Positions 1 through 54,048 of a DNA stretch of 54,048 nt are shown piece by piece (position 1 is the first letter of the stretch; each line of letters starts with the position of its first letter). The DNA lies in contig RECH01000213.1 of assembly GCA_007694125.1 (NCBI GenBank), positions 1-54,048 of the forward strand, written 5' to 3'. Under the pieces are notes generated by a model that ran no database searches, was not told the DNA's origin, and saw nothing but the letters and a program-made list of their open reading frames with translations. Origin of the DNA: Leptolyngbya sp. DLM2.Bin15. Lineage in GTDB: Bacteria > Cyanobacteriota > Cyanobacteriia > RECH01. Both the position numbers and the translations under genes were made by a program.

Positions 1-89
1 CGATCGCCCAACCTCTGAATTGGATGGTTCACCCTAGACGAGTAAGCTCAACCGTATCTAGTCCGTAAGGCGTTGTTCACATTACGTTT

Positions 90-102
90 TCTCTCAAAGA
101 GA
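90..102. other. Short hairpin in the leading spacer
   Basis: CTCTC-AAA-GAGAG forms a perfect 5-bp stem. The first 238 bases hold no gene that I can support. The hairpin could end an upstream gene outside the window or lie in the leader of the hemerythrin gene. There is no T-run beside it, so the terminator role is weak. Confidence 0.25.
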
Positions 103-238
103 GCGATCGCTACCGGTTGGCGACTTGGGTGGGCATTCTAAATGTAAGAGATGTATGGATCTTGCCTAGGGATAGGTGAGCTAGCCGTACAGTCTTATCC
201 GCTGTAACGTGCCGTTGTCTAAACTGGTTAGGGAATCT

Positions 239-661
239 ATGCAGAAATTTGAATGGACAGATAGCCTGAGCGTTGGTGTTCCTATGATTGATGTTCACCA
301 TAAGGAATTGATCACGGCGTTTAATGATCTATCGAATGCCATCGAGCAGGGAACTGGAGCTAGCTATATCAAAAAGCTGCTGACGTTTCTCAAATATTTT
401 ACCGAGTGGCATTTTGAGCAAGAGGAAAGCTGTGCTGCCAAACATCGCTGTGCCATTGGTGAAACCAATCAACAAGCCCATCACAAATTTTTGCAGATTT
501 TTAGCGACCTACGGATTGAGTATCGGGACAGTGGTGCCAGTGAAGCGATCGCCCGCAAAGCCCATGCCCAGCTAGCCGACTGGTTAGTGAACCACATTAT
601 GACCATTGATACCCAAATTGGTACCTGTGTGCGGCACTCTTTAAAAAATCAATCCTCCTAG
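239..661 (+). CDS. Bacteriohemerythrin-type protein
   Basis: A 140-residue protein of the hemerythrin family, a four-helix bundle that holds a non-haem di-iron centre and binds O2. The ligand pattern is visible: IDVHHKEL near residues 17-24, HFEQEE near residue 60, a paired histidine (AHHKF) in the third helix and HIMTID near the C-terminus. The length fits single-domain bacteriohemerythrins. An upstream in-frame GTG at 209 would add ten residues, but the ATG at 239 is preceded by AGGGA at a good distance and begins the usual F-x-W-x-x-x-x-S-V-G start of the family. It stands alone. The role, oxygen storage, sensing or iron handling, cannot be read from the context. Confidence 0.9.
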   Translation: MQKFEWTDSLSVGVPMIDVHHKELITAFNDLSNAIEQGTGASYIKKLLTFLKYFTEWHFEQEESCAAKHRCAIGETNQQAHHKFLQIFSDLRIEYRDSGASEAIARKAHAQLADWLVNHIMTIDTQIGTCVRHSLKNQSS

Positions 662-1001
662 GGGCGAGGGTTCTCACCTAGAAGGATGTTGCTGAATTAG
701 GGTATGAACCTCTAGCTAGAGGCTTTGAAACTCCGTGCAACATCTTGCAGAATCATCTTCCAATTCAGCGACACCTCTAGACGAATGGGTAGCGATCGGT
801 GGGAAATGGGTCGATGAGTGGTAGCAAGTCTCATGTTGGTGAATGCTGTTCAATCTGTTGCATGGCAGTCTTGTCAGTGCTTTGGTGACTCGCACCATGC
901 CAGAGCCGCCAAAACCTTGATGGCGATCGCTATAGTTTTGAGTTTAATCGTTGTTTAGGTTGTCTAGGAGAGGCGATCGCCCTCGCCTTATTTTGATCCG
1001 T
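662..1001. other. Intergenic spacer with nested inverted repeats
   Basis: No gene is supported here. An outer stem, GATGTTGC at 685-692 with GCAACATC at 737-744, encloses a perfect 14-bp palindrome CCTCTAGCTAGAGG at 709-722. The structure lies just after the hemerythrin gene and could act as its terminator, although no clear T-run follows. The rest of the spacer holds scattered HIP1 octamers only. Confidence 0.45.
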
Positions 1002-2201
1002 CTATGGATGGCTTTGCCGAGACATAGATGTATTTTTTAATTCCTGTTCATAAATGCGTTGTAAAGACGCGTCAGCAAACTCTAGCCGAACTCCACAGCT
1101 ATCGTCACCAAGTTGCTGAGATAGATCGGTTAGAATCTGTTGTGCCGTGCGGGCAGAAACATAGTGAGCTGCGGTCACTGGGTTGGCCTCTAGGGTAGAT
1201 GGAGTATGCAACGAGGTAGGTTGAGCAGAAACCTTCTGTTGAGGGTCAACGCTGGGTTGATCCATAGATCCTAAAGAGTTCGATTGCGCCTGATGGAGAG
1301 GTTGAGATTGAGAGGGTACAGACGTATCTGAAGGATAGCCTTCGATGCGATCGCTAATCGGCGTTATCACAGGCTGCCCATCCTGCCCAAAATCAATACT
1401 GGCTAGTGGTTGAGGATTCGTGCCCACCTGCTCAATGACTAGCTTCTCGCGCCGAACTGGAACTTCCACTATTTGAGTTTCTACGACTTTGCGAATGATC
1501 ACCTCACCGACTTTACGACGCTGGCGATCGCTGACAATTCGTTCTTCAAGCAGTTGAATAGGCTCGATCTCTCTGATCATCTCTTGACCTGTTTCGGGTG
1601 TTAAGGCTTTCGGTGACGATGGGCTCGGTATCCCTTCAGGATGTGCTGCTAAATCAGGCGCTGCTGGATTGCGAACAATCTCCGGTCGATTTGCAGGAGC
1701 AGGAGGACGAATCGGCGCAGTTGAAACACTATCTAGAGGCGCAAAGGCTTCTAAGGGCCTAGACGATTCCAAAGGAACAGACGATTCTAAGGGAACGGAT
1801 GACTCTAAGGGGCCAGACGACTCCAATGCTCCTTGTTCCCAGGTTTGCTGAGCCGGAGCTGGTTCTGGGGTAGAGCGTCTTGAGGGCGATCGCCGAATCA
1901 CGCAGTTTGGATCAAAGCTAGGAAGGGCTATCAGTTGCGATCGCGTTAACCCGTTGAGATAGACTCGTCGGGCTGCCCTATCCACCTGAAACCAGTCTGA
2001 AGGAAGCAGAACATATTTTTGTGAAGAGTGCTCCAGATAGACAGTCAAGTAACTTGAAAGATCAGTTTCGTCTGTTAGAACCTCTACTGCCGTACCCACT
2101 CGTTCCTGAGGATTACTATACACGTCGAGCTGTTCGACATTAATGTCCCCGAACGTTCTACGATAACTTTCATCTAAAGGGCTTAAGGTTGTTAAATTCA
2201 T
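1002..2201 (-). CDS. DUF2382 protein with N-terminal PRC-barrel-like region and PLESSV repeats
   Basis: A 399-residue protein. Roughly residues 1-100 resemble the PRC-barrel-like N-terminus of the next gene (sequence ending in VYLNGLTRSQL). A low-complexity Pro/Ser/Glu linker follows, with a six-residue unit (PLESSV and variants) repeated about four times. A DUF2382 segment comes next (LLEERIVSDRQRRKVGEV, then VPVRREKLVIE). The C-terminus is Gln/Ser rich. Proteins with DUF2382 are linked to general stress in many bacteria, but their biochemical role is unknown. The start chosen is ATG at 2201; a TTG at 2225 would add eight residues. It lies downstream of, and is paralogous to, the gene at 2498-3478. 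The repeat length could vary between strains. Confidence 0.75.
   Translation of the reverse strand: MNLTTLSPLDESYRRTFGDINVEQLDVYSNPQERVGTAVEVLTDETDLSSYLTVYLEHSSQKYVLLPSDWFQVDRAARRVYLNGLTRSQLIALPSFDPNCVIRRSPSRRSTPEPAPAQQTWEQGALESSGPLESSVPLESSVPLESSRPLEAFAPLDSVSTAPIRPPAPANRPEIVRNPAAPDLAAHPEGIPSPSSPKALTPETGQEMIREIEPIQLLEERIVSDRQRRKVGEVIIRKVVETQIVEVPVRREKLVIEQVGTNPQPLASIDFGQDGQPVITPISDRIEGYPSDTSVPSQSQPLHQAQSNSLGSMDQPSVDPQQKVSAQPTSLHTPSTLEANPVTAAHYVSARTAQQILTDLSQQLGDDSCGVRLEFADASLQRIYEQELKNTSMSRQSHP
1750..1850 (-). repeat. Short in-frame tandem repeat encoding PLESSV units
   Basis: About four copies of an 18-bp unit encode Pro-Leu-Glu-Ser-Ser-x within the linker of the DUF2382 protein. The copies differ at third codon positions, so the array is not freshly duplicated. 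It gives a flexible, acidic spacer between the barrel-like and DUF2382 regions. Confidence 0.6.
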
Positions 2202-2497
2202 AATAGTTATGCGTTTGTATTGCAATTAAGGGAATTGATTGAGTGTTGATCGAAGTTCATTGAATTTAAAAGGAGAGACTGTGGACGCCTTAATACACCC
2301 ACAGTCCATCCAGTTCGTAGCAGAGGAAGATGTTGAATGAGGTATTTACGGTGTCCACATATCTCCATATACCTCTAACCAACTCCTATGCCTGGCTTAT
2401 TTCTAGCTATCTTTGAACTACTCCTTATGTCCAGGCAGAGGGACGCATAGTAACGCCCTTACTCTGGGCAGATAGACCTAGAATTGAAGTGGCATCC

Positions 2498-3478
2498 TTA
2501 TCGCGTTGTGCGTTGACTACGGGAATCACGTGAGTTACGAGGATCGGTTGCGGCGCGATCAGGATCTCGACCTTCACTCGTTGCCTTCCGATCAACATCC
2601 AAACGCTCTTTACGCAACGTTTCCTGAGCGTCTACCGTATCTCGATCTACGACCTTCCGGACATTGACTTCTTCAGTAACAACTGTATCCTTGTGGATAT
2701 CTGCTGTTTCTTCATAGACTTCTACACGGGCTACTTCACCTTCCCGAAAGGCATCTTTGCCTGGGTTTACCTTTTGTCCAGCATTGCTAGGTTTGTTTCG
2801 CTCAATCACGACGCGCTCTTCAGACACAGGAACAGATACATTAGCTTGCTGGGTTTCAACATGCTTACCTACCGAAACCTCTCCCTTTTTCTGACGAAGC
2901 TTATCGGCAATCAACCGCTCTTCGTGCAGCTTTAGGGTGCCGTGAGACTTCTCATTCAGGTTGTAAAGATCGGGATCTCGATCGTACTGAGAAGCTTTCC
3001 CTGTGCTTGCGTTGGCACCTACATCTGCACGGTTGCGACTGCCAGGAGCTGTATTAGCGACACCGGGCGCTGCTTTGCTTGCCGCAATGTCAGATTCAGA
3101 CATACCGTTTCTGCCTGTCCCATTGTGAGGACTATATACGCCTCGCACGTGGTCTTCGTAATCAGAGTCCACTACCATGTCGCTGTTATACGTGGGCAGC
3201 TGTTCAACCTGCTCGCGAGTCAACGCATCTACATAGACTCGACGATCGTTATAGTCAACACGGGCACGACCAATGGGCAGCAGTACGTTCTTCCCAAAAA
3301 TCCAAATCCCGGTACTAACGACTAGGTAGCGAATTTTGCCGTTGTCATCGATCAATACATTGTCAACCGATCCTACGTGATCATCCCGATCCGCGTAGAG
3401 GCCATATCCGACAATATCGTGATCGCCAAACATTTCCGGATAATCAGGATAGAAGTCTTTAATCTTATGTAATGCCAT
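2498..3478 (-). CDS. PRC-barrel plus DUF2382 stress-type protein
   Basis: A 326-residue protein. The N-terminal 100 residues form a PRC-barrel-like domain (GYGLYADRDDHVGSVDNVLID, then RRVYVDALTREQVEQLP). A polar linker leads to a DUF2382 domain (LHEERLIADKLRQKKGEVSV, later VPVSEERVVIER and EEVNVRKV). The last 40 residues are highly charged and disordered, rich in Arg, Asp and Ser. The family is often induced by stress; its activity is unknown. The ATG at 3478 has a strong AGAAGGA ribosome-binding site. It and the downstream paralogue at 1002-2201 look like a divergent tandem duplication, separated by about 300 bases. Confidence 0.85.
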   Translation of the reverse strand: MALHKIKDFYPDYPEMFGDHDIVGYGLYADRDDHVGSVDNVLIDDNGKIRYLVVSTGIWIFGKNVLLPIGRARVDYNDRRVYVDALTREQVEQLPTYNSDMVVDSDYEDHVRGVYSPHNGTGRNGMSESDIAASKAAPGVANTAPGSRNRADVGANASTGKASQYDRDPDLYNLNEKSHGTLKLHEERLIADKLRQKKGEVSVGKHVETQQANVSVPVSEERVVIERNKPSNAGQKVNPGKDAFREGEVARVEVYEETADIHKDTVVTEEVNVRKVVDRDTVDAQETLRKERLDVDRKATSEGRDPDRAATDPRNSRDSRSQRTTR

Positions 3479-3960
3479 GGGATTTCCTTCTTTTTTAACT
3501 AAGTTCTACTACTACGATAGAGAGCCCCATTGATATTGGTATCTCTCTGTTGACTTAGTTCGAGTTGAGATTGAAGCCATGGCTCAGCGGGCTATCTAGC
3601 TCTAAAGTTGCACGTAAATAAAACACTTCTTAACGTTCAAAGTCAAACCTGGGGATTTCTGGGACAGATAGACCAAAATCCTCACATTTTTTGAAAAGTC
3701 AAAGGGTTGGTTAAATAAATTCATCTTTCTATAGGAGGATCTAAAAAAACGTTTTCAGCAGCATTGACGGGAAGTTCTTCCCCGCAGCATAGAGATGAAA
3801 AATAACCAATAAAATATCTTCCCTTGAGAAGGATGGGGATTGTTTAACAGCATCGTCAGTTTGTTTCGCCAGCACTTGTCCTCTCTACCAGACAAGCACA
3901 GGGGCAAGAATCCCCCCTATGGGATGAAAGATGAAAGATGAGGCCTTGAGCGCGTTCAGC
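3479..3960. other. Long spacer upstream of the DUF2382 gene
   Basis: No gene is supported. Near the DUF2382 start an imperfect inverted repeat pairs AACTAAGTT (about 3497-3505) with GACTTAGTT (about 3551-3559). Between them AGAGAG and TCTCTCT add a second possible stem. These could be an operator or leader structure for the minus-strand gene. Further right are a run of A (3746-3752) and three tandem GATGAAA-like heptamers near 3918-3940. Confidence 0.35.
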
Positions 3961-3966
3961 GTATTT

Positions 3967-4253
3967 TTCACCCAAATCCCCTCATCTCTGACGTATCAGC
4001 CCATGATGGAGGGCAACCAAGGGAAAAGCAATGCCCAAAGCCTGTTTGGAGTTCATTAGATTCCAAGCGATAACCACATCCGAGATTTACTAGATGCGGT
4101 GGCCCTGGAGCAGGTCTTTCCAGCGTTTGAGGATACCCTGCAGGTGTTTGAACAGCTGTGGCAGTGAAGACTTTCGCTCCGTTGTGGATAGCCTTGGACG
4201 GCACCGCATACTTCAGTTCGAGCCAAATTCACTGCTCAAGCTGTTCAACTTAG
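3967..4253 (+). pseudogene. Decayed transposase fragment
   Basis: Two reading frames carry pieces of one transposase type. The first holds QGKSNAQSLFGVH, a TAG stop at 4057, then IPSDNHIRDLLD and FPAFEDTLQVFEQL, ending at TGA 4165. After a frameshift the second frame holds IALDGTAYFSSSQIHC and CSSC, ending at TAG 4251. These motifs, in this order, match a transposase family that I recall from many cyanobacteria, with IPSDNxIRxLLD followed by IALDGTxYFSS. Both ends of the gene are missing, and no terminal repeats are evident. I do not assign an IS family. The remnant is surely non-functional. Confidence 0.8.
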
Positions 4254-4299
4254 TCCGTACTGAGAATGGCTGGATCAGTTGTGGGGATTAGTAGACAGC

Positions 4300-4337
4300 A
4301 GGAGCATCCCTGTGAGGATGTCCTGCCAGATGCTCCT
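4300..4337. terminator. Hairpin downstream of the M50 protease gene
   Basis: AGGAGCATC at 4300-4308 pairs perfectly with GATGCTCCT at 4329-4337. It lies 23 bases past the stop of the minus-strand protease gene. There is no T-run on either strand, so it may be a factor-dependent terminator, an mRNA-stabilising stem, or part of the decayed mobile element next to it. Confidence 0.4.
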
Positions 4338-4360
4338 ACAGACGGCTGTGCTGGAGCCTA

Positions 4361-5539
4361 CTAGATCGACGAATCCCTAGGGGCATCGCTGGGTGCGTTG
4401 AGGGCGATCGCTTCTTCGCTAGCATCACCTTCTTCCTGACGCTGGAGCATCTGGAAAATTGAATCGCGCTCTAGCAAACCGAGTACCTGATTGTCGTCAT
4501 TAACGACCACCACTACGCCAGCATGATCGTCTTGGAAGAGACCGAGGGCTTCTAGCAGCGGCATCTTGGCAGGGATAGTGGTCAGGGCTTCAATGGGATG
4601 GGTGAGTTGGTCAACGGTGACCGACCACCAGTCGTTGGTGGGAATTGTTTTCAGGGCATCCACGTCGATTTCGCCTACGAGCTGACCGTCTTCATTGGTG
4701 ACCAAGAACTTGCGCCAGTCGCGCTGGCTGCCAATGATGTAGTTGTTGGCTAGTTCTCGCAGCGATTGACTGCCCTTCGTAACTGGGCTGTCGGCATAGA
4801 TGGCATCTAGGGCGGTGTAGCCGCTCATCTTTTCTTGAATGGCCGCCGACTGAGCCGAGCGACCCGCATTTTGCAAGAGGAACCAGCCGATCAGTAGCGT
4901 CCAGAAACTGCCGAAGCTGGTCAGGTTCAAGATGGAGGCAATCCCCAAGAGAATGCCGACCCAGCCGAAGAATTGACCGACGATGCTGGCAAAGGCGATC
5001 CCTTTGTAGGGTTTGCCGGTAATTTTCCAAACCAAGGCTTTGAGGACATTGCCGCCGTCGAGGGGTAGACCGGGGATGAGGTTGAAGACGCCGAGGGCGA
5101 GGTTAATGTAGGCTAATAAGCCCACGATCGCTTGGAAGGGCCCTGGCAGGGGAACCACAGCGCCGACCAAGGAAAAGATACCGAATAGGAGAAAACTAAC
5201 CAATGGGCCAGCGATCGCCACCTTGAAAGCATCGCCTGGGGTTTTGGATTCTTCGCCGAGGCTGGCCAGTCCACCAAAAATGAAGAGGGTGATGGAATTC
5301 ACCTCAATGCCTTGGCTGATTGCCACCACGCTATGCCCTAGCTCATGGGCTAATACCGACGCGAACAACATCAGCGCTGCTGCTAACCCCAGTACCCAAG
5401 CCAGCGCCCCTAGTTCTGGAAAGACCAATGCGAGCTGTCCGCTGTAGGTGAGGGTGATTAGCCCCAACACAATGAACCAGGAGGGATTGACGTAGAAGGG
5501 AATCCCGAACAAGTTGCCAATGCGTATGTTGTTGTTCAT
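4361..5539 (-). CDS. Site-2 protease family (M50) with C-terminal CBS domains
   Basis: A 392-residue integral membrane metalloprotease. The zinc motif HELGHS is at residues 65-70, and the second metal motif appears as NLIPGLPLDGGNVLKAL near 155-171. Several hydrophobic segments cover residues 15-235. The C-terminal third is soluble and contains a tandem CBS pair (SPVTKGSQSLRELANNYI, then HPIEALTTIPAKMPLLEAL and VVVVNDDNQVLGLLERDSIF), which commonly binds adenine nucleotides and regulates the enzyme. Such proteases cut transmembrane substrates, often anti-sigma factors, but the substrate here is unknown. It is preceded by the unknown gene at 5736-6497 on the same strand, with a 196-base gap. 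Confidence 0.92.
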   Translation of the reverse strand: MNNNIRIGNLFGIPFYVNPSWFIVLGLITLTYSGQLALVFPELGALAWVLGLAAALMLFASVLAHELGHSVVAISQGIEVNSITLFIFGGLASLGEESKTPGDAFKVAIAGPLVSFLLFGIFSLVGAVVPLPGPFQAIVGLLAYINLALGVFNLIPGLPLDGGNVLKALVWKITGKPYKGIAFASIVGQFFGWVGILLGIASILNLTSFGSFWTLLIGWFLLQNAGRSAQSAAIQEKMSGYTALDAIYADSPVTKGSQSLRELANNYIIGSQRDWRKFLVTNEDGQLVGEIDVDALKTIPTNDWWSVTVDQLTHPIEALTTIPAKMPLLEALGLFQDDHAGVVVVVNDDNQVLGLLERDSIFQMLQRQEEGDASEEAIALNAPSDAPRDSSI

Positions 5540-5735
5540 GCAGGTTATCCCGTGAGTTCAGTAATGGATGCAGGGGCGCGATCGCGCTGTTACCAGAATT
5601 AGACCATGGCAAATCGGTACTGGCTCTGCACCTATCTCCAATCTTAATGAAGTCCGCCCGATTATCCTACGTTCTCTAGACGGGTAAATGCCGCCCGATC
5701 TGGTTCGGTTCGAGGGTTGCACTCTGTCTCTAGAC

Positions 5736-6497
5736 CTAGACTGATGGGCGATTCACCTCTAGTTCGGTTGGGGTGGCATAGTCGCCGGTATAGAGGGTGG
5801 TAAACCGCTGGGAGATGGAATGGTTCCATAGATCAATGAAATCTGCGAGCGCAAAGGGTAGAGATCCCTCACGGGCGGGGGGCTCTAGGGCATCGAGGTC
5901 GTAGAAATGGATGCGTTCGATGGGCGTGAGGGGATGGGCATCGGGAATGTTGGCGCGATATTGCCCCTGGTCGTCTAGTTCCGAGAAGCAATAAAGCTGA
6001 TAGTAGTTTTCGCCCACGATGGTGCGGTACTGCACAAGGGCGTAGACATCCACGGGGCAGACGGGAAACTGCAGGGCGATCGCCAGCCGTTTTTGGTAGG
6101 GCAGCATGGGGCTACGAACGCTGCTGCGGATGCCGTAGTAGCCAACTTTGTCGGGTTGGAGGGGATATTTGCGATGGCGGGGCTGGATGTAGTTGCGCAT
6201 CAAGGTCGCCACGTCCAAGGTTTCGGCGGTGTAGGTGCCGATGGTGCTCACCAGGATATCCGTCGTAGGCTGGGAGCCAATGTTATACACCTCTAGGGTG
6301 AGGGTGCCGGAGGGGCGATCGCTGCTCAGGTCGCAGTAGAGATGGGGAAAGGTGGTCAGCCGCAGTTGCTGGTCTAAGCTGCTGCGGTAGAGGTGGCTTT
6401 CGCGGCGCACGGTTTGCAGCAGTTGAAACACAAACCAGGTGTAGAAGGCAACTAGACCCAGGAGGATGAGGCTGGCGATGAGAAGAAGAGAGTCCAT
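5736..6497 (-). CDS. Membrane-anchored protein of unknown function
   Basis: A 253-residue protein with one N-terminal transmembrane segment (about residues 4-27) followed by a soluble region starting with a short helical stretch (LLQTVRRESHLYRSSLDQQ). The region that follows looks beta-rich (PHLYCDLSSD, TLTLEVYNIGSQPTTDILV), like an immunoglobulin-type or accessory fold. I recognise no catalytic motif and do not assign a family. It is transcribed towards the M50 protease gene but separated from it by 196 bases, so co-transcription is uncertain. Confidence 0.7.
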   Translation of the reverse strand: MDSLLLIASLILLGLVAFYTWFVFQLLQTVRRESHLYRSSLDQQLRLTTFPHLYCDLSSDRPSGTLTLEVYNIGSQPTTDILVSTIGTYTAETLDVATLMRNYIQPRHRKYPLQPDKVGYYGIRSSVRSPMLPYQKRLAIALQFPVCPVDVYALVQYRTIVGENYYQLYCFSELDDQGQYRANIPDAHPLTPIERIHFYDLDALEPPAREGSLPFALADFIDLWNHSISQRFTTLYTGDYATPTELEVNRPSV

Positions 6498-6743
6498 GCT
6501 GAATGCTCGGCGGTTGTAGGATCAAGCCAGGTTGGGGACGGAGGATGTTCGAAAGACCAGAGACGACAACGCCTAGAGTGTAGTCGATGGGCAGGAGGAT
6601 CAGGGTTGGTCAACATCTGCTCACCTACATCCCATTTTCGTCCCTCCAATGGTATTAAAGGAAAGGGAATCACACCAATATTCACCATTTCTCCGTTTCC
6701 CGCCGTTGTTTCCCTAATTGTTCCTGGTTGCCTGGCAAAACGC

Positions 6744-6830
6744 CCCTCACCCCCAACCCCTCTCCCAGAGGGCGAGGGGAGCCGATCCATGCTTCCCGTT
6801 CTCTCCCAGGGGAGAGGGCTAGGGTGAGGG
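6744..6830. repeat. REP-like GC-rich folded repeat
   Basis: CCCTCACCC at 6744-6752 pairs perfectly with GGGTGAGGG at 6822-6830. Between them are two smaller stems, one of CCCCTCTCCC with a purine-rich GGCGAGGGG partner, the other of CTCTCCC with GGGAGAG. This form, CCTCACCCCCAACCCCTCTCCC, is a common dispersed intergenic repeat in cyanobacterial and other bacterial genomes. The surrounding spacer 6498-6902 holds no supported gene. Confidence 0.75.
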
Positions 6831-6902
6831 CCATGGTTCTTCCAATCAATCAGCCGTTGTTCCTACGTTCCCAAGCTTCTGCTCCCGGCAGTTCTGTTGC
6901 AT

Positions 6903-7115
6903 ATGTCCACGCCTTCTCCCGAGCCAGATTTTAGCGCCTACGTTGATCAAACCGCTGCCCTGATGGGGCTATCGCTTCCCCCAGAGTCTCGGGCAGCAGT
7001 GATTCGTAATGTGACGATGATCTACGGTGTAGCCCAGCCGGTAGTTGCTTTCGAGCTATCTCCCGCAGACGATCTTTCCCCTGTTTTTTCGCCAGATTTT
7101 CCCAGCCATGATTGA
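6903..7115 (+). CDS. AtzG-like small subunit (DUF4089 type)
   Basis: A 70-residue protein with the short helical layout of the DUF4089/AtzG family (YVDQTAALMGLSLPPESRAAVIRNV, then ending with a PxFSPDFP tail). In the known AtzEG complex this small protein binds and stabilises the amidase AtzE, much as GatC helps GatA. The reading frame overlaps the start of the amidase gene by eight bases (ATGATTGA), which implies translational coupling. The ATG at 6903 is preferred over an in-frame TTG at 6897. The context makes a partner role very likely; the substrate is unknown. Confidence 0.8.
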   Translation: MSTPSPEPDFSAYVDQTAALMGLSLPPESRAAVIRNVTMIYGVAQPVVAFELSPADDLSPVFSPDFPSHD

Positions 7116-8499
7116 CCTCGCCACCGTCGATGCGATCGCCACTGCTGCCGCCGTGCGGGCCCAAAAGGTCAGCGCAGTGCAGGTGGTCACCGCTAGCCTC
7201 GATCGCATCCAGGCCCAGGATGCCACCCTCAATTGCTTCACGACCGTCTTGGCCGACGATGCTATGGCTCAGGCTCAGACCGTGGATGAGGCGATCGCTG
7301 CTGGACAAGACCCAGGGCCCTTCGCAGGCGTGCCCTTTGCGGTGAAAAACCTGTTTGACATCGCCGGTCTCACTACCCTTGCCGGTTCCATCATTGAGCG
7401 AGATACGCCCCCCGCCACCCAGGATGCCACCGCTGTCGCCCGCCTCAAGCAAGCTGGGGCGATCCTCCTCGGGGCGCTGAACATGGACGAATATGCCTAC
7501 GGGTTTGTCACGGAAAATACCCACTACGGCAACACCCATAATCCCCATGATTTAGACCGGGTAGCGGGCGGCTCCTCCGGCGGCTCGGCGGCATCCGTGG
7601 CAGCGGGCTTGGTGCCCCTCACCCTGGGGTCGGATACCAACGGCTCAATTCGCGTCCCGGCGTCCCTTTGCGGCATTTTTGGCCTCAAGCCCACCTATGG
7701 CCGCCTGTCGCGGGCCGGGAGCTTTCCCTTTGTGGCTAGCTTGGATCACATCGGCCCCTTCGCCCGCTCCGTGCGCGACATCGCCGCTAGCTTCGATGCT
7801 ATGCAGGGCCCTGACCCACGAGATCCGGTGTGCAGCGATCGCCCCCCCGTAACCACCCTCGATCAGTTGCATGGCGATCCCGACACCCTGCGAATTGCGA
7901 TCGCCGATGACTACTTTGCCCAAGGCGGCCTGCCCGAGGTGTTTGCCGCCCTCGACCAAGTGGCCAGCGCCCTCGGGGTAACCCAGCGAGTCACCCTGCC
8001 CGAATCGAGCCGGGCCCGGGCCGCTGCCTATGTAATCACCGCCAGCGAGGGCGGCAACCTGCACATGGCTAACCTCAGACGACGGGCCCAAGACTTCGAC
8101 CCCGCCACCCGCGATCGCCTGATTGCCGGGGCGATGATGCCTAGCGATTGGTATGTGCAGGCGCAGCGATTCCGTCGTTGGTACCAGGCTCAGGTGGCTC
8201 AGGTGTTCCAATCCGTAGACGTGATCATGACCCCTGCTACTCCCTGCCCTGCGCCGGAAATTGGCCAAACCCGCATGGTGATCGACGGCGTGGAACTGGT
8301 GCCCCGCGCTCATCTCGGTTGCTTCACCCAGCCGATTTCCTTCATCGGTCTACCGGTGCTGTCGGTGCCGGTGTCCCGGCCCGGCGCACTGCCCATCGGC
8401 GTCCAGCTCATTGCCGCGCCCTACCAAGAGGCGAAACTATTCCAAGTGGCCGCGGCCCTAGAACGGCAAGGCGTGATTGCTAGCCCTGTGGCATCCTAG
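7108..8499 (+). CDS. AtzE-like amidase (amidase-signature family)
   Basis: A 463-residue amidase-signature enzyme. The Ser-cisSer-Lys triad is visible: Lys80 in AVKNLFD, the GGSSGGSAA loop at about 154-162, and Ser180 in GSDTNGSIRVPA. The insert SIRVPASLCG is typical of the AtzE group, which hydrolyses 1-carboxybiuret in the s-triazine and cyanuric acid pathway. Here no other triazine genes are nearby, so the substrate is probably another amide. The ATG at 7108, which overlaps the AtzG-like gene, is chosen over an upstream in-frame start at 7045 that would run further into that gene. Alternatives are a GatA-like or general amidase, but the DUF4089 partner favours AtzE-like. Confidence 0.85.
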   Translation: MIDLATVDAIATAAAVRAQKVSAVQVVTASLDRIQAQDATLNCFTTVLADDAMAQAQTVDEAIAAGQDPGPFAGVPFAVKNLFDIAGLTTLAGSIIERDTPPATQDATAVARLKQAGAILLGALNMDEYAYGFVTENTHYGNTHNPHDLDRVAGGSSGGSAASVAAGLVPLTLGSDTNGSIRVPASLCGIFGLKPTYGRLSRAGSFPFVASLDHIGPFARSVRDIAASFDAMQGPDPRDPVCSDRPPVTTLDQLHGDPDTLRIAIADDYFAQGGLPEVFAALDQVASALGVTQRVTLPESSRARAAAYVITASEGGNLHMANLRRRAQDFDPATRDRLIAGAMMPSDWYVQAQRFRRWYQAQVAQVFQSVDVIMTPATPCPAPEIGQTRMVIDGVELVPRAHLGCFTQPISFIGLPVLSVPVSRPGALPIGVQLIAAPYQEAKLFQVAAALERQGVIASPVAS

Positions 8500-8519
8500 A
8501 AGAACGCGATCTTGGAGCC

Positions 8520-10121
8520 ATGCCCCCATCTCCTCCCCTGCCCCACCAGCGCCTTGTCCATGAGATTGACCTGATGATTCGGGCCCGCTTCCCGATTCTC
8601 TACATCGTGTCGGTGGAGGAGGAGCCGGTGGAGGATGTGCTGCAGCGGGTGGCGGCGCTCACTGATCCGCCGCGCCATCTACTGCTGTGGGATGTGGTGC
8701 GGGGCTGGAGTGATGACGGCACGGCCAAGGGCTCGGTGATGGCGGCTCTGGCGCGCATTGCCCAGGTACCGCCCCAGGAAGCCGTGCTATTTGTGCTACG
8801 GGATCTGCATCCCACCCTGCAGCAGCCCAACAGCGAAAAACAGGCTCCGGTGATCCGCGAACTGAAAAACCTGACCCGCGACCTGAAGCGCAGCCGCAAG
8901 ACGCTGATCTTACTCAGCCATACCCTAGAAATTCCCCCTGGGTTAGCAGAAGATATTACGGTGATTGATTTTCCCTTGCCCGATGCAGCGGAGATCGATT
9001 ATCTGATTTCATCGCTGGTGGTGACTGATACGCTGCAGGTGACTGGGTTGGCTCGGGAACAGCTCGTCAAAGCCTGCCAGGGTCTGAGTCGAGAACGTAT
9101 TCGTCGAGTGTTGGCAAAGGCGATCGCTGCCAAACAGCAGGTGAATGAATCTGATATTTTGCATGTTTTGGAGGAGAAAAAACAGGCGATTCGCCAGACG
9201 GGAATTTTAGAATTCTTTACGCCGCAAAATTCCTTGAAAAGCGTGGGAGGCTTGGAAAACCTAAAGCTCTGGGTGCGAATGCGTCAGGATGCCTTCACGG
9301 AAGAGGCGCGGCGCTATGGCATCCCCAATCCTAAGGGTGTTTTACTGGTGGGTATCCAGGGTACTGGGAAATCTCTCTCCGCCAAGACTATTGCCAGTGA
9401 ATGGCGACTGCCGCTGCTGCGCTTGGATAGCGGCCGTCTCTTTGGCGGTATTGTGGGAGAGAGCGAAAGCCGGGTGCGGCAGATGATTCAGCTTGTGGAA
9501 GCGATCGCTCCCTGTGTGCTATGGATTGATGAAATCGACAAAGCCTTTGGCAATATTACCAGTGGTGCTGATGGCGATTCGGGTACCAGTCGGCGAGTCT
9601 TCGGCAGTTTAATTACCTGGATGCAGGAAAAAACCAGCCCAGTCTTCATCGTGGCGACGGCCAATAATGTGCAAATTTTGCCCGCCGAACTGCTGCGCAA
9701 GGGACGATTTGACGAAATCTTTTTCCTCAACTTACCTACGGAAGCAGAGCGTCAAGATATCTTCAAAGTACACCTGCAAAGACTGCGTCCCACCCGCCTG
9801 CGAGAGTTTGACCTAGCCCTCCTAGCTCGCCAAGCCAAGAATTTCAGCGGTGCGGAAATTGAACAGGTGATCATCGATGGCGTCCATCGGGGCTATAGCC
9901 AAGTGGTCAACGGTCAGCGTCGGGACTTCACCACCGAAGATATTATGCTGGCGATCGAGGAAACCGTACCCCTAGCCGCGATCGCCCGCGACCAAATCGA
10001 ACACCTGAAGCGCTGGGCAGCGGAAGCCGGAGCTAGGACGGCCTCGAAGGATGGCCAGCTCATGGCAGAACTGCGCCGCTATGCTACTCAACGAGGCATT
10101 GATGCCTCGGAGCGGGAGTGA
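8520..10121 (+). CDS. ycf46: Ycf46-like AAA+ ATPase
   Basis: A 533-residue AAA+ protein. The N-terminal 180 residues hold the Ycf46-specific region that starts with LIRARFPILYIVSVEEE-like sequence (here LMIRARFPILYIVSVEEE). The ATPase core has Walker A GIQGTGKS near 278-285, Walker B VLWIDEIDKAF near 335-345, and a second region of homology with GRFDEIFF. The lid region NFSGAEIEQVI is also typical. Ycf46 is conserved in cyanobacteria and red-lineage plastids; it has been linked to photosynthetic carbon uptake, but its client is not established. It begins 20 bases after the amidase gene, so the two may share a transcript. Confidence 0.88.
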   Translation: MPPSPPLPHQRLVHEIDLMIRARFPILYIVSVEEEPVEDVLQRVAALTDPPRHLLLWDVVRGWSDDGTAKGSVMAALARIAQVPPQEAVLFVLRDLHPTLQQPNSEKQAPVIRELKNLTRDLKRSRKTLILLSHTLEIPPGLAEDITVIDFPLPDAAEIDYLISSLVVTDTLQVTGLAREQLVKACQGLSRERIRRVLAKAIAAKQQVNESDILHVLEEKKQAIRQTGILEFFTPQNSLKSVGGLENLKLWVRMRQDAFTEEARRYGIPNPKGVLLVGIQGTGKSLSAKTIASEWRLPLLRLDSGRLFGGIVGESESRVRQMIQLVEAIAPCVLWIDEIDKAFGNITSGADGDSGTSRRVFGSLITWMQEKTSPVFIVATANNVQILPAELLRKGRFDEIFFLNLPTEAERQDIFKVHLQRLRPTRLREFDLALLARQAKNFSGAEIEQVIIDGVHRGYSQVVNGQRRDFTTEDIMLAIEETVPLAAIARDQIEHLKRWAAEAGARTASKDGQLMAELRRYATQRGIDASERE

Positions 10122-10376
10122 GGGATGGCGATCGCTCTCCCCATGAGAACGACGGCATATCTACCCGATGATCCTGATGCAGCATGATGGTCTGGATTCT
10201 TAGCTGAGAGCCTAGCGATTCACTGCGCCACTATCGCTTCACCAACAAGGGCGGATGTACCGTGCCGTTGGAGTCTGGTATGAACTGCAGCGATCGCTTC
10301 GAAACCTACACGATTCAGGGAAACCGGTTTATCCTAAAGTCTAGTTGCTGAATAGAGCCATAGCGGAGAAGATTGC

Positions 10377-12983
10377 ATGTTGCACAGCCAAGTTGAAGGA
10401 TGGTTGGACACCGAAACACCGAAACATAAGTCGTTTGAGTTGCCCGGCGCAAAACCCCACTACAATCCCGATCGCCCCGGTCAAGTCCAGCACATCCGCC
10501 TCGACCTCGATCTTGATATTCCCAACCAACGCTATCAGGGCACCTGCAGCATCCAAATCCAGCCCATTTGTGATGGAATTGAGCATCTCACCCTCGATGC
10601 GGTGGATCTACAAATCGACTCCGTGCAGGTGGGCCCCGTTGCTCAACCCTTTGACTATGATGGGGAATTCCTGAATATTCGCCTGTTGACGCCTACCCGC
10701 GCCGGACAGTCCTTCACAGTGGCGATCGCCTACCGGGTGGAGCATCCCCAGCGGGGCCTATACTTCATCGCGCCGGATGAACACTATCCCAATAAAGCCA
10801 CCCAGGTGTGGACCCAGGGCGAAGATGAAGACTCCCGCTATTGGTTCCCCTGTTTCGACTATCCGGGGCAGTTGGCCACGTCTGAGATTCGGGTGCGGGT
10901 GCCCAAGCCGCTGATGGCGATTTCCAACGGTGAACTGATTGATGCTCAGGAAGACGGTGAGTTCAAAATCTTCCACTGGAGCCAGCAGGAGGTGCACCCC
11001 ACCTATCTGATGACTCTGGCGGTGGGTGATTTTGCCGAACTCCGAGACGAGTGGAACGGCAAGCCGGTCACCTACTACGTAGAAAAGGGACGGGAAGCCG
11101 ACGCCCGACGCACCATGGGCAAGACGCCCCAAATGATTGAATTTTTTAGCCAAGCCTATGGCTATCCCTATGCTTACCCGAAATATGCTCAGGTCTGCGT
11201 TGAGGATTTTATCTTCGGCGGCATGGAAAATACCTCGACCACCTTACTCACCGATCGCTGCCTGATTGATGAACGGGCGGCCATTGATAACCGTGGATCA
11301 GAAAGCTTAGTTGCCCATGAGCTAGCCCATCAATGGTTTGGCGACTTGGTGGTAATTAAGCATTGGTCCCATGCCTGGGTGAAGGAGGGTATGGCGACCT
11401 ATTCTGAGGTGATGTGGACGGAGCGCGAGTATGGAGCCGATGAAGCGGCCTACTATCGCCTGAATGAAGCCCGCAGCTATCTGAGCGAAGACAGCTCTCG
11501 CTACCGTCGGCCGATGGTCACCCATATTTATCGAGAAGCGATCGAACTCTACGATCGCCATATCTATGAAAAAGGTGGCTGCGTCTATCACATGATTCGC
11601 ACGGCCTTGGGCGATGAGTTATTTACCCGCGCTATTCACACCTTTGTGAATGATAATGCCCACAAAACCGTAGAAACCATCGATCTACTGCGGGCTATTG
11701 ATAAATCAACGGGGCGCAACCTCCAGTTTTTGTTTGATCAATATGTATTTCGCGGCGGACATCCTGACTTTAAGGTGTCCTATAGTTGGGATAATGATAG
11801 CCAACTGGCAAAACTCACTGTCACCCAAGCCCAAGCCCAGAAAGGCGACACCCCCAGCACCAACGGACTCTTTGACCTGAAAGTTCCCATTGGCTTTGGC
11901 TACAGCGATCGCCCCTCAGATCCCACGGTGTTCACCCTTCGCCTCCATGAGCGGGAGCAAACCTTCTATCTACCGCTGCCCAAGAAGCCCCAGTTCATCA
12001 GCTTCGACCTGGGCAACCACACCCTGAAGACAGTCACCTTAGACTATCCGATGGCAGAACTGAAAGCCCAACTCAAGTCCGATCCCGATCCCCTCTCTCG
12101 GATGTTTGCTGCAGAAGCGATCGCCAAGAAGGGCGGTCTGGAAGGCGTGCGGGCGCTGGCCGAAGCACTGCAATCAGATCCGTTTTGGGGCGTGCGGGCT
12201 GAGGTGGCGGATCACCTGGCCAGCATCAAGCTCGATCAAGCCACCGATGCGCTGGTGACAGGACTTCAGGACTCCGAAGCCAGAGTGCGCCGCGCTGTGG
12301 TGTCGGCCCTTGGCAAAATCAAAAGCTTGGCCAGCTACCATGCCCTAAAGCCCGTGGTTGAGCAGGGAGATGCTAGCTACTACGTGGAGGCTGCGGCCAT
12401 GGGGGCGATCGCCCACGTCGCCACCAGCGACTTCAATGGCGAGTCGAAGCAAGACGAGGTGCTGGCTTTGCTCCGCTCGGTGTTGGAAACCCGCGCCGGC
12501 TGGAATGAAACCGTGCGCAGTGGGGCGATCGCCGGCCTGAGTAAGCTCAAAACCTCCGAAGCCGCCCTAAATCTGATTTTGCAGTACACCGCCCTCGGCG
12601 TTCCCCAAGCCCTGCGCCTCGCCGCCATCCGCGCCCTTGGCACCATTGCCAGCGGCCAGTCCGACACCAACCTCCAGCGCATCCTCGATCGCCTCGATGA
12701 ACTGGCTGGAGAATCCTTCTTCCTCACCCAGGTGTCGGTGGCCAGCGCCCTAGGCAGCATGGAAACCCCGAAAGCGATCGCCATTCTCCAATCCTTGGCC
12801 GATCAAACCCCCGATGGTCGAGTGCGCCGCCGGGCAGAGGAATTCATCCAAAAGGTGCGAGATGCGATCGGTAAGGATAAGGCGGTGAAGAAGCTACAGC
12901 AGGAGCTAGATCAACTGAAGAAAGATAATCAGGATCTGCGCAGTCGCCTGGAAGCACTGGAGGCTAAATCAAAGGAGTCCTAA
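10377..12983 (+). CDS. M1 family aminopeptidase with HEAT-repeat C-terminus
   Basis: An 868-residue zinc aminopeptidase. The exopeptidase motif GGMENTST comes first, then HELAHQWFGD with His314 starting the HExxH zinc site, and the third ligand in WVKEGMATYSE. Residues from about 575 to 835 are alpha-helical HEAT-type repeats (for example VRRAVVSALGKI and LRLAAIRALGTI), and the end is a charged coiled coil (KKLQQELDQLKKDNQDLRSRLEALEAK). M1 enzymes remove N-terminal residues from peptides; the HEAT region may recruit substrates or partners. The protein has no signal peptide, so it is probably cytoplasmic. Confidence 0.93.
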   Translation: MLHSQVEGWLDTETPKHKSFELPGAKPHYNPDRPGQVQHIRLDLDLDIPNQRYQGTCSIQIQPICDGIEHLTLDAVDLQIDSVQVGPVAQPFDYDGEFLNIRLLTPTRAGQSFTVAIAYRVEHPQRGLYFIAPDEHYPNKATQVWTQGEDEDSRYWFPCFDYPGQLATSEIRVRVPKPLMAISNGELIDAQEDGEFKIFHWSQQEVHPTYLMTLAVGDFAELRDEWNGKPVTYYVEKGREADARRTMGKTPQMIEFFSQAYGYPYAYPKYAQVCVEDFIFGGMENTSTTLLTDRCLIDERAAIDNRGSESLVAHELAHQWFGDLVVIKHWSHAWVKEGMATYSEVMWTEREYGADEAAYYRLNEARSYLSEDSSRYRRPMVTHIYREAIELYDRHIYEKGGCVYHMIRTALGDELFTRAIHTFVNDNAHKTVETIDLLRAIDKSTGRNLQFLFDQYVFRGGHPDFKVSYSWDNDSQLAKLTVTQAQAQKGDTPSTNGLFDLKVPIGFGYSDRPSDPTVFTLRLHEREQTFYLPLPKKPQFISFDLGNHTLKTVTLDYPMAELKAQLKSDPDPLSRMFAAEAIAKKGGLEGVRALAEALQSDPFWGVRAEVADHLASIKLDQATDALVTGLQDSEARVRRAVVSALGKIKSLASYHALKPVVEQGDASYYVEAAAMGAIAHVATSDFNGESKQDEVLALLRSVLETRAGWNETVRSGAIAGLSKLKTSEAALNLILQYTALGVPQALRLAAIRALGTIASGQSDTNLQRILDRLDELAGESFFLTQVSVASALGSMETPKAIAILQSLADQTPDGRVRRRAEEFIQKVRDAIGKDKAVKKLQQELDQLKKDNQDLRSRLEALEAKSKES

Positions 12984-12998
12984 GCGTTGATTGAGGGA

Positions 12999-13039
12999 AG
13001 CGATCGCCCTGATGAACCCTTAACAGGGGGGCGATCGCT
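12999..13039 (+). terminator. HIP1-based terminator hairpin
   Basis: AGCGATCGCCC at 12999-13009 pairs perfectly with GGGCGATCGCT at 13029-13039, an 11-bp stem in which each arm is a HIP1 octamer with flanking bases. It sits 16 bases past the aminopeptidase stop and ends in CTTCT, a weak U-rich tail. It also lies just beyond the convergent HNH gene, so it may serve both strands. Confidence 0.6.
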
Positions 13040-13046
13040 TCTAGGA

Positions 13047-13472
13047 TTAAAGTTCAACAGGAGGATGCCACCCGGCAGAGATCCAGGCTTGCCGCACAGC
13101 CACAGCATAAGGGTTATTGAGCCGCAACGCGATGACAGTAGCTCGTCCGATTGCCGTTAACCCAGCCACATAAATTCCCTGATTTGTCCAGATAAAATGA
13201 TCACGCCAACGGTCATGGCGAGGATTGAATAGACTTACCGTATCGTTGGTCACCGGATCTTGAGCCTGGGTTTGGACGCCCTTGTAGGAATTGCATAGGC
13301 GACAGGCTAGCCAAAGATTGTCTTCCTGATCCGAGCCGCCAGCTGCCTTGGGAAGAATATGCTCGATTTCCAAAACGCCCAAAACATATTTTTGCAGGCT
13401 TCGGCAGTAGCCGCACCGATCGCCTGCTTGCTGCCGCACCCGCTGGCGCATCGATTCAGGAATGGGATTCAC
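13047..13472 (-). CDS. HNH endonuclease
   Basis: A 141-residue protein with a clear HNH domain: CGYCRS near residues 20-25, then LEIEHILPKAAGGSDQEDN and a second zinc pair in LACRLCNSYKG. The fold binds one catalytic metal and cuts DNA. The start is GTG at 13472, which overlaps the stop of the upstream gene in the sequence GTGA; a later ATG at 13451 is possible. Such free-standing HNH genes behind a small RHH-like gene occur widely in cyanobacteria. Whether the pair is a toxin-antitoxin unit or a mobile remnant is not known. Confidence 0.88.
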   Translation of the reverse strand: MNPIPESMRQRVRQQAGDRCGYCRSLQKYVLGVLEIEHILPKAAGGSDQEDNLWLACRLCNSYKGVQTQAQDPVTNDTVSLFNPRHDRWRDHFIWTNQGIYVAGLTAIGRATVIALRLNNPYAVAVRQAWISAGWHPPVEL

Positions 13473-13858
13473 GAATCTAACGGTTCCCTTAGCCCTCGTT
13501 TAACCGCCTCACTCAGAGCCGTTGCTTTTCGCAGCAATCCTTCCTGATAGACCTGCATCAGAGCCGTTAATTCGTCACGCTTCTGGGAATCCAAGAGTCC
13601 GGCTTGCTGTTGATCAAGCAGTTCGCTCAATCGTGCATCCTGGGACGGCTCAAGTTGCAGATTAGCGAAAGCAATAACCTGTTCATCCGTAAGCTCTGCC
13701 ATGGGTTCCAGCGCTGCACCCGCATCACTCACCAAGGGAATAGCGCTGTCAATTGTGTTGGCTAAGACCGTGAGGACATCCTGATTGGCAAGCCTCGCAA
13801 AGCGTTCAGCCCGACGATACGCCTCATCTGACAAGGTAATAGTAACTTGGGTAGACAT
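13469..13858 (-). CDS. Small antitoxin-like protein upstream of the HNH nuclease
   Basis: A 129-residue protein. The N-terminus (VTITLSDEAYRRAERFARLANQDVLTVLANTI) has the beta strand and two helices of a ribbon-helix-helix DNA-binding region. The rest is helical and charged (DEQVIAFANLQL, LSELLDQQQAGLL, LTALMQVYQEGLLRKATALSEAVKRG). It has a GAGGTGG ribosome-binding site before its ATG and overlaps the HNH gene by four bases. The order of a small RHH-type gene before a nuclease suggests an antitoxin or repressor role, which is inference only. Confidence 0.75.
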   Translation of the reverse strand: MSTQVTITLSDEAYRRAERFARLANQDVLTVLANTIDSAIPLVSDAGAALEPMAELTDEQVIAFANLQLEPSQDARLSELLDQQQAGLLDSQKRDELTALMQVYQEGLLRKATALSEAVKRGLREPLDS

Positions 13859-14176
13859 GTTGCCACCTCAAAACTGGCTGGTCACCATACGCAATGGGGG
13901 AGCTATCAAAGCTTTCCCAACTCAAGCGATACATTCTAATTGCCCTCGCGACGGGAGCCAGGCAGGTATCCGTACCGTTTAGAAACAGTACACCTATCAT
14001 ATTGCCCCTCAATCCGACTATGCAATCTTAGCAGACTCCATCCCTAGGGTCTTCACGGATACATGGCCTGCCCATATTGGAGCAATGCCCTTGGGTTCTT
14101 CTCAAGTCGCTATTTGTAAACTTTTGTAAGGCAATCTATCATAATCAGAGGGGGCGATCGCTCCCTGATTAACGCG
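13859..14176. other. Spacer between the RHH gene and cryptochrome gene
   Basis: This is the divergent promoter region for the RHH/HNH pair (minus) and the photolyase-family gene (plus). I see no gene and no strong hairpin. TTGTAAACTTTTGTAAG near 14114-14130 holds a short direct repeat of TTGTAA. Confidence 0.3.
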
Positions 14177-15664
14177 TTGGAAACACCTGCCTTGACAGCT
14201 CCCATTCTCATCTGGTATCGCAACGATCTGCGCCTGCACGATCATGAACCGCTGCACCGGGCCCTGGGGGAGCGATCGCCCGTTGTGCCGGTGTACTGCT
14301 TTGATCCACGACAGTTTGGGCAAACCTCCTTTGGCTTTCCTAAAACAGGGGCATTTCGGGCACAGTTTTTGCTAGAGAGCGTGGCGGATTTGCGGCGGCA
14401 GTGGCAGGCTCTTGGCAGTGATCTCATCGTGCGCAGCGGGAAACCGGAGGATGTACTGCCCGCGCTGGCCCAGCAGGTGGGGGCGATCGCTCTTTACTAT
14501 CACCAAGAAGCAACGTCGGAAGAACGGCAGGTTGAGCAGCAGGTATCCACAGGACTGACGTCTTTGGGGATTGAGTGCCGATCCTTCTGGGGAGCAACGC
14601 TCTATCATCCCGATGATCTCCCCTTTGAGTTGGCTCAGACGCCGGAGATTTTTACTCAGTTTCGCAAACAGGTAGAAAAATCCTCTTGCATTAATCCATC
14701 TTATCCAGCGCCGACTCGCCTGCCAGATCTACCGGCAAACCTGGATGCGGGCGTTCTGCCCACGCTTCACGATTGGGGACTAGACATCCCGGTCACGGAT
14801 GAGCGGCAGGTGTTGGCGTTTGTAGGGGGAGAGACGGCCGGGGGCGATCGCCTTCAGCACTATATCTGGAACCAGGACTGTTTGCGTCGCTATAAACAAA
14901 CGCGGAATGGAATGCTAGGGGCAGATTATTCCTCGAAGTTTTCGCCCTGGCTAGCGCTCGGTTGCCTATCGCCTCGCTTCATCGCAGCAGAGGTGCAGCG
15001 CTATGAGGTGGAGCGAGTGCGCAATGACTCGACCTATTGGCTGATGTTTGAACTGCTGTGGCGGGATTATTTTCGGTTTATCTGTGTCAAACATGGCGAT
15101 CGCGTGTTTTATCCGTCCGGACTGCGGCGGTTGCCCATAGATTGGAAACAGGATTGGCAACGGTTTGACCTCTGGTGTCAGGGTAAAACTGGTTTTCCCT
15201 TGGTGGATGCCAATATGCGAGAGCTAGCGGCGACTGGATTTATGTCCAATCGCGGTCGGCAGAATGTGGCTAGTTTTCTCACCAAAAATCTTGGCATCGA
15301 CTGGCGTATGGGGGCAGAGTGGTTTGAGTCGCTGTTGATTGACTACGATGTCTGTAGTAACTGGGGCAACTGGAACTACACGGCTGGCGTGGGTAATGAT
15401 GCTCGCGGATTTCGTTATTTCAATATTGCTAAACAGTCCAAGGATTATGATGCCGACGGACAGTATGTGAAGCATTGGTTGCCAGAATTAGCCCAGGTGC
15501 CTGCCGGTAAAGTCCATGAACCTTGGAAACTCAGCGCGGAGGAACAGCGGCGATCGCACCTGCAGATCGGGGTAGACTATCCGCGTCCCATCGTAGATTT
15601 GTTCAAATCCGTCCAGGCAAACGAGGCAATTTACAACGCTGCCCTGGCCCGAGTTGGGCTTTAG
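14177..15664 (+). CDS. DASH-type cryptochrome / photolyase
   Basis: A 495-residue flavoprotein of the photolyase-cryptochrome family. The N-terminal Rossmann domain begins LIWYRNDLRLHDHEPL. The FAD-binding C-terminal half has DSTYWLMFELLWRDYFRF, which is typical of the DASH group, then SNRGRQNVASFLTKNLGIDW and DYDVCSNWGNWNY. DASH proteins bind FAD and a folate antenna and repair pyrimidine dimers mainly in single-stranded DNA; some also signal. The start is unsure: TTG at 14177 is used here, with another in-frame TTG at 14192; no ATG is close. Confidence 0.92.
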   Translation: METPALTAPILIWYRNDLRLHDHEPLHRALGERSPVVPVYCFDPRQFGQTSFGFPKTGAFRAQFLLESVADLRRQWQALGSDLIVRSGKPEDVLPALAQQVGAIALYYHQEATSEERQVEQQVSTGLTSLGIECRSFWGATLYHPDDLPFELAQTPEIFTQFRKQVEKSSCINPSYPAPTRLPDLPANLDAGVLPTLHDWGLDIPVTDERQVLAFVGGETAGGDRLQHYIWNQDCLRRYKQTRNGMLGADYSSKFSPWLALGCLSPRFIAAEVQRYEVERVRNDSTYWLMFELLWRDYFRFICVKHGDRVFYPSGLRRLPIDWKQDWQRFDLWCQGKTGFPLVDANMRELAATGFMSNRGRQNVASFLTKNLGIDWRMGAEWFESLLIDYDVCSNWGNWNYTAGVGNDARGFRYFNIAKQSKDYDADGQYVKHWLPELAQVPAGKVHEPWKLSAEEQRRSHLQIGVDYPRPIVDLFKSVQANEAIYNAALARVGL

Positions 15665-15760
15665 GATGAGATGCGTCGTCCATCGCTGGGGAATGTTACC
15701 CAATCTGAATGTTCAGCATCATGGCCTGCAACTTGGGCATTAAACTAGTAGCGATGACCG

Positions 15761-17401
15761 ATGCGATCGCGGAGTCAGAACGATTTGAGTACTCTAACAT
15801 CATGGCGCATGAGTCCCGGTTGGCTAAAGCTAGCTTTGGTGGCTCTCCTTCTGCTAGGGATCCTGTTTCGATTTGTCAGTCTTGATGGCAAAATCTACTG
15901 GCACGATGAGGCCTACACGTCTCTACGGGCAGCGGGCTATCTTGGCAGTGAGGTTGATGAGGCGCTGTTTCAAAATCAGATCGTTGCAGCCCCTAGTCTG
16001 CAACAGTTTCAAACCATTAAGCCCGGTAGTACGGTCGCCGATACGGTGCGATCGCTGGCCGTGGACGTCCCCCAACATCCGCCGCTCTATTTTGTGATGG
16101 CGCGATTTTGGATGCAGTGGTTTGGTGGATCGGTTGCTGCCAGCCGCTCCCTTGCTGCTGTGATCAGCCTATTGTCGTTGCCGGCCATGTATGTTCTGGG
16201 GGCAGAGCTGTTTCAATCACGACTGGCGGGGGCGATCGCTGCGGTGCTGCTGGCCCTGTCGCCCTTTGATATTTTGTTTGCTGAAACCAGCCGTCAGTAT
16301 AGCTTACAAACCTTTTTGATTATTCTCAGCAGTTGGCTACTGCTGCGGGCAGCTCGTCAGCGCTATCGATGGCTATGGGGATTGTATGCCCTCACCGTTG
16401 CCGCTGGGCTCTATACCCAGCCCTTGATTGTCCTCACCTGGATCGCCCATGGGCTCTATCTATTGGGGCGCTGTGCCGCCGAGCCAGCTAGGGGCACCTT
16501 TGCCCGGCTGAAGCATGGCAGTCGCTGGCAACCTCTCTGGGGCTATGGGGTGGCAATGGCGATCGCTGCCCTCCTCTTTGCACCGTGGCTCTGGGTGTTT
16601 GTCACCAATGTGGGTCAGGTGGTTGCCACCTCAAGCTGGACAAGCAGCACCATGGGCCTAGACCGTCTGGCAAAGTTCTGGCTGCTCAGCTTTACCAGTC
16701 TGTTTATTGACCTAGATTTTGGGTTTGACAACCCCATGACCTTTCTGCTGCGGCTGCCATTTTTGGTACTGATTCTGGGAGGATGCTACAGGGTCTGTCG
16801 CCGTACATCGCTACCGGTGTGGTTGTTTATTCTCACCATGGGCGTGGTTCCATTTATCTTAATCGCCCTGCCCGATCTGATTCTGGGCGGTCAGCGATCG
16901 GCCATCACCCGCTACCTCAATCCTTGCTTTCCAGCCATACAGCTTGTGGTTGCCTACTGGCTCACCCAAGATTTTGTGCTCAGTAAAGCCCAGGGGCGAC
17001 GCTGGGTTTTACCCGTCCTGCTTACGGCCAGTATTGTATCCAACACCATGAGCAGCATGGCAACCAGTTGGTGGAGCAAGGATCTAAGTTACCCGAATGA
17101 CAAAATTATCAGCCATCTCAACCAAGCCCAGCCTACCGTCTTGATTAGCGATGTGGGGGATACCTTCACCAATCGGGGCGATCTCCTAGGCCTGAGCCAT
17201 GATCTGGAAAATGGGGTCTTTCTGCTGCTGCTCACCCAACCGCCTGATCTATCGGCGATCGATCTAGCCACCGAGGAGCGATCGCTCTTTGTGTTTCGGC
17301 CATCGGCGGACTTAGCTAATCTCCTGGAAAGCCAAGGCACCCTCAGCCCCATGGCAGACTCCGGCGGCAACCTATGGGCATTTGAACCTCAGGATTCCTA
17401 A
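15761..17401 (+). CDS. Glycosyltransferase family 39-type membrane protein
   Basis: A 546-residue integral membrane protein with about ten hydrophobic segments. After the first one comes WHDEAYTSLRA, which holds the catalytic acidic residues on the outer side typical of family 39 transferases that use polyprenyl-phosphate sugars. The later segment RSLAAVISLLSLPAMYVLGAEL matches the second conserved loop-helix. These enzymes transfer sugars to lipids or proteins outside the cytoplasmic membrane. The ATG at 15761 is used; an internal ATG at 15809 would remove a polar 16-residue head. The acceptor is unknown. Confidence 0.85.
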   Translation: MRSRSQNDLSTLTSWRMSPGWLKLALVALLLLGILFRFVSLDGKIYWHDEAYTSLRAAGYLGSEVDEALFQNQIVAAPSLQQFQTIKPGSTVADTVRSLAVDVPQHPPLYFVMARFWMQWFGGSVAASRSLAAVISLLSLPAMYVLGAELFQSRLAGAIAAVLLALSPFDILFAETSRQYSLQTFLIILSSWLLLRAARQRYRWLWGLYALTVAAGLYTQPLIVLTWIAHGLYLLGRCAAEPARGTFARLKHGSRWQPLWGYGVAMAIAALLFAPWLWVFVTNVGQVVATSSWTSSTMGLDRLAKFWLLSFTSLFIDLDFGFDNPMTFLLRLPFLVLILGGCYRVCRRTSLPVWLFILTMGVVPFILIALPDLILGGQRSAITRYLNPCFPAIQLVVAYWLTQDFVLSKAQGRRWVLPVLLTASIVSNTMSSMATSWWSKDLSYPNDKIISHLNQAQPTVLISDVGDTFTNRGDLLGLSHDLENGVFLLLLTQPPDLSAIDLATEERSLFVFRPSADLANLLESQGTLSPMADSGGNLWAFEPQDS

Positions 17402-17488
17402 GCGATCGCCCCGATTAGAGGATGAAACCCTTGGATAAACCAGGCATCATAGGTTTAGATCCCTTCCCCCTTTTGATTAGCGACCTGT

Positions 17489-19522
17489 ATGACAAAACGT
17501 TTCCCACTGGCTTTGTACCGGCTTTGGCTACCTCTTCCCCTGGCTGGCTTCATGACCGCCCTGCTGCCCCAAGGGGCGATCGCCGCCCGCCCACCTGATG
17601 ACACCATCGCCTGTGAGATCCTGGTGGTTGGGGGTGGATTGGCCGGTGTGGCTACGGCCTATGAAGGGCTATTGGCAGGACGCACCGTATGTATGACCGA
17701 CCTCACCGACTGGATGGGCGGGCAGATTTCGTCCCAAGGCACCTCTGCCCTCGATGAACGCACCACCCAACGCCTTGAGCTGTTCTATTCCCGAGGCTAT
17801 CTGGAATTACGCGATCGCATCCGGCGTCACTATGGACGCCTTAATCCTGGAGACTGCTGGGTCAGCGAGTCTTGTTTCTATCCCTTCGATGGCCATGACC
17901 TGCTGGTGGACCTGCTGGACGATGCGGAACGAGAGGGGCGGGGCACCCTGCACTGGTTTCCCAATACCGTCATCAAAGATCTAGACATTCGCGATCGCCA
18001 AATCCGCAGCGCGATCGCCATTCAGCACCAGCCTGCTCCCGACGCTCCACCGCTCAATACCTTCCACCTATCCCAGATCCTGGAGGATGCCTATACCTAC
18101 GCCGACTCCGATCGCTTCACAAAAACTATTCTACGGTTTGAACCCCTGATTCCCGAGGGAGAGAGCGATCGCGTCGCTGATTGGTATGTGGTGGAAGCGA
18201 CTGAAACCGGAGAGCTGATTGCCCTAGCGGATCTACCCCACCAGCTAGGCATTGATGCCCTCTCCTACGAAGAACCCTCCTCCTCTAGCCCCGTACCCGA
18301 TCCCTACTGCACCCAAGGGTTTACCTACACCTTTGCCATGCAGGCTACCGAAGAACCCCAGGTTCACGAACCGCCAGATTTCTATCCCCAGTACGCACCC
18401 TACTACAGCTATGAGCTACCCCGCCTAGCTGATTTTGATCTGGTTTTTACCTACCGCCGCATCCTGGCCCAAGATCCTCCCCCCCCTGGCACCAGCCGCA
18501 ATATTTATGACTATGAGGTGGCTGTCGGTGATATTTCCATGCAGAACTGGACTTGGGGCAATGACTACCGTCCCGGCACGTCGGAGGATAATCTGATCTA
18601 CACCCAAGATCAATTGCGATCGCTCGGACAGTTTGAACCGGGCGGCTGGCTTGGGGGGCTGCGGGTGGAAACGCTGCGTCGTGGCGAAGAAATCTCCCTA
18701 GGATACTTCCACTGGTTGGTGGATGGGATCACAGACTCCCAACTGGGTGACGGTGTCAAAGAACGCCATCCCAATCACACCTTCCTGAGTGGCCTAGATT
18801 CCCCCATGGGCACCGTCCACGGGCTCTCCAAATATCCCTACATGCGCGAAGGTCGTCGCATTCTCGGGCGACCCGATAGCCGCTATCCCGACGGCTTTGT
18901 GATTTCTGAAATCGATATTTCCCGCATTGACTATGCCGCCGACCCATTCTACGCCGAGAACTTGCCCGACGCCATGTACCGGCAGCTCTTAACGGCATTA
19001 GCAGGACGCAATACCCTCTCGGTGCTCACAGGCAATCTGAGTGTCGAAGACTTGAGTCGGCGATCGCGATCGCGGATCTTCCCCGACTCCGTGGGCATTG
19101 GTCACTACGCCATCGACTTCCATCCCTGTATGGCCTTCCATCCCCCAGAAGCACCGGGAAATATTGAGCGTCCTGGAGAACGGCAGGGAGCTGGTCAGGC
19201 CTATCCCTTCCAAATTCCGCTGCGAGCCCTCATTCCCCAAAACCTGGATAACCTCTTGGTGGCCGGGAAGAGCATCGCCACGAGCCATATTGCCGCCGCC
19301 GCCTACCGAGTCCATTCCTTTGAATGGTCATCCGGGGTTGCTGTGGTCAATACCATTGACGTTGTCCTAGAGCGCAATCTATTGCCCTATGATCTCGTGG
19401 ATAACCTCCTCGCCGGTGAACCAGAACTGGAACGGCTGCAGCGACGTCTGCGAGAACAAGGCAATCCCATCGCCTTCCCAGATACATCCATCTTTAACGA
19501 AGATTGGGACGGCTGGCGTTAA
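17489..19522 (+). CDS. Secreted FAD-dependent oxidoreductase
   Basis: A 677-residue protein. It has an N-terminal signal peptide ending near AIAA (residues 1-33). A dinucleotide-binding motif EILVVGGGLAGVATAYE follows near 41-57, and the conserved stretch DWMGGQISSQGTSALDE comes next. Near the C-terminus NLLVAGKSIATSHIAAAAYRV closes the FAD site. This matches the FAD_oxidored family found in cyanobacteria and other bacteria, often with polysaccharide or surface functions; the substrate is unknown. It follows the glycosyltransferase by 87 bases and could be co-transcribed. Confidence 0.88.
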   Translation: MTKRFPLALYRLWLPLPLAGFMTALLPQGAIAARPPDDTIACEILVVGGGLAGVATAYEGLLAGRTVCMTDLTDWMGGQISSQGTSALDERTTQRLELFYSRGYLELRDRIRRHYGRLNPGDCWVSESCFYPFDGHDLLVDLLDDAEREGRGTLHWFPNTVIKDLDIRDRQIRSAIAIQHQPAPDAPPLNTFHLSQILEDAYTYADSDRFTKTILRFEPLIPEGESDRVADWYVVEATETGELIALADLPHQLGIDALSYEEPSSSSPVPDPYCTQGFTYTFAMQATEEPQVHEPPDFYPQYAPYYSYELPRLADFDLVFTYRRILAQDPPPPGTSRNIYDYEVAVGDISMQNWTWGNDYRPGTSEDNLIYTQDQLRSLGQFEPGGWLGGLRVETLRRGEEISLGYFHWLVDGITDSQLGDGVKERHPNHTFLSGLDSPMGTVHGLSKYPYMREGRRILGRPDSRYPDGFVISEIDISRIDYAADPFYAENLPDAMYRQLLTALAGRNTLSVLTGNLSVEDLSRRSRSRIFPDSVGIGHYAIDFHPCMAFHPPEAPGNIERPGERQGAGQAYPFQIPLRALIPQNLDNLLVAGKSIATSHIAAAAYRVHSFEWSSGVAVVNTIDVVLERNLLPYDLVDNLLAGEPELERLQRRLREQGNPIAFPDTSIFNEDWDGWR

Positions 19523-19584
19523 GTCTGGAGCATTGGAGGGCACCCAAACCCTGAAAAAAGTTGCAAAACTTAACCTAAAGACTT

Positions 19585-19596
19585 GGCAAAATTGCC
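19585..19596. promoter_or_regulatory. 12-bp palindrome in the psbY leader region
   Basis: GGCAAAATTGCC is a perfect palindrome, extended on each side by near-matches (TTGG and CCAA). It lies about 70 bases before the psbY start and 60 after the oxidoreductase stop, so it may be an operator for psbY or part of a terminator for the preceding gene. Confidence 0.3.
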
Positions 19597-19663
19597 CAAT
19601 TCCACCGAGAATGTTAGACAAAGATGAGAATGATTCATAAATCTTTAGAGGAGGATCACACAG

Positions 19664-19783
19664 ATGGACTGGAGAATTGTGGTTGTGTTGTTGCCGGTCA
19701 TTTTGGCTGGAAGCTGGGCCGTGTATAACATTGGTAAAGCTGCCCTTAAGCAAGTCCAAACCTTTTGGAACCGCGAAGCATAG
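19664..19783 (+). CDS. psbY: Photosystem II protein PsbY
   Basis: A 39-residue single-span thylakoid protein, MDWRIVVVLLPVILAGSWAV at the start, then NIGKAALKQVQTFW and a short charged tail. The MDWR start, the hydrophobic span at residues 4-20 and the amphipathic C-terminal helix match PsbY, a small subunit at the edge of photosystem II near cytochrome b559. The ATG has an excellent AGAGGAGGATC ribosome-binding site. It stands alone between the oxidoreductase and folC. Confidence 0.93.
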   Translation: MDWRIVVVLLPVILAGSWAVYNIGKAALKQVQTFWNREA

Positions 19784-19868
19784 GCGATTCGTGATGTGCG
19801 TGATCAGCCGCGATCGCTTTGAGACCGGTTTGCCCTCGGTTCCGTGCTGATGATGTACCCATGCGTGA

Positions 19869-19902
19869 GGGGAGCACACACGAAGAGATTAGTGTGTTCC
19901 CC
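19869..19902. terminator. Hairpin after psbY
   Basis: GGGGAGCACAC at 19869-19879 pairs with GTGTGTTCCCC at 19892-19902, an 11-bp stem with one G-T pair. It follows psbY by about 85 bases. No T-run follows, so it is either a weak terminator or an RNA-stabilising stem. Confidence 0.5.
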
Positions 19903-20024
19903 GCTCAGTATGTTTCCCTTCGTGGTTGATGTGGGTTAATAAAAGATGGGCAACTCGATGGACATCGTGATCGCTTGTGGCTGTTGTGCTGTAAACCTCA
20001 CCCTTTACGTCTACCGTTGAAGTT

Positions 20025-21452
20025 ATGCATCAGGCGATCGCCCTAGATCCGGCCTACCAGGCCGCAGAGTCTCTACTGCAGCAGTTTGAGCGATTTGGTG
20101 TAGATCTGGGGCTAGATCGCATCCAACATCTATTGACTAGGCTTGGATCGCCCCACCACCGGGTACCGATCATCCATGTCGCTGGTAGTAATGGTAAGGG
20201 CTCTGTCTGTGCTTGCCTATCCGCCGTGCTCACAGCAGCCGGCTACCGAGTCGGGCGCTACACCTCACCCCATTTGGTGCATTGGTGCGAGCGCATCTGT
20301 ATTCAAGATCAGCCCATTGCCGCCGCCGATCTCTATAGCGCGCTCCAAGAGGTGCAGCGCGCCATTGATCCCGATCAACCCTGTCCCACCCAGTTTGAAG
20401 TGTTCACAGCGGCAGCTTGGCTGTATTTTGCCCAGCAGCAGGTTGATCTGGCGGTGATGGAAGTTGGCTTGGGCGGTCGGCTAGATGCCACCAACGTCTG
20501 CGATCGCCCCCTTGTCAGCGTGATTACCTCTCTCAGTCTTGAACATTGGCAGCGCCTGGGCCCAACCCTGGCCGATATTGCCCGAGAAAAAGCCGGTATT
20601 CTCAAAGACCAATGCCCAGCGGTGATTGGGCCCTTGCCTCCCATGGCAGATGCGGTGGTGCGCGGGCGCATAGAGGCGCTGTCCTGTCCTCCGGTTTGGG
20701 TTGAGCCGGCCCAAGACTGTGGGGAGGGTTGGGCGCTCTACACCACGCCAGCAGGGCTAGACCCGCTTCCCCCTGGGCAAACCTACCGCTATCCTTTGAC
20801 CCTACCTGGCCAACATCAGTGCAGTAATTCTGCCGTGGCGATCGCTGCCCTGCAAGTTCTCCAGCGCCAAGGATGGCAGATCTCAACCCAGCATTTTGAC
20901 CAAGGTCTGCGACAGGTGAACTGGCCGGCTCGCTTACAGTGGTTTTCCTGGTCGGGCTGCTCGGTTTTGGTGGATGGGGCCCACAATCCAGCCGGAGCCA
21001 TCGCCCTGCGGCAGTATGTCGATCAATGCATGACCAGGGGCGATCGCCTCCATGCTCCCATCCACTGGGTCATGGGACTGTTGGCAACCAAAGACCATGC
21101 AGATATTTTGCAGCCGCTGCTGCGCCCAGGCGATCGCCTCTGGTTGGTGGAGGTGCCAGGTCATGCTGCCGCCGATCCTCAAGATCTGATGGATATAGCC
21201 TATCAAGTTTGCCCCACCTTAGGCGCTTGCGAAAGCTACACCGATCCCATAGAAGGGTTGCGGGAAGCGATCGCCGCTAGCCAACGCCATCACCCCCAAG
21301 CTCCTAGCGTCATCCTATGCGGATCGCTCTATCTCATTGGCTGGATGTTTCAATCCGCCGAATGGGCTACGCTGGCAACCACGCTTGATCTGCGCCAACA
21401 TCCAATCGTTCCTGTCCTCCATGAACCGTTAAAGCCCTCATCGGCTGGGTAA
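20025..21452 (+). CDS. folC: Dihydrofolate synthase / folylpolyglutamate synthase
   Basis: A 475-residue Mur-ligase-fold enzyme that adds glutamate to dihydropteroate and to folates. The P-loop AGSNGKGSVCA is near residues 52-62, followed by YTSPHLVHWCERI. The second ATP-site motif is MEVGLGGRLDATNV near 146-159, and LVDGAHNPAGAIALR marks the C-terminal domain. All are characteristic of FolC. It ends about 180 bases before the PEP-synthase-like gene. The spacer after folC has a perfect 14-bp palindrome ACAGCGATCGCTGT at 21479-21492 built on HIP1. Confidence 0.95.
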   Translation: MHQAIALDPAYQAAESLLQQFERFGVDLGLDRIQHLLTRLGSPHHRVPIIHVAGSNGKGSVCACLSAVLTAAGYRVGRYTSPHLVHWCERICIQDQPIAAADLYSALQEVQRAIDPDQPCPTQFEVFTAAAWLYFAQQQVDLAVMEVGLGGRLDATNVCDRPLVSVITSLSLEHWQRLGPTLADIAREKAGILKDQCPAVIGPLPPMADAVVRGRIEALSCPPVWVEPAQDCGEGWALYTTPAGLDPLPPGQTYRYPLTLPGQHQCSNSAVAIAALQVLQRQGWQISTQHFDQGLRQVNWPARLQWFSWSGCSVLVDGAHNPAGAIALRQYVDQCMTRGDRLHAPIHWVMGLLATKDHADILQPLLRPGDRLWLVEVPGHAAADPQDLMDIAYQVCPTLGACESYTDPIEGLREAIAASQRHHPQAPSVILCGSLYLIGWMFQSAEWATLATTLDLRQHPIVPVLHEPLKPSSAG

Positions 21453-21632
21453 ACTAAGGACTCACGGTATACTCACGGACAGCGATCGCTGTACTATGTC
21501 CGTCAATCCGTCAATAAGCTGTATTTCTACCACCATCTTCGGCAGACAAAAAACATCCTTTTTTAAATAAGCAGTATTACAGCAAGGTTCACAATCCCAC
21601 GGTAGCTATCTGCGGATTAGGTCATTACTCCA

Positions 21633-24005
21633 ATGCATTTCTACACCTTGGATCAAATTCAAGCTACCCATCGTTCAGAGGTTGGGGATACCGCATTTCA
21701 CTTGGCCCAAACGCTGCAGCAGGGCTACCCTGTGCTACCTGGCATTGTCATTACGGCATCCGTGCTGAATGATTTTCTCGAACATATCGATTGGTTGGAG
21801 CCCCTATTTGCCGATCTCCCCAATTCCACGTTGCATATTGAAGTTGAAGATCCGCGACAACTGCAAGCGATCGCCCGTACCATTCGCCAATCGATCGAGA
21901 CCAACCCGTTCACGATCACCCATTGGATTGACGAGGTGCTGCACCTGGCCCAGAGCTGGTCGTCCAACCAGGTGGTGCTGAAACCATCCCTGTCCCTCTC
22001 GCCGGAGGTGGGCTACTTCCTACCGGATGCATCCACCGAAAGCCTGATTGATGCCAAAATCTCGCCCCTCACGGATCTAGGTTTGCGGGAAGGGGTGCGC
22101 CATCTCTGGAGCGATTTATTTAGCGCCAAGAGCTTATTTTATTGGCAGCGACTAGGCATCAGCCTGCAACATATCCAACTGGCTATCCTGGTTCAACCGA
22201 TCGCCACCCCTGACCTTTCCGGTGACTTTTATCTCAACGATCAAAGCTTAGATATTCGAGCCATCTGGGGGGTCGATCAAGCGATCGCCACGGGCGAAGT
22301 TTGTCCCGATTGGTATCGTGTTGACCTAGCTACAGGGCAGATCCTAGACCAAAAGGTGGGGCAAAAATTCTATCGCTGTGCTGTCCATTTACCCGATGCA
22401 GCGCCGGAAGCGATCGCTCCCATTCCCGCTATTCAGCCAGGGCTAGACCTCGTGGCGATCGATCCATCCGAGCAACGAGCCGCTGTTCTATCCCCCCCCA
22501 ACCTCCTAGCTCTTGTCGATCTGGCTCGGACGATTGCCCAACAAGGCCCTCGCCCTATTCGTGTCAACTGGCTGCTCTCCTCGCTCCTTCCCAATCCGTC
22601 CGTATGGATCAGCCACATCACGCCGCAAAACCGCCCCTACAATCCATCAGCTACCGCACCACCTACGCCGCCCCTCGCCCATCAGAGTTCGACATCACCA
22701 GAAACGCTATGGGGCATTGGGGTCGCCCAAGGTCAAATTTCTGGACAGGTCTGGGTCGCCAATGAACGCGACACCGTGCTACCCACCCTTCCCCCCGACT
22801 CCATCCTGGTGGCCACAGTTTTCATGCCCACCTGGCTGCCTCAATTGCATCACATTGCTGGCATTGTCACCGAGCAGGGTGGGATCACGTCCCACGGGGC
22901 GATCGTGGCCCGCGAGGTGGGTATTCCTGCCGTTGTCGGCGTTCTCAATGCCACCCAGCACTTGCACACCGGCGATCGCATTACCGTGGATGGCGATCGC
23001 GGCGGCATTTACCGAGGCAGCCATGCGCCCCTCCCTCCCCTAGAGACCTCCTCCAACCATGAGCTCGCGTCGCCATCGCCCGATCGTTCAGCCGTGGCCA
23101 CCGTCTCACCCCATCGCATTCAGCTCTGGGCGAATCTTAACCGCTGGAGTACTCTTCCCCAACTAGACACCTTACCCATTGATGGCATCGGGCTCGTGCG
23201 GTCTGAAATTGCCTTAATGGAGTTAATTGAGCAGCGCCACCCTCTCGACTGGATTGCCCAGAACCAAAGTCACCAGATCCAAGCGCGCCTAGTCGAACAA
23301 CTGCAGCGCCTGGCCAAGGCCATGGCTCCCCGCCCCATCTTTTATCGATCGCTGGATATGCGCTCCCATGAATACCAACTGCTGCGAGGCAGCCCCAGCC
23401 TGATGCCGGAAGTCAACCCTATTCTGGGCATGCACGGCACCCTGAGCTACACGCTCAACCCCGCTTGGTTTCAACTGGAGTTGGCTGCCATCCGCCAAGT
23501 CCAGCAGATGGGCTACACAAACTTAAATTTATTGTTGCCGTTTGTGCGCACCGTTGAAGAGTTTCAGTTTTGCTACCAATGGGTGGTGCGTGCCGGCTTG
23601 ACCCAAGTCCAGGCCTTTCAAATCTGGATTATGGCCGAAGTTCCCTCCGTCGTCTGGCTGCTACCCGACTACGTGAAAGCTGGGGTGCAGGGCATTGCCA
23701 TTGGCACCAATGACCTCACCCAACTGCTGCTGGCAATCGATCGCGAACATCCAGGGCTTTCATCTCGGTTGGATACTCGGCATCCCGCCGTACTGCGGGC
23801 GATCGCTCAATTAGTCAGCACAGCCAAGCAACTGCAGATCCCTTGCTCCATTTGTGGGCAAATTCCTCTCCAGGATGCTAACCTGCTGCAAACCTTTATT
23901 CAATGGGGCATTAGCGCTATTTCCGTCGAACCTCACACGGCTCGACAAATGCATAACCTGCTGCTGAATGCGGAGCGATCGCTGTCGAATCAGCCTCAAC
24001 GATAG
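21633..24005 (+). CDS. PEP-synthase-like protein with an eroded ATP-binding domain
   Basis: A 790-residue protein with the three-part layout of PEP synthase and pyruvate phosphate dikinase. The phosphohistidine domain holds GGITSHGAIVAREVGIPAVVG with His421. The C-terminal barrel holds GLVRSE, FYRSLDMRSHEY, GTNDLTQLLLAIDREH and CSICGQ with Cys741, so PEP/pyruvate chemistry looks intact. In the N-terminal ATP-grasp region, the usual lysine of GGKxAxL and the arginine of VRSSA are replaced (VGDTAFHLA and VLKPSLSL), and GLGE is GVDQ. This suggests loss or change of ATP use. Its stop lies three bases from the convergent gene at 24008. True enzyme function is not certain. Confidence 0.8.
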   Translation: MHFYTLDQIQATHRSEVGDTAFHLAQTLQQGYPVLPGIVITASVLNDFLEHIDWLEPLFADLPNSTLHIEVEDPRQLQAIARTIRQSIETNPFTITHWIDEVLHLAQSWSSNQVVLKPSLSLSPEVGYFLPDASTESLIDAKISPLTDLGLREGVRHLWSDLFSAKSLFYWQRLGISLQHIQLAILVQPIATPDLSGDFYLNDQSLDIRAIWGVDQAIATGEVCPDWYRVDLATGQILDQKVGQKFYRCAVHLPDAAPEAIAPIPAIQPGLDLVAIDPSEQRAAVLSPPNLLALVDLARTIAQQGPRPIRVNWLLSSLLPNPSVWISHITPQNRPYNPSATAPPTPPLAHQSSTSPETLWGIGVAQGQISGQVWVANERDTVLPTLPPDSILVATVFMPTWLPQLHHIAGIVTEQGGITSHGAIVAREVGIPAVVGVLNATQHLHTGDRITVDGDRGGIYRGSHAPLPPLETSSNHELASPSPDRSAVATVSPHRIQLWANLNRWSTLPQLDTLPIDGIGLVRSEIALMELIEQRHPLDWIAQNQSHQIQARLVEQLQRLAKAMAPRPIFYRSLDMRSHEYQLLRGSPSLMPEVNPILGMHGTLSYTLNPAWFQLELAAIRQVQQMGYTNLNLLLPFVRTVEEFQFCYQWVVRAGLTQVQAFQIWIMAEVPSVVWLLPDYVKAGVQGIAIGTNDLTQLLLAIDREHPGLSSRLDTRHPAVLRAIAQLVSTAKQLQIPCSICGQIPLQDANLLQTFIQWGISAISVEPHTARQMHNLLLNAERSLSNQPQR

Positions 24006-24007
24006 GA

Positions 24008-24586
24008 TTATTCTTCTCGGGCAGGGTTTAATCGCTCTACCATCTCAAAGAGTTCTTGGGCGCGATCGCTCCAGCGGCTCACTTGATAGTAGGTGGTTAG
24101 CAGATTCTCGCCATCCACATAGACCTCCTCGGTGGGGTAATTTTGGATCACCTCAAGCAACGTAATAGCGTCATCATCACTCGCCGACAAAATTAACGCT
24201 GCCCGAAGCGCCTGCTGATTGGCTTCCCCCGACGACGTATGAATCGTTTGCCCCACCCGATCCAGCAGCATTTCGCCGACCCACGAGTTGAGGGCCGCAT
24301 CCAAAAACACCAGCCGCATAGGAATCGGGCGCACCAAGGCCCGCCGCAAATCATCAGGATCCTTATCAGTGCGGTTGGCATAGTGGGCCAGATTGGAGGA
24401 TAGTTCTCCCGTCTCGGCAAAGGTCGTCAATTCCTGCACCGATAGGCTACGTTCAAATCCGGCATAGCGAAATACAATGCGCTCTGCAGCGATCGCTGCG
24501 GGCATCCCCCATCCCAGGACTAGGCAACTCGACACCATGCCAATCCCGCATAGCCATCGATTGCGACCAGTTTGCTTACGACCCAT
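24008..24586 (-). CDS. Exported DUF1400-type protein
   Basis: A 192-residue protein with a signal peptide (basic start MGRKQTGRNR, hydrophobic core, AIAA cleavage site near residue 34). The mature part, ERIVFRYAGFERSLSVQELTTFAETGEL and later FLDAALNSWVGEMLLDRVG, matches the DUF1400 region that in cyanobacteria often precedes an alpha/beta hydrolase domain; here the hydrolase domain is absent. The ATG at 24586 has a GGAAGGAG ribosome-binding site and is preferred to an upstream in-frame start at 24661. Function is unknown. Confidence 0.85.
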   Translation of the reverse strand: MGRKQTGRNRWLCGIGMVSSCLVLGWGMPAAIAAERIVFRYAGFERSLSVQELTTFAETGELSSNLAHYANRTDKDPDDLRRALVRPIPMRLVFLDAALNSWVGEMLLDRVGQTIHTSSGEANQQALRAALILSASDDDAITLLEVIQNYPTEEVYVDGENLLTTYYQVSRWSDRAQELFEMVERLNPAREE

Positions 24587-24719
24587 GTTCCACTCCTTCC
24601 ACAACGCCAACAGTACTTCCACTGACGCCTTTGATCGATCAAAAGTTGCCCTGTCTAGCAAGAGAGCATCTGATCAACGAGGATTTAGCCACCCTAGGAG
24701 TAGTGATCGAGGAGCCCCC

Positions 24720-25037
24720 TTAGGAGCGATCGCTGCGATCATCCCGCTCAATCTGCTTCTGTTCTGCCCGCTTTTCCACGCGAAACAGCCAAACCATCAA
24801 CGCCACAACCCCCACCTGCAGGGCAAAGTTGGGGAGAGTCGCCGCCGAGGCTCGTCCTGCAGCTAGTTCCGCCAGAAAAATGAAGGCTCCGATTAACCCC
24901 GAAGCTCCACAAACCCCATACACAAAAATCCTCAGACCCCGATAGGGTGCTTTGACCTCCGCCCGCAGGCGAGCCATCATCTCATCATCTAGCCGGGGAT
25001 TTAACGGAGAAACGCGATCGCGTGGTAATTTTGCCAT
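24720..25037 (-). CDS. DUF3493 family membrane protein
   Basis: A 105-residue protein with a conserved basic head (LNPRLDDEMMARLRAEVKAPYRGLRIFVY) and two hydrophobic spans near residues 35-57 and 68-88. This matches the DUF3493 family, found in cyanobacteria and plastids, where relatives act in photosystem II accumulation. It lies between the DUF1400 gene and the kinase gene on the same strand. Its specific role here is unknown. Confidence 0.75.
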   Translation of the reverse strand: MAKLPRDRVSPLNPRLDDEMMARLRAEVKAPYRGLRIFVYGVCGASGLIGAFIFLAELAAGRASAATLPNFALQVGVVALMVWLFRVEKRAEQKQIERDDRSDRS

Positions 25038-25091
25038 CCAACCTCAGCCTAGGCGTACCCATTCATTGCTACTACTCTACCAAAACCCACT

Positions 25092-26705
25092 CTACCAAAA
25101 TCCCCGCTTACCACTGGGATGAATCGTGGCCCAGTTGGTGCGGGCTGTGGCTAGCTGCTCATCGGAAACCTTCGCCCCGGTCAAATCTGCCCCGCAGAGA
25201 TTGGCCCCTCGCAGGTTGGCATTACTCAGGTAGGCATAGCTCAAATCTGCCCCTCGTAGATTTGCGCCGCCTAGATCCGCATGGCTGAGGTAGGCCCGGG
25301 CCAGGTTGGCATTTTTCAAGACCGCTTGGTTCAAATTCGCTCGCCCAAAGTCGGCGTTAAACAAGTTGGCGTTCTGGCAGTTGGTTTTTTGTAGCTTCGA
25401 TTGGTGAAAGCTGGCTCCCGATAAATCAGCCTTTTGCAAACTCAACCCCCCCAAGTTATGAGAGGTGAAGTCGCGCCGCCCTTTCCCATAGGACTCCAGC
25501 AGTTCCTCTGCCGTCAGACGCGGCATGACTTTGGCGCTTCCCCCTCGCGACGAACTCGTGGAGCCCGTGGCCGTATCGGACGACGTGGACGACTTGCGCA
25601 AAAGCTGGTGGCGAGAGGCTCCCGGCTGGAGACTGGTAGCATCAGACGCATTGCGCGACTGGCGAGCCCGAATCGCCGCCGCAATGCGTGAGGTGGGCGA
25701 CGATGTAGACATTTCATTGCTGTTGCCAATCGTCCGACCCATACCAGATTTAGGCGATCGCGGCGGCCGGTTGGCCGTCACCATACTCTGGGCCAAACTG
25801 TCCATATAGGGCTCTAGGTCTAGCGCCCGCAGCACGTCATTGGCCGACTGGAAGCGATGGCGCACCGACACCTCCAGCATTTTCTCCAGCACACTGGCAA
25901 AGTGATCGCTCACATGCACATAGTCTCGCCACAGCATTTCCCCCGTGGCGGGATCATAGTCCATATCCTTCGGTGACTTGCCCGCCAATAAATAGACGCA
26001 GGTGACACCTAGGGCATATAGGTCGCTGGCATACACGGGGCGCATCGCCATCTGCTCCGGTGGCGCATAGCCGGGGGTGCCAATGGCGTAGGAGGTCAAC
26101 GCCGTTTGCTCAGACGCGGCAGCCTTGACCGGGTCAATTTTGTCCTTCACCGCCCCAAAGTCGATGAGCACCAGCTTCTTGTCTTCCGTACGCCGAATCA
26201 AGTTGGCTGGCTTAATATCTCGGTGAATGACCTGCTGGCTGTGAATGTACTGAATCATCGGCAGGACTTCACTCAGGAATTGCTTTACCCCTGCTTCGCT
26301 GAAGGGCCCTGAGCCCCGCACTTCCTGCTGCAGCGTGGAGCCGCTGATATATTCCTGAACAAGATAGAACTCTTGGTTGGCCTCGAAGTAGTCGAGCAAG
26401 CGCGGAACCTGGGGATGATTGCCAATCTTGCCTAGGGTTTTGGCTTCCCGCTTAAACAGCTCTCGCGCCATCAGCAAGACATTGGGCGATGGGGCGGCAG
26501 GGCGGAGCTGCTTGATCACACAGTGGGGATGGCCAGGTAGCTCTTCATCGCGGGCCAGGAATGTTGCTCCAAACCCCCCCTGTCCAAGAACCTGTATCGC
26601 TCTGTATCGCCCTTGCAGCAGCAATGGAGAACCACAGGCTTGACACAGTTCTGTGTGCGCCAGGTTCTCAGGATTAGGGCAAGAGGGGTTTAGACAATAG
26701 CTCAT
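25092..26705 (-). CDS. SpkB-like serine/threonine kinase with pentapeptide repeats
   Basis: A 537-residue protein. It begins with a cysteine motif (CLNPSCPNPEN, then CQACGSPL) that is likely to bind a metal. The kinase domain follows: GQGGFGATF, the lysine in CVIKQL, HRDIKPANL, DFGA and GTPGYAPPEQ. After a Ser-rich linker (about 310-390) come pentapeptide repeats (ANLxxADL type, about 405-520). This layout matches cyanobacterial SpkB, which is linked to oxidative stress and motility. Length and domain order fit, but orthology is not proven. The gene is preceded by a 630-base spacer. Confidence 0.9.
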   Translation of the reverse strand: MSYCLNPSCPNPENLAHTELCQACGSPLLLQGRYRAIQVLGQGGFGATFLARDEELPGHPHCVIKQLRPAAPSPNVLLMARELFKREAKTLGKIGNHPQVPRLLDYFEANQEFYLVQEYISGSTLQQEVRGSGPFSEAGVKQFLSEVLPMIQYIHSQQVIHRDIKPANLIRRTEDKKLVLIDFGAVKDKIDPVKAAASEQTALTSYAIGTPGYAPPEQMAMRPVYASDLYALGVTCVYLLAGKSPKDMDYDPATGEMLWRDYVHVSDHFASVLEKMLEVSVRHRFQSANDVLRALDLEPYMDSLAQSMVTANRPPRSPKSGMGRTIGNSNEMSTSSPTSRIAAAIRARQSRNASDATSLQPGASRHQLLRKSSTSSDTATGSTSSSRGGSAKVMPRLTAEELLESYGKGRRDFTSHNLGGLSLQKADLSGASFHQSKLQKTNCQNANLFNADFGRANLNQAVLKNANLARAYLSHADLGGANLRGADLSYAYLSNANLRGANLCGADLTGAKVSDEQLATARTNWATIHPSGKRGFW

Positions 26706-27257
26706 GCGGCGTTTCTCATCTCATCTCAACCGCTAGGTGTCATGGAGTAGGGGGCTTCACTAATTGTGACACTTTCCTAAATCTATGTTTCCTAGAAAGT
26801 CATCAGAAGGTGTCAAATTTGGGGAAATTTTCTTGAAGCGTTGCTAAACGTTACAGCAAAAGGGTTGAAGGATCCGTCAACGTAACCGCTAATACCATCT
26901 ATTCATCTGAACCAACAGCTTAAGGGCGATCGCTTGAGGTTACGTCAGGTTGCTGCTCTACCCCATGGTACAAAGATAGCGCGTCATTGAATCACAGCTA
27001 TCTTCAAGCTAAGCCCCTAGTTGAGCACACAACCCTGCACCCCCTTAGATTAATTTAATACCCTATCTTTGGGTTAGATGCCACTGGGTATTGCCCATCA
27101 TTGTCTAGGCAAGTGACCTTTTCTAGATTTCTTTTTCCGTATATTTGCGCTTGTCAACCAAGCTACGGTCTACAGGTCTGGAGCCATCTCAGGATGCATA
27201 CTGAGGAACCAGGATCGCCAACCGATTGGCAACGATTCAACATTAGGATGGTTGCCG
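26706..27257. other. Long spacer before the kinase gene
   Basis: About 550 bases hold no gene that I can support. AATACCC at 27057-27063 and GGGTATT at 27086-27092 form a 7-bp inverted repeat. It probably contains the promoter of the minus-strand kinase gene. I see no known RNA family. Confidence 0.3.
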
Positions 27258-27297
27258 AAAAAATAGTTTGATCAGACGCGATCGCCCCCCATCAAAC
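27258..27297 (-). terminator. Rho-independent terminator of tRNA-Arg
   Basis: On the minus strand GTTTGAT (27297-27291) pairs with ATCAAAC (27272-27266), and the stem is followed by TATTTTTT, a run of six T. It lies about 40 bases after the 3' end of the tRNA and is a convincing terminator. Confidence 0.75.
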
Positions 27298-27335
27298 CAT
27301 AAGCGTGGGCGGCGCAGAATACCTGTAAAATTAAA

Positions 27336-27408
27336 CGAGCATGAAGGGATTCGAACCCCCGACCCTCAGAACCGGAATCTGATGCTCTATCCACTGAGCT
27401 ACATGCCC
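27336..27408 (-). tRNA. tRNA-Arg (CCG)
   Basis: A complete cloverleaf is readable on the minus strand: acceptor stem GGGCATG/CATGCTC, D arm TAGCTCAGTGGATAGAGC, anticodon arm TCAGA-TTCCGGT-TCTGA with anticodon CCG, and T arm GGGGG-TTCGAAT-CCCTT. It decodes CGG as arginine. The 3' CCA is not encoded. The antisense strand gives a misleading open frame. Confidence 0.95.
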
Positions 27409-27442
27409 TTATTCAGTGAGTATAGCACTTCTCTAAACACCT

Positions 27443-27940
27443 ATGACCTATCAAGTTTTGTTTGTTTGCCTCGGCAACATCTGTCGATCGCCCTCGGCTG
27501 AAAACATCATGAACCATCTGGTTCAACAGCGGGGGCTCAGCGATCGCATTCAGTGTGACTCAGCGGGCACATCCAGTTACCACATTGGCAGTTCCCCCGA
27601 TCGCCGTATGGCCGCCGCTGCTCGCCAGCGAGGCATTGAGCTGCTTGGGCAGGCTCGGCAACTGACCGCAGACGACCTCGATGCCTTTGACCTGATTTTG
27701 GCGATGGATCGGGAGAACTACCGCGATATCTGCGCCCTCGATGTCAGTCAACGCCATCACGCCAAAGTTAAGCTGATGTGTGAGTTTTGTCAGCACCATA
27801 CCGATCGAGACGTCCCCGATCCTTACTATGGCGGAGCAGAAGGCTTTAACTACGTGATTGACCTGCTGCTGGATGCCTGTGAAGGGCTGCTCGACCACAT
27901 CCTCACCCTCGATCCTGCTACGTCAGATAGCGCTAGTTAG
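27443..27940 (+). CDS. Low-molecular-weight protein-tyrosine phosphatase
   Basis: A 165-residue phosphatase. The P-loop VCLGNICRSPSAE places the nucleophile Cys9 and Arg15 at the N-terminus, and the acid loop VPDPYYGG lies near residues 127-134. Length matches the family. Such enzymes dephosphorylate tyrosine residues, often on kinases of polysaccharide export, and some relatives act as arsenate reductases; the CX5R-S form here fits phosphatases. It is convergent with the response regulator, with a gap of six bases. Confidence 0.92.
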   Translation: MTYQVLFVCLGNICRSPSAENIMNHLVQQRGLSDRIQCDSAGTSSYHIGSSPDRRMAAAARQRGIELLGQARQLTADDLDAFDLILAMDRENYRDICALDVSQRHHAKVKLMCEFCQHHTDRDVPDPYYGGAEGFNYVIDLLLDACEGLLDHILTLDPATSDSAS

Positions 27941-27946
27941 CCAGCC

Positions 27947-28633
27947 CTAGATCAGGTGATGTTCTAGGGCAAAACGCACCAGTTCAGCCCGATTGCTCGT
28001 GGTAGTTTTGCGCAGTAAGCTGCTGACATACTTTTCGACGGTGCGCGGGCTGAGGTGTAGGCGATCGCCAATTTGGGCATTCGACAAACCATCCGAGAGC
28101 AGATCTAGCACATCTCGTTCGCGGGTGGTCAGGTCGGGTGTATCGAGGATGGTTAAGGGATGGGGTGTTTTGGATGCATCGGTATGGGAGCCGTGGCGGG
28201 ATGCATCTGGCCCTGGGGCAGCAACAGCTTGCGTTCGCGTATGCCATTCGGTTTGGATCATCTGCGATCGCTCTAGCAAATTTCGCACAATAGCCCCCAG
28301 TTCCACCAGTTCAAACGGCTTAGCCAAGTAGGCATCACAGCCGAGCTTATAGCCTCGAACTCGTTCTTCTGTCAGCGTTCGAGCCGTCAAAAAAATGACC
28401 GGCAACAGGCGAAACATGGGTTGGCGGCGTACCTGGTTGACCAACTCATACCCATCCAGAAAGGGCATGGTCACATCGGTGATTAATAAATGGGGAGAAT
28501 GTTTCTCGATCACCGATAGAGCTTCCCGACCATCTTCGGCAACAATCACAAGATAGCCTGCTAGTTCCAGATAATCGCTGATAGATAGGCGAGTTCCTGG
28601 GTCATCTTCAGCGACGAGAATAGTCAGCGGCAT
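27947..28633 (-). CDS. NarL-type response regulator, Ycf29-like
   Basis: A 228-residue two-domain regulator. The receiver domain has the acidic pair ED-D near residues 9-11, the phosphorylated Asp53 in LLITDVTMP, and the lysine in YLAKPFE. The LuxR/NarL-type HTH at the C-terminus reads LTTRERDVLDLLSDGLSNAQIGDRLHLSPRTVEKYVSSLLRK. This layout fits Ycf29 (TctD-like) of cyanobacteria and red-algal plastids. No sensor kinase lies next to it. The Ycf29 link is a family-level judgement. Confidence 0.85.
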   Translation of the reverse strand: MPLTILVAEDDPGTRLSISDYLELAGYLVIVAEDGREALSVIEKHSPHLLITDVTMPFLDGYELVNQVRRQPMFRLLPVIFLTARTLTEERVRGYKLGCDAYLAKPFELVELGAIVRNLLERSQMIQTEWHTRTQAVAAPGPDASRHGSHTDASKTPHPLTILDTPDLTTRERDVLDLLSDGLSNAQIGDRLHLSPRTVEKYVSSLLRKTTTSNRAELVRFALEHHLI

Positions 28634-29179
28634 AAGTAGAGAGTAGAGTGACGAAATTAGCTCACAGCTTCAAGGTTGAGAAGCATAGATATAGACTGCA
28701 TCCCAACGTAACATGCCTGTCTGAAGTGCTTCAACGACACCCCCATAGAGTCAACTTATCTACCCACGGTCTATCTTGGAGCTAGCCAAAGCTCGTTCTC
28801 TAGCTAGCCTTAGCCGTCAACCGCATAAGGGCATAGAGCAAGCAACACCCAACGGAGTCGAAGAATGATGGTGCTTAACCAGACACTCTACCTGGGTTTG
28901 TACTTAGGATGACAGATCCTTAAGCCAAGCTCAGGGGAGAGCATTTCTGCAAGCTTGTTCAACGACTGCCATGATGAGTGGGCAGGCTAGGATGCTGAAC
29001 CTAGCATCCAAAAAAAAACCATGTTCAATCACGTTACAGGTATAAGCATAACGTGAAATTCCCATAGCCCTAATTGCGACTTGATGAGACCATGAGATTC
29101 TTTGGCTAGCGTAACCGTTAGCTGTGCTCCATCCCAAACTAGCGTTACGCAAGCCTCAAGCTGTCTTCTCTTCTGCGCT
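28634..29179. other. Spacer between the response regulator and purQ
   Basis: No gene is supported in this 546-base stretch. It holds two structures: GGATGCT at 28990-28996 pairing with AGCATCC at 29003-29009, followed by nine A, and GGCTAGCGTAAC at 29104-29115 pairing with GTTACGCAAGCC at 29144-29155. The right part must carry the purQ 3' end; the left part probably holds the regulator's promoter. Confidence 0.4.
29104..29155 (-). terminator. Inverted repeat after purQ
   Basis: GGCTAGCGTAAC and GTTACGCAAGCC form a 12-bp stem with one mismatch around a 28-base loop, 25 bases past the purQ stop. On the minus strand the stem is followed by a mixed AAAGAATCTC tract, not a T-run, so termination is plausible but unproven. 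Confidence 0.4.
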
Positions 29180-29878
29180 TTACACACTCACCAACATCGT
29201 GGACAAGAGGCCCTGAAAAAGGTTCATGCCATCGGTGCTGCCCAGCATGGCATCCGCCGCCCGTTCTGGGTGAGGCATCATGCCTAACACGTTGCCTTGG
29301 CGATTGCGAATACCGGCAATATGGTGAATCGACCCATTGGGGTTCGCCTCAGGCGTCAGCTCCCCAGCGCTATTGCAGTAGCGAAATAGCACCTGCTGAT
29401 GGGTTTCTAGCTCGTTGAGGGTGGCCTCGTCGGCATAGTAGCACCCTTCTCCATGGGCAATGGGCAGGGTGATCACTTGGTGCGGCTGGTAGGCCTGCGT
29501 CCAAGGCTGTACCGATCGCTCCACCCGCACCGAGACGCGATCGCAAACAAAATGGAGATCTCGATTTCTCACCAGGGCTCCTGGCAATAGCCCCATTTCG
29601 GTGAGTACTTGGAATCCGTTGCAAATCCCTAGCACCCATTTACCCTTCTGAGCATGGTCTAGGGTGGCTTGCATGGCAGGGGAGAAGCGGGCGATCGCCC
29701 CACAGCGTAGGTAGTCTCCATAGCTAAAACCACCGGGCACCACTATCACATCGAGATCATCAATATCCCGATCTTGGTGCCAGACCATGCGCGTAGGCTG
29801 GCCGAGCAGCCCCTGGGTGACCATGGCCACATCGCGATCGCAATTTGATCCTGGGAAGACAATGACGCCAAATTTCAT
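29180..29878 (-). CDS. purQ: Phosphoribosylformylglycinamidine synthase subunit PurQ
   Basis: A 232-residue class I glutamine amidotransferase that feeds ammonia to PurL in the fourth step of purine synthesis. It begins MKFGVIVFPGSNCDRDV, has VPGGFSYGDYLRCGAIA, the nucleophile cysteine in GICNGFQVL, and the His/Glu pair in the C-terminal MMPHPERAAD. AGAGGATCC provides the ribosome-binding site. It follows purS by 14 bases; purL is not in the window. Confidence 0.96.
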   Translation of the reverse strand: MKFGVIVFPGSNCDRDVAMVTQGLLGQPTRMVWHQDRDIDDLDVIVVPGGFSYGDYLRCGAIARFSPAMQATLDHAQKGKWVLGICNGFQVLTEMGLLPGALVRNRDLHFVCDRVSVRVERSVQPWTQAYQPHQVITLPIAHGEGCYYADEATLNELETHQQVLFRYCNSAGELTPEANPNGSIHHIAGIRNRQGNVLGMMPHPERAADAMLGSTDGMNLFQGLLSTMLVSV

Positions 29879-29892
29879 ACAAGGATCCTCTA

Positions 29893-30174
29893 CTACTTCG
29901 ACACAGACGCCGGGGCGATCGCATCCACCAACTCAAACCGATAGTTTTCAATGACTGGATTGGCCAGCAGTTGATCACACATGCGATCGAGCTGCCCCTC
30001 GGCCTCCTCAGCCGTGCCAGCCTGGAGCGTCAGTTCCACATATTTACCAATCCGCACACCCTCTACATTATCGTAGCCAAGATGCTTCAGACCAGACTGG
30101 ACGGCTGTCCCAGCAGGATCGAGCACCGAAGGGCGCAGGGTGACATAAATTCGGGCGTGATAAGTCTGAGTCAT
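29893..30174 (-). CDS. purS: Phosphoribosylformylglycinamidine synthase subunit PurS
   Basis: A 93-residue small subunit that bridges PurQ and PurL. The sequence YHARIYVTLRPSVLDPAGTAVQSGLKHLGY and VEGVRIGKYVEL are family hallmarks. The ATG at 30174 is chosen because homologues begin just before the first beta strand; the longer in-frame form from 30252 adds a head without similarity. It is the first gene of the purS-purQ unit. Confidence 0.94.
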   Translation of the reverse strand: MTQTYHARIYVTLRPSVLDPAGTAVQSGLKHLGYDNVEGVRIGKYVELTLQAGTAEEAEGQLDRMCDQLLANPVIENYRFELVDAIAPASVSK

Positions 30175-30331
30175 CGTCTCTCTACGGAATACAGGACATA
30201 TAAACAGACGGGCTGTGGGCGCTGCTCCGCAGTCCGACCGAGCAACGAGCATCCTAGCATTCCCAGGTTCACTCTCTCATAGTTCTATGAGGTCTGATGA
30301 AATGATTTAGGTTGAGCAGCGCTCTATGTCA

Positions 30332-30369
30332 TAATCTTTAACAGAGATTCTAATCTTTAACAGAGATTT
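30332..30369. repeat. Two tandem copies of a 19-bp unit
   Basis: TAATCTTTAACAGAGATT plus one base occurs at 30332-30350 and again at 30351-30369, with only the last base different. It lies just left of the TnpB remnant. It may be a duplication tied to loss of the element, or a pair of operator sites between purS and rubA. Confidence 0.65.
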
Positions 30370-30376
30370 TAACTCA

Positions 30377-30514
30377 GCTACAGCCCAGAGACACTGGGTG
30401 GTGATGCCTGTGGAGGACGGTTGCTTGGGAACCCCAATGAAGCAGGAAACCCCAACCGCGAGGAAGGGAAGCCCGTACTCTACCCGTTAGGGTGGAATGT
30501 TGGGAGAATGTCAC
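30377..30514 (+). pseudogene. TnpB C-terminal remnant and right end of an IS200/IS605-type element
   Basis: One frame reads PVEDGCLGTPMKQETPTARK and ends at TAG 30488-30490. The MKQE ending and the DNA that follows (AGCAGGAAACCCCAACCGCGAGG, shortened here, then GAAGCCCGTACTCTACC, a GTTA turn and AATGTCAC) match the 3' end of IS605-type tnpB elements that I recall from cyanobacteria. This end also encodes the guide-like omega RNA and the right-end hairpin used in transposition. All of the RuvC-like catalytic core and the left end are missing, so the piece is a relic. It ends about 40 bases before the rubA start. Confidence 0.75.
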
Positions 30515-30555
30515 TGTTGTCCGTACTGTTTGTTGTCCGTACAGAGGGTAGAGCC

Positions 30556-30972
30556 ATGACTACTGACGCTGCTGACTCCGGCGAGACAAATCCAACTCCG
30601 GCTGCTGACGTAACTGGTCAGGCAGACGAGTCCGCTGACCATGCCCCTGAGGCTTTAGATCCTAAAGACCTCGATCGCTATGAATGTCGCTCCTGCGGCT
30701 ATATCTATGAGCCGGTGAAGGGAGATGGACGGGCCGTTGAGCCAGGTACTCCGTTTGAAGATCTGTCGATTGTTTGGCGATGCCCGGTCTGCTCAGCCCG
30801 CGCGAGTCAATTCAGCAATATTGGCCCCACGGGCAACCCATCTGGCTTTAAAGAAAATTTAGGCTATGGGCTGGGCGTGAATCGCCTCACCCCTGGGCAA
30901 AAAAATATTCTCATTTTTAGTGCCTTGGGACTTGGCGTTCTATTCTTCCTGAGCCTTTATGGTTTGAAGTAG
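30556..30972 (+). CDS. rubA: Rubredoxin RubA with C-terminal membrane anchor
   Basis: A 138-residue protein. A disordered acidic head (about residues 1-38) precedes the rubredoxin fold with its iron ligands in YECRSCGYIYEP and WRCPVCSA. The last 20 residues form a transmembrane segment (LIFSALGLGVLFFLSLYGL). RubA helps photosystem II and photosystem I assembly in the thylakoid. The ATG at 30556 follows AGAGGGTAG; the longer in-frame form from 30421 would read through IS-derived sequence. It is the first gene of the rubA-ycf48-psbEFLJ cluster conserved in cyanobacteria. Confidence 0.95.
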   Translation: MTTDAADSGETNPTPAADVTGQADESADHAPEALDPKDLDRYECRSCGYIYEPVKGDGRAVEPGTPFEDLSIVWRCPVCSARASQFSNIGPTGNPSGFKENLGYGLGVNRLTPGQKNILIFSALGLGVLFFLSLYGLK

Positions 30973-31072
30973 GGGAGCCAAGGGCGATCGCTGCTTTGTT
31001 GCTGAAGGATCGCTGCTCCCCCTAAGCGTCCATCCGGTGTTCAGAATTGCTTAATCCTTAGACCCATTGATC

Positions 31073-32089
31073 ATGCTGTCCTTTCCTAAGTCCATCGCTC
31101 GATTTGTAATTCTGTGTGTTGCTGTGTTGCTCACCAGTGGCTGCGCCAATGCGTATCTAGAAGGAACGGCCACCAACGCTTGGCATACGGTCAGCATTCC
31201 CACCGATGCCACCCTGCTTGACATTGCCTTTGCTGAAGATGCCCAACATGGTTGGCTGGTTGGTAAACAGTCTACTGTTCTAGAAACGAGCGACGGCGGC
31301 GTCAACTGGAAGTTGCGATCGCTTGATTTGGGCGACCAAAATTACAACTTGAACTCCGTTAGTTTTTACCGCAATGAAGGATGGATTGTGGGGCTACCCA
31401 GCCTCCTCCTCCACACCACCGATGGCGGTGACACCTGGTCTCGTGTGCCCCTCAGTGATCAACTGCCCGGCTCACCCGACACCATCACCGCCCTGGGAGA
31501 CGGCATTGCAGAACTTACCACGGATATTGGGGCGATCTACCGCACCCAAGACGCCGGGCAACATTGGCGCGCCATGGTCACCGAAGCGGTCGGGGTCTTG
31601 CGCAACATTTCCCGCTCTGCCGATGGTCGCTATGTGTCGGTGTCGTCCCGAGGCAACTTCTACTCAACCTGGGTGCCTGGCGATGACGTCTGGGTACAGC
31701 ACAACCGCAATAGTTCTCGCCGCCTGCAGAACATGGGGTTCACAGCCGATGGACGGCTATGGTTGATCGCTCGCGGTGGCATCGTTCAATTTGGTGAAAC
31801 TGAGGATGATCTAGAAGCTTGGGGCGAAGCCGTTACGCCGGAATTTGCCACCAGTTGGGGCTTCTTAGACCTCACCTATCAAACCGAGGACGATGTGTGG
31901 TTGGCGGGCGGCAGTGGCAACCTGTTCTACAGCTCAGATGGCGGTAAAACCTGGTTGAAAGACAAGGCCGTTGAAAACGTTCCTTCAAATTTCTATCGCG
32001 TGATGTTTGTGAATCCAGAGCTAGGGTTCATTTTGGGCCAGAGCGGTGTGTTGCTGCGGTATGATCCAGCCACTGCAGAGCTTGCCTAG
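31073..32089 (+). CDS. ycf48: Photosystem II assembly factor Ycf48 (HCF136)
   Basis: A 338-residue lipoprotein. The signal peptide ends with the lipobox LTSGC near residues 20-24, so the mature protein is anchored on the lumenal side. The rest is a seven-bladed propeller with repeated S-D-G-G-x-x-W units (LETSDGGVNWKL, HTTDGGDTW, YRTQDAGQHWR, YSSDGGKTW). Ycf48 binds the D1 precursor and early assembly complexes. ATG at 31073 is used rather than TTG at 31067. It lies 100 bases after rubA and 147 before psbE. Confidence 0.95.
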   Translation: MLSFPKSIARFVILCVAVLLTSGCANAYLEGTATNAWHTVSIPTDATLLDIAFAEDAQHGWLVGKQSTVLETSDGGVNWKLRSLDLGDQNYNLNSVSFYRNEGWIVGLPSLLLHTTDGGDTWSRVPLSDQLPGSPDTITALGDGIAELTTDIGAIYRTQDAGQHWRAMVTEAVGVLRNISRSADGRYVSVSSRGNFYSTWVPGDDVWVQHNRNSSRRLQNMGFTADGRLWLIARGGIVQFGETEDDLEAWGEAVTPEFATSWGFLDLTYQTEDDVWLAGGSGNLFYSSDGGKTWLKDKAVENVPSNFYRVMFVNPELGFILGQSGVLLRYDPATAELA

Positions 32090-32236
32090 TTCCTTGAGAA
32101 CCAGAACTAGACATACTCACAACCGCTCTAAATATGGGAGACTGACCAGTAGTAGAGCGCGATCGCTTTACCGTAAATCCCATCGTTTCGTATCATAAAG
32201 AATAGGTTCTAGTAGTCATAAGATTGGAGTAATTTG

Positions 32237-32482
32237 ATGGCCGGTACCACAGGAGAACGTCCCTTTTCTGACATTGTTACCAGTATTAGATATTGGGTCA
32301 TTCATAGCATCACCATTCCCGCTCTGTTTATTGCAGGATGGCTATTTGTCAGCACCGGGTTGGCATACGACGCTTTTGGCACACCTCGCCCCAACGAGTA
32401 TTTCACTCAAGAGCGCCAGGAAGTTCCGATCCTGAATGAGCGCTTTGAGGCAAAGCAACAAATTCAAGATTTTCTGAAGTAG
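32237..32482 (+). CDS. psbE: Cytochrome b559 alpha subunit PsbE
   Basis: An 81-residue thylakoid protein. The haem-ligand His23 lies in [18 protein letters not shown], and the lumenal tail has the typical [17 protein letters not shown]. Together with PsbF it holds the haem of cytochrome b559 at the heart of photosystem II. The gene begins at ATG 32237; GGAGT just upstream serves as ribosome-binding site. Confidence 0.98.
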
Positions 32483-32510
32483 TCCACCATTCCAAACCCG
32501 TTTGAAAACT

Positions 32511-32645
32511 ATGACTGGAAACAACCCGAACGAGCCCATTTCTTATCCCATTTTCACCGTGCGGTGGTTAGCTGTGCACACCTTGGCCGTGCCAACCATC
32601 TTTTTCATCGGGGCGATCGCCGCTATGCAGTTTATCCAACGATAG
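32511..32645 (+). CDS. psbF: Cytochrome b559 beta subunit PsbF
   Basis: A 44-residue protein with one membrane span. His23, in [19 protein letters not shown], is the second axial haem ligand of cytochrome b559. The C-terminus AMQFIQR is invariant in the family. It begins 28 bases after psbE in the conserved order psbE-psbF-psbL-psbJ. Confidence 0.98.
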
Positions 32646-32654
32646 GAGCATTTC

Positions 32655-32774
32655 ATGGACCGTTCCCCAAATCCCAATAAGCAGCCCGTAGAGCTCAATA
32701 GAACATCCCTCTACCTGGGTCTTTTGCTCGTTTTTGTGCTAGGAATCCTGTTCTCTAGCTACTTTTTCAACTAA
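32655..32774 (+). CDS. psbL: Photosystem II protein PsbL
   Basis: A 39-residue single-span protein beginning [20 protein letters not shown] and ending [10 protein letters not shown], as in all PsbL. It lies at the dimer interface of photosystem II and supports electron flow near QA. It starts nine bases after psbF; the TAGGAG overlapping the psbF stop is a good ribosome-binding site. Confidence 0.98.
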
Positions 32775-32801
32775 CGCCGGTTGTTCTTGTCGTTTCCCAC
32801 C

Positions 32802-32820
32802 GGTGACCACCCCAGTCACC
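32802..32820 (+). promoter_or_regulatory. Hairpin between psbL and psbJ
   Basis: GGTGAC at 32802-32807 pairs with GTCACC at 32815-32820 around a seven-base loop. ACCCC and GGGGT near 32894-32913 may form another stem. Both lie in an unusually long 206-base gap between psbL and psbJ and could act as attenuator or mRNA-processing signals. Confidence 0.4.
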
Positions 32821-32980
32821 TAGGCGAAATGTCATGGGATAGTCCGCTAACGTCAATGCGACGGGTTGAGTACTACAGCGCACGATCGCAAGCAACCCCT
32901 GAATTAACGGGGGTAAACGTTAAGCTTGGTTAGCTCTAAAAACCTTCAATGTTGTCTTCGTTAAAAGAGGTATAGCAAAC

Positions 32981-33100
32981 ATGTCTAGTTCTGGACGTAT
33001 TCCCCTGTGGGTCGTTGCCACCATCGCTGGTCTTGGCGCACTGGCCGTTCTTGGTTTGTTTTTCTACGGAGCCTACGCTGGTCTAGGTTCTTCCATCTAG
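32981..33100 (+). CDS. psbJ: Photosystem II protein PsbJ
   Basis: A 39-residue one-span protein, [20 protein letters not shown] followed by the [12 protein letters not shown] tail that is diagnostic of PsbJ. It affects plastoquinone exchange in photosystem II. AAGAGG precedes the start. It ends the psbEFLJ set, though the wide gap after psbL means it may also have its own promoter. Confidence 0.97.
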
Positions 33101-33167
33101 TCTTGGCAAGCGATCGCTGAGGGGCATCCTGTCTCTCCTGAGCGTGACCTAGGCTAATGTTCATCTT

Positions 33168-33203
33168 AATAAGCGGCATTCCAGTCTTGGAGTGCCGCTT
33201 ATT
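33168..33203. terminator. Strong bidirectional hairpin after psbJ
   Basis: AATAAGCGGCATTCCA at 33168-33183 pairs with TGGAGTGCCGCTTATT at 33188-33203, a 16-bp stem with one G-T pair and a four-base loop (GTCT). T-rich and A-rich flanks make it suitable for termination from both sides. It closes the psbEFLJ unit. Confidence 0.85.
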
Positions 33204-33237
33204 GTTGGGTGATCGAGGTCGTGCTGCGACGACTCAC

Positions 33238-33281
33238 AAAAAGCCCCCGATTTCATGACGAAACCAGGGGAGACATGGGGG
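33238..33281 (-). terminator. Terminator of psaL
   Basis: On the minus strand CCCCC (33281-33277) pairs with GGGGG (33248-33244), and the stem is followed by CTTTTTG. It lies 20 bases past the psaL stop, and this layout fits an intrinsic terminator, although the loop is long. Confidence 0.55.
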
Positions 33282-33301
33282 TTGGTTAATCGCGATCGCG
33301 A

Positions 33302-33778
33302 TTATGCTAGCAAGGCTTGGAAAACACCCGCCTTAAACACTTGGAACAGGATGTAAGCAAATACAGCTCCACCCATGCCGCCAATCAAGAAACTGCCAGC
33401 AAACTCACTCCAGCCCTCTTGAGTACCCAATGCTTCTGGAGGGTGAGGATTGGTAATGGTGGCAATCGGCTTCAAAACACCGGTGCTGCTATACAGCGAT
33501 AGGCAAACCGTTAGGATGAGCACCAGCACAATGGCGGCGATCAAACCCACAAAGTCAGCTAGCTCGGTGTTGCGGAAGTGGCTGCCGAGGGCAAAGGGGC
33601 CAAACAGCAAATAGCCATGGGCCATCCCAATTTCCAGCCCACGACGCTGTGGCGAAAGCCCAGCTCGGTAAGCAGGCAGATTATTGATAAATGCCTTGGT
33701 AAACCCAGATGAATTAACAGGGGTGGCTAAATTTCCAATTTGAGGATCGCCCGCCGGTTGAATTACTTGCATGGTCAT
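33302..33778 (-). CDS. psaL: Photosystem I subunit XI, PsaL
   Basis: A 158-residue membrane protein with the family motifs NLPAYRAGLSPQRRGLEIGMAHGY (cut short here: PAYRAGLSPQRRGLEIG), GPFALGSHFRNTELADF and the C-terminal FLIGGMGGAVFAYILFQ. PsaL forms the centre of photosystem I trimers or tetramers. ATG at 33778 is used; ATG at 33772 is two codons downstream. It follows psaI by about 220 bases on the same strand. Confidence 0.97.
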   Translation of the reverse strand: MTMQVIQPAGDPQIGNLATPVNSSGFTKAFINNLPAYRAGLSPQRRGLEIGMAHGYLLFGPFALGSHFRNTELADFVGLIAAIVLVLILTVCLSLYSSTGVLKPIATITNPHPPEALGTQEGWSEFAGSFLIGGMGGAVFAYILFQVFKAGVFQALLA

Positions 33779-33846
33779 AAAAATGAAAGTCTCCAGATGA
33801 GATTGGCTAAAGATCTGGACGAATCAACTGTCCAACGTTCAGACGT

Positions 33847-33911
33847 GCCCTAGGACAAAATCCTGGCTTAGCGACTAGGGCATGGCAACAATGGATGAGA
33901 CGGTTGCCCTA
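33847..33911 (-). promoter_or_regulatory. Mutually exclusive hairpins between psaI and psaL
   Basis: Three segments compete: GCCCTAG at 33847-33853, CTAGGGCA at 33875-33882 and TGCCCTA at 33905-33911. The middle one can pair perfectly with either neighbour over seven bases. Such a choice can act as an attenuator or mRNA-processing switch in the psaL leader. Confidence 0.45.
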
Positions 33912-34000
33912 AACCCCAACCAATGTTGACAACTATTGAATGGTTTCAAACATGTTGTGATGATAGGCCGTTCGACCTATCCACCGCGATCGCCGTCTGC

Positions 34001-34117
34001 TTAGATGCCGGCGGCGTCTTCACGCTCAATATAGATAAACAGTAGCGCCATCGTAACAGCAGGGAAAACCAACCCCACAATGGGCACCAAAATGGAAGGT
34101 AAGTATGACGCTGCCAT
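34001..34117 (-). CDS. psaI: Photosystem I subunit VIII, PsaI
   Basis: A 38-residue single-span protein, [20 protein letters not shown], followed by [18 protein letters not shown]. The FIYIE motif after the membrane span is diagnostic. PsaI helps PsaL bind to photosystem I, which fits their order psaI-psaL here. The reading frame at 33946-34146 in another phase is a shadow. Confidence 0.95.
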
Positions 34118-34192
34118 AAGTAATGTTTCCTAATGTGAAATGACACAGTGTTACAGTCGAATGTACTTTGGATTGGTCATAAATTGTGGTCT

Positions 34193-34208
34193 GCTAAAGA
34201 TTTTTAAC
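34193..34208 (-). promoter_or_regulatory. HLR1-like site upstream of psaI
   Basis: The minus strand reads GTTAAAAATCTTTAGC, close to the HLR1 direct repeat (TTACA, spacer, TTACA) bound by the response regulator RpaB in front of photosystem I genes. It lies about 75 bases before the psaI start. The match is imperfect in both halves, so this is a candidate only. Confidence 0.3.
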
Positions 34209-34402
34209 AAAGTTGGCATTTCTTCATAGATGATCCGGGTTGGGGATGGCTAAAACCTTACGTTTGCTTGCTAAGCCCTTCTGCTGGGAGGGCAGAACAG
34301 GGTATAGTCGGTGTAATCGTGTCTTCTCAGCAAAGGGCGATCGCTCCCTGCCCATGCTCTGCTCATTCATTGGTCACTAGCGCACTGTAGTCGAGGCTCT
34401 TC

Positions 34403-35056
34403 TTGGCAGATCCGTCATCCCTTACCCACAAGATTTTGGTGGTTCTCAACGGCAAGGGAGGTGTTGGTAAAACCACAACCGCCGTTAATCTAGCAGCAAC
34501 CTTGTCCGAAACGCAGAAAGTGTTGCTGGTGGATGCCGATCCTCAAGGGTCAGCCACTTGGTGGATTGAGCGTAGTGAAAACGGTATGGGGTTTGATCTT
34601 TCCCAGGAAACCCAGCCTAATCTGCTGAGCCGACTGCGGCAAATTGACGGCTATGAGGTCATTGTGGTAGACACCCCACCGGCCTTAGGATCTAAAGCAT
34701 TGGCGGCAACGATTGGAGCAGCAGACTATTTGATTTTGCCGACTCCCCCTGCCCCCATGGATCTCACCGTCTTAATCGAGACGGTACGGCAGGCTGTGAC
34801 CCCGGTGGGGGTAGCGCATCGGGTCTTGTTAACCCGCGTTGACCCCCGCAGTCTTAACGAGGCTATTGAGGCCCAAAATACTCTTCTCGAACTCGGCATA
34901 CCTGCCTGCAATGCCTTTATCCGTGCCTATAAAGCCCATGAACGAGCTGCGCTCGATGGATCCTCCATCAGCCAATGGCGAGGACGGAATGCAAAGGAGG
35001 CCTGTTCTGACTACCGACGGGTTGTGGACGAAATTCAACGGGATTGGAAAACGTGA
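34403..35056 (+). CDS. ParA/MinD-type ATPase, candidate type 2 McdA
   Basis: A 217-residue deviant-Walker ATPase. The P-loop is [16 protein letters not shown] with the signature lysine, followed by [15 protein letters not shown] and [15 protein letters not shown]. Such ATPases dimerise on DNA and position plasmids, chemotaxis arrays or carboxysomes. No ATG fits; TTG at 34403 follows GAGG and starts the family N-terminus. Its stop overlaps the next gene by one base (TGATG). The partner with coiled coil and C-terminal Trp resembles McdB, so a carboxysome-positioning role is plausible. Alternatives are a chromosomal ParA-like orphan. Confidence 0.88.
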
Positions 35057-35961
35057 TGGCAAAGAAACGACTATCCGACTTACTACGGGATGAAGCTCAA
35101 AAGCCCCCGGTCGATACCACCGACGCCGCATCGGCAGACCCAAAAGCTGACGATTCTGCCAAGGCTGAGACAGATGCGCCGGAGGCTGAGAAGACCGAGA
35201 CCCCAGCCGCCAGCTCTGGGGATGATGCAAGCGCCACGGGGGAGCGATCGAAGCCCATGAGCCGGATGACCAAGGTTGAGCTGGAACAGGCTTGGAAGGA
35301 CAGTCAGGCTGCCCTAGAAGCCGCCCAAGCCAGCCTTGCTGAGCGGGATACCCAGATAGCTGCCCTCGAACGGCAGGTGAATCAGGGTACAGCCCAGATC
35401 GCCAAGCTCAAGGCCGATCTAGAAGAGTCACGGCAGGTGATCTTAACGTTGTCGGAGGTGAACCAGCAGCTTAAGGATCAACAGATTAAGGATCAGCAGA
35501 AGCAGTCCATCCCCCAGGACTCCACGTCCGGACAGCAGAATGCCAAGCCTCCTAGCGATCGCTCCATAGCAGCTCGACGGCTAGAACTAGGGCCACCCCA
35601 AAATGCCCCCATCGGGCGACCGCTGCAGCGTCCTATTCAGCCCAATGGCTTGCCGCCAATGCCCTCGGAGAACATGCCCTCGGCACCCCTGGCCACATCG
35701 CCTAGCGATCGCCGCTCCTCTCTTCCCCCCATGCCCTCCGATCGCCTATCACCCCCACCAACCGCCCTACCTAGACCGATGCTGGGCTATGGCACTGCCC
35801 CCCAAGCCCAGGCGACGCCCTCAGAGGTGAAAGCTTCTGCATTACCCCGCATGTCTACCGAGGCGCTGAATGTCCGACGGCTGCCGCCCATGCTGGTGGA
35901 GGAAGCCATTACCAAGCCAGGCGATCGCCTGTCGGAATCGGATATTGGCTGGGTGGACTAG
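35056..35961 (+). CDS. Disordered coiled-coil partner of the ParA-type ATPase, McdB-like candidate
   Basis: A 301-residue protein with a basic N-terminal helix ([16 protein letters not shown]), a long acidic, Ala-rich disordered stretch to about residue 75, a coiled coil to about residue 150 that becomes Gln-rich (VNQQLKDQQIKDQQKQ), a Pro/Ser-rich tail with PPMPS repeats, and a tryptophan at the end (SESDIGWVD). The N-terminal basic patch could trigger the ATPase, as in ParB-type partners. These features match type 2 McdB proteins as I recall them. It starts on the last base of the ParA stop codon, so the two are coupled. Function is inferred. Confidence 0.75.
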   Translation: MAKKRLSDLLRDEAQKPPVDTTDAASADPKADDSAKAETDAPEAEKTETPAASSGDDASATGERSKPMSRMTKVELEQAWKDSQAALEAAQASLAERDTQIAALERQVNQGTAQIAKLKADLEESRQVILTLSEVNQQLKDQQIKDQQKQSIPQDSTSGQQNAKPPSDRSIAARRLELGPPQNAPIGRPLQRPIQPNGLPPMPSENMPSAPLATSPSDRRSSLPPMPSDRLSPPPTALPRPMLGYGTAPQAQATPSEVKASALPRMSTEALNVRRLPPMLVEEAITKPGDRLSESDIGWVD

Positions 35962-35971
35962 TAGACTACCT

Positions 35972-36817
35972 ATGCGGCGACATCCAAAACCCCTGGGGCG
36001 AATGGTTTTACTGCTGGGTCTAGCCTTGCTGTGGCTCCTGTGCAGCGGCTCGGCCCAGGCTAGCTCCATCAGCGATCGCCTCGATGCCTTTCCCAACTGG
36101 TTGGGCAAGCCCACCCTGGCGGCCCCGCGCGGGGATCTGTACTATCCAGACTGGTTTCTGGGCGAGTGGCAGGTGGTTACCCGCCTCACGGCGATGGCCG
36201 CCCCCCTTGCCCCCCAAGTCGTCACGCCGGGCTATGAGAGCAATCAGGCCTATTTGGAGCAGCCCATTAGCTTTCGGGCCAGGTTCATCCAGCCAGCCCC
36301 CATCTCTGCCTTTCAGACCCTAGGGCGATCGCGTTCTGGGGTAGATCGTCCAGGGCAGTTGTCTGAGATTATTGCCGATCGCGCCTTCAATGGCATGAAC
36401 CTCGCCCATGCCTATCTGGGAGAAGGCGTGGTGCAACGGGTGACCGTGGATGCCAGCCAGCCCAATCGTCAGATCACCGACCTGGGCGACAACCGCCAAC
36501 TGATGTCCACCATCACAGCCCGGGATAGCCAAGCCATCGGCAGCGATCGCTTCCTGAGCAGCGAGGTGTTTCAGCAAGAATTTCGCGGCAGTGCCCAACT
36601 GTACCTCAATGAAGTTGAGACCACCACCGACTATCGTCGCCTCATGCCCCTCGATCCTAGCCAGCCGATGATCACCGCCGACCAAGTCACCGCTGTGTAT
36701 CTTTCGCCCCAGGATCCAGACTATTTCAAAACCCAAGCCTCGCTGCTCGGCCCTAGCCGCCCTGTGGCGCTCTACCGCTACCAGCTTGAGTTCTTTCCCG
36801 TAGACCGTTCGGGCTAG
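35972..36817 (+). CDS. Exported protein, DUF6816-like
   Basis: A 281-residue protein with a signal peptide ending at AQA near residue 30. The mature start LYYPDWFLGEWQV and later LPRRLxMPL-type strands (RRLMPLDPSQPM) suggest a beta-rich lipocalin-like fold. It resembles a cyanobacterial and plant thylakoid-lumen family that I know as DUF6816; I am only fairly sure. It follows the McdB-like gene by ten bases, so it is probably in the same transcript, but a link in function is not evident. Confidence 0.7.
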   Translation: MRRHPKPLGRMVLLLGLALLWLLCSGSAQASSISDRLDAFPNWLGKPTLAAPRGDLYYPDWFLGEWQVVTRLTAMAAPLAPQVVTPGYESNQAYLEQPISFRARFIQPAPISAFQTLGRSRSGVDRPGQLSEIIADRAFNGMNLAHAYLGEGVVQRVTVDASQPNRQITDLGDNRQLMSTITARDSQAIGSDRFLSSEVFQQEFRGSAQLYLNEVETTTDYRRLMPLDPSQPMITADQVTAVYLSPQDPDYFKTQASLLGPSRPVALYRYQLEFFPVDRSG

Positions 36818-36960
36818 CGCCGGGGCACCGGCATCGATAGGTCTTGTATCCGACTAGGGCGATCGCCTCGGTTGTCCATCAAGAACCCCAATGGTTTTCC
36901 CCTCAGGCTGAGCCGTACACTAGTTGGGCTGCCTGTTCTATCGTTACAGATTCATGAGTC

Positions 36961-38055
36961 ATGAGTGTATCCCGTCGGTCTTCAACCCCCACCACTGCCC
37001 TACCCGCGATCGCCCCTCCGGCTGCGGAAGCTGCGGTCACCCAAACCCGTAAGGCGGAGCATATTCGCGTATGCCTAGAAGAAGATGTGCAGTTTCAAAC
37101 CACCACGGGGCTAGAGCGCTATCGCTTCCGGCATTGTTGCCTGCCAGAGCTAGACTGGGCAGATATTGACCTATCTACCACCTTTTTGCAGCGCCAGTTA
37201 AAGGCTCCTCTGCTGATTTCATCCATGACCGGCGGCACCGAAGAAGCCCGCCAAATTAATCAGCGACTGGCAGCGATCGCCCAGCACTATGGTTTTGCCA
37301 TGGGTGTCGGCTCCCAACGGGTGGCGGTGGAAAATCCTGCGGTCAACCCGACCTTTTCGATCCGATCCCTCGCTCCAGATAGCCTGCTGCTAGCCAACCT
37401 AGGCGCGGTGCAGTTGAACTACAGCTATGGGCTAGAGGAATGCCAGCGGGTGGTGGACTGGCTGGAAGCCGATGCCCTGATTTTGCACATCAATCCTCTG
37501 CAAGAATGTGTGCAAACCCGAGGCGATACCAACTTTCGCGGTTTGTTGAACAAACTTGAAACCCTGTGCGCTCGGCTGCCGGTGCCGGTGATCGCTAAGG
37601 AGGTGGGCAATGGCATTTCCGGGGCGATCGCTCAACGGTTAATCAATGCAGGCGTGGCGGCCATTGATGTAGCCGGCGCGGGTGGCACCTCTTGGGCCAA
37701 GGTGGAAGGCGAACGGGCCAAGGATGCGAAACAGCGACGGCTGGGGCAGACCTTTGCCAACTGGGGCATCCCTACCGCCCAATGTGTCACCGAAGTGCGA
37801 GCGATCGCCCCCCAGATTCCCTTAATTGCTTCGGGCGGTTTGCGCAACGGCTTGGATGTGGCCAAGGCGATCGCCCTGGGAGCCGATTTAGCCGGATTGG
37901 CCTTCCCCTTCCTCCAGGCCGCCGCCCTGTCCGAGGAAGCCTTGGTTGACCTTGCCGAAGCCCTTGTGGCCGAGTTAACCACCGTTCTGCTTTGCACCGG
38001 CGCAGGCAATCTGGCCCAACTCAAAAGCATGAATGCCCTAGAGCGATTAGCATAG
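36961..38055 (+). CDS. fni: Type 2 isopentenyl-diphosphate isomerase
   Basis: A 364-residue FMN- and NADPH-dependent enzyme that interconverts isopentenyl and dimethylallyl diphosphate, feeding carotenoids, phytol and quinones. Motifs: [11 protein letters not shown] near residues 30-40, [34 protein letters not shown] and [15 protein letters not shown]. These place it in the type 2 (Fni) class. It ends 19 bases before sppA, so the two may form one transcript. Confidence 0.96.
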
Positions 38056-38074
38056 TAAAAAAGTCTCGGAACCC

Positions 38075-39910
38075 ATGCGCGATTTCTTTCGGTACGTCTT
38101 GGCTAGCTTTGTCGGGCTGCTGCTGTTTTCTACGCTCAGCGTCGGCGCACTGGTGGTGTTTATTCTGATGATTGCCCTGGGCTCTCGGGATAGTGAGCCC
38201 TTGGTCGAGAAAGACTCCATCCTAGTGTTTGATCTTTCCCTGGACATCACTGACTCCAACCCAGGCTCCAACCCTGCTGATTTATTTAACGATGCCCTTT
38301 CCGGCAGCAGCACCCCCACACCCATTTCCCTACGCACCGTCCTAGACACCCTAGAAGAAGCCGCCAATGACGATCGGATTGTGGGCATCTTCATCCAAGG
38401 CACCACCTCCGCCGAAGGTCGCGGATCGGGGTTTGCGACCCTGCGCGAGGTACGGCAAGGGCTGCTGCAGTTTCAGGACAGCGGCAAGCCTATCTATGCC
38501 TACGAAACCGGTTGGCGCGAGCGCGACTATTACATCACATCCCTCGCCGACTCGGTGATTCTCAATCCGACAGGCAGCATTGAGCTGGATGGATTTAGCG
38601 CCGAGACCCTGTTTTTTGGAGATGCTTTCGAGCAGTACGGCATTAATGTGCAAGTTATTCGCGCTGGGCAGTATAAATCCGCCGTGGAGCCCTTTATCCG
38701 CAACAGCAATAGCCCAGAGAACCGCGAGCAGTTGCAGCAGCTTCTCAACGACCTCTGGAGCGAGTTTCTCACCACCACGGCCAGCGATCGCTCCCTAGAG
38801 GTTAGTGATCTGCAGGCGATCGCCGATACCCAAGCTATTCTTCTCCCCGAAGCAGCCCTAGAGGCCGGCTTGGTCGATCAAGTCGCCTATGCTGACGAGG
38901 TGATTGGCGAACTGCGCGAGCTGACCGGCGAAACCGAGTATTCACCCAACTCGCCCTCCTTCCGCAATATTGGTCTCTCCGCCTATGCCCAAGCGATGGG
39001 CACGATCTCGCCCAGCCGCCCCCGCTCCGAGAACCGGGTCGCTGTTGTCTACGCTGATGGCACCATTGTTAGCGGCGAGGGTGGCGTTGGTTTGGTGGGG
39101 GGCGATCGCCTAGCGAGACAACTGCGAGATCTGCGCCAGGATGACGCTGTGAAAGCAGTTGTCCTCAGGGTAAATAGCCCAGGGGGGGGCGCGTCTCCCT
39201 CAGAAATTATTGCCCGTGAGGTGATGCTCACCCAGGCAGAAAAGCCGGTGATTGTCTCCATGGGCAGTATTGCCGCGTCGGGCGGATACATGATTGCCGC
39301 CCATGGCGATCGCATCTTTGCATCTCCCAACACCATCACGGGCTCTATTGGTGTTTTTGGTCTTGTCCTCAATGTGCAGGAGCTGGCCAATGAGAACGGC
39401 ATCACCTGGGACGTGGTGAAAACCGGCCCCTTTGCCGACAGCAACACCATTGCCCGCCCCCTCACGGAGCAAGAACTCTCCATTGGGCAACGGGTGGTGG
39501 ACCAAATTTATGACCGGTTTACCAATATTGTGGCTGAGGGGCGTCCGCTGTCCTTAACCGAGGTCACCGCCGTTGCCCAGGGACGGGTCTGGTCGGGAAT
39601 TGACGCCCAACAGGTGGGGCTGGTGGATGAGATTGGCGGACTAGAGGATGCGATCGCTGCGGCGGCAGAGCAAGCCGACCTCGGCGATGATTGGCAGCTT
39701 GATGAATACCCACGTCCCCGTAGCCTCGAAGAACAAATTTTTGAAAGCTTGTTTGGTAGTCAGTTGCGATCGCTGTTCCGTCCTGCAGCCCAAGCTGATC
39801 CCCTCACGCAGGAATTTCATCACCTGCGGAACCAGCTCAATCAACTAGAAGCCCTCGACGATCCCCGTGGCGTCTACCTACTGCTGCCTTTCTTCCCTCA
39901 GATTAACTAG
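38075..39910 (+). CDS. sppA: Signal peptide peptidase SppA (protease IV)
   Basis: A 611-residue long-form SppA with one N-terminal membrane span (about residues 10-36). The general base Lys201 lies in AGQYKSAVEPF and the nucleophile Ser402 in SIAASGGYMIAA, close to the positions in E. coli SppA. It degrades leftover signal peptides; a cyanobacterial relative acts in thylakoid antenna turnover under strong light. Two peptidase repeats are visible. Its last codons and stop fall in a 14-bp tandem repeat. Confidence 0.95.
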   Translation: MRDFFRYVLASFVGLLLFSTLSVGALVVFILMIALGSRDSEPLVEKDSILVFDLSLDITDSNPGSNPADLFNDALSGSSTPTPISLRTVLDTLEEAANDDRIVGIFIQGTTSAEGRGSGFATLREVRQGLLQFQDSGKPIYAYETGWRERDYYITSLADSVILNPTGSIELDGFSAETLFFGDAFEQYGINVQVIRAGQYKSAVEPFIRNSNSPENREQLQQLLNDLWSEFLTTTASDRSLEVSDLQAIADTQAILLPEAALEAGLVDQVAYADEVIGELRELTGETEYSPNSPSFRNIGLSAYAQAMGTISPSRPRSENRVAVVYADGTIVSGEGGVGLVGGDRLARQLRDLRQDDAVKAVVLRVNSPGGGASPSEIIAREVMLTQAEKPVIVSMGSIAASGGYMIAAHGDRIFASPNTITGSIGVFGLVLNVQELANENGITWDVVKTGPFADSNTIARPLTEQELSIGQRVVDQIYDRFTNIVAEGRPLSLTEVTAVAQGRVWSGIDAQQVGLVDEIGGLEDAIAAAAEQADLGDDWQLDEYPRPRSLEEQIFESLFGSQLRSLFRPAAQADPLTQEFHHLRNQLNQLEALDDPRGVYLLLPFFPQIN

Positions 39911-39942
39911 ATCAGATTAACTAGATCAGATCAGCTAGATCA
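39901..39942. repeat. Three tandem 14-bp repeats over the sppA stop codon
   Basis: GATTAACTAGATCA occurs at 39901-39914 and 39915-39928, and a variant GATCAGCTAGATCA at 39929-39942. The first copy contains the end of sppA (ATT AAC TAG). Copies beyond the stop leave the protein unchanged. This is an in-place duplication. Confidence 0.85.
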
Positions 39943-40014
39943 ACGAACCCTTGAACCCATGCCATGCACCTCAGCACCTCATCCTGGGAGCTGGGGTGCA
40001 AACCTGTCCTGGGG

Positions 40015-41205
40015 TTACCGGGTGGGGCGACGTTTCTGGAGAAATTCCGGGATGTCAAGCCCACCTGAGGGCTTCGGACGAGGATCGGGCGATGGCGAGG
40101 AGGGTGGCGGTGCGGGCGATCGCTTCATCGGCGATACACGGGTTGCCGTTTGGGCTTGGGTGACCGGCACCTCGGGCGAAAAGCCAGTGGCAATCACCGT
40201 AATCCGCACTTCTCCCTGCAGGCGATGATCCAGCACGGCACCAAAAATGATGTTGGCATTGGGATCGACCGCTTCATAGATGATTTCCGCTGCAGCATTC
40301 ACCTCATGCAGCGTTAGATCATCACCCCCAGTAATGTTGAAGACCACACCTTTCGCACCATCGATGGAAGACTCCAACAACGGCGAGGAAATGGCGGTAA
40401 TGGCCGCTTCTCGGGCCCGAGATTTACCCGACCCAATGCCAATGCCCATCAGTGCTGAGCCAGCATCGGCCATCACCGCGCGCACATCGGCAAAGTCCAC
40501 ATTCACCAAGCCGGGGATGGTAATAATATCGGAAATCCCTTGCACACCTTGGCGCAGAATATCATCGGCAACCCGGAAGGCTTCCTGCACCGGGGTTTGC
40601 TCGGATATCACCGACAGCAATTTGTCGTTGGGAATCACAATCAGCGTATCCACCCGACTCTGAAGGGCCTCGATGCCACCATCAGCCTGGCTCGTACGTC
40701 GTCGTCCTTCAAAGGTAAAGGGACGCGTCACCACACCCACGGTCAGCGCGCCAATTTCCTTGGCTACCTCTGCCACAATCGGAGCTGCACCGGTGCCGGT
40801 ACCGCCGCCCATGCCAGCAGTAATAAAGACGAGGTCAGATCCCTTCAGGGCAGCAGAAATTTCATCCCGCGACTCTTCAGCCGCCTTCTGCCCAATGGCG
40901 GGGTTGCCCCCTGCTCCTAAACCACGAGTAACTTTCTGCCCTATGTGAAGGCAGTTGTGGGAATCGTTGAGGGTCAAGGCCTGGGAGTCGGTATTTACCG
41001 ACCAAAATTCTACTCCAGCAACCTCGCTAGCAATCATGCGGTTGACTGCATTACAGCCGCCGCCCCCCACTCCAATGACTTTAATTCTGGCTACACTGCT
41101 CGACACAATTTCACCACTCCTGGGTTCGTCTGCCAGGGCATTATGGGCATCATAAACCTGATTCAAATGATCTTTAGAATTTGTGAAAGGATTTGAAGCC
41201 GTCAT
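40015..41205 (-). CDS. ftsZ: Cell division protein FtsZ
   Basis: A 396-residue tubulin-like GTPase that forms the division ring. Motifs: [17 protein letters not shown], the GTP loop [13 protein letters not shown], the T7 loop region DFADVR, and the conserved C-terminal peptide [10 protein letters not shown] that binds membrane and assembly partners. The N-terminal extension (about 40 residues) is typical for cyanobacteria. It lies downstream of ftsQ, with a 428-base gap. Confidence 0.98.
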
Positions 41206-41633
41206 CGATATATGGATTTTCCTTATCAGGTTACTCAGGGGATGCCACCACTATATTCGCGGCTGAGCTGATTATCAAAACAATCATCACATCAGGAGTA
41301 CCGGATGCAAGAATCCCCACCCTCGGACAACTCTAGACAACTATAGGGTAACTTGCAGCAAAAACCAACAATTCCCCCTAAAACACGGGTTCCGCTAGGA
41401 ACCAACCGGACTACTGGGGCAAGTCTTCTATGAATACTTCTATGAATATTTAGAGAAGATGACTAGGGCGGTGTAGTAAACCGATACTAGTTGACCTGCT
41501 ATGGGGATATGGTTCCCCCGACCGTTGCCAATCATGCTAACTGACAAATTCTAGACTACTGTCGGCAAAACGGCTCGTTCCCGCGTGGGACTATTAAGAA
41601 ACTTATAGCCCAGGGAACGTTAGCCCCCCACGA
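41206..41633. other. Long spacer between ftsQ and ftsZ
   Basis: No gene is supported. The part next to ftsZ has its own leader and presumably an ftsZ promoter; the part next to ftsQ holds a nested hairpin. The spacer is AT-richer than the genes around it. No RNA family was recognised. Confidence 0.35.
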
Positions 41634-41652
41634 TTAATTGGGCTCTGGGCTA
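41606..41652 (-). terminator. Nested hairpin over the ftsQ 3' end
   Basis: TAGCCCAG at 41606-41613 pairs with CTGGGCTA at 41645-41652, and inside it GCCC pairs with GGGC. The right arm lies within the last ftsQ codons, so the stem may end or protect the ftsQ transcript before ftsZ. Confidence 0.45.
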
Positions 41653-42539
41653 GGGTTCTCTGGGTTCCCCAGAGCAGAGGGCATGGGACTTGGGGTCACT
41701 GTACCGAGTTCTTGGAGCAACGGCGAGTTTGGATTGCGTAGGTCAATATAATCCAGTTGTCCTACATCGATATGCCGGGGCAGCTCACGTAGTTGATCGA
41801 GCACCTGTAATTGGCCAGGAAAGCGATCGCTGTAGGGGCCAAAATGCACGGTACCCAATTCTGTGGACAGCACCAGATTACTGGGATCACGCCAGTCAAC
41901 CTCGTAGATGGATAGGGGAGACTGCTGCAAGACTTGATAGAGCTGGGACCACTGACGGCGCTGGTGTTCTTGCATACCTAGCACCTTCAGACTCGGCAAC
42001 GACAGAGAATTATCTAAGGCTACGTAGGCGGATAGAGACATCCAAAATCCTTTTTCATCAATCAGCCCGACTTGAGCCGTGCGATCGCTTTCCATCATCG
42101 CGGCTTCAATCCGGAGGTCTGCGCTAGCAGAGGCATTGCCTCGCACTAGTACGGCCACAGGATAACGCTCTTGAATTTGCACATGTAGCCCTGGTGGTAG
42201 GAGCCGCCGGGTGACGGTCGCTTCTTCAATGGGCCCTTGGGCTTCTAGGTAGTCAGCGATCGCATTGGGGTCGAGGTATAGCAACGATTGGGGATAGTTA
42301 ATGGGAAGCAGGGAGTGAATTGCTTCGACGGAAAGCAGTTCATTACCCTCAACACTGACTTGATCAACCTGTTGGATCACCCATATGGGCTGGGTCGTCA
42401 GCCACACCAGTCCACCGGCTATACCCATCAGTAAGCCCGTTCGCCAAAACGACTGCAGGAGTCGCCATCGTCGCTGACGACGAAGAAGCTGACGACGCTG
42501 AGCAAGATCAGTACGAGAGACAGAAACAAGGTCAGTCAT
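41634..42539 (-). CDS. ftsQ: Cell division protein FtsQ
   Basis: A 301-residue bitopic membrane protein. A basic cytoplasmic head (RRQLLRRQRRWRLLQSFWR) leads into one transmembrane span (about residues 35-57) and a POTRA domain (VDQVSVEGNELLSVEAIHSLL, then TVTRRLLPPGLHVQIQERYPVAVL). A second domain and a Pro/Ser-rich tail follow. It links FtsZ-ring proteins to septal wall synthesis. ATG at 42539 is used; upstream in-frame starts to 42641 would add a head with no family match. It precedes ftsZ. Confidence 0.9.
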   Translation of the reverse strand: MTDLVSVSRTDLAQRRQLLRRQRRWRLLQSFWRTGLLMGIAGGLVWLTTQPIWVIQQVDQVSVEGNELLSVEAIHSLLPINYPQSLLYLDPNAIADYLEAQGPIEEATVTRRLLPPGLHVQIQERYPVAVLVRGNASASADLRIEAAMMESDRTAQVGLIDEKGFWMSLSAYVALDNSLSLPSLKVLGMQEHQRRQWSQLYQVLQQSPLSIYEVDWRDPSNLVLSTELGTVHFGPYSDRFPGQLQVLDQLRELPRHIDVGQLDYIDLRNPNSPLLQELGTVTPSPMPSALGNPENPSPEPN

Positions 42540-42779
42540 CTCAAGGTCAGGAACAAATAGAGACAAGGGTACAACGATCATTCGAGGAAGCCTTCCCAAC
42601 ATCCGCTTAGATCGACAGATATCCTTGCAGATGGACAGCAAGACATGACAGTTAGGTTTTGCCTAGGGCAACGACCCATGGTCTAGGTAAGCTTGGTCAA
42701 AAAGCTGACCTAGGCAGGGGGTAGCCAAGACTTAGATGCAGGGGATCTTCTGCTCGTGGTCTGGGGCTGGGCAAGATGG

Positions 42780-43241
42780 CTAAGCATCAGGACTGAGGGT
42801 AAGCTGCTGACGATGGCGTTCAAGGTATATGCCCCATTTTAGGGCGAGGGGCAACTCGGTAAAGGGAATGCAAACAGGGTCAGGGGTATCGATCAGGTGT
42901 AAAGCAAGTTGAATGCGGCGATTGGATTGGGCGATCGCCTCTTGCTGCTCTAGGACTATAAATTGGTCGGCAGGAATCTCCTCCGAGCCATGGATCACCG
43001 TAATCCGCACAATATCAGCGATCGCTAATTGGTGTAGATCAACAGGGCCACGGCGGGTAGGCTTGCCCCAGGTGAGGCGATCGCCCGTCTGCCCTAGCAT
43101 GGCATAAATATCGTATTTTGCCCGCTCAAACTCCGATGCCCAAACCTTATAGGCTTCTAATTTTTGGTATTCGTTCCATCCTGCCCAGGCTAGCCCGATA
43201 AACAACGCTAGCAGCGGCAGCCACATTAGCCCGCGTTCCAT
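42780..43241 (-). CDS. Membrane-anchored conserved protein of unknown function
   Basis: A 153-residue protein with one N-terminal span (about residues 5-22) and a soluble region (YDIYAMLGQTGDRLTWGKPTRRGP, then IRIQLALHLIDTP-like strands). It lies upstream of ftsQ by about 240 bases on the same strand. I recognise no domain. A short 7-bp inverted repeat, GCCTAGG with CCTAGGC, lies between it and ftsQ near 42661-42717. Confidence 0.7.
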   Translation of the reverse strand: MERGLMWLPLLALFIGLAWAGWNEYQKLEAYKVWASEFERAKYDIYAMLGQTGDRLTWGKPTRRGPVDLHQLAIADIVRITVIHGSEEIPADQFIVLEQQEAIAQSNRRIQLALHLIDTPDPVCIPFTELPLALKWGIYLERHRQQLTLSPDA

Positions 43242-43327
43242 TGCCCCTACCCTTTAGCGCATCGATTCTTTCAACTGTAGCAAGATTCGATCCCTGGCCA
43301 ACAGTCCGCCCCCGAGCAGAGTGAGCT

Positions 43328-45145
43328 ATGGTAGGAAAAATCCTGTCACTCGCCAAGCCAATGAAACGACTACTGCTGCTGGGACTATTTCTGGGGGGAC
43401 TGCTCTGGGCCGTGGCGACGGCTCCCCAATTGATGAACCGAGGTGACTATACGTCCCTCCTGCTCGACTTTCGAGATGATCTACCTGCGGAAACGGTGAC
43501 CCAATACCTAGAGGCGATCGCTCAAGAAACCGGACAGACGCCCACCCTCAATAGTGCCTTTTCCAACGAGCAGCAGTTGTATGTCATCGAAGGCGATCGC
43601 GCCCTGCTGCGCAGCCTCAAGCGATCGCCCTTGCGGTCTGATGTGCAGTCGATTGAACCCAACTTTTTATATTCCACCCAGGCGATCCCCAACGATCCTG
43701 ACTACAGCAAGCAGTGGAATCTCCGCAGCATCAATATGGAGCGGGCTTGGGATGACACCCAGGGCGAGGGCATCACGGTGGCGGTGATTGATACCGGCAT
43801 CACCCCGGTTCCCGATCTCAAGGACACCGCCTTTGTAGCCGGCTACGACTTCGTCAACAATCAAGTAGAAGCGTTGGACGATAACGGCCACGGCACCCAT
43901 GTGGCGGGCACCATCGCCCAATCCACCAACAATGGCTATGGCGTGGCAGGCATTGCCTACAAAGCCAAGCTCATGCCCCTCAAGGTCTTAAGTGCAGAGG
44001 GCAGCGGCACCGTATCCGATATTGCCGAAGCCATCCGTTTTGCTGCCGACCACGGAGCTGACGTGATCAATATGAGTATGGGGGGCTTTGGTGACAGTCA
44101 GGTGTTGCAGGATGCGATCGCCTATGCCCACCGACGCAAGGTGGTGATTGTGGCCGCGGCGGGCAATGCCAATGCCAATGCCGCCGCCTTCCCAGCTCGC
44201 TATGCCAACGTGATTGCCGTCTCTGCCCTAGATGCCACCGGCGTCAAAGCGCCCTACTCCAACTTTGGGGCTGGGGTTGACCTCTCGGCTCCCGGCGGCA
44301 GCCTAGGGGCGGATAGTGATGCGGGCGGAATTTTGCAGGAAACCCTCGATCCAGCAACTGGGAATCCGGCATGGCGATCGCTCCAGGGCACCAGCATGGC
44401 CGCGCCCCATGTGGCGGGTGTTGCTGCCCTGCTCAAATCCGTCGGCATCGAGGATCCTGAGGACATTGCCACCCTGCTGAAAACCTCCGCCCGCACCGTC
44501 GAGAACGACACCCTCAACCACTACGGCGCTGGACACCTCGATGCCGGGGCGGCGGTCACACTTGCCCTGCAGGGACAGCTCAACTTCCGCGACTTTTTCC
44601 GCTGGTTTAAAAACCAAGGCTATCTCAACCTGCGCTTCTGGTTTGATGGCGGCATTATTGCCTTCTGGCCCAAGGTAGCTATGGTGCTAGGCTCCTACCT
44701 CTTGGCTTGGGTGCTGCGCAACTATCTCCCAGGACTCGGGGGCTGGGCCTTGTCGAGCGGGTTGGTCGTCGGCAGTTCGGGCCTATTTTTCCTGCGAGGC
44801 CTCTATATCTACGACCTACCCCAATGGCCCCTGCGGGTCATGGGTAGTTCTCTGACCGAACTGGGCGGTGCTATTCAAGGGAGCGCGGTGCTCAATCCCC
44901 TATTCGCGAGCGTCCTGATTCCCTTGGGCTGCTTAGCGATCTTGCTGGGCCATCCCGGCGGTCGGTTACTCACCATCGGCACCAGCTTGGGGATGACGGC
45001 GGCGCTCACGGTCAGCGCGGTCTTGAGTTATCCAGTCCTCGGGCTAGGCAGTGGCGCGATCGCCCAAGGATTTTTGCTGGTGAATGCCTTGCTCTGCTTC
45101 GGTATTGCCAACCTAGCTGCCAAAACGGAGGTATCCCCCCGATGA
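43328..45145 (+). CDS. Subtilisin-family protease with C-terminal membrane domain
   Basis: A 605-residue serine protease. An N-terminal hydrophobic segment (about residues 12-32) serves as signal or anchor. A propeptide-like region precedes the S8 core with Asp155 (VIDTGITP), His188 (NGHGTHVAG) and Ser356 (GTSMAAPHVAG), numbered from ATG 43328. From about residue 440 the chain has several hydrophobic spans (IIAFWPKVAMVLGSYLLAW, LAILLGHP, then a last pair near the end). This membrane tail is unusual for subtilases. ATG at 43361 is an alternative start. It overlaps the next gene by four bases (ATGA). Confidence 0.9.
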   Translation: MVGKILSLAKPMKRLLLLGLFLGGLLWAVATAPQLMNRGDYTSLLLDFRDDLPAETVTQYLEAIAQETGQTPTLNSAFSNEQQLYVIEGDRALLRSLKRSPLRSDVQSIEPNFLYSTQAIPNDPDYSKQWNLRSINMERAWDDTQGEGITVAVIDTGITPVPDLKDTAFVAGYDFVNNQVEALDDNGHGTHVAGTIAQSTNNGYGVAGIAYKAKLMPLKVLSAEGSGTVSDIAEAIRFAADHGADVINMSMGGFGDSQVLQDAIAYAHRRKVVIVAAAGNANANAAAFPARYANVIAVSALDATGVKAPYSNFGAGVDLSAPGGSLGADSDAGGILQETLDPATGNPAWRSLQGTSMAAPHVAGVAALLKSVGIEDPEDIATLLKTSARTVENDTLNHYGAGHLDAGAAVTLALQGQLNFRDFFRWFKNQGYLNLRFWFDGGIIAFWPKVAMVLGSYLLAWVLRNYLPGLGGWALSSGLVVGSSGLFFLRGLYIYDLPQWPLRVMGSSLTELGGAIQGSAVLNPLFASVLIPLGCLAILLGHPGGRLLTIGTSLGMTAALTVSAVLSYPVLGLGSGAIAQGFLLVNALLCFGIANLAAKTEVSPR

Positions 45146-45369
45146 GCAATGTTCAACTCACCGGCACCATCCAGCGGGTCACCCTAGGCATGGGAGCTTG
45201 GACGCTGGTGACCGATCAAGGCGACACCTATGAACTGCACCGCCCACCGGCAGACCTATGTACTGCGGGGCTCGCGGTTAGGGTGCAAGGGCAGATCCGC
45301 TCCGACATTGCGACCTTAGCCATGGTGGGCCCGGTTCTAGAGATCAAAACGTTTTCCGTCACGCAGTAG
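45142..45369 (+). CDS. Small protein coupled to the subtilase
   Basis: A 75-residue protein with alternating strands (VQLTGTIQRVTLGMGAWTLV, then LAVRVQGQIRSDIATLAMVG), consistent with a small OB-type beta barrel. It starts inside the subtilase stop (ATGA), which implies coupled translation. It has no signal peptide or membrane span. I do not recognise the family. Confidence 0.75.
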   Translation: MSNVQLTGTIQRVTLGMGAWTLVTDQGDTYELHRPPADLCTAGLAVRVQGQIRSDIATLAMVGPVLEIKTFSVTQ

Positions 45370-45414
45370 CCAGCATGAGGTTTAGACCTGGTTGCAGGAC
45401 AAACCTCGAAGACT

Positions 45415-45452
45415 TTCACCCCAACCCTCTTTCCCAGGGTGGTAGGGGTGAA
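45415..45452. terminator. Hairpin between convergent genes
   Basis: TTCACCCC at 45415-45422 pairs with GGGGTGAA at 45445-45452, and inside it ACCCT pairs with AGGGT. The stem lies after the small protein and before the convergent gene ending at 45485. Its ACCCCAACCCTCTTTCCC core resembles the REP-like element at 6744-6830. Confidence 0.6.
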
Positions 45453-45484
45453 ACCATCTGGCTAACAAGGTTTTCAGGCAGGGT

Positions 45485-46234
45485 TCACACAGACGTTGCC
45501 TTCAAGACCCCATAGGTCACGGGCGTGGCGATCGCCACATCTAAGACCGATCGCTGGGTTAGACTTCGCCAATGGGCCGTTAATAGATCTGGCGTTTGGC
45601 AGCCCACGCTGGCGATCGCTGCCTCTGTGGGAAAGGGCCAGAGACGGTCGAACAGGAGATCATCCGCCAGGATGGCCACCTGCAGCATATAAACCGCTGG
45701 GGGAGCCGAGAGCGATCGCAGCAGATTTCCCCCTAAGCGATAGAGGGACTGGCGTTGCCGATCGGATAGATGCAGGGGCTGAAGGTAGGGCATCCCAGAC
45801 CGATTGCTGCCGTGGATATCTATCTCATGCACCGGAGCGATCGCTTCTGCGTAGAGCGGCCCCCGTGCCGTCCAGACAATGGGCACCTGAATCGTGCCCG
45901 TCCCTGTGCTGTAGCCCCAGGTATCGGCCACCCAGCGCCGCAGCCCGGCAACATCGCGGCAGCGGGCATAGATCGACTGCCCTGGAAACTCTAGATCCGC
46001 TGCAATATCCAGGGTAAGAGGACAAAGAACCGTGGCGTCTGGATCGCTTGGATCCATCCCTGGCCAAGCATGACCCACCTGGGAAGCCGCCAAGCAGGTC
46101 ACAGTATCGCCGGTTGAGGTCACGGGATCGGCGGCGATCGCCTTTTGTAGGGCCATGAGCCGAGGATCAATCTCAGATCCTGCCTTGCCCAGAGAGCGAT
46201 CGCCATCGTCTACCGCAATCAGTACTGTGACCAC
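45485..46234 (-). CDS. Conserved protein of unknown function
   Basis: A 249-residue soluble protein starting with GTG immediately after the TAG of the upstream gene (TAGGTG), so translation is probably coupled. It begins MVTVLIAVDDGDRSLG and contains CLAASQVGHAWPG, VPIVWTARGPLYAEAIAPVHEIDIHG and VYMLQVAILADDLLFDRLWPFP. The motifs suggest a conserved fold, but I cannot name it. The partner is the coiled-coil protein upstream. Confidence 0.7.
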   Translation of the reverse strand: MVTVLIAVDDGDRSLGKAGSEIDPRLMALQKAIAADPVTSTGDTVTCLAASQVGHAWPGMDPSDPDATVLCPLTLDIAADLEFPGQSIYARCRDVAGLRRWVADTWGYSTGTGTIQVPIVWTARGPLYAEAIAPVHEIDIHGSNRSGMPYLQPLHLSDRQRQSLYRLGGNLLRSLSAPPAVYMLQVAILADDLLFDRLWPFPTEAAIASVGCQTPDLLTAHWRSLTQRSVLDVAIATPVTYGVLKATSV

Positions 46235-46789
46235 CTAAGCGTCTCCAAAGCTGGGGATCACCGGCTTCCCGCCGAGACCAGGCACAAAGCTGGGTAGATC
46301 TACATGCGTCGTCTGACGATTGCGTACCGCCAGACGGTAGCTGACGCTCTGGAGTTCGGCATGGAGTTGACGATTTTCCCGCTGAATATGCGCCACTTTT
46401 TCCTTAATCGGCGCTAAGCGTTCGGCAAACTTCTGACGATATACCCCCGGCATTTCCTGCACCACCTGCTCCAGCATCCGAGAGCGATCGGTGAGTTCAT
46501 GAACCGTCTGCCGCAGTTGATAAATTTCGGCATCCCGCTCAGAAATTTGCTCTTGGTAAAACTGCACCTGCTGTTCGACACCGCGCAGTTGTTCCCGCAA
46601 AGCCTGCATTTCTGATTGGTGCTGCTCAGACAATTGAGGCGAGGCGGGCACAATGCTGTTATTGCCCTTCACCAAGCGAAAGAGCTCCTGGGAAAGCTGC
46701 TGCACCAACTGATCTCGCATCTGCAGTTCGTCCTGCAAGCGCGATAGTTCAGCTTGAGGATGGGCCGGGGTTCGAAGGTCAGTTTGCAT
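46235..46789 (-). CDS. Coiled-coil protein of unknown function
   Basis: A 184-residue protein that is almost entirely a coiled coil from about residue 15 to 155 (AELSRLQDELQMRDQLVQQLSQE, shortened; then EQQVQFYQEQISERDAEIYQL and IKEKVAHIQRENRQLHAELQ). The end is a Pro/Gly-rich tail (SFVPGLGGKPVIPSFGDA). It directly abuts the next gene. The C-terminal tail looks like a binding peptide. No family name comes to mind. Confidence 0.75.
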   Translation of the reverse strand: MQTDLRTPAHPQAELSRLQDELQMRDQLVQQLSQELFRLVKGNNSIVPASPQLSEQHQSEMQALREQLRGVEQQVQFYQEQISERDAEIYQLRQTVHELTDRSRMLEQVVQEMPGVYRQKFAERLAPIKEKVAHIQRENRQLHAELQSVSYRLAVRNRQTTHVDLPSFVPGLGGKPVIPSFGDA

Positions 46790-47048
46790 GGTGTGGCTCC
46801 ACTATGGCTATTTCAACGGCGAGGTCAAGCAAGTAGCTCATTCAAAACATCTAGCGTCTGAGGCGCAATGGGCGATCATCCAAGGCTGAGTCCTGACCGA
46901 CTGAGTCACCCAAGGTTGCCGTCAGCTTCTGCACAGAGAGCGATCGCTCCTATCAAAAACCCTACATCTAGTGCTGTATCATAGCGATTCGAGGGCATAG
47001 ATGTCACTCAACTCTACAAAACCTAATGAAGAATCACAACCTTTTGAG

Positions 47049-48386
47049 CTAGCCCACCAGCAGATTTTCTTCGGGATAATGCACCACACTAGGCTGTGGA
47101 TCGCCTAAGAGTGCGGCTATGAAGATCAAAATGCCCACCCGACCGATATACATGGTGCAGATGATCACCAGCTTACCTAGGATAGAGAGGCTAGCGGTGA
47201 TTCCCGTCGAGAGCCCCACGGTGGCAAAGGCGGAGATGGTCTCAAAGACAATGGCAATGAAGGGAATATTGGGATTGCTCACGCCAATGATCAGGGTCAT
47301 GAACAAAATGGCCGTGGTGGAGCCAAACACGACGCCTACCGCTTTGAAAATTAACGACACCGGGATTTGCCGCTGATAGCAGAGCACCTCTTCTTTGCCC
47401 TGGAGCACGGCCTTGGTTGAGCTAAACAAAATTCGCAGCGTGGTTGTTTTAATGCCCCCTGCCGTACTGCCTGGACTGCCGCCCACCAGCATCAGCGCCA
47501 TGGTAACAAACAGGCCCACCGCATTGATGCTGCCGTAGTCTACTGTATTGAATCCGGCGGTGCGGGGCATGACGGCTTCTGACCAGGCAAGCAGGAGGCG
47601 ATCGCCCGCATTGAGTGTGGCCACTGGCATATTGGGATGCTGTAGTTCGATCCCCAAAAACATCAGGGTGGACACCACCAACAGGACAAGCGTGGTGCTG
47701 GTCACAATTTTAAAATTCAGCGAGAACACAGACCATCCATGCCGTCCCTGAAGGCGATCGCGCAGCCAGATATAGGCCTCCATAATCACCTGGTAGCCAA
47801 TACCGCCAAAGATGATTAGTCCAGGAATCACGATGTGGATCGGCACCGATGTGGCATAGCCCATCAAATTGTCAGTGAATAGGCTGAACCCAGCATTATT
47901 GAAGGCACTAATGCTATGGAAGATAGCCAGCCAGAGGCTATAGCCCATGCCATAGTCTTCCCTAAACACCGGTAGCAGCAGCAAGACCCCCGTCATTTCA
48001 AACACCAGCGTCAGGGCAATGATCGATCGCACTAGAATTACAGAGCCAGACATGCCAGGGATATCGAGGGATTTTTGGATGGCGAGTTTTTCCCGTAGCC
48101 CGAAGCGTCGCCCTAGCAACAGCAGCAGGAAGGTATTGGCCGTCATATAGCCCAAACCGCCAACCTGAATCAACAGCAAAATGACGACTTGCCCAAAGAC
48201 AGAATAGTAGGTACCCGTATCTTCTATGATCAATCCGGTAACACAAACGGCGGAAGTTGAGGTAAACAGCGCTGTGACCAGCGAGTTCCACTCCCTGCTA
48301 CTGGTGGACAAGGGCAACACCAACAGCAGTGTTCCAATGACAATGAGCGCTAAAAAACCCAAGCAAATCGTTCGAGAGACAGTCAT
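47049..48386 (-). CDS. KtrB/TrkH-type potassium or sodium-driven K+ transporter
   Basis: A 445-residue membrane protein with four repeated pore units. Selectivity-filter loops read SAVCVTGLIIED, NAGFSLFTDN, PRTAGFNTVD and ATVGLSTGIT, each with the central glycine. It matches the KtrB/NtpJ class, which takes up K+ with a peripheral KtrA-type nucleotide-binding subunit. No KtrA gene lies nearby. Its AAAGGG ribosome-binding site supports the ATG at 48386. Confidence 0.92.
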   Translation of the reverse strand: MTVSRTICLGFLALIVIGTLLLVLPLSTSSREWNSLVTALFTSTSAVCVTGLIIEDTGTYYSVFGQVVILLLIQVGGLGYMTANTFLLLLLGRRFGLREKLAIQKSLDIPGMSGSVILVRSIIALTLVFEMTGVLLLLPVFREDYGMGYSLWLAIFHSISAFNNAGFSLFTDNLMGYATSVPIHIVIPGLIIFGGIGYQVIMEAYIWLRDRLQGRHGWSVFSLNFKIVTSTTLVLLVVSTLMFLGIELQHPNMPVATLNAGDRLLLAWSEAVMPRTAGFNTVDYGSINAVGLFVTMALMLVGGSPGSTAGGIKTTTLRILFSSTKAVLQGKEEVLCYQRQIPVSLIFKAVGVVFGSTTAILFMTLIIGVSNPNIPFIAIVFETISAFATVGLSTGITASLSILGKLVIICTMYIGRVGILIFIAALLGDPQPSVVHYPEENLLVG

Positions 48387-48649
48387 GAATAGGTTTACCC
48401 TTTAGAAATGGCATGCGCACGGGATGGTCAGAACGATGTCCTCGTTGGCTGTCCATTCTGTGAGAACACCTGACCCAAGGCTGGATCCAGCAAGATAGGG
48501 GAAAAGCTGTCCCTTGGATCTAACCCATCTACCCATGGCTTGCACCTGTGACATGTGCCTGAAGCCCTTTCCCATAGCTTCTCCAGGGTACCAATCGGCA
48601 GGCAGATTATAGTGATGTCCCGGTGCAACTATTTTTCAAGGAGTTGAGG

Positions 48650-49522
48650 ATGACAACCTCGTTACAAAATCGAATTCAGCAATTCTACGATGCATCGTCT
48701 GGGTTGTGGGAGCAGGTGTGGGGCGAACATATGCACCACGGTCACTATGGGGCAGATGGCACGATTCCCAAGGAACGACGCCAAGCTCAAATTGACTTAA
48801 TCGATGAACTCCTGTCTTGGTCTCAGGTGACCCATGTGACTTCGGTATTAGATGTGGGCTGTGGCATTGGCGGGAGTTCTCTCTACCTAGCAGAAAAATT
48901 TGGGGCGGCGGCCACCGGGATCACCCTCAGTCCTGTGCAGGCCCAGCGGGCGGAGGAGCGATCGCGTCTCGCTAACATTCCCGCTACTTTTTTGGTGGCG
49001 GATGCTCTAGCTATGCCCTTTGCCGACAACAGCTTCGACCTTGTATGGTCGCTGGAAAGTGGGGAGCATATGCCCGACAAAACCCAGTTTCTCAGTGAGT
49101 GCTATCGAGTCTTGCGACCAGGGGGCACGCTGATATTAGCCACATGGTGTCACCGGGAAACCGATATGGCTCCCCTAACGAACCGTGAACACAAACACCT
49201 TGATGACATTTACCGCGTCTACTGTCTGCCCTACGTCATTTCGTTGTCGAACTATGCGGTGATCGTTGAAGAACTCGGGTTTCAGGGGATGCGTACCGAC
49301 GATTGGTCTAAGGCGGTGGCTCCGTTCTGGGCGGTGGTGGTGCGCTCGGCGTTCAGTTGGTCGGCTCTGTGGGGTTTGATGCGATCGGGCTGGACGACTA
49401 TCCAAGCGGCCCTATCCATGGGATTGATGCAGCGGGGCTATCGGGATGGGTTGATTACCTTTGGTGTGATCTGTGCCCAGAAACCGGAGAGCGATCGCCC
49501 CCAGGAGGTTTTGGGTGATTAG
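48650..49522 (+). CDS. Tocopherol-type SAM methyltransferase
   Basis: A 290-residue class I methyltransferase. The start is typical of gamma-tocopherol methyltransferases (IQQFYDASSGLWEQVWGEHMHHGHYG), followed by the SAM motif VLDVGCGIGGSSLYLAEKFG, later DALAMPFADNSFDLVWSLESGEHM and RVLRPGGTLILATWCHR. It most likely methylates a chromanol or quinone ring in the thylakoid or plastoglobule-like membranes. ATG at 48650 follows AAGGAGTTGAGG. It overlaps the next gene by eight bases. MPBQ methyltransferase is the main alternative. Confidence 0.85.
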   Translation: MTTSLQNRIQQFYDASSGLWEQVWGEHMHHGHYGADGTIPKERRQAQIDLIDELLSWSQVTHVTSVLDVGCGIGGSSLYLAEKFGAAATGITLSPVQAQRAEERSRLANIPATFLVADALAMPFADNSFDLVWSLESGEHMPDKTQFLSECYRVLRPGGTLILATWCHRETDMAPLTNREHKHLDDIYRVYCLPYVISLSNYAVIVEELGFQGMRTDDWSKAVAPFWAVVVRSAFSWSALWGLMRSGWTTIQAALSMGLMQRGYRDGLITFGVICAQKPESDRPQEVLGD

Positions 49523-50351
49523 GGACATCAGCCTCGATCCCATCGGTTGGATAGGGGTCTTCTTTGCTACCTGGGTAGTCCTCTGGCTACCGATGGCAGT
49601 TCCCTTAGCCCAGCGGCTGCACTGGCGACCGTTTCAACCGGCAACCGCTGCCCAGAAATTGCCGCTTTTAGCCATTCTGTATGGGCTGGCACCCTTGGTG
49701 TTGTGGGGCATTCAGCATCTGTCGGCTGATACCTGGGCGGCTTACGGATGGGTGGGATACCGACTGATCCCCTCGGCCGGAGCAGGGCTAGCCATGGGGC
49801 TGGCTGGCATCGGTATGCTCTACATCCTTCGGGGCGCTGTCCTGCAGCGGCTGCATCCTGACCAACCGCCCCTGCCCTGGCAGCAGCTATCCCTAGCAAC
49901 CCTAGTGGGACTGCTGGCTGTTGCCGCTAGTGTGGGGTTGATCGAAGAGCTGGTGTTTCGTGGGTTCCTGCACCATGCCCTGCGATCGCACCTTGATCAA
50001 TGGGTTGCAGGGGCGATCGCCAGCATCATTTTTGCTAGCCTGCACCTGGTTTGGGATGGTCGCGGTACGGTTCCTCAACTGCCAGGGCTGTGGCTCATGG
50101 GCATGGTGCTCACCTTGGCCTGCTGGGTGGATGGCAACGCGATTGGCCTAGCTTGGGGGCTGCATACTGGCTGGGTGTGGGGCGTGGCTACCGTGGATAC
50201 CCTCCAGGGCGATCGCCCCCCGGTGACGACTCCAGCCTGGCTAGTGGGCATCCATGGGCAACCCCTGGCAGGAGCCTTGGGTCTACTGCTGCTGTTGGGC
50301 ACGGGCGGTGGTCTCACGCTTCTGAGCCAGATGGCTACAGGCGGTTCGTAA
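49515..50351 (+). CDS. CPBP (CAAX-type) intramembrane protease
   Basis: A 278-residue membrane protein with about eight hydrophobic spans. The glutamate motif EELVFRGFLHHAL lies near residue 140, and later histidines lie in SLHLVWDGRG and LAWGLHTGWVWG. This is the CPBP/Abi metalloprotease family. The start is GTG at 49515, eight bases inside the upstream gene, with AGGAGG at a good distance; the in-frame upstream start at 49473 is less likely. Coupling with the methyltransferase suggests joint expression, but the substrate is unknown. Confidence 0.87.
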   Translation: MIRDISLDPIGWIGVFFATWVVLWLPMAVPLAQRLHWRPFQPATAAQKLPLLAILYGLAPLVLWGIQHLSADTWAAYGWVGYRLIPSAGAGLAMGLAGIGMLYILRGAVLQRLHPDQPPLPWQQLSLATLVGLLAVAASVGLIEELVFRGFLHHALRSHLDQWVAGAIASIIFASLHLVWDGRGTVPQLPGLWLMGMVLTLACWVDGNAIGLAWGLHTGWVWGVATVDTLQGDRPPVTTPAWLVGIHGQPLAGALGLLLLLGTGGGLTLLSQMATGGS

Positions 50352-50387
50352 AATCACGCCACGAGCCTTCACCACAAGGAGACTGGA

Positions 50388-51398
50388 ATGCCGGTTCATG
50401 TCTATTGGGGAGATGATGAATTTGCCCTCAATCGAGCGATCGCCACCCTGCGCGATCGCACCCTCGATCCTGCTTGGGCTAGCTTCAATGCCGATAAACT
50501 GCTGCCGGATCAAGCCGATGCCGTGGTGCAGGCCCTCAACCAAGCCATGACGCCCCCCTTCGGCAGTGGTCAACGGTTTATCTGGCTGGTAGACACTCCC
50601 ATCGCCCAACGCTGCTCTGAGGCGCTGCTGGCAGAACTGGAGCGCACCCTGCCCCATATTCCCGATACATCCGTGGTGGTGATGACCCTGGCGGGTAAGC
50701 CCGACGGTCGGCTCAAGTCCACTAAGCTGCTGAAGCAACATGCCACGATTCGGGAATTTGCCGCCATCTCTCCTTGGAAAACCGACCAGTTGATTCGCCA
50801 TGTGGAAACCATAGCGCGGGAGATGCACCTCACCCTGACGCCCAAAGCCTCGGAACTGCTGGCGGATGCGGTGGGTAATGATACCCGCCAATTGGTCACC
50901 GAGTTGGAAAAACTCAGCCTCTACGTCAGCGATGGGCAGGGTAATGGGTCTATTGATGAGGAAGCGATCGCCACCCTGGTGACCACATCCACCCAAAATA
51001 GTTTGCAATTGGCTGCGGCGATCCGCGAGGGCAACACGGCCCGGGCGCTCACCCTCGTTGCCGATTTGTTCAACCGCAACGAACCAGCGCTAAAAATTGT
51101 GACTACCCTGGTGGGACAAGTCCGCACCTGGCTCTGGGTGAAGCTGATGGTGCAGTTGGGGGAACGAGATGAACGGGCGATCGCTCAAGCCGCCGACGTG
51201 AGCAATCCTAAGCGAATTTACTTTCTTCAAAAAGAGGTGCGATCGATTTCTCTCGATCAATTCCAAACAGCTCTCAAACTCTTGCTCCAGCTTGACTTGG
51301 GGCTAAAGCAAGGAGCAGAGCCGCGATCCTGGATGCAAACCCACGTGATCCAGCTATGCCAAACCTTTCAAGCACCTTCATCAGGGCAGTGGCGCTAG
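50388..51398 (+). CDS. holA: DNA polymerase III subunit delta, HolA
   Basis: A 336-residue clamp-loader subunit. It begins PVHVYWGDDEFALNRAI and has the diverged AAA+ fold with VWLVDTP-type strand (RFIWLVDTPI), then LVTELEKLSLYV near 170-181 and the C-terminal collar region (IYFLQKEVRSISLDQFQTALKLLLQLDLGLKQG, cut short here). It opens the sliding clamp ring. AAGGAGACTGGA precedes the ATG. The stop codon falls inside the perfect palindrome GGCGCTAGCGCC at 51391-51402. Confidence 0.92.
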   Translation: MPVHVYWGDDEFALNRAIATLRDRTLDPAWASFNADKLLPDQADAVVQALNQAMTPPFGSGQRFIWLVDTPIAQRCSEALLAELERTLPHIPDTSVVVMTLAGKPDGRLKSTKLLKQHATIREFAAISPWKTDQLIRHVETIAREMHLTLTPKASELLADAVGNDTRQLVTELEKLSLYVSDGQGNGSIDEEAIATLVTTSTQNSLQLAAAIREGNTARALTLVADLFNRNEPALKIVTTLVGQVRTWLWVKLMVQLGERDERAIAQAADVSNPKRIYFLQKEVRSISLDQFQTALKLLLQLDLGLKQGAEPRSWMQTHVIQLCQTFQAPSSGQWR

Positions 51399-51811
51399 CG
51401 CCGTCCAGGGACGATACCACAAGAGCGATCGCTAACTGTGGAACTTCATCTCCCTAAAATAATTCAAAGGACTTATACCCATCTGACTCAGCACCTAGCC
51501 ATCCAAGTTGGTTGCCGAGCATCTGTCCAGTCTTTGCCTGTTTGTCTCTGCTACCGAATGGATAGGGATGTAGTCAGATCTGTGACCATCGAAATCAGGT
51601 TGGATTGGGCTTGAGTCTTCCCACCCTGATCCTAAGCCATGGTTCAATGATCGTTTGATTACCAGATCCATACCATCATCCACCTAGCTACGCTGTCCAC
51701 AACCCAACTCCTGGACGGAGAACAAGACCCCAACGTTTGAGCATCAACCCTCAGCTACCTCAAAGACTTCCGCTGTTTCCTACCCTACTGTTTCCAGCTT
51801 TCTTTATCGTT
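51399..51811. other. Long spacer after holA
   Basis: No gene is supported in this 413-base stretch. It begins with half of the palindrome GGCGCTAGCGCC, which may help end holA transcription. The rest shows no strong repeats. Confidence 0.3.
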
Positions 51812-52294
51812 ATGATGCGAGACTTCCAACGCTTAATAGTCCAGTTTCGTCATGTCAGCCTAGCTCTTGCAGTGGCGTCCATTGCTGTCTTGAGTGATGC
51901 GATTCCCTCGGTTCATATCGAATCCTCATCCATCCAGTGGGGACATGCCGCCCAAGCTCAAACTCTCTCCGACCGAGAGCTTCGTAACTATGCCAGCGCC
52001 GTCTTGGTGATTGAACCCTTGCGGCAAACGGCCTTTAATGAAATTCGCTCCCTATCGGGCAATAATGCTACCTCATCGATTGCCTGCCACCGTCCAGATA
52101 GCATTACCCGCCTCAATTCCAACGTTCGTACCATCGCCCGCAACTACTGCGATCGCGCCATCCGCATTGTGGAGCAAAATGATCTAACCATTGAGCGGTT
52201 CAATGCCATTACTCAAATGCTGGGGCAAGCCGGTCGCAGTTCTGACCTGCATCAACGGCTTCAAGAGGAACTCATCCGCCTCCAGCAAAACTAA
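51812..52294 (+). CDS. Exported DUF4168-type protein
   Basis: A 160-residue protein with a long signal-like N-terminus (VQFRHVSLALAVASIAVLSDA) and a possible cleavage near AQAQ. The mature part, LSDRELRNYASAVLVIEPLRQTAFNEIRSL and later NLTIERFNAITQMLG-like text, matches the DUF4168 family, a helical domain common in cyanobacterial periplasmic proteins. Two adjacent ATGs at 51812 and 51815 are possible starts; an in-frame TTG at 51737 is less likely. Function is unknown. Confidence 0.8.
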   Translation: MMRDFQRLIVQFRHVSLALAVASIAVLSDAIPSVHIESSSIQWGHAAQAQTLSDRELRNYASAVLVIEPLRQTAFNEIRSLSGNNATSSIACHRPDSITRLNSNVRTIARNYCDRAIRIVEQNDLTIERFNAITQMLGQAGRSSDLHQRLQEELIRLQQN

Positions 52295-52382
52295 AGGATT
52301 AGGCATCAGCTAGCCGGGGTCGATGACCGCTCCGGCTTAAGCCAAGCGCTACAATAGGTGCAGTCATTAGCTTTATACTGCT

Positions 52383-52643
52383 ATGCCTCGCATTAACCCG
52401 TTTACACTGCAGATGCAGATCACGCGATTGTTTGAGCAGGGACAGTCTTTCTTTGCCACTACCAAAGTTCAGGATTGGCTCCGCGAACGCAACGAAGATC
52501 CGGAGATGTACAAGGTTCTGTTTCACGAACGTCCTGCTCCTCCGGGCGAAGCCGCCGCTATGGTGATTGAAATTGAACTGCAGCGCCGGGATGGTCAGCC
52601 GGTGGATGAATGGCTCCAAGCCGAAGCCAACCGCCATGCATAG
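52383..52643 (+). CDS. Small conserved protein of unknown function
   Basis: An 86-residue soluble protein, MPRINPFTLQMQITRLFEQG, with later VQDWLRERNEDPEMYKVLFHERP and WLQAEANRHA. It has no signal peptide or membrane span. The charged mixed alpha/beta pattern looks conserved, but I do not recognise the family. It ends 34 bases before a strong bidirectional terminator. Confidence 0.65.
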   Translation: MPRINPFTLQMQITRLFEQGQSFFATTKVQDWLRERNEDPEMYKVLFHERPAPPGEAAAMVIEIELQRRDGQPVDEWLQAEANRHA

Positions 52644-52647
52644 CCGT

Positions 52648-52675
52648 CAACGTTGCACCAACAACGTTGCACCAA
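52648..52675. repeat. Tandem 14-bp repeat after the small gene
   Basis: CAACGTTGCACCAA occurs twice in tandem at 52648-52661 and 52662-52675. It lies between the small gene stop and the terminator stem, and looks like a simple duplication. Confidence 0.7.
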
Positions 52676-52676
52676 C

Positions 52677-52713
52677 AAAACGCCACCTCATCATCATGAC
52701 GGGGTGGCGTTTT
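52677..52713. terminator. Bidirectional terminator between convergent genes
   Basis: AAAACGCCACC at 52677-52687 pairs perfectly with GGTGGCGTTTT at 52703-52713. The T-run on each strand makes a good intrinsic terminator for both the small plus-strand gene and the Ycf66 gene on the minus strand. Confidence 0.85.
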
Positions 52714-52762
52714 GGTTGGATGGAGTCGGGTCTATGAGAGGAGCGTCAGACCACGTGGGACG

Positions 52763-53530
52763 CTAGACCGATTCCGACGGATAATCGATGGGTCGGTAAT
52801 CGACGTAATCTGAGGACGGTGACCTCGATGGCGGTCGGCGGCGAGGGCCGTCATCCTGACGCGACTGCGGGCGCATCCGATAGCTGGTGCCAGACGACGC
52901 GATGGGCGGCTGCTCATCGTCGGGCGGTAGCGGTGGACGTGCAGGGCGATCGCTCGACCGTGTAGGGCGTGGTTCCACAGGTTCTGCATCCCAATCTGGG
53001 CGCACACGGGATGCATCGAGACGAGGGGTGGGACGGCTAGCTGAGGTAGGCCGGCGGCGGGGAGACGGGCGATCGCCCTCATCCCAACTCCGCAGAGCAG
53101 GGCGGCGATCGCTATACATGGGATAGGGCTCGTCGTCGAGTCGGGCCCGCACATTGGTGCGGGGGGTGCGGCGAGGTTCTAGGGCGCGGCTGGGACGGTA
53201 GGGCTCGGTAGGGGCAGGGTCGCCATAGTCGGAGCCACTGGGGTAGCGATCGCGATCGCTGCCGCGGTCGTCCTTGGGGGGACGATTTTGGATGTTTTCA
53301 ATAAAGAGGGCAACAATCACCCCGACCATAATCACCTGCTGGAACGAGGCCAGCAACTCCATGGTCAAGTGGGCTAGTAGGAAGAGGCCCGAGATCAGCA
53401 ACAGGATGGAATACACCTTATCCGCATCCCGTCCGTAGCCCGGTTTCAGTTTATCCAGGAAAAAGAGGGACATCGCACCAACGATGAGGACAATCCCAAT
53501 CAGCAGGGGGACGGGAGTACCAAAATTCAC
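52763..53530 (-). CDS. ycf66: Ycf66 family protein with long charged tail
   Basis: A 255-residue protein. The N-terminal 85 residues hold three hydrophobic spans with the family text (VPLLIGIVLIVGAMSLFFLDKLKPGYGRDADKVYS, cut short; then LLLISGLFLLAHLTMELL). The remaining 170 residues are Arg/Pro/Asp-rich and disordered, far longer than in the short plastid Ycf66. Ycf66 occurs in cyanobacteria and some plastids; its role is not established. The start is GTG at 53530 with GAGAGGAA upstream. Confidence 0.85.
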   Translation of the reverse strand: MNFGTPVPLLIGIVLIVGAMSLFFLDKLKPGYGRDADKVYSILLLISGLFLLAHLTMELLASFQQVIMVGVIVALFIENIQNRPPKDDRGSDRDRYPSGSDYGDPAPTEPYRPSRALEPRRTPRTNVRARLDDEPYPMYSDRRPALRSWDEGDRPSPRRRPTSASRPTPRLDASRVRPDWDAEPVEPRPTRSSDRPARPPLPPDDEQPPIASSGTSYRMRPQSRQDDGPRRRPPSRSPSSDYVDYRPIDYPSESV

Positions 53531-54048
53531 GGCAAGTTCCTCTCAGCGGTCAATGGAAAGGGGAGACCTGCCCGAGGGCAGAGGGGGAACCCCAGCAACG
53601 ATGCGGAATTTCCCAAAAAGTTGATCATTAAGCCATCTTCTCCTCTCGTAATTCTATGCTAGCGGATTTTTTGCCCGAAGCTTTGCCCCTGCCCACGATT
53701 AGCTAGATTTGTCTCTGGTCTCTACTGCCGATTCTAGCCTATACGCAACCCAGCGACTGCTGTGAATTCTCGCAGATTCATGGCCAGGCGGCAAGACATC
53801 ATAGTTTCACGAAGCTGCTGTCGCGCATGTGACAAGAAACCCTCAACCCTAGTTGACTGAGCAATCTTTTTGTCTAGGCTAGGTTGAGCAACGTCAAACC
53901 CAGTGCCAGCTTAGATTTCGTTGGGTTACGCTGATGCTAACCTAAGCTACGAGAGCATTAAGATCGCAGGAGTTTTGTCTGTCAATCAGCCCTCAACTTG
54001 CTCTGGATCGCGCATGGATTGGGAGCGATCGCCCTATCTCTCGCCGCC
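53531..54048. other. Spacer at the right end of the window
   Basis: No gene is supported. It must hold the promoter of ycf66. Near the right end GCAGGAG precedes a TTG at about 53976 and a later ATG near 54014, so a gene may start here and run out of the window, but too little is visible to call it. Confidence 0.3.

Follow-up and report, generated by a model that had tools for sequence, protein, structure and literature searches.

The window (the whole stretch of 54,048 bases that was analysed, from genome G000) contains a 142-bp insert on the plus strand at 30373–30514, which is the solo right end of a TnpB-only IS200/IS605 (IS1341-type) element and a relic of a known kind. The insert was delimited by comparing the filled sites in G000 and G001 with the empty site in G002 (Table 1). 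Very probably, an element inserted before rubA, was internally deleted and became an immobile right end, which probably lies in the 5′ UTR and drifts without guide-RNA function; this history is ordinary IS decay. A reading of the letters alone (the sequence-only reading) had placed a relic at 30377–30514, about 40 bases before rubA. Its span was almost exact, and the distance from the insert end to the rubA ATG (30556) was 41 bases. rubA is the first gene of a rubA-ycf48-psbEF.. cluster; the names ycf48, psbE and psbF, like ahcY, gltA and trpB below, are our presumption from the appearance of the proteins and not from a family search. Conservation of the rubA-ycf48-psbEFLJ cluster in most cyanobacteria is described in PMC3772215.

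Table 1. Features of the rubA leader and its insert (positions in the window).
Feature	Position	Strand	Basis
19-bp tandem repeat (ATCTTTAACAGAGATTYTA x2) directly 5′ of the insert	30334..30371	+	G000, G001; single in G002
TTAA target site bordering the insert on its 5′ side	30369..30372	+	empty site in G002; left-end copies; ahcY empty site
Solo right end of TnpB-only IS200/IS605 element	30373..30514	+	filled/empty comparison; similarity to intact elements
Omega-RNA-type scaffold	30379..30514	+	models R1 and R2 match 30381–30514; covariation in alignments A1 and A3
Remnant of tnpB 3′ end (PVEDGCLGTPMKQETPTARKGSPYSTR, then TAG within the aligned stretch)	30395..30493	+	tblastn
Terminal right-end hairpin	30472..30505	+	G000/G001 comparison; covariation
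Post-insert leader (former guide position)	30515..30555	+	three-genome alignment
rubA, membrane-anchored rubredoxin	30556..30972	+	Pfam Rubredoxin, E 2.9e-16; ORF list

The rubA locus of G002, which like G001 is a congener, was a clean empty site, reading TTTTAA^TGTTGTCC (TTAA^TGTTGTCC) and, over a longer junction, TTTTAA^TGTTGTCCGTACAGAGGG, with nothing in between. The right-end cut followed position 30514 (..TGTCAC^TGTTG), and multi-copy relatives with unrelated right flanks split in sequence immediately after TGTCAC. Eight left-end copies in G045 and G058, which have unrelated left flanks, all shared the junction TTAAC, and the ahcY empty site in G001 and G002 was TTAA^GCTG. Combined, these junctions place the element 3′ of TTAA, with its own sequence extending from C to TCAC. 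Insertion 3′ of a fixed short target without target duplication was found at the rubA and ahcY empty sites and in the left-end copies.

Since G002 has an empty site, the relic is an insertion and not a native leader. The sequence-only reading had named an identical sequence upstream of rubA in all relatives as the sign of a native leader; of the 58 relatives, one (G001) had a match at rubA. G000 and G001 were thus the sole genomes with such a match among the 59 searched, and the leaders of G000, G001 and G002 were read base by base. A rubA-like protein was found in 58 of the 59 genomes; the rubredoxin found in G003 was weak and probably a different one. The alternative of a native leader RNA that merely resembles a TnpB right end would agree with the near-identity of the sequence in two species, but it is refuted by the empty site, by sequences of this type at the ends of tnpB genes elsewhere and by three more copies in G000. 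A native riboswitch or leader, an idea raised by the copies before ahcY and gltA, was likewise ruled out by intact tnpB-linked copies and the empty site.

The tail of a TnpB protein is still legible in the insert. In a tblastn search of the window's own genome, residues 386–418 (33 aa) of the L010 TnpB aligned to 30395–30493 with 67% identity (E 1.1e-6) and one TAG. The relic frame reads ..TAQRHWVVMPVEDGCLGTPMKQETPTARKGSPYSTR followed by a stop, versus ..VILPVEEGCLGTPMKQETSRAILGSPR in the intact L010 protein, which is encoded in genome G058, has 418 aa and three TnpB Pfam domains, and ends in VILPVEEGCLGTPMKQETSRAILGSPRSIRFG. At the DNA level, the relic was 79% identical over 120 bp (E 3.8e-23) to multi-copy elements of another family, copies of which occupied seven places in G045 and two in G058. 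The protein and DNA matches together bear out the proposed TnpB C-terminal and IS605 right-end relic. A pattern search of named genomes returned 24 stretches, 23 of them in cyanobacterial MAGs and one in a MAG labelled Chloroflexaceae. An origin from the two TnpBs of G000 itself (L005 and L006) was rejected, as their right ends differ.

The 5′ side of the insert retains merely about 4–6 bases of the element's left end: the rubA copy in G000 begins CTCAGCTACAGCCC, so that at most the first few left-end bases can remain. No left-end hairpin was present between TTAA and the scaffold at rubA, and L010 and L002 each have one. The rubA copy has thus lost its left end and almost the whole of tnpB, in agreement with the sequence-only reading, which called the rest of the element gone. 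Because the left end is missing, the rubA relic is immobile. Insertion as a 142-bp mini-element was considered and not favoured, since the ahcY copy and the intact copies have a left end and the rubA copy does not. In the preferred history, a TnpB-only IS200/IS605-superfamily element would have landed 3′ of TTAA at a distance of 25 nt from the rubA start codon; the lineage concerned is today represented by two species of the genus. The left-end hairpin and almost the whole of tnpB would then have been lost in an internal deletion, which left the 142-bp right end with its omega-RNA scaffold. Transcription of rubA would run through the scaffold as 5′ UTR, and the scaffold would be drifting, most likely without guide-RNA function.

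The scaffold consists of a 5′ stem, a CCTGT/GCAGG long-range stem, an internal stem, a terminal hairpin and the TGTCAC end. Alignment A1, comprising 16 right ends over their common core and including the relic, was used to build covariance model R1; in A1, both partners were changed in one or more sequences at 14 of 25 predicted pairs. Since R1 includes the relic itself, a second model (R2) was built without the genus, from nine right ends that all lie outside it. R2 matched the window at 30381–30514 with 123 bits (E 5.9e-26), over the whole omega-RNA-type fold. The sole match of R1 in all 54,048 bases was the relic. Elsewhere, R2 scored 107 bits at the G001 rubA copy, 111 at ahcY, 77–83 at gltA and 50 at the trpB side, and gave no match at the G002 rubA locus. 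In the eight R2 matches, 93% of pair cells were standard and 17 pairs had double changes; their covariation score was reached by none of 500 shuffles, in an alignment that is model-fitted and so biased toward the model. The GC-rich 3′ hairpin of the sequence-only reading was right for about 30472–30505, but the region alone folded no better than shuffles (z −0.39). Rfam covariance models gave no match in 29800–31100 at E≤1.

In the empty allele of G002, 25 nt separate TTAA from the rubA ATG. As this leaves so little room, the native promoter is probably upstream of the insert, and in the carriers the relic would probably be transcribed as rubA 5′ UTR. A scan of 30170–30600 for sigma-70-like promoters found no site. 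With 5′ ends assumed, the predicted unpaired probability of the Shine-Dalgarno-like stretch was 0.26 (G000), 0.40 (G001) and 0.34 (G002), and that of the start region was 0.51, 0.57 and 0.59, respectively. Predicted access to the ribosome-binding site with the insert (G000, G001) was therefore similar to that of the empty allele (G002). PF07282 and PF01385 each matched the same two TnpBs in G000 (L005 and L006). A cognate TnpB was not found in the G000 assembly (384 contigs, 99.87% complete), in which both TnpBs were of other types by their right ends and the better was 30% identical to that of L010. G002 had no L010-like TnpB at E≤0.001. G001 has a TnpB (L070) that is 59% identical to that of L010, with a right end like that of the trpB-side copy. 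Since no cognate TnpB was found, a working guide-RNA role of the relic in G000 is unlikely. A position in the rubA leader transcript, as first proposed, is plausible. The proposed effect on expression is so far unsupported, given the similar ribosome-binding-site access, the lack of a cognate TnpB and a conservation no higher than that of the flanks.

Between the two carriers, 2 of 186 sites differed in the upstream intergenic region, 45 of 417 in rubA and 19 of 68 at rubA fourfold sites. Within the insert, 5 of 104 sites differed in the body and 12 of 35 in the terminal hairpin (30479–30514). The insert changes no slower than its surroundings and is not more conserved than its flanks. Comparison of the G000 hairpin with L008 showed that a hairpin is still possible in both despite the 12 differences. 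Co-option of the relic as a regulatory rubA 5′ leader, whose fold would adjust how the photosystem II assembly operon is translated or how stable its RNA is, is unlikely. Its probable location in the 5′ UTR, the still complete scaffold recognised by R2 and the retention of a related gltA relic in G000, G001 and G002, which indicates that such relics can persist in leaders, would fit co-option. The pace of change between carriers, the alike accessibility of the Shine-Dalgarno-like stretch with and without the insert, the absence of the insert from G002 and the lack of detection at rubA in other relatives argue against it, as does the gltA relic, which was likewise not clearly slower than its flank (body 4–10% different, upstream flank 9–12%). 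A regulatory role has no support beyond position, and exaptation is unproven.

The distribution of the insert does not follow the similarity of the three genomes in rubA and beyond. From rubA downstream, G001 and G002 shared 77 sites, G000 and G001 45, and G000 and G002 36. The presence of the insert in both G000 and G001, despite the closeness of G001 to G002, reflects either loss in G002 or a tract moved by recombination. The unusual upstream similarity of G000 and G001 is not well explained by plain vertical descent, because G001 and G002 share more sites from rubA onward. One form of transfer would be homing, in which the scaffold, with the post-insert leader as its guide, would direct a TnpB in trans to cut the empty rubA allele by TTAA and the filled allele would spread between species by recombination. 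In its favour, the 25 nt after the insert in G001 match what follows TTAA in the empty allele of G002. A short tract around the insert is also almost the same in G000 and G001, against flanks that differ by 5–11%, and G001 has the TnpB described above; PMC11870625 describes TnpB gene drive for plasmids that carry an IS. Homing is nevertheless very unlikely here. A cognate TnpB was found in neither G000 nor G002, and a 16-bp duplication in G000 interrupts the guide match after 12 nt. When the 21 kb that could be aligned among the three genomes were scanned in 1,049 overlapping sliding windows, the low-divergence tract at the insert ranked 15th by excess, surpassed by a second place in the analysed stretch, and stemmed mostly from G002 changes at 30160–30240; a homing or gene-conversion tract was a weak case and was set aside. 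That place, at 21309–21569, showed the effect most strongly of all the 21 kb compared: there G000 and G001 were far closer to each other than to G002. The 16-bp duplication in the post-insert leader is found in G000 only, and this leader is 25 nt long in G001 and G002. Two local duplications thus flank the insert, the 19-bp one at 30334–30371 (G000, G001) and the 16-bp one at 30515–30540 (G000 only). The 19-bp repeat has no counterpart on the other side of the insert.

Besides the rubA copy, G000 holds copies at ahcY, gltA and the trpB side. The ahcY copy (L002; G000:C200, minus strand, upstream of the gene) has left and right ends but no tnpB, lies about 50 bp before ahcY and keeps the left-end hairpin (GGGGGGCTATAAGTCCCGCGC..). 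It is missing from G001 and G002, and G000 has lost about 100 bp of the target between two TTAA sites. The gltA copy (L004, L057, L058) was shared by G000, G001 and G002, whereas none could be recognised in G003. In each of the three species its right end stops 28 nt short of the start codon for citrate synthase, and immediately upstream is another sequence, similar to the end of a different TnpB type (AATCCCCACTCCTGAAGTTCGGGGAAGACATCAA). The trpB-side copy was absent from G002. At L166 (G001:C278 near 127465), the right end reaches up to, or itself provides, the start codon ATG of the following ORF (ATGTCAACAGCC..), which we take to resemble ndhG behind an ndhI-like ORF. At L011/L119 (G035:C78), an ORF begins directly after TGTCAC. 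A wider proposal, that decaying TnpB elements leave scaffolds in housekeeping leaders (rubA, gltA, ahcY) and that some are kept for expression or spread by homing, appears improbable.

In a sample of 292 genomes of the phylum (cyanobacteria), R1 had matches at E≤1e-5 in 60. In the four nearest genomes, at E≤0.01, it matched 11 places in G000, 8 in G001, 5 in G002 and 20 in G003. The matches in G003, a genome of the same family, were eight identical-scoring full-length and twelve short contig-end ones, which point to a multi-copy element of another subtype. A tnpB census covered 88 loci among the matches listed: 60 chosen by place, and 28 of 30 others, from which the rubA relic itself and a locus at the beginning of a contig were excluded. 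Of the 89 matches in these loci, 49 had a tnpB of at least 300 aa upstream, 17 had part of one and 23 none, the last figure being an upper bound since the TnpB query set could miss distant TnpBs. Since 40 of the 89 sampled matches in other cyanobacteria were without most or all of tnpB, TnpB-less right ends are ordinary here. An apparent sense bias of TnpB-less copies (26 of 40, against 20 of 48 intact ones after exclusion of one intact copy for which no downstream gene was called; Fisher p 0.034) was gone near genes. Within 150 bp of a gene, 12 of 22 TnpB-less and 17 of 35 intact copies were in sense orientation (p 0.79), in a comparison in which copies are not independent and gene calls are crude ORFs; the bias was not accepted.

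The rubA relic is a genus-level case of a TnpB element decayed to its omega-RNA end before a conserved photosystem II assembly cluster. The filled and empty rubA alleles in sister species form a natural test of whether leftover scaffolds in leaders alter host expression. With the covariance models, an omega-RNA type becomes searchable that was not reported by Rfam here and that is carried by the 60 matching cyanobacterial genomes of the sample. In the titles and abstract beginnings covered, nothing was found on solo omega-RNA ends in cyanobacterial leaders, and no absence is claimed. TldRs are nuclease-dead TnpB repressors with guide RNAs and would be the closest working analogue of a domesticated omega RNA affecting host genes. 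They differ from the present case in that no TldR-like gene lies beside the relic, and the Pfam TnpB domains found just two transposon TnpBs in G000. PATEs are described in PMC7290912 as non-coding, ends-only derivatives of IS605. Judged by that description, the ahcY copy, with both ends and no tnpB, is PATE-like, whereas the rubA copy is without a left hairpin and does not qualify as mobile. For ISDra2 and IS608, PMC8612924 describes a guide RNA, about 150 nt long, to which the 3′ end of tnpB and the right end contribute and whose guide comes from the flank, and targets beside fixed 5′ motifs (TTGAT and TTAC, respectively). On those features, the relic resembles both systems in its right-end guide-RNA region, in the flank as guide position and in a fixed 5′ target motif, and differs from them in its TTAA target, its TCAC right end and the lack of a nuclease partner among those searched for. 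Unlike intact IS1341-type elements, the relic has lost its left-end hairpin and nearly all of tnpB and exists as one fixed copy, without tnpA. With the TnpB-only (IS1341-type) elements of cyanobacteria it shares the tnpB tail, the omega-RNA right end, the terminal hairpin and a TTAA target without duplication.
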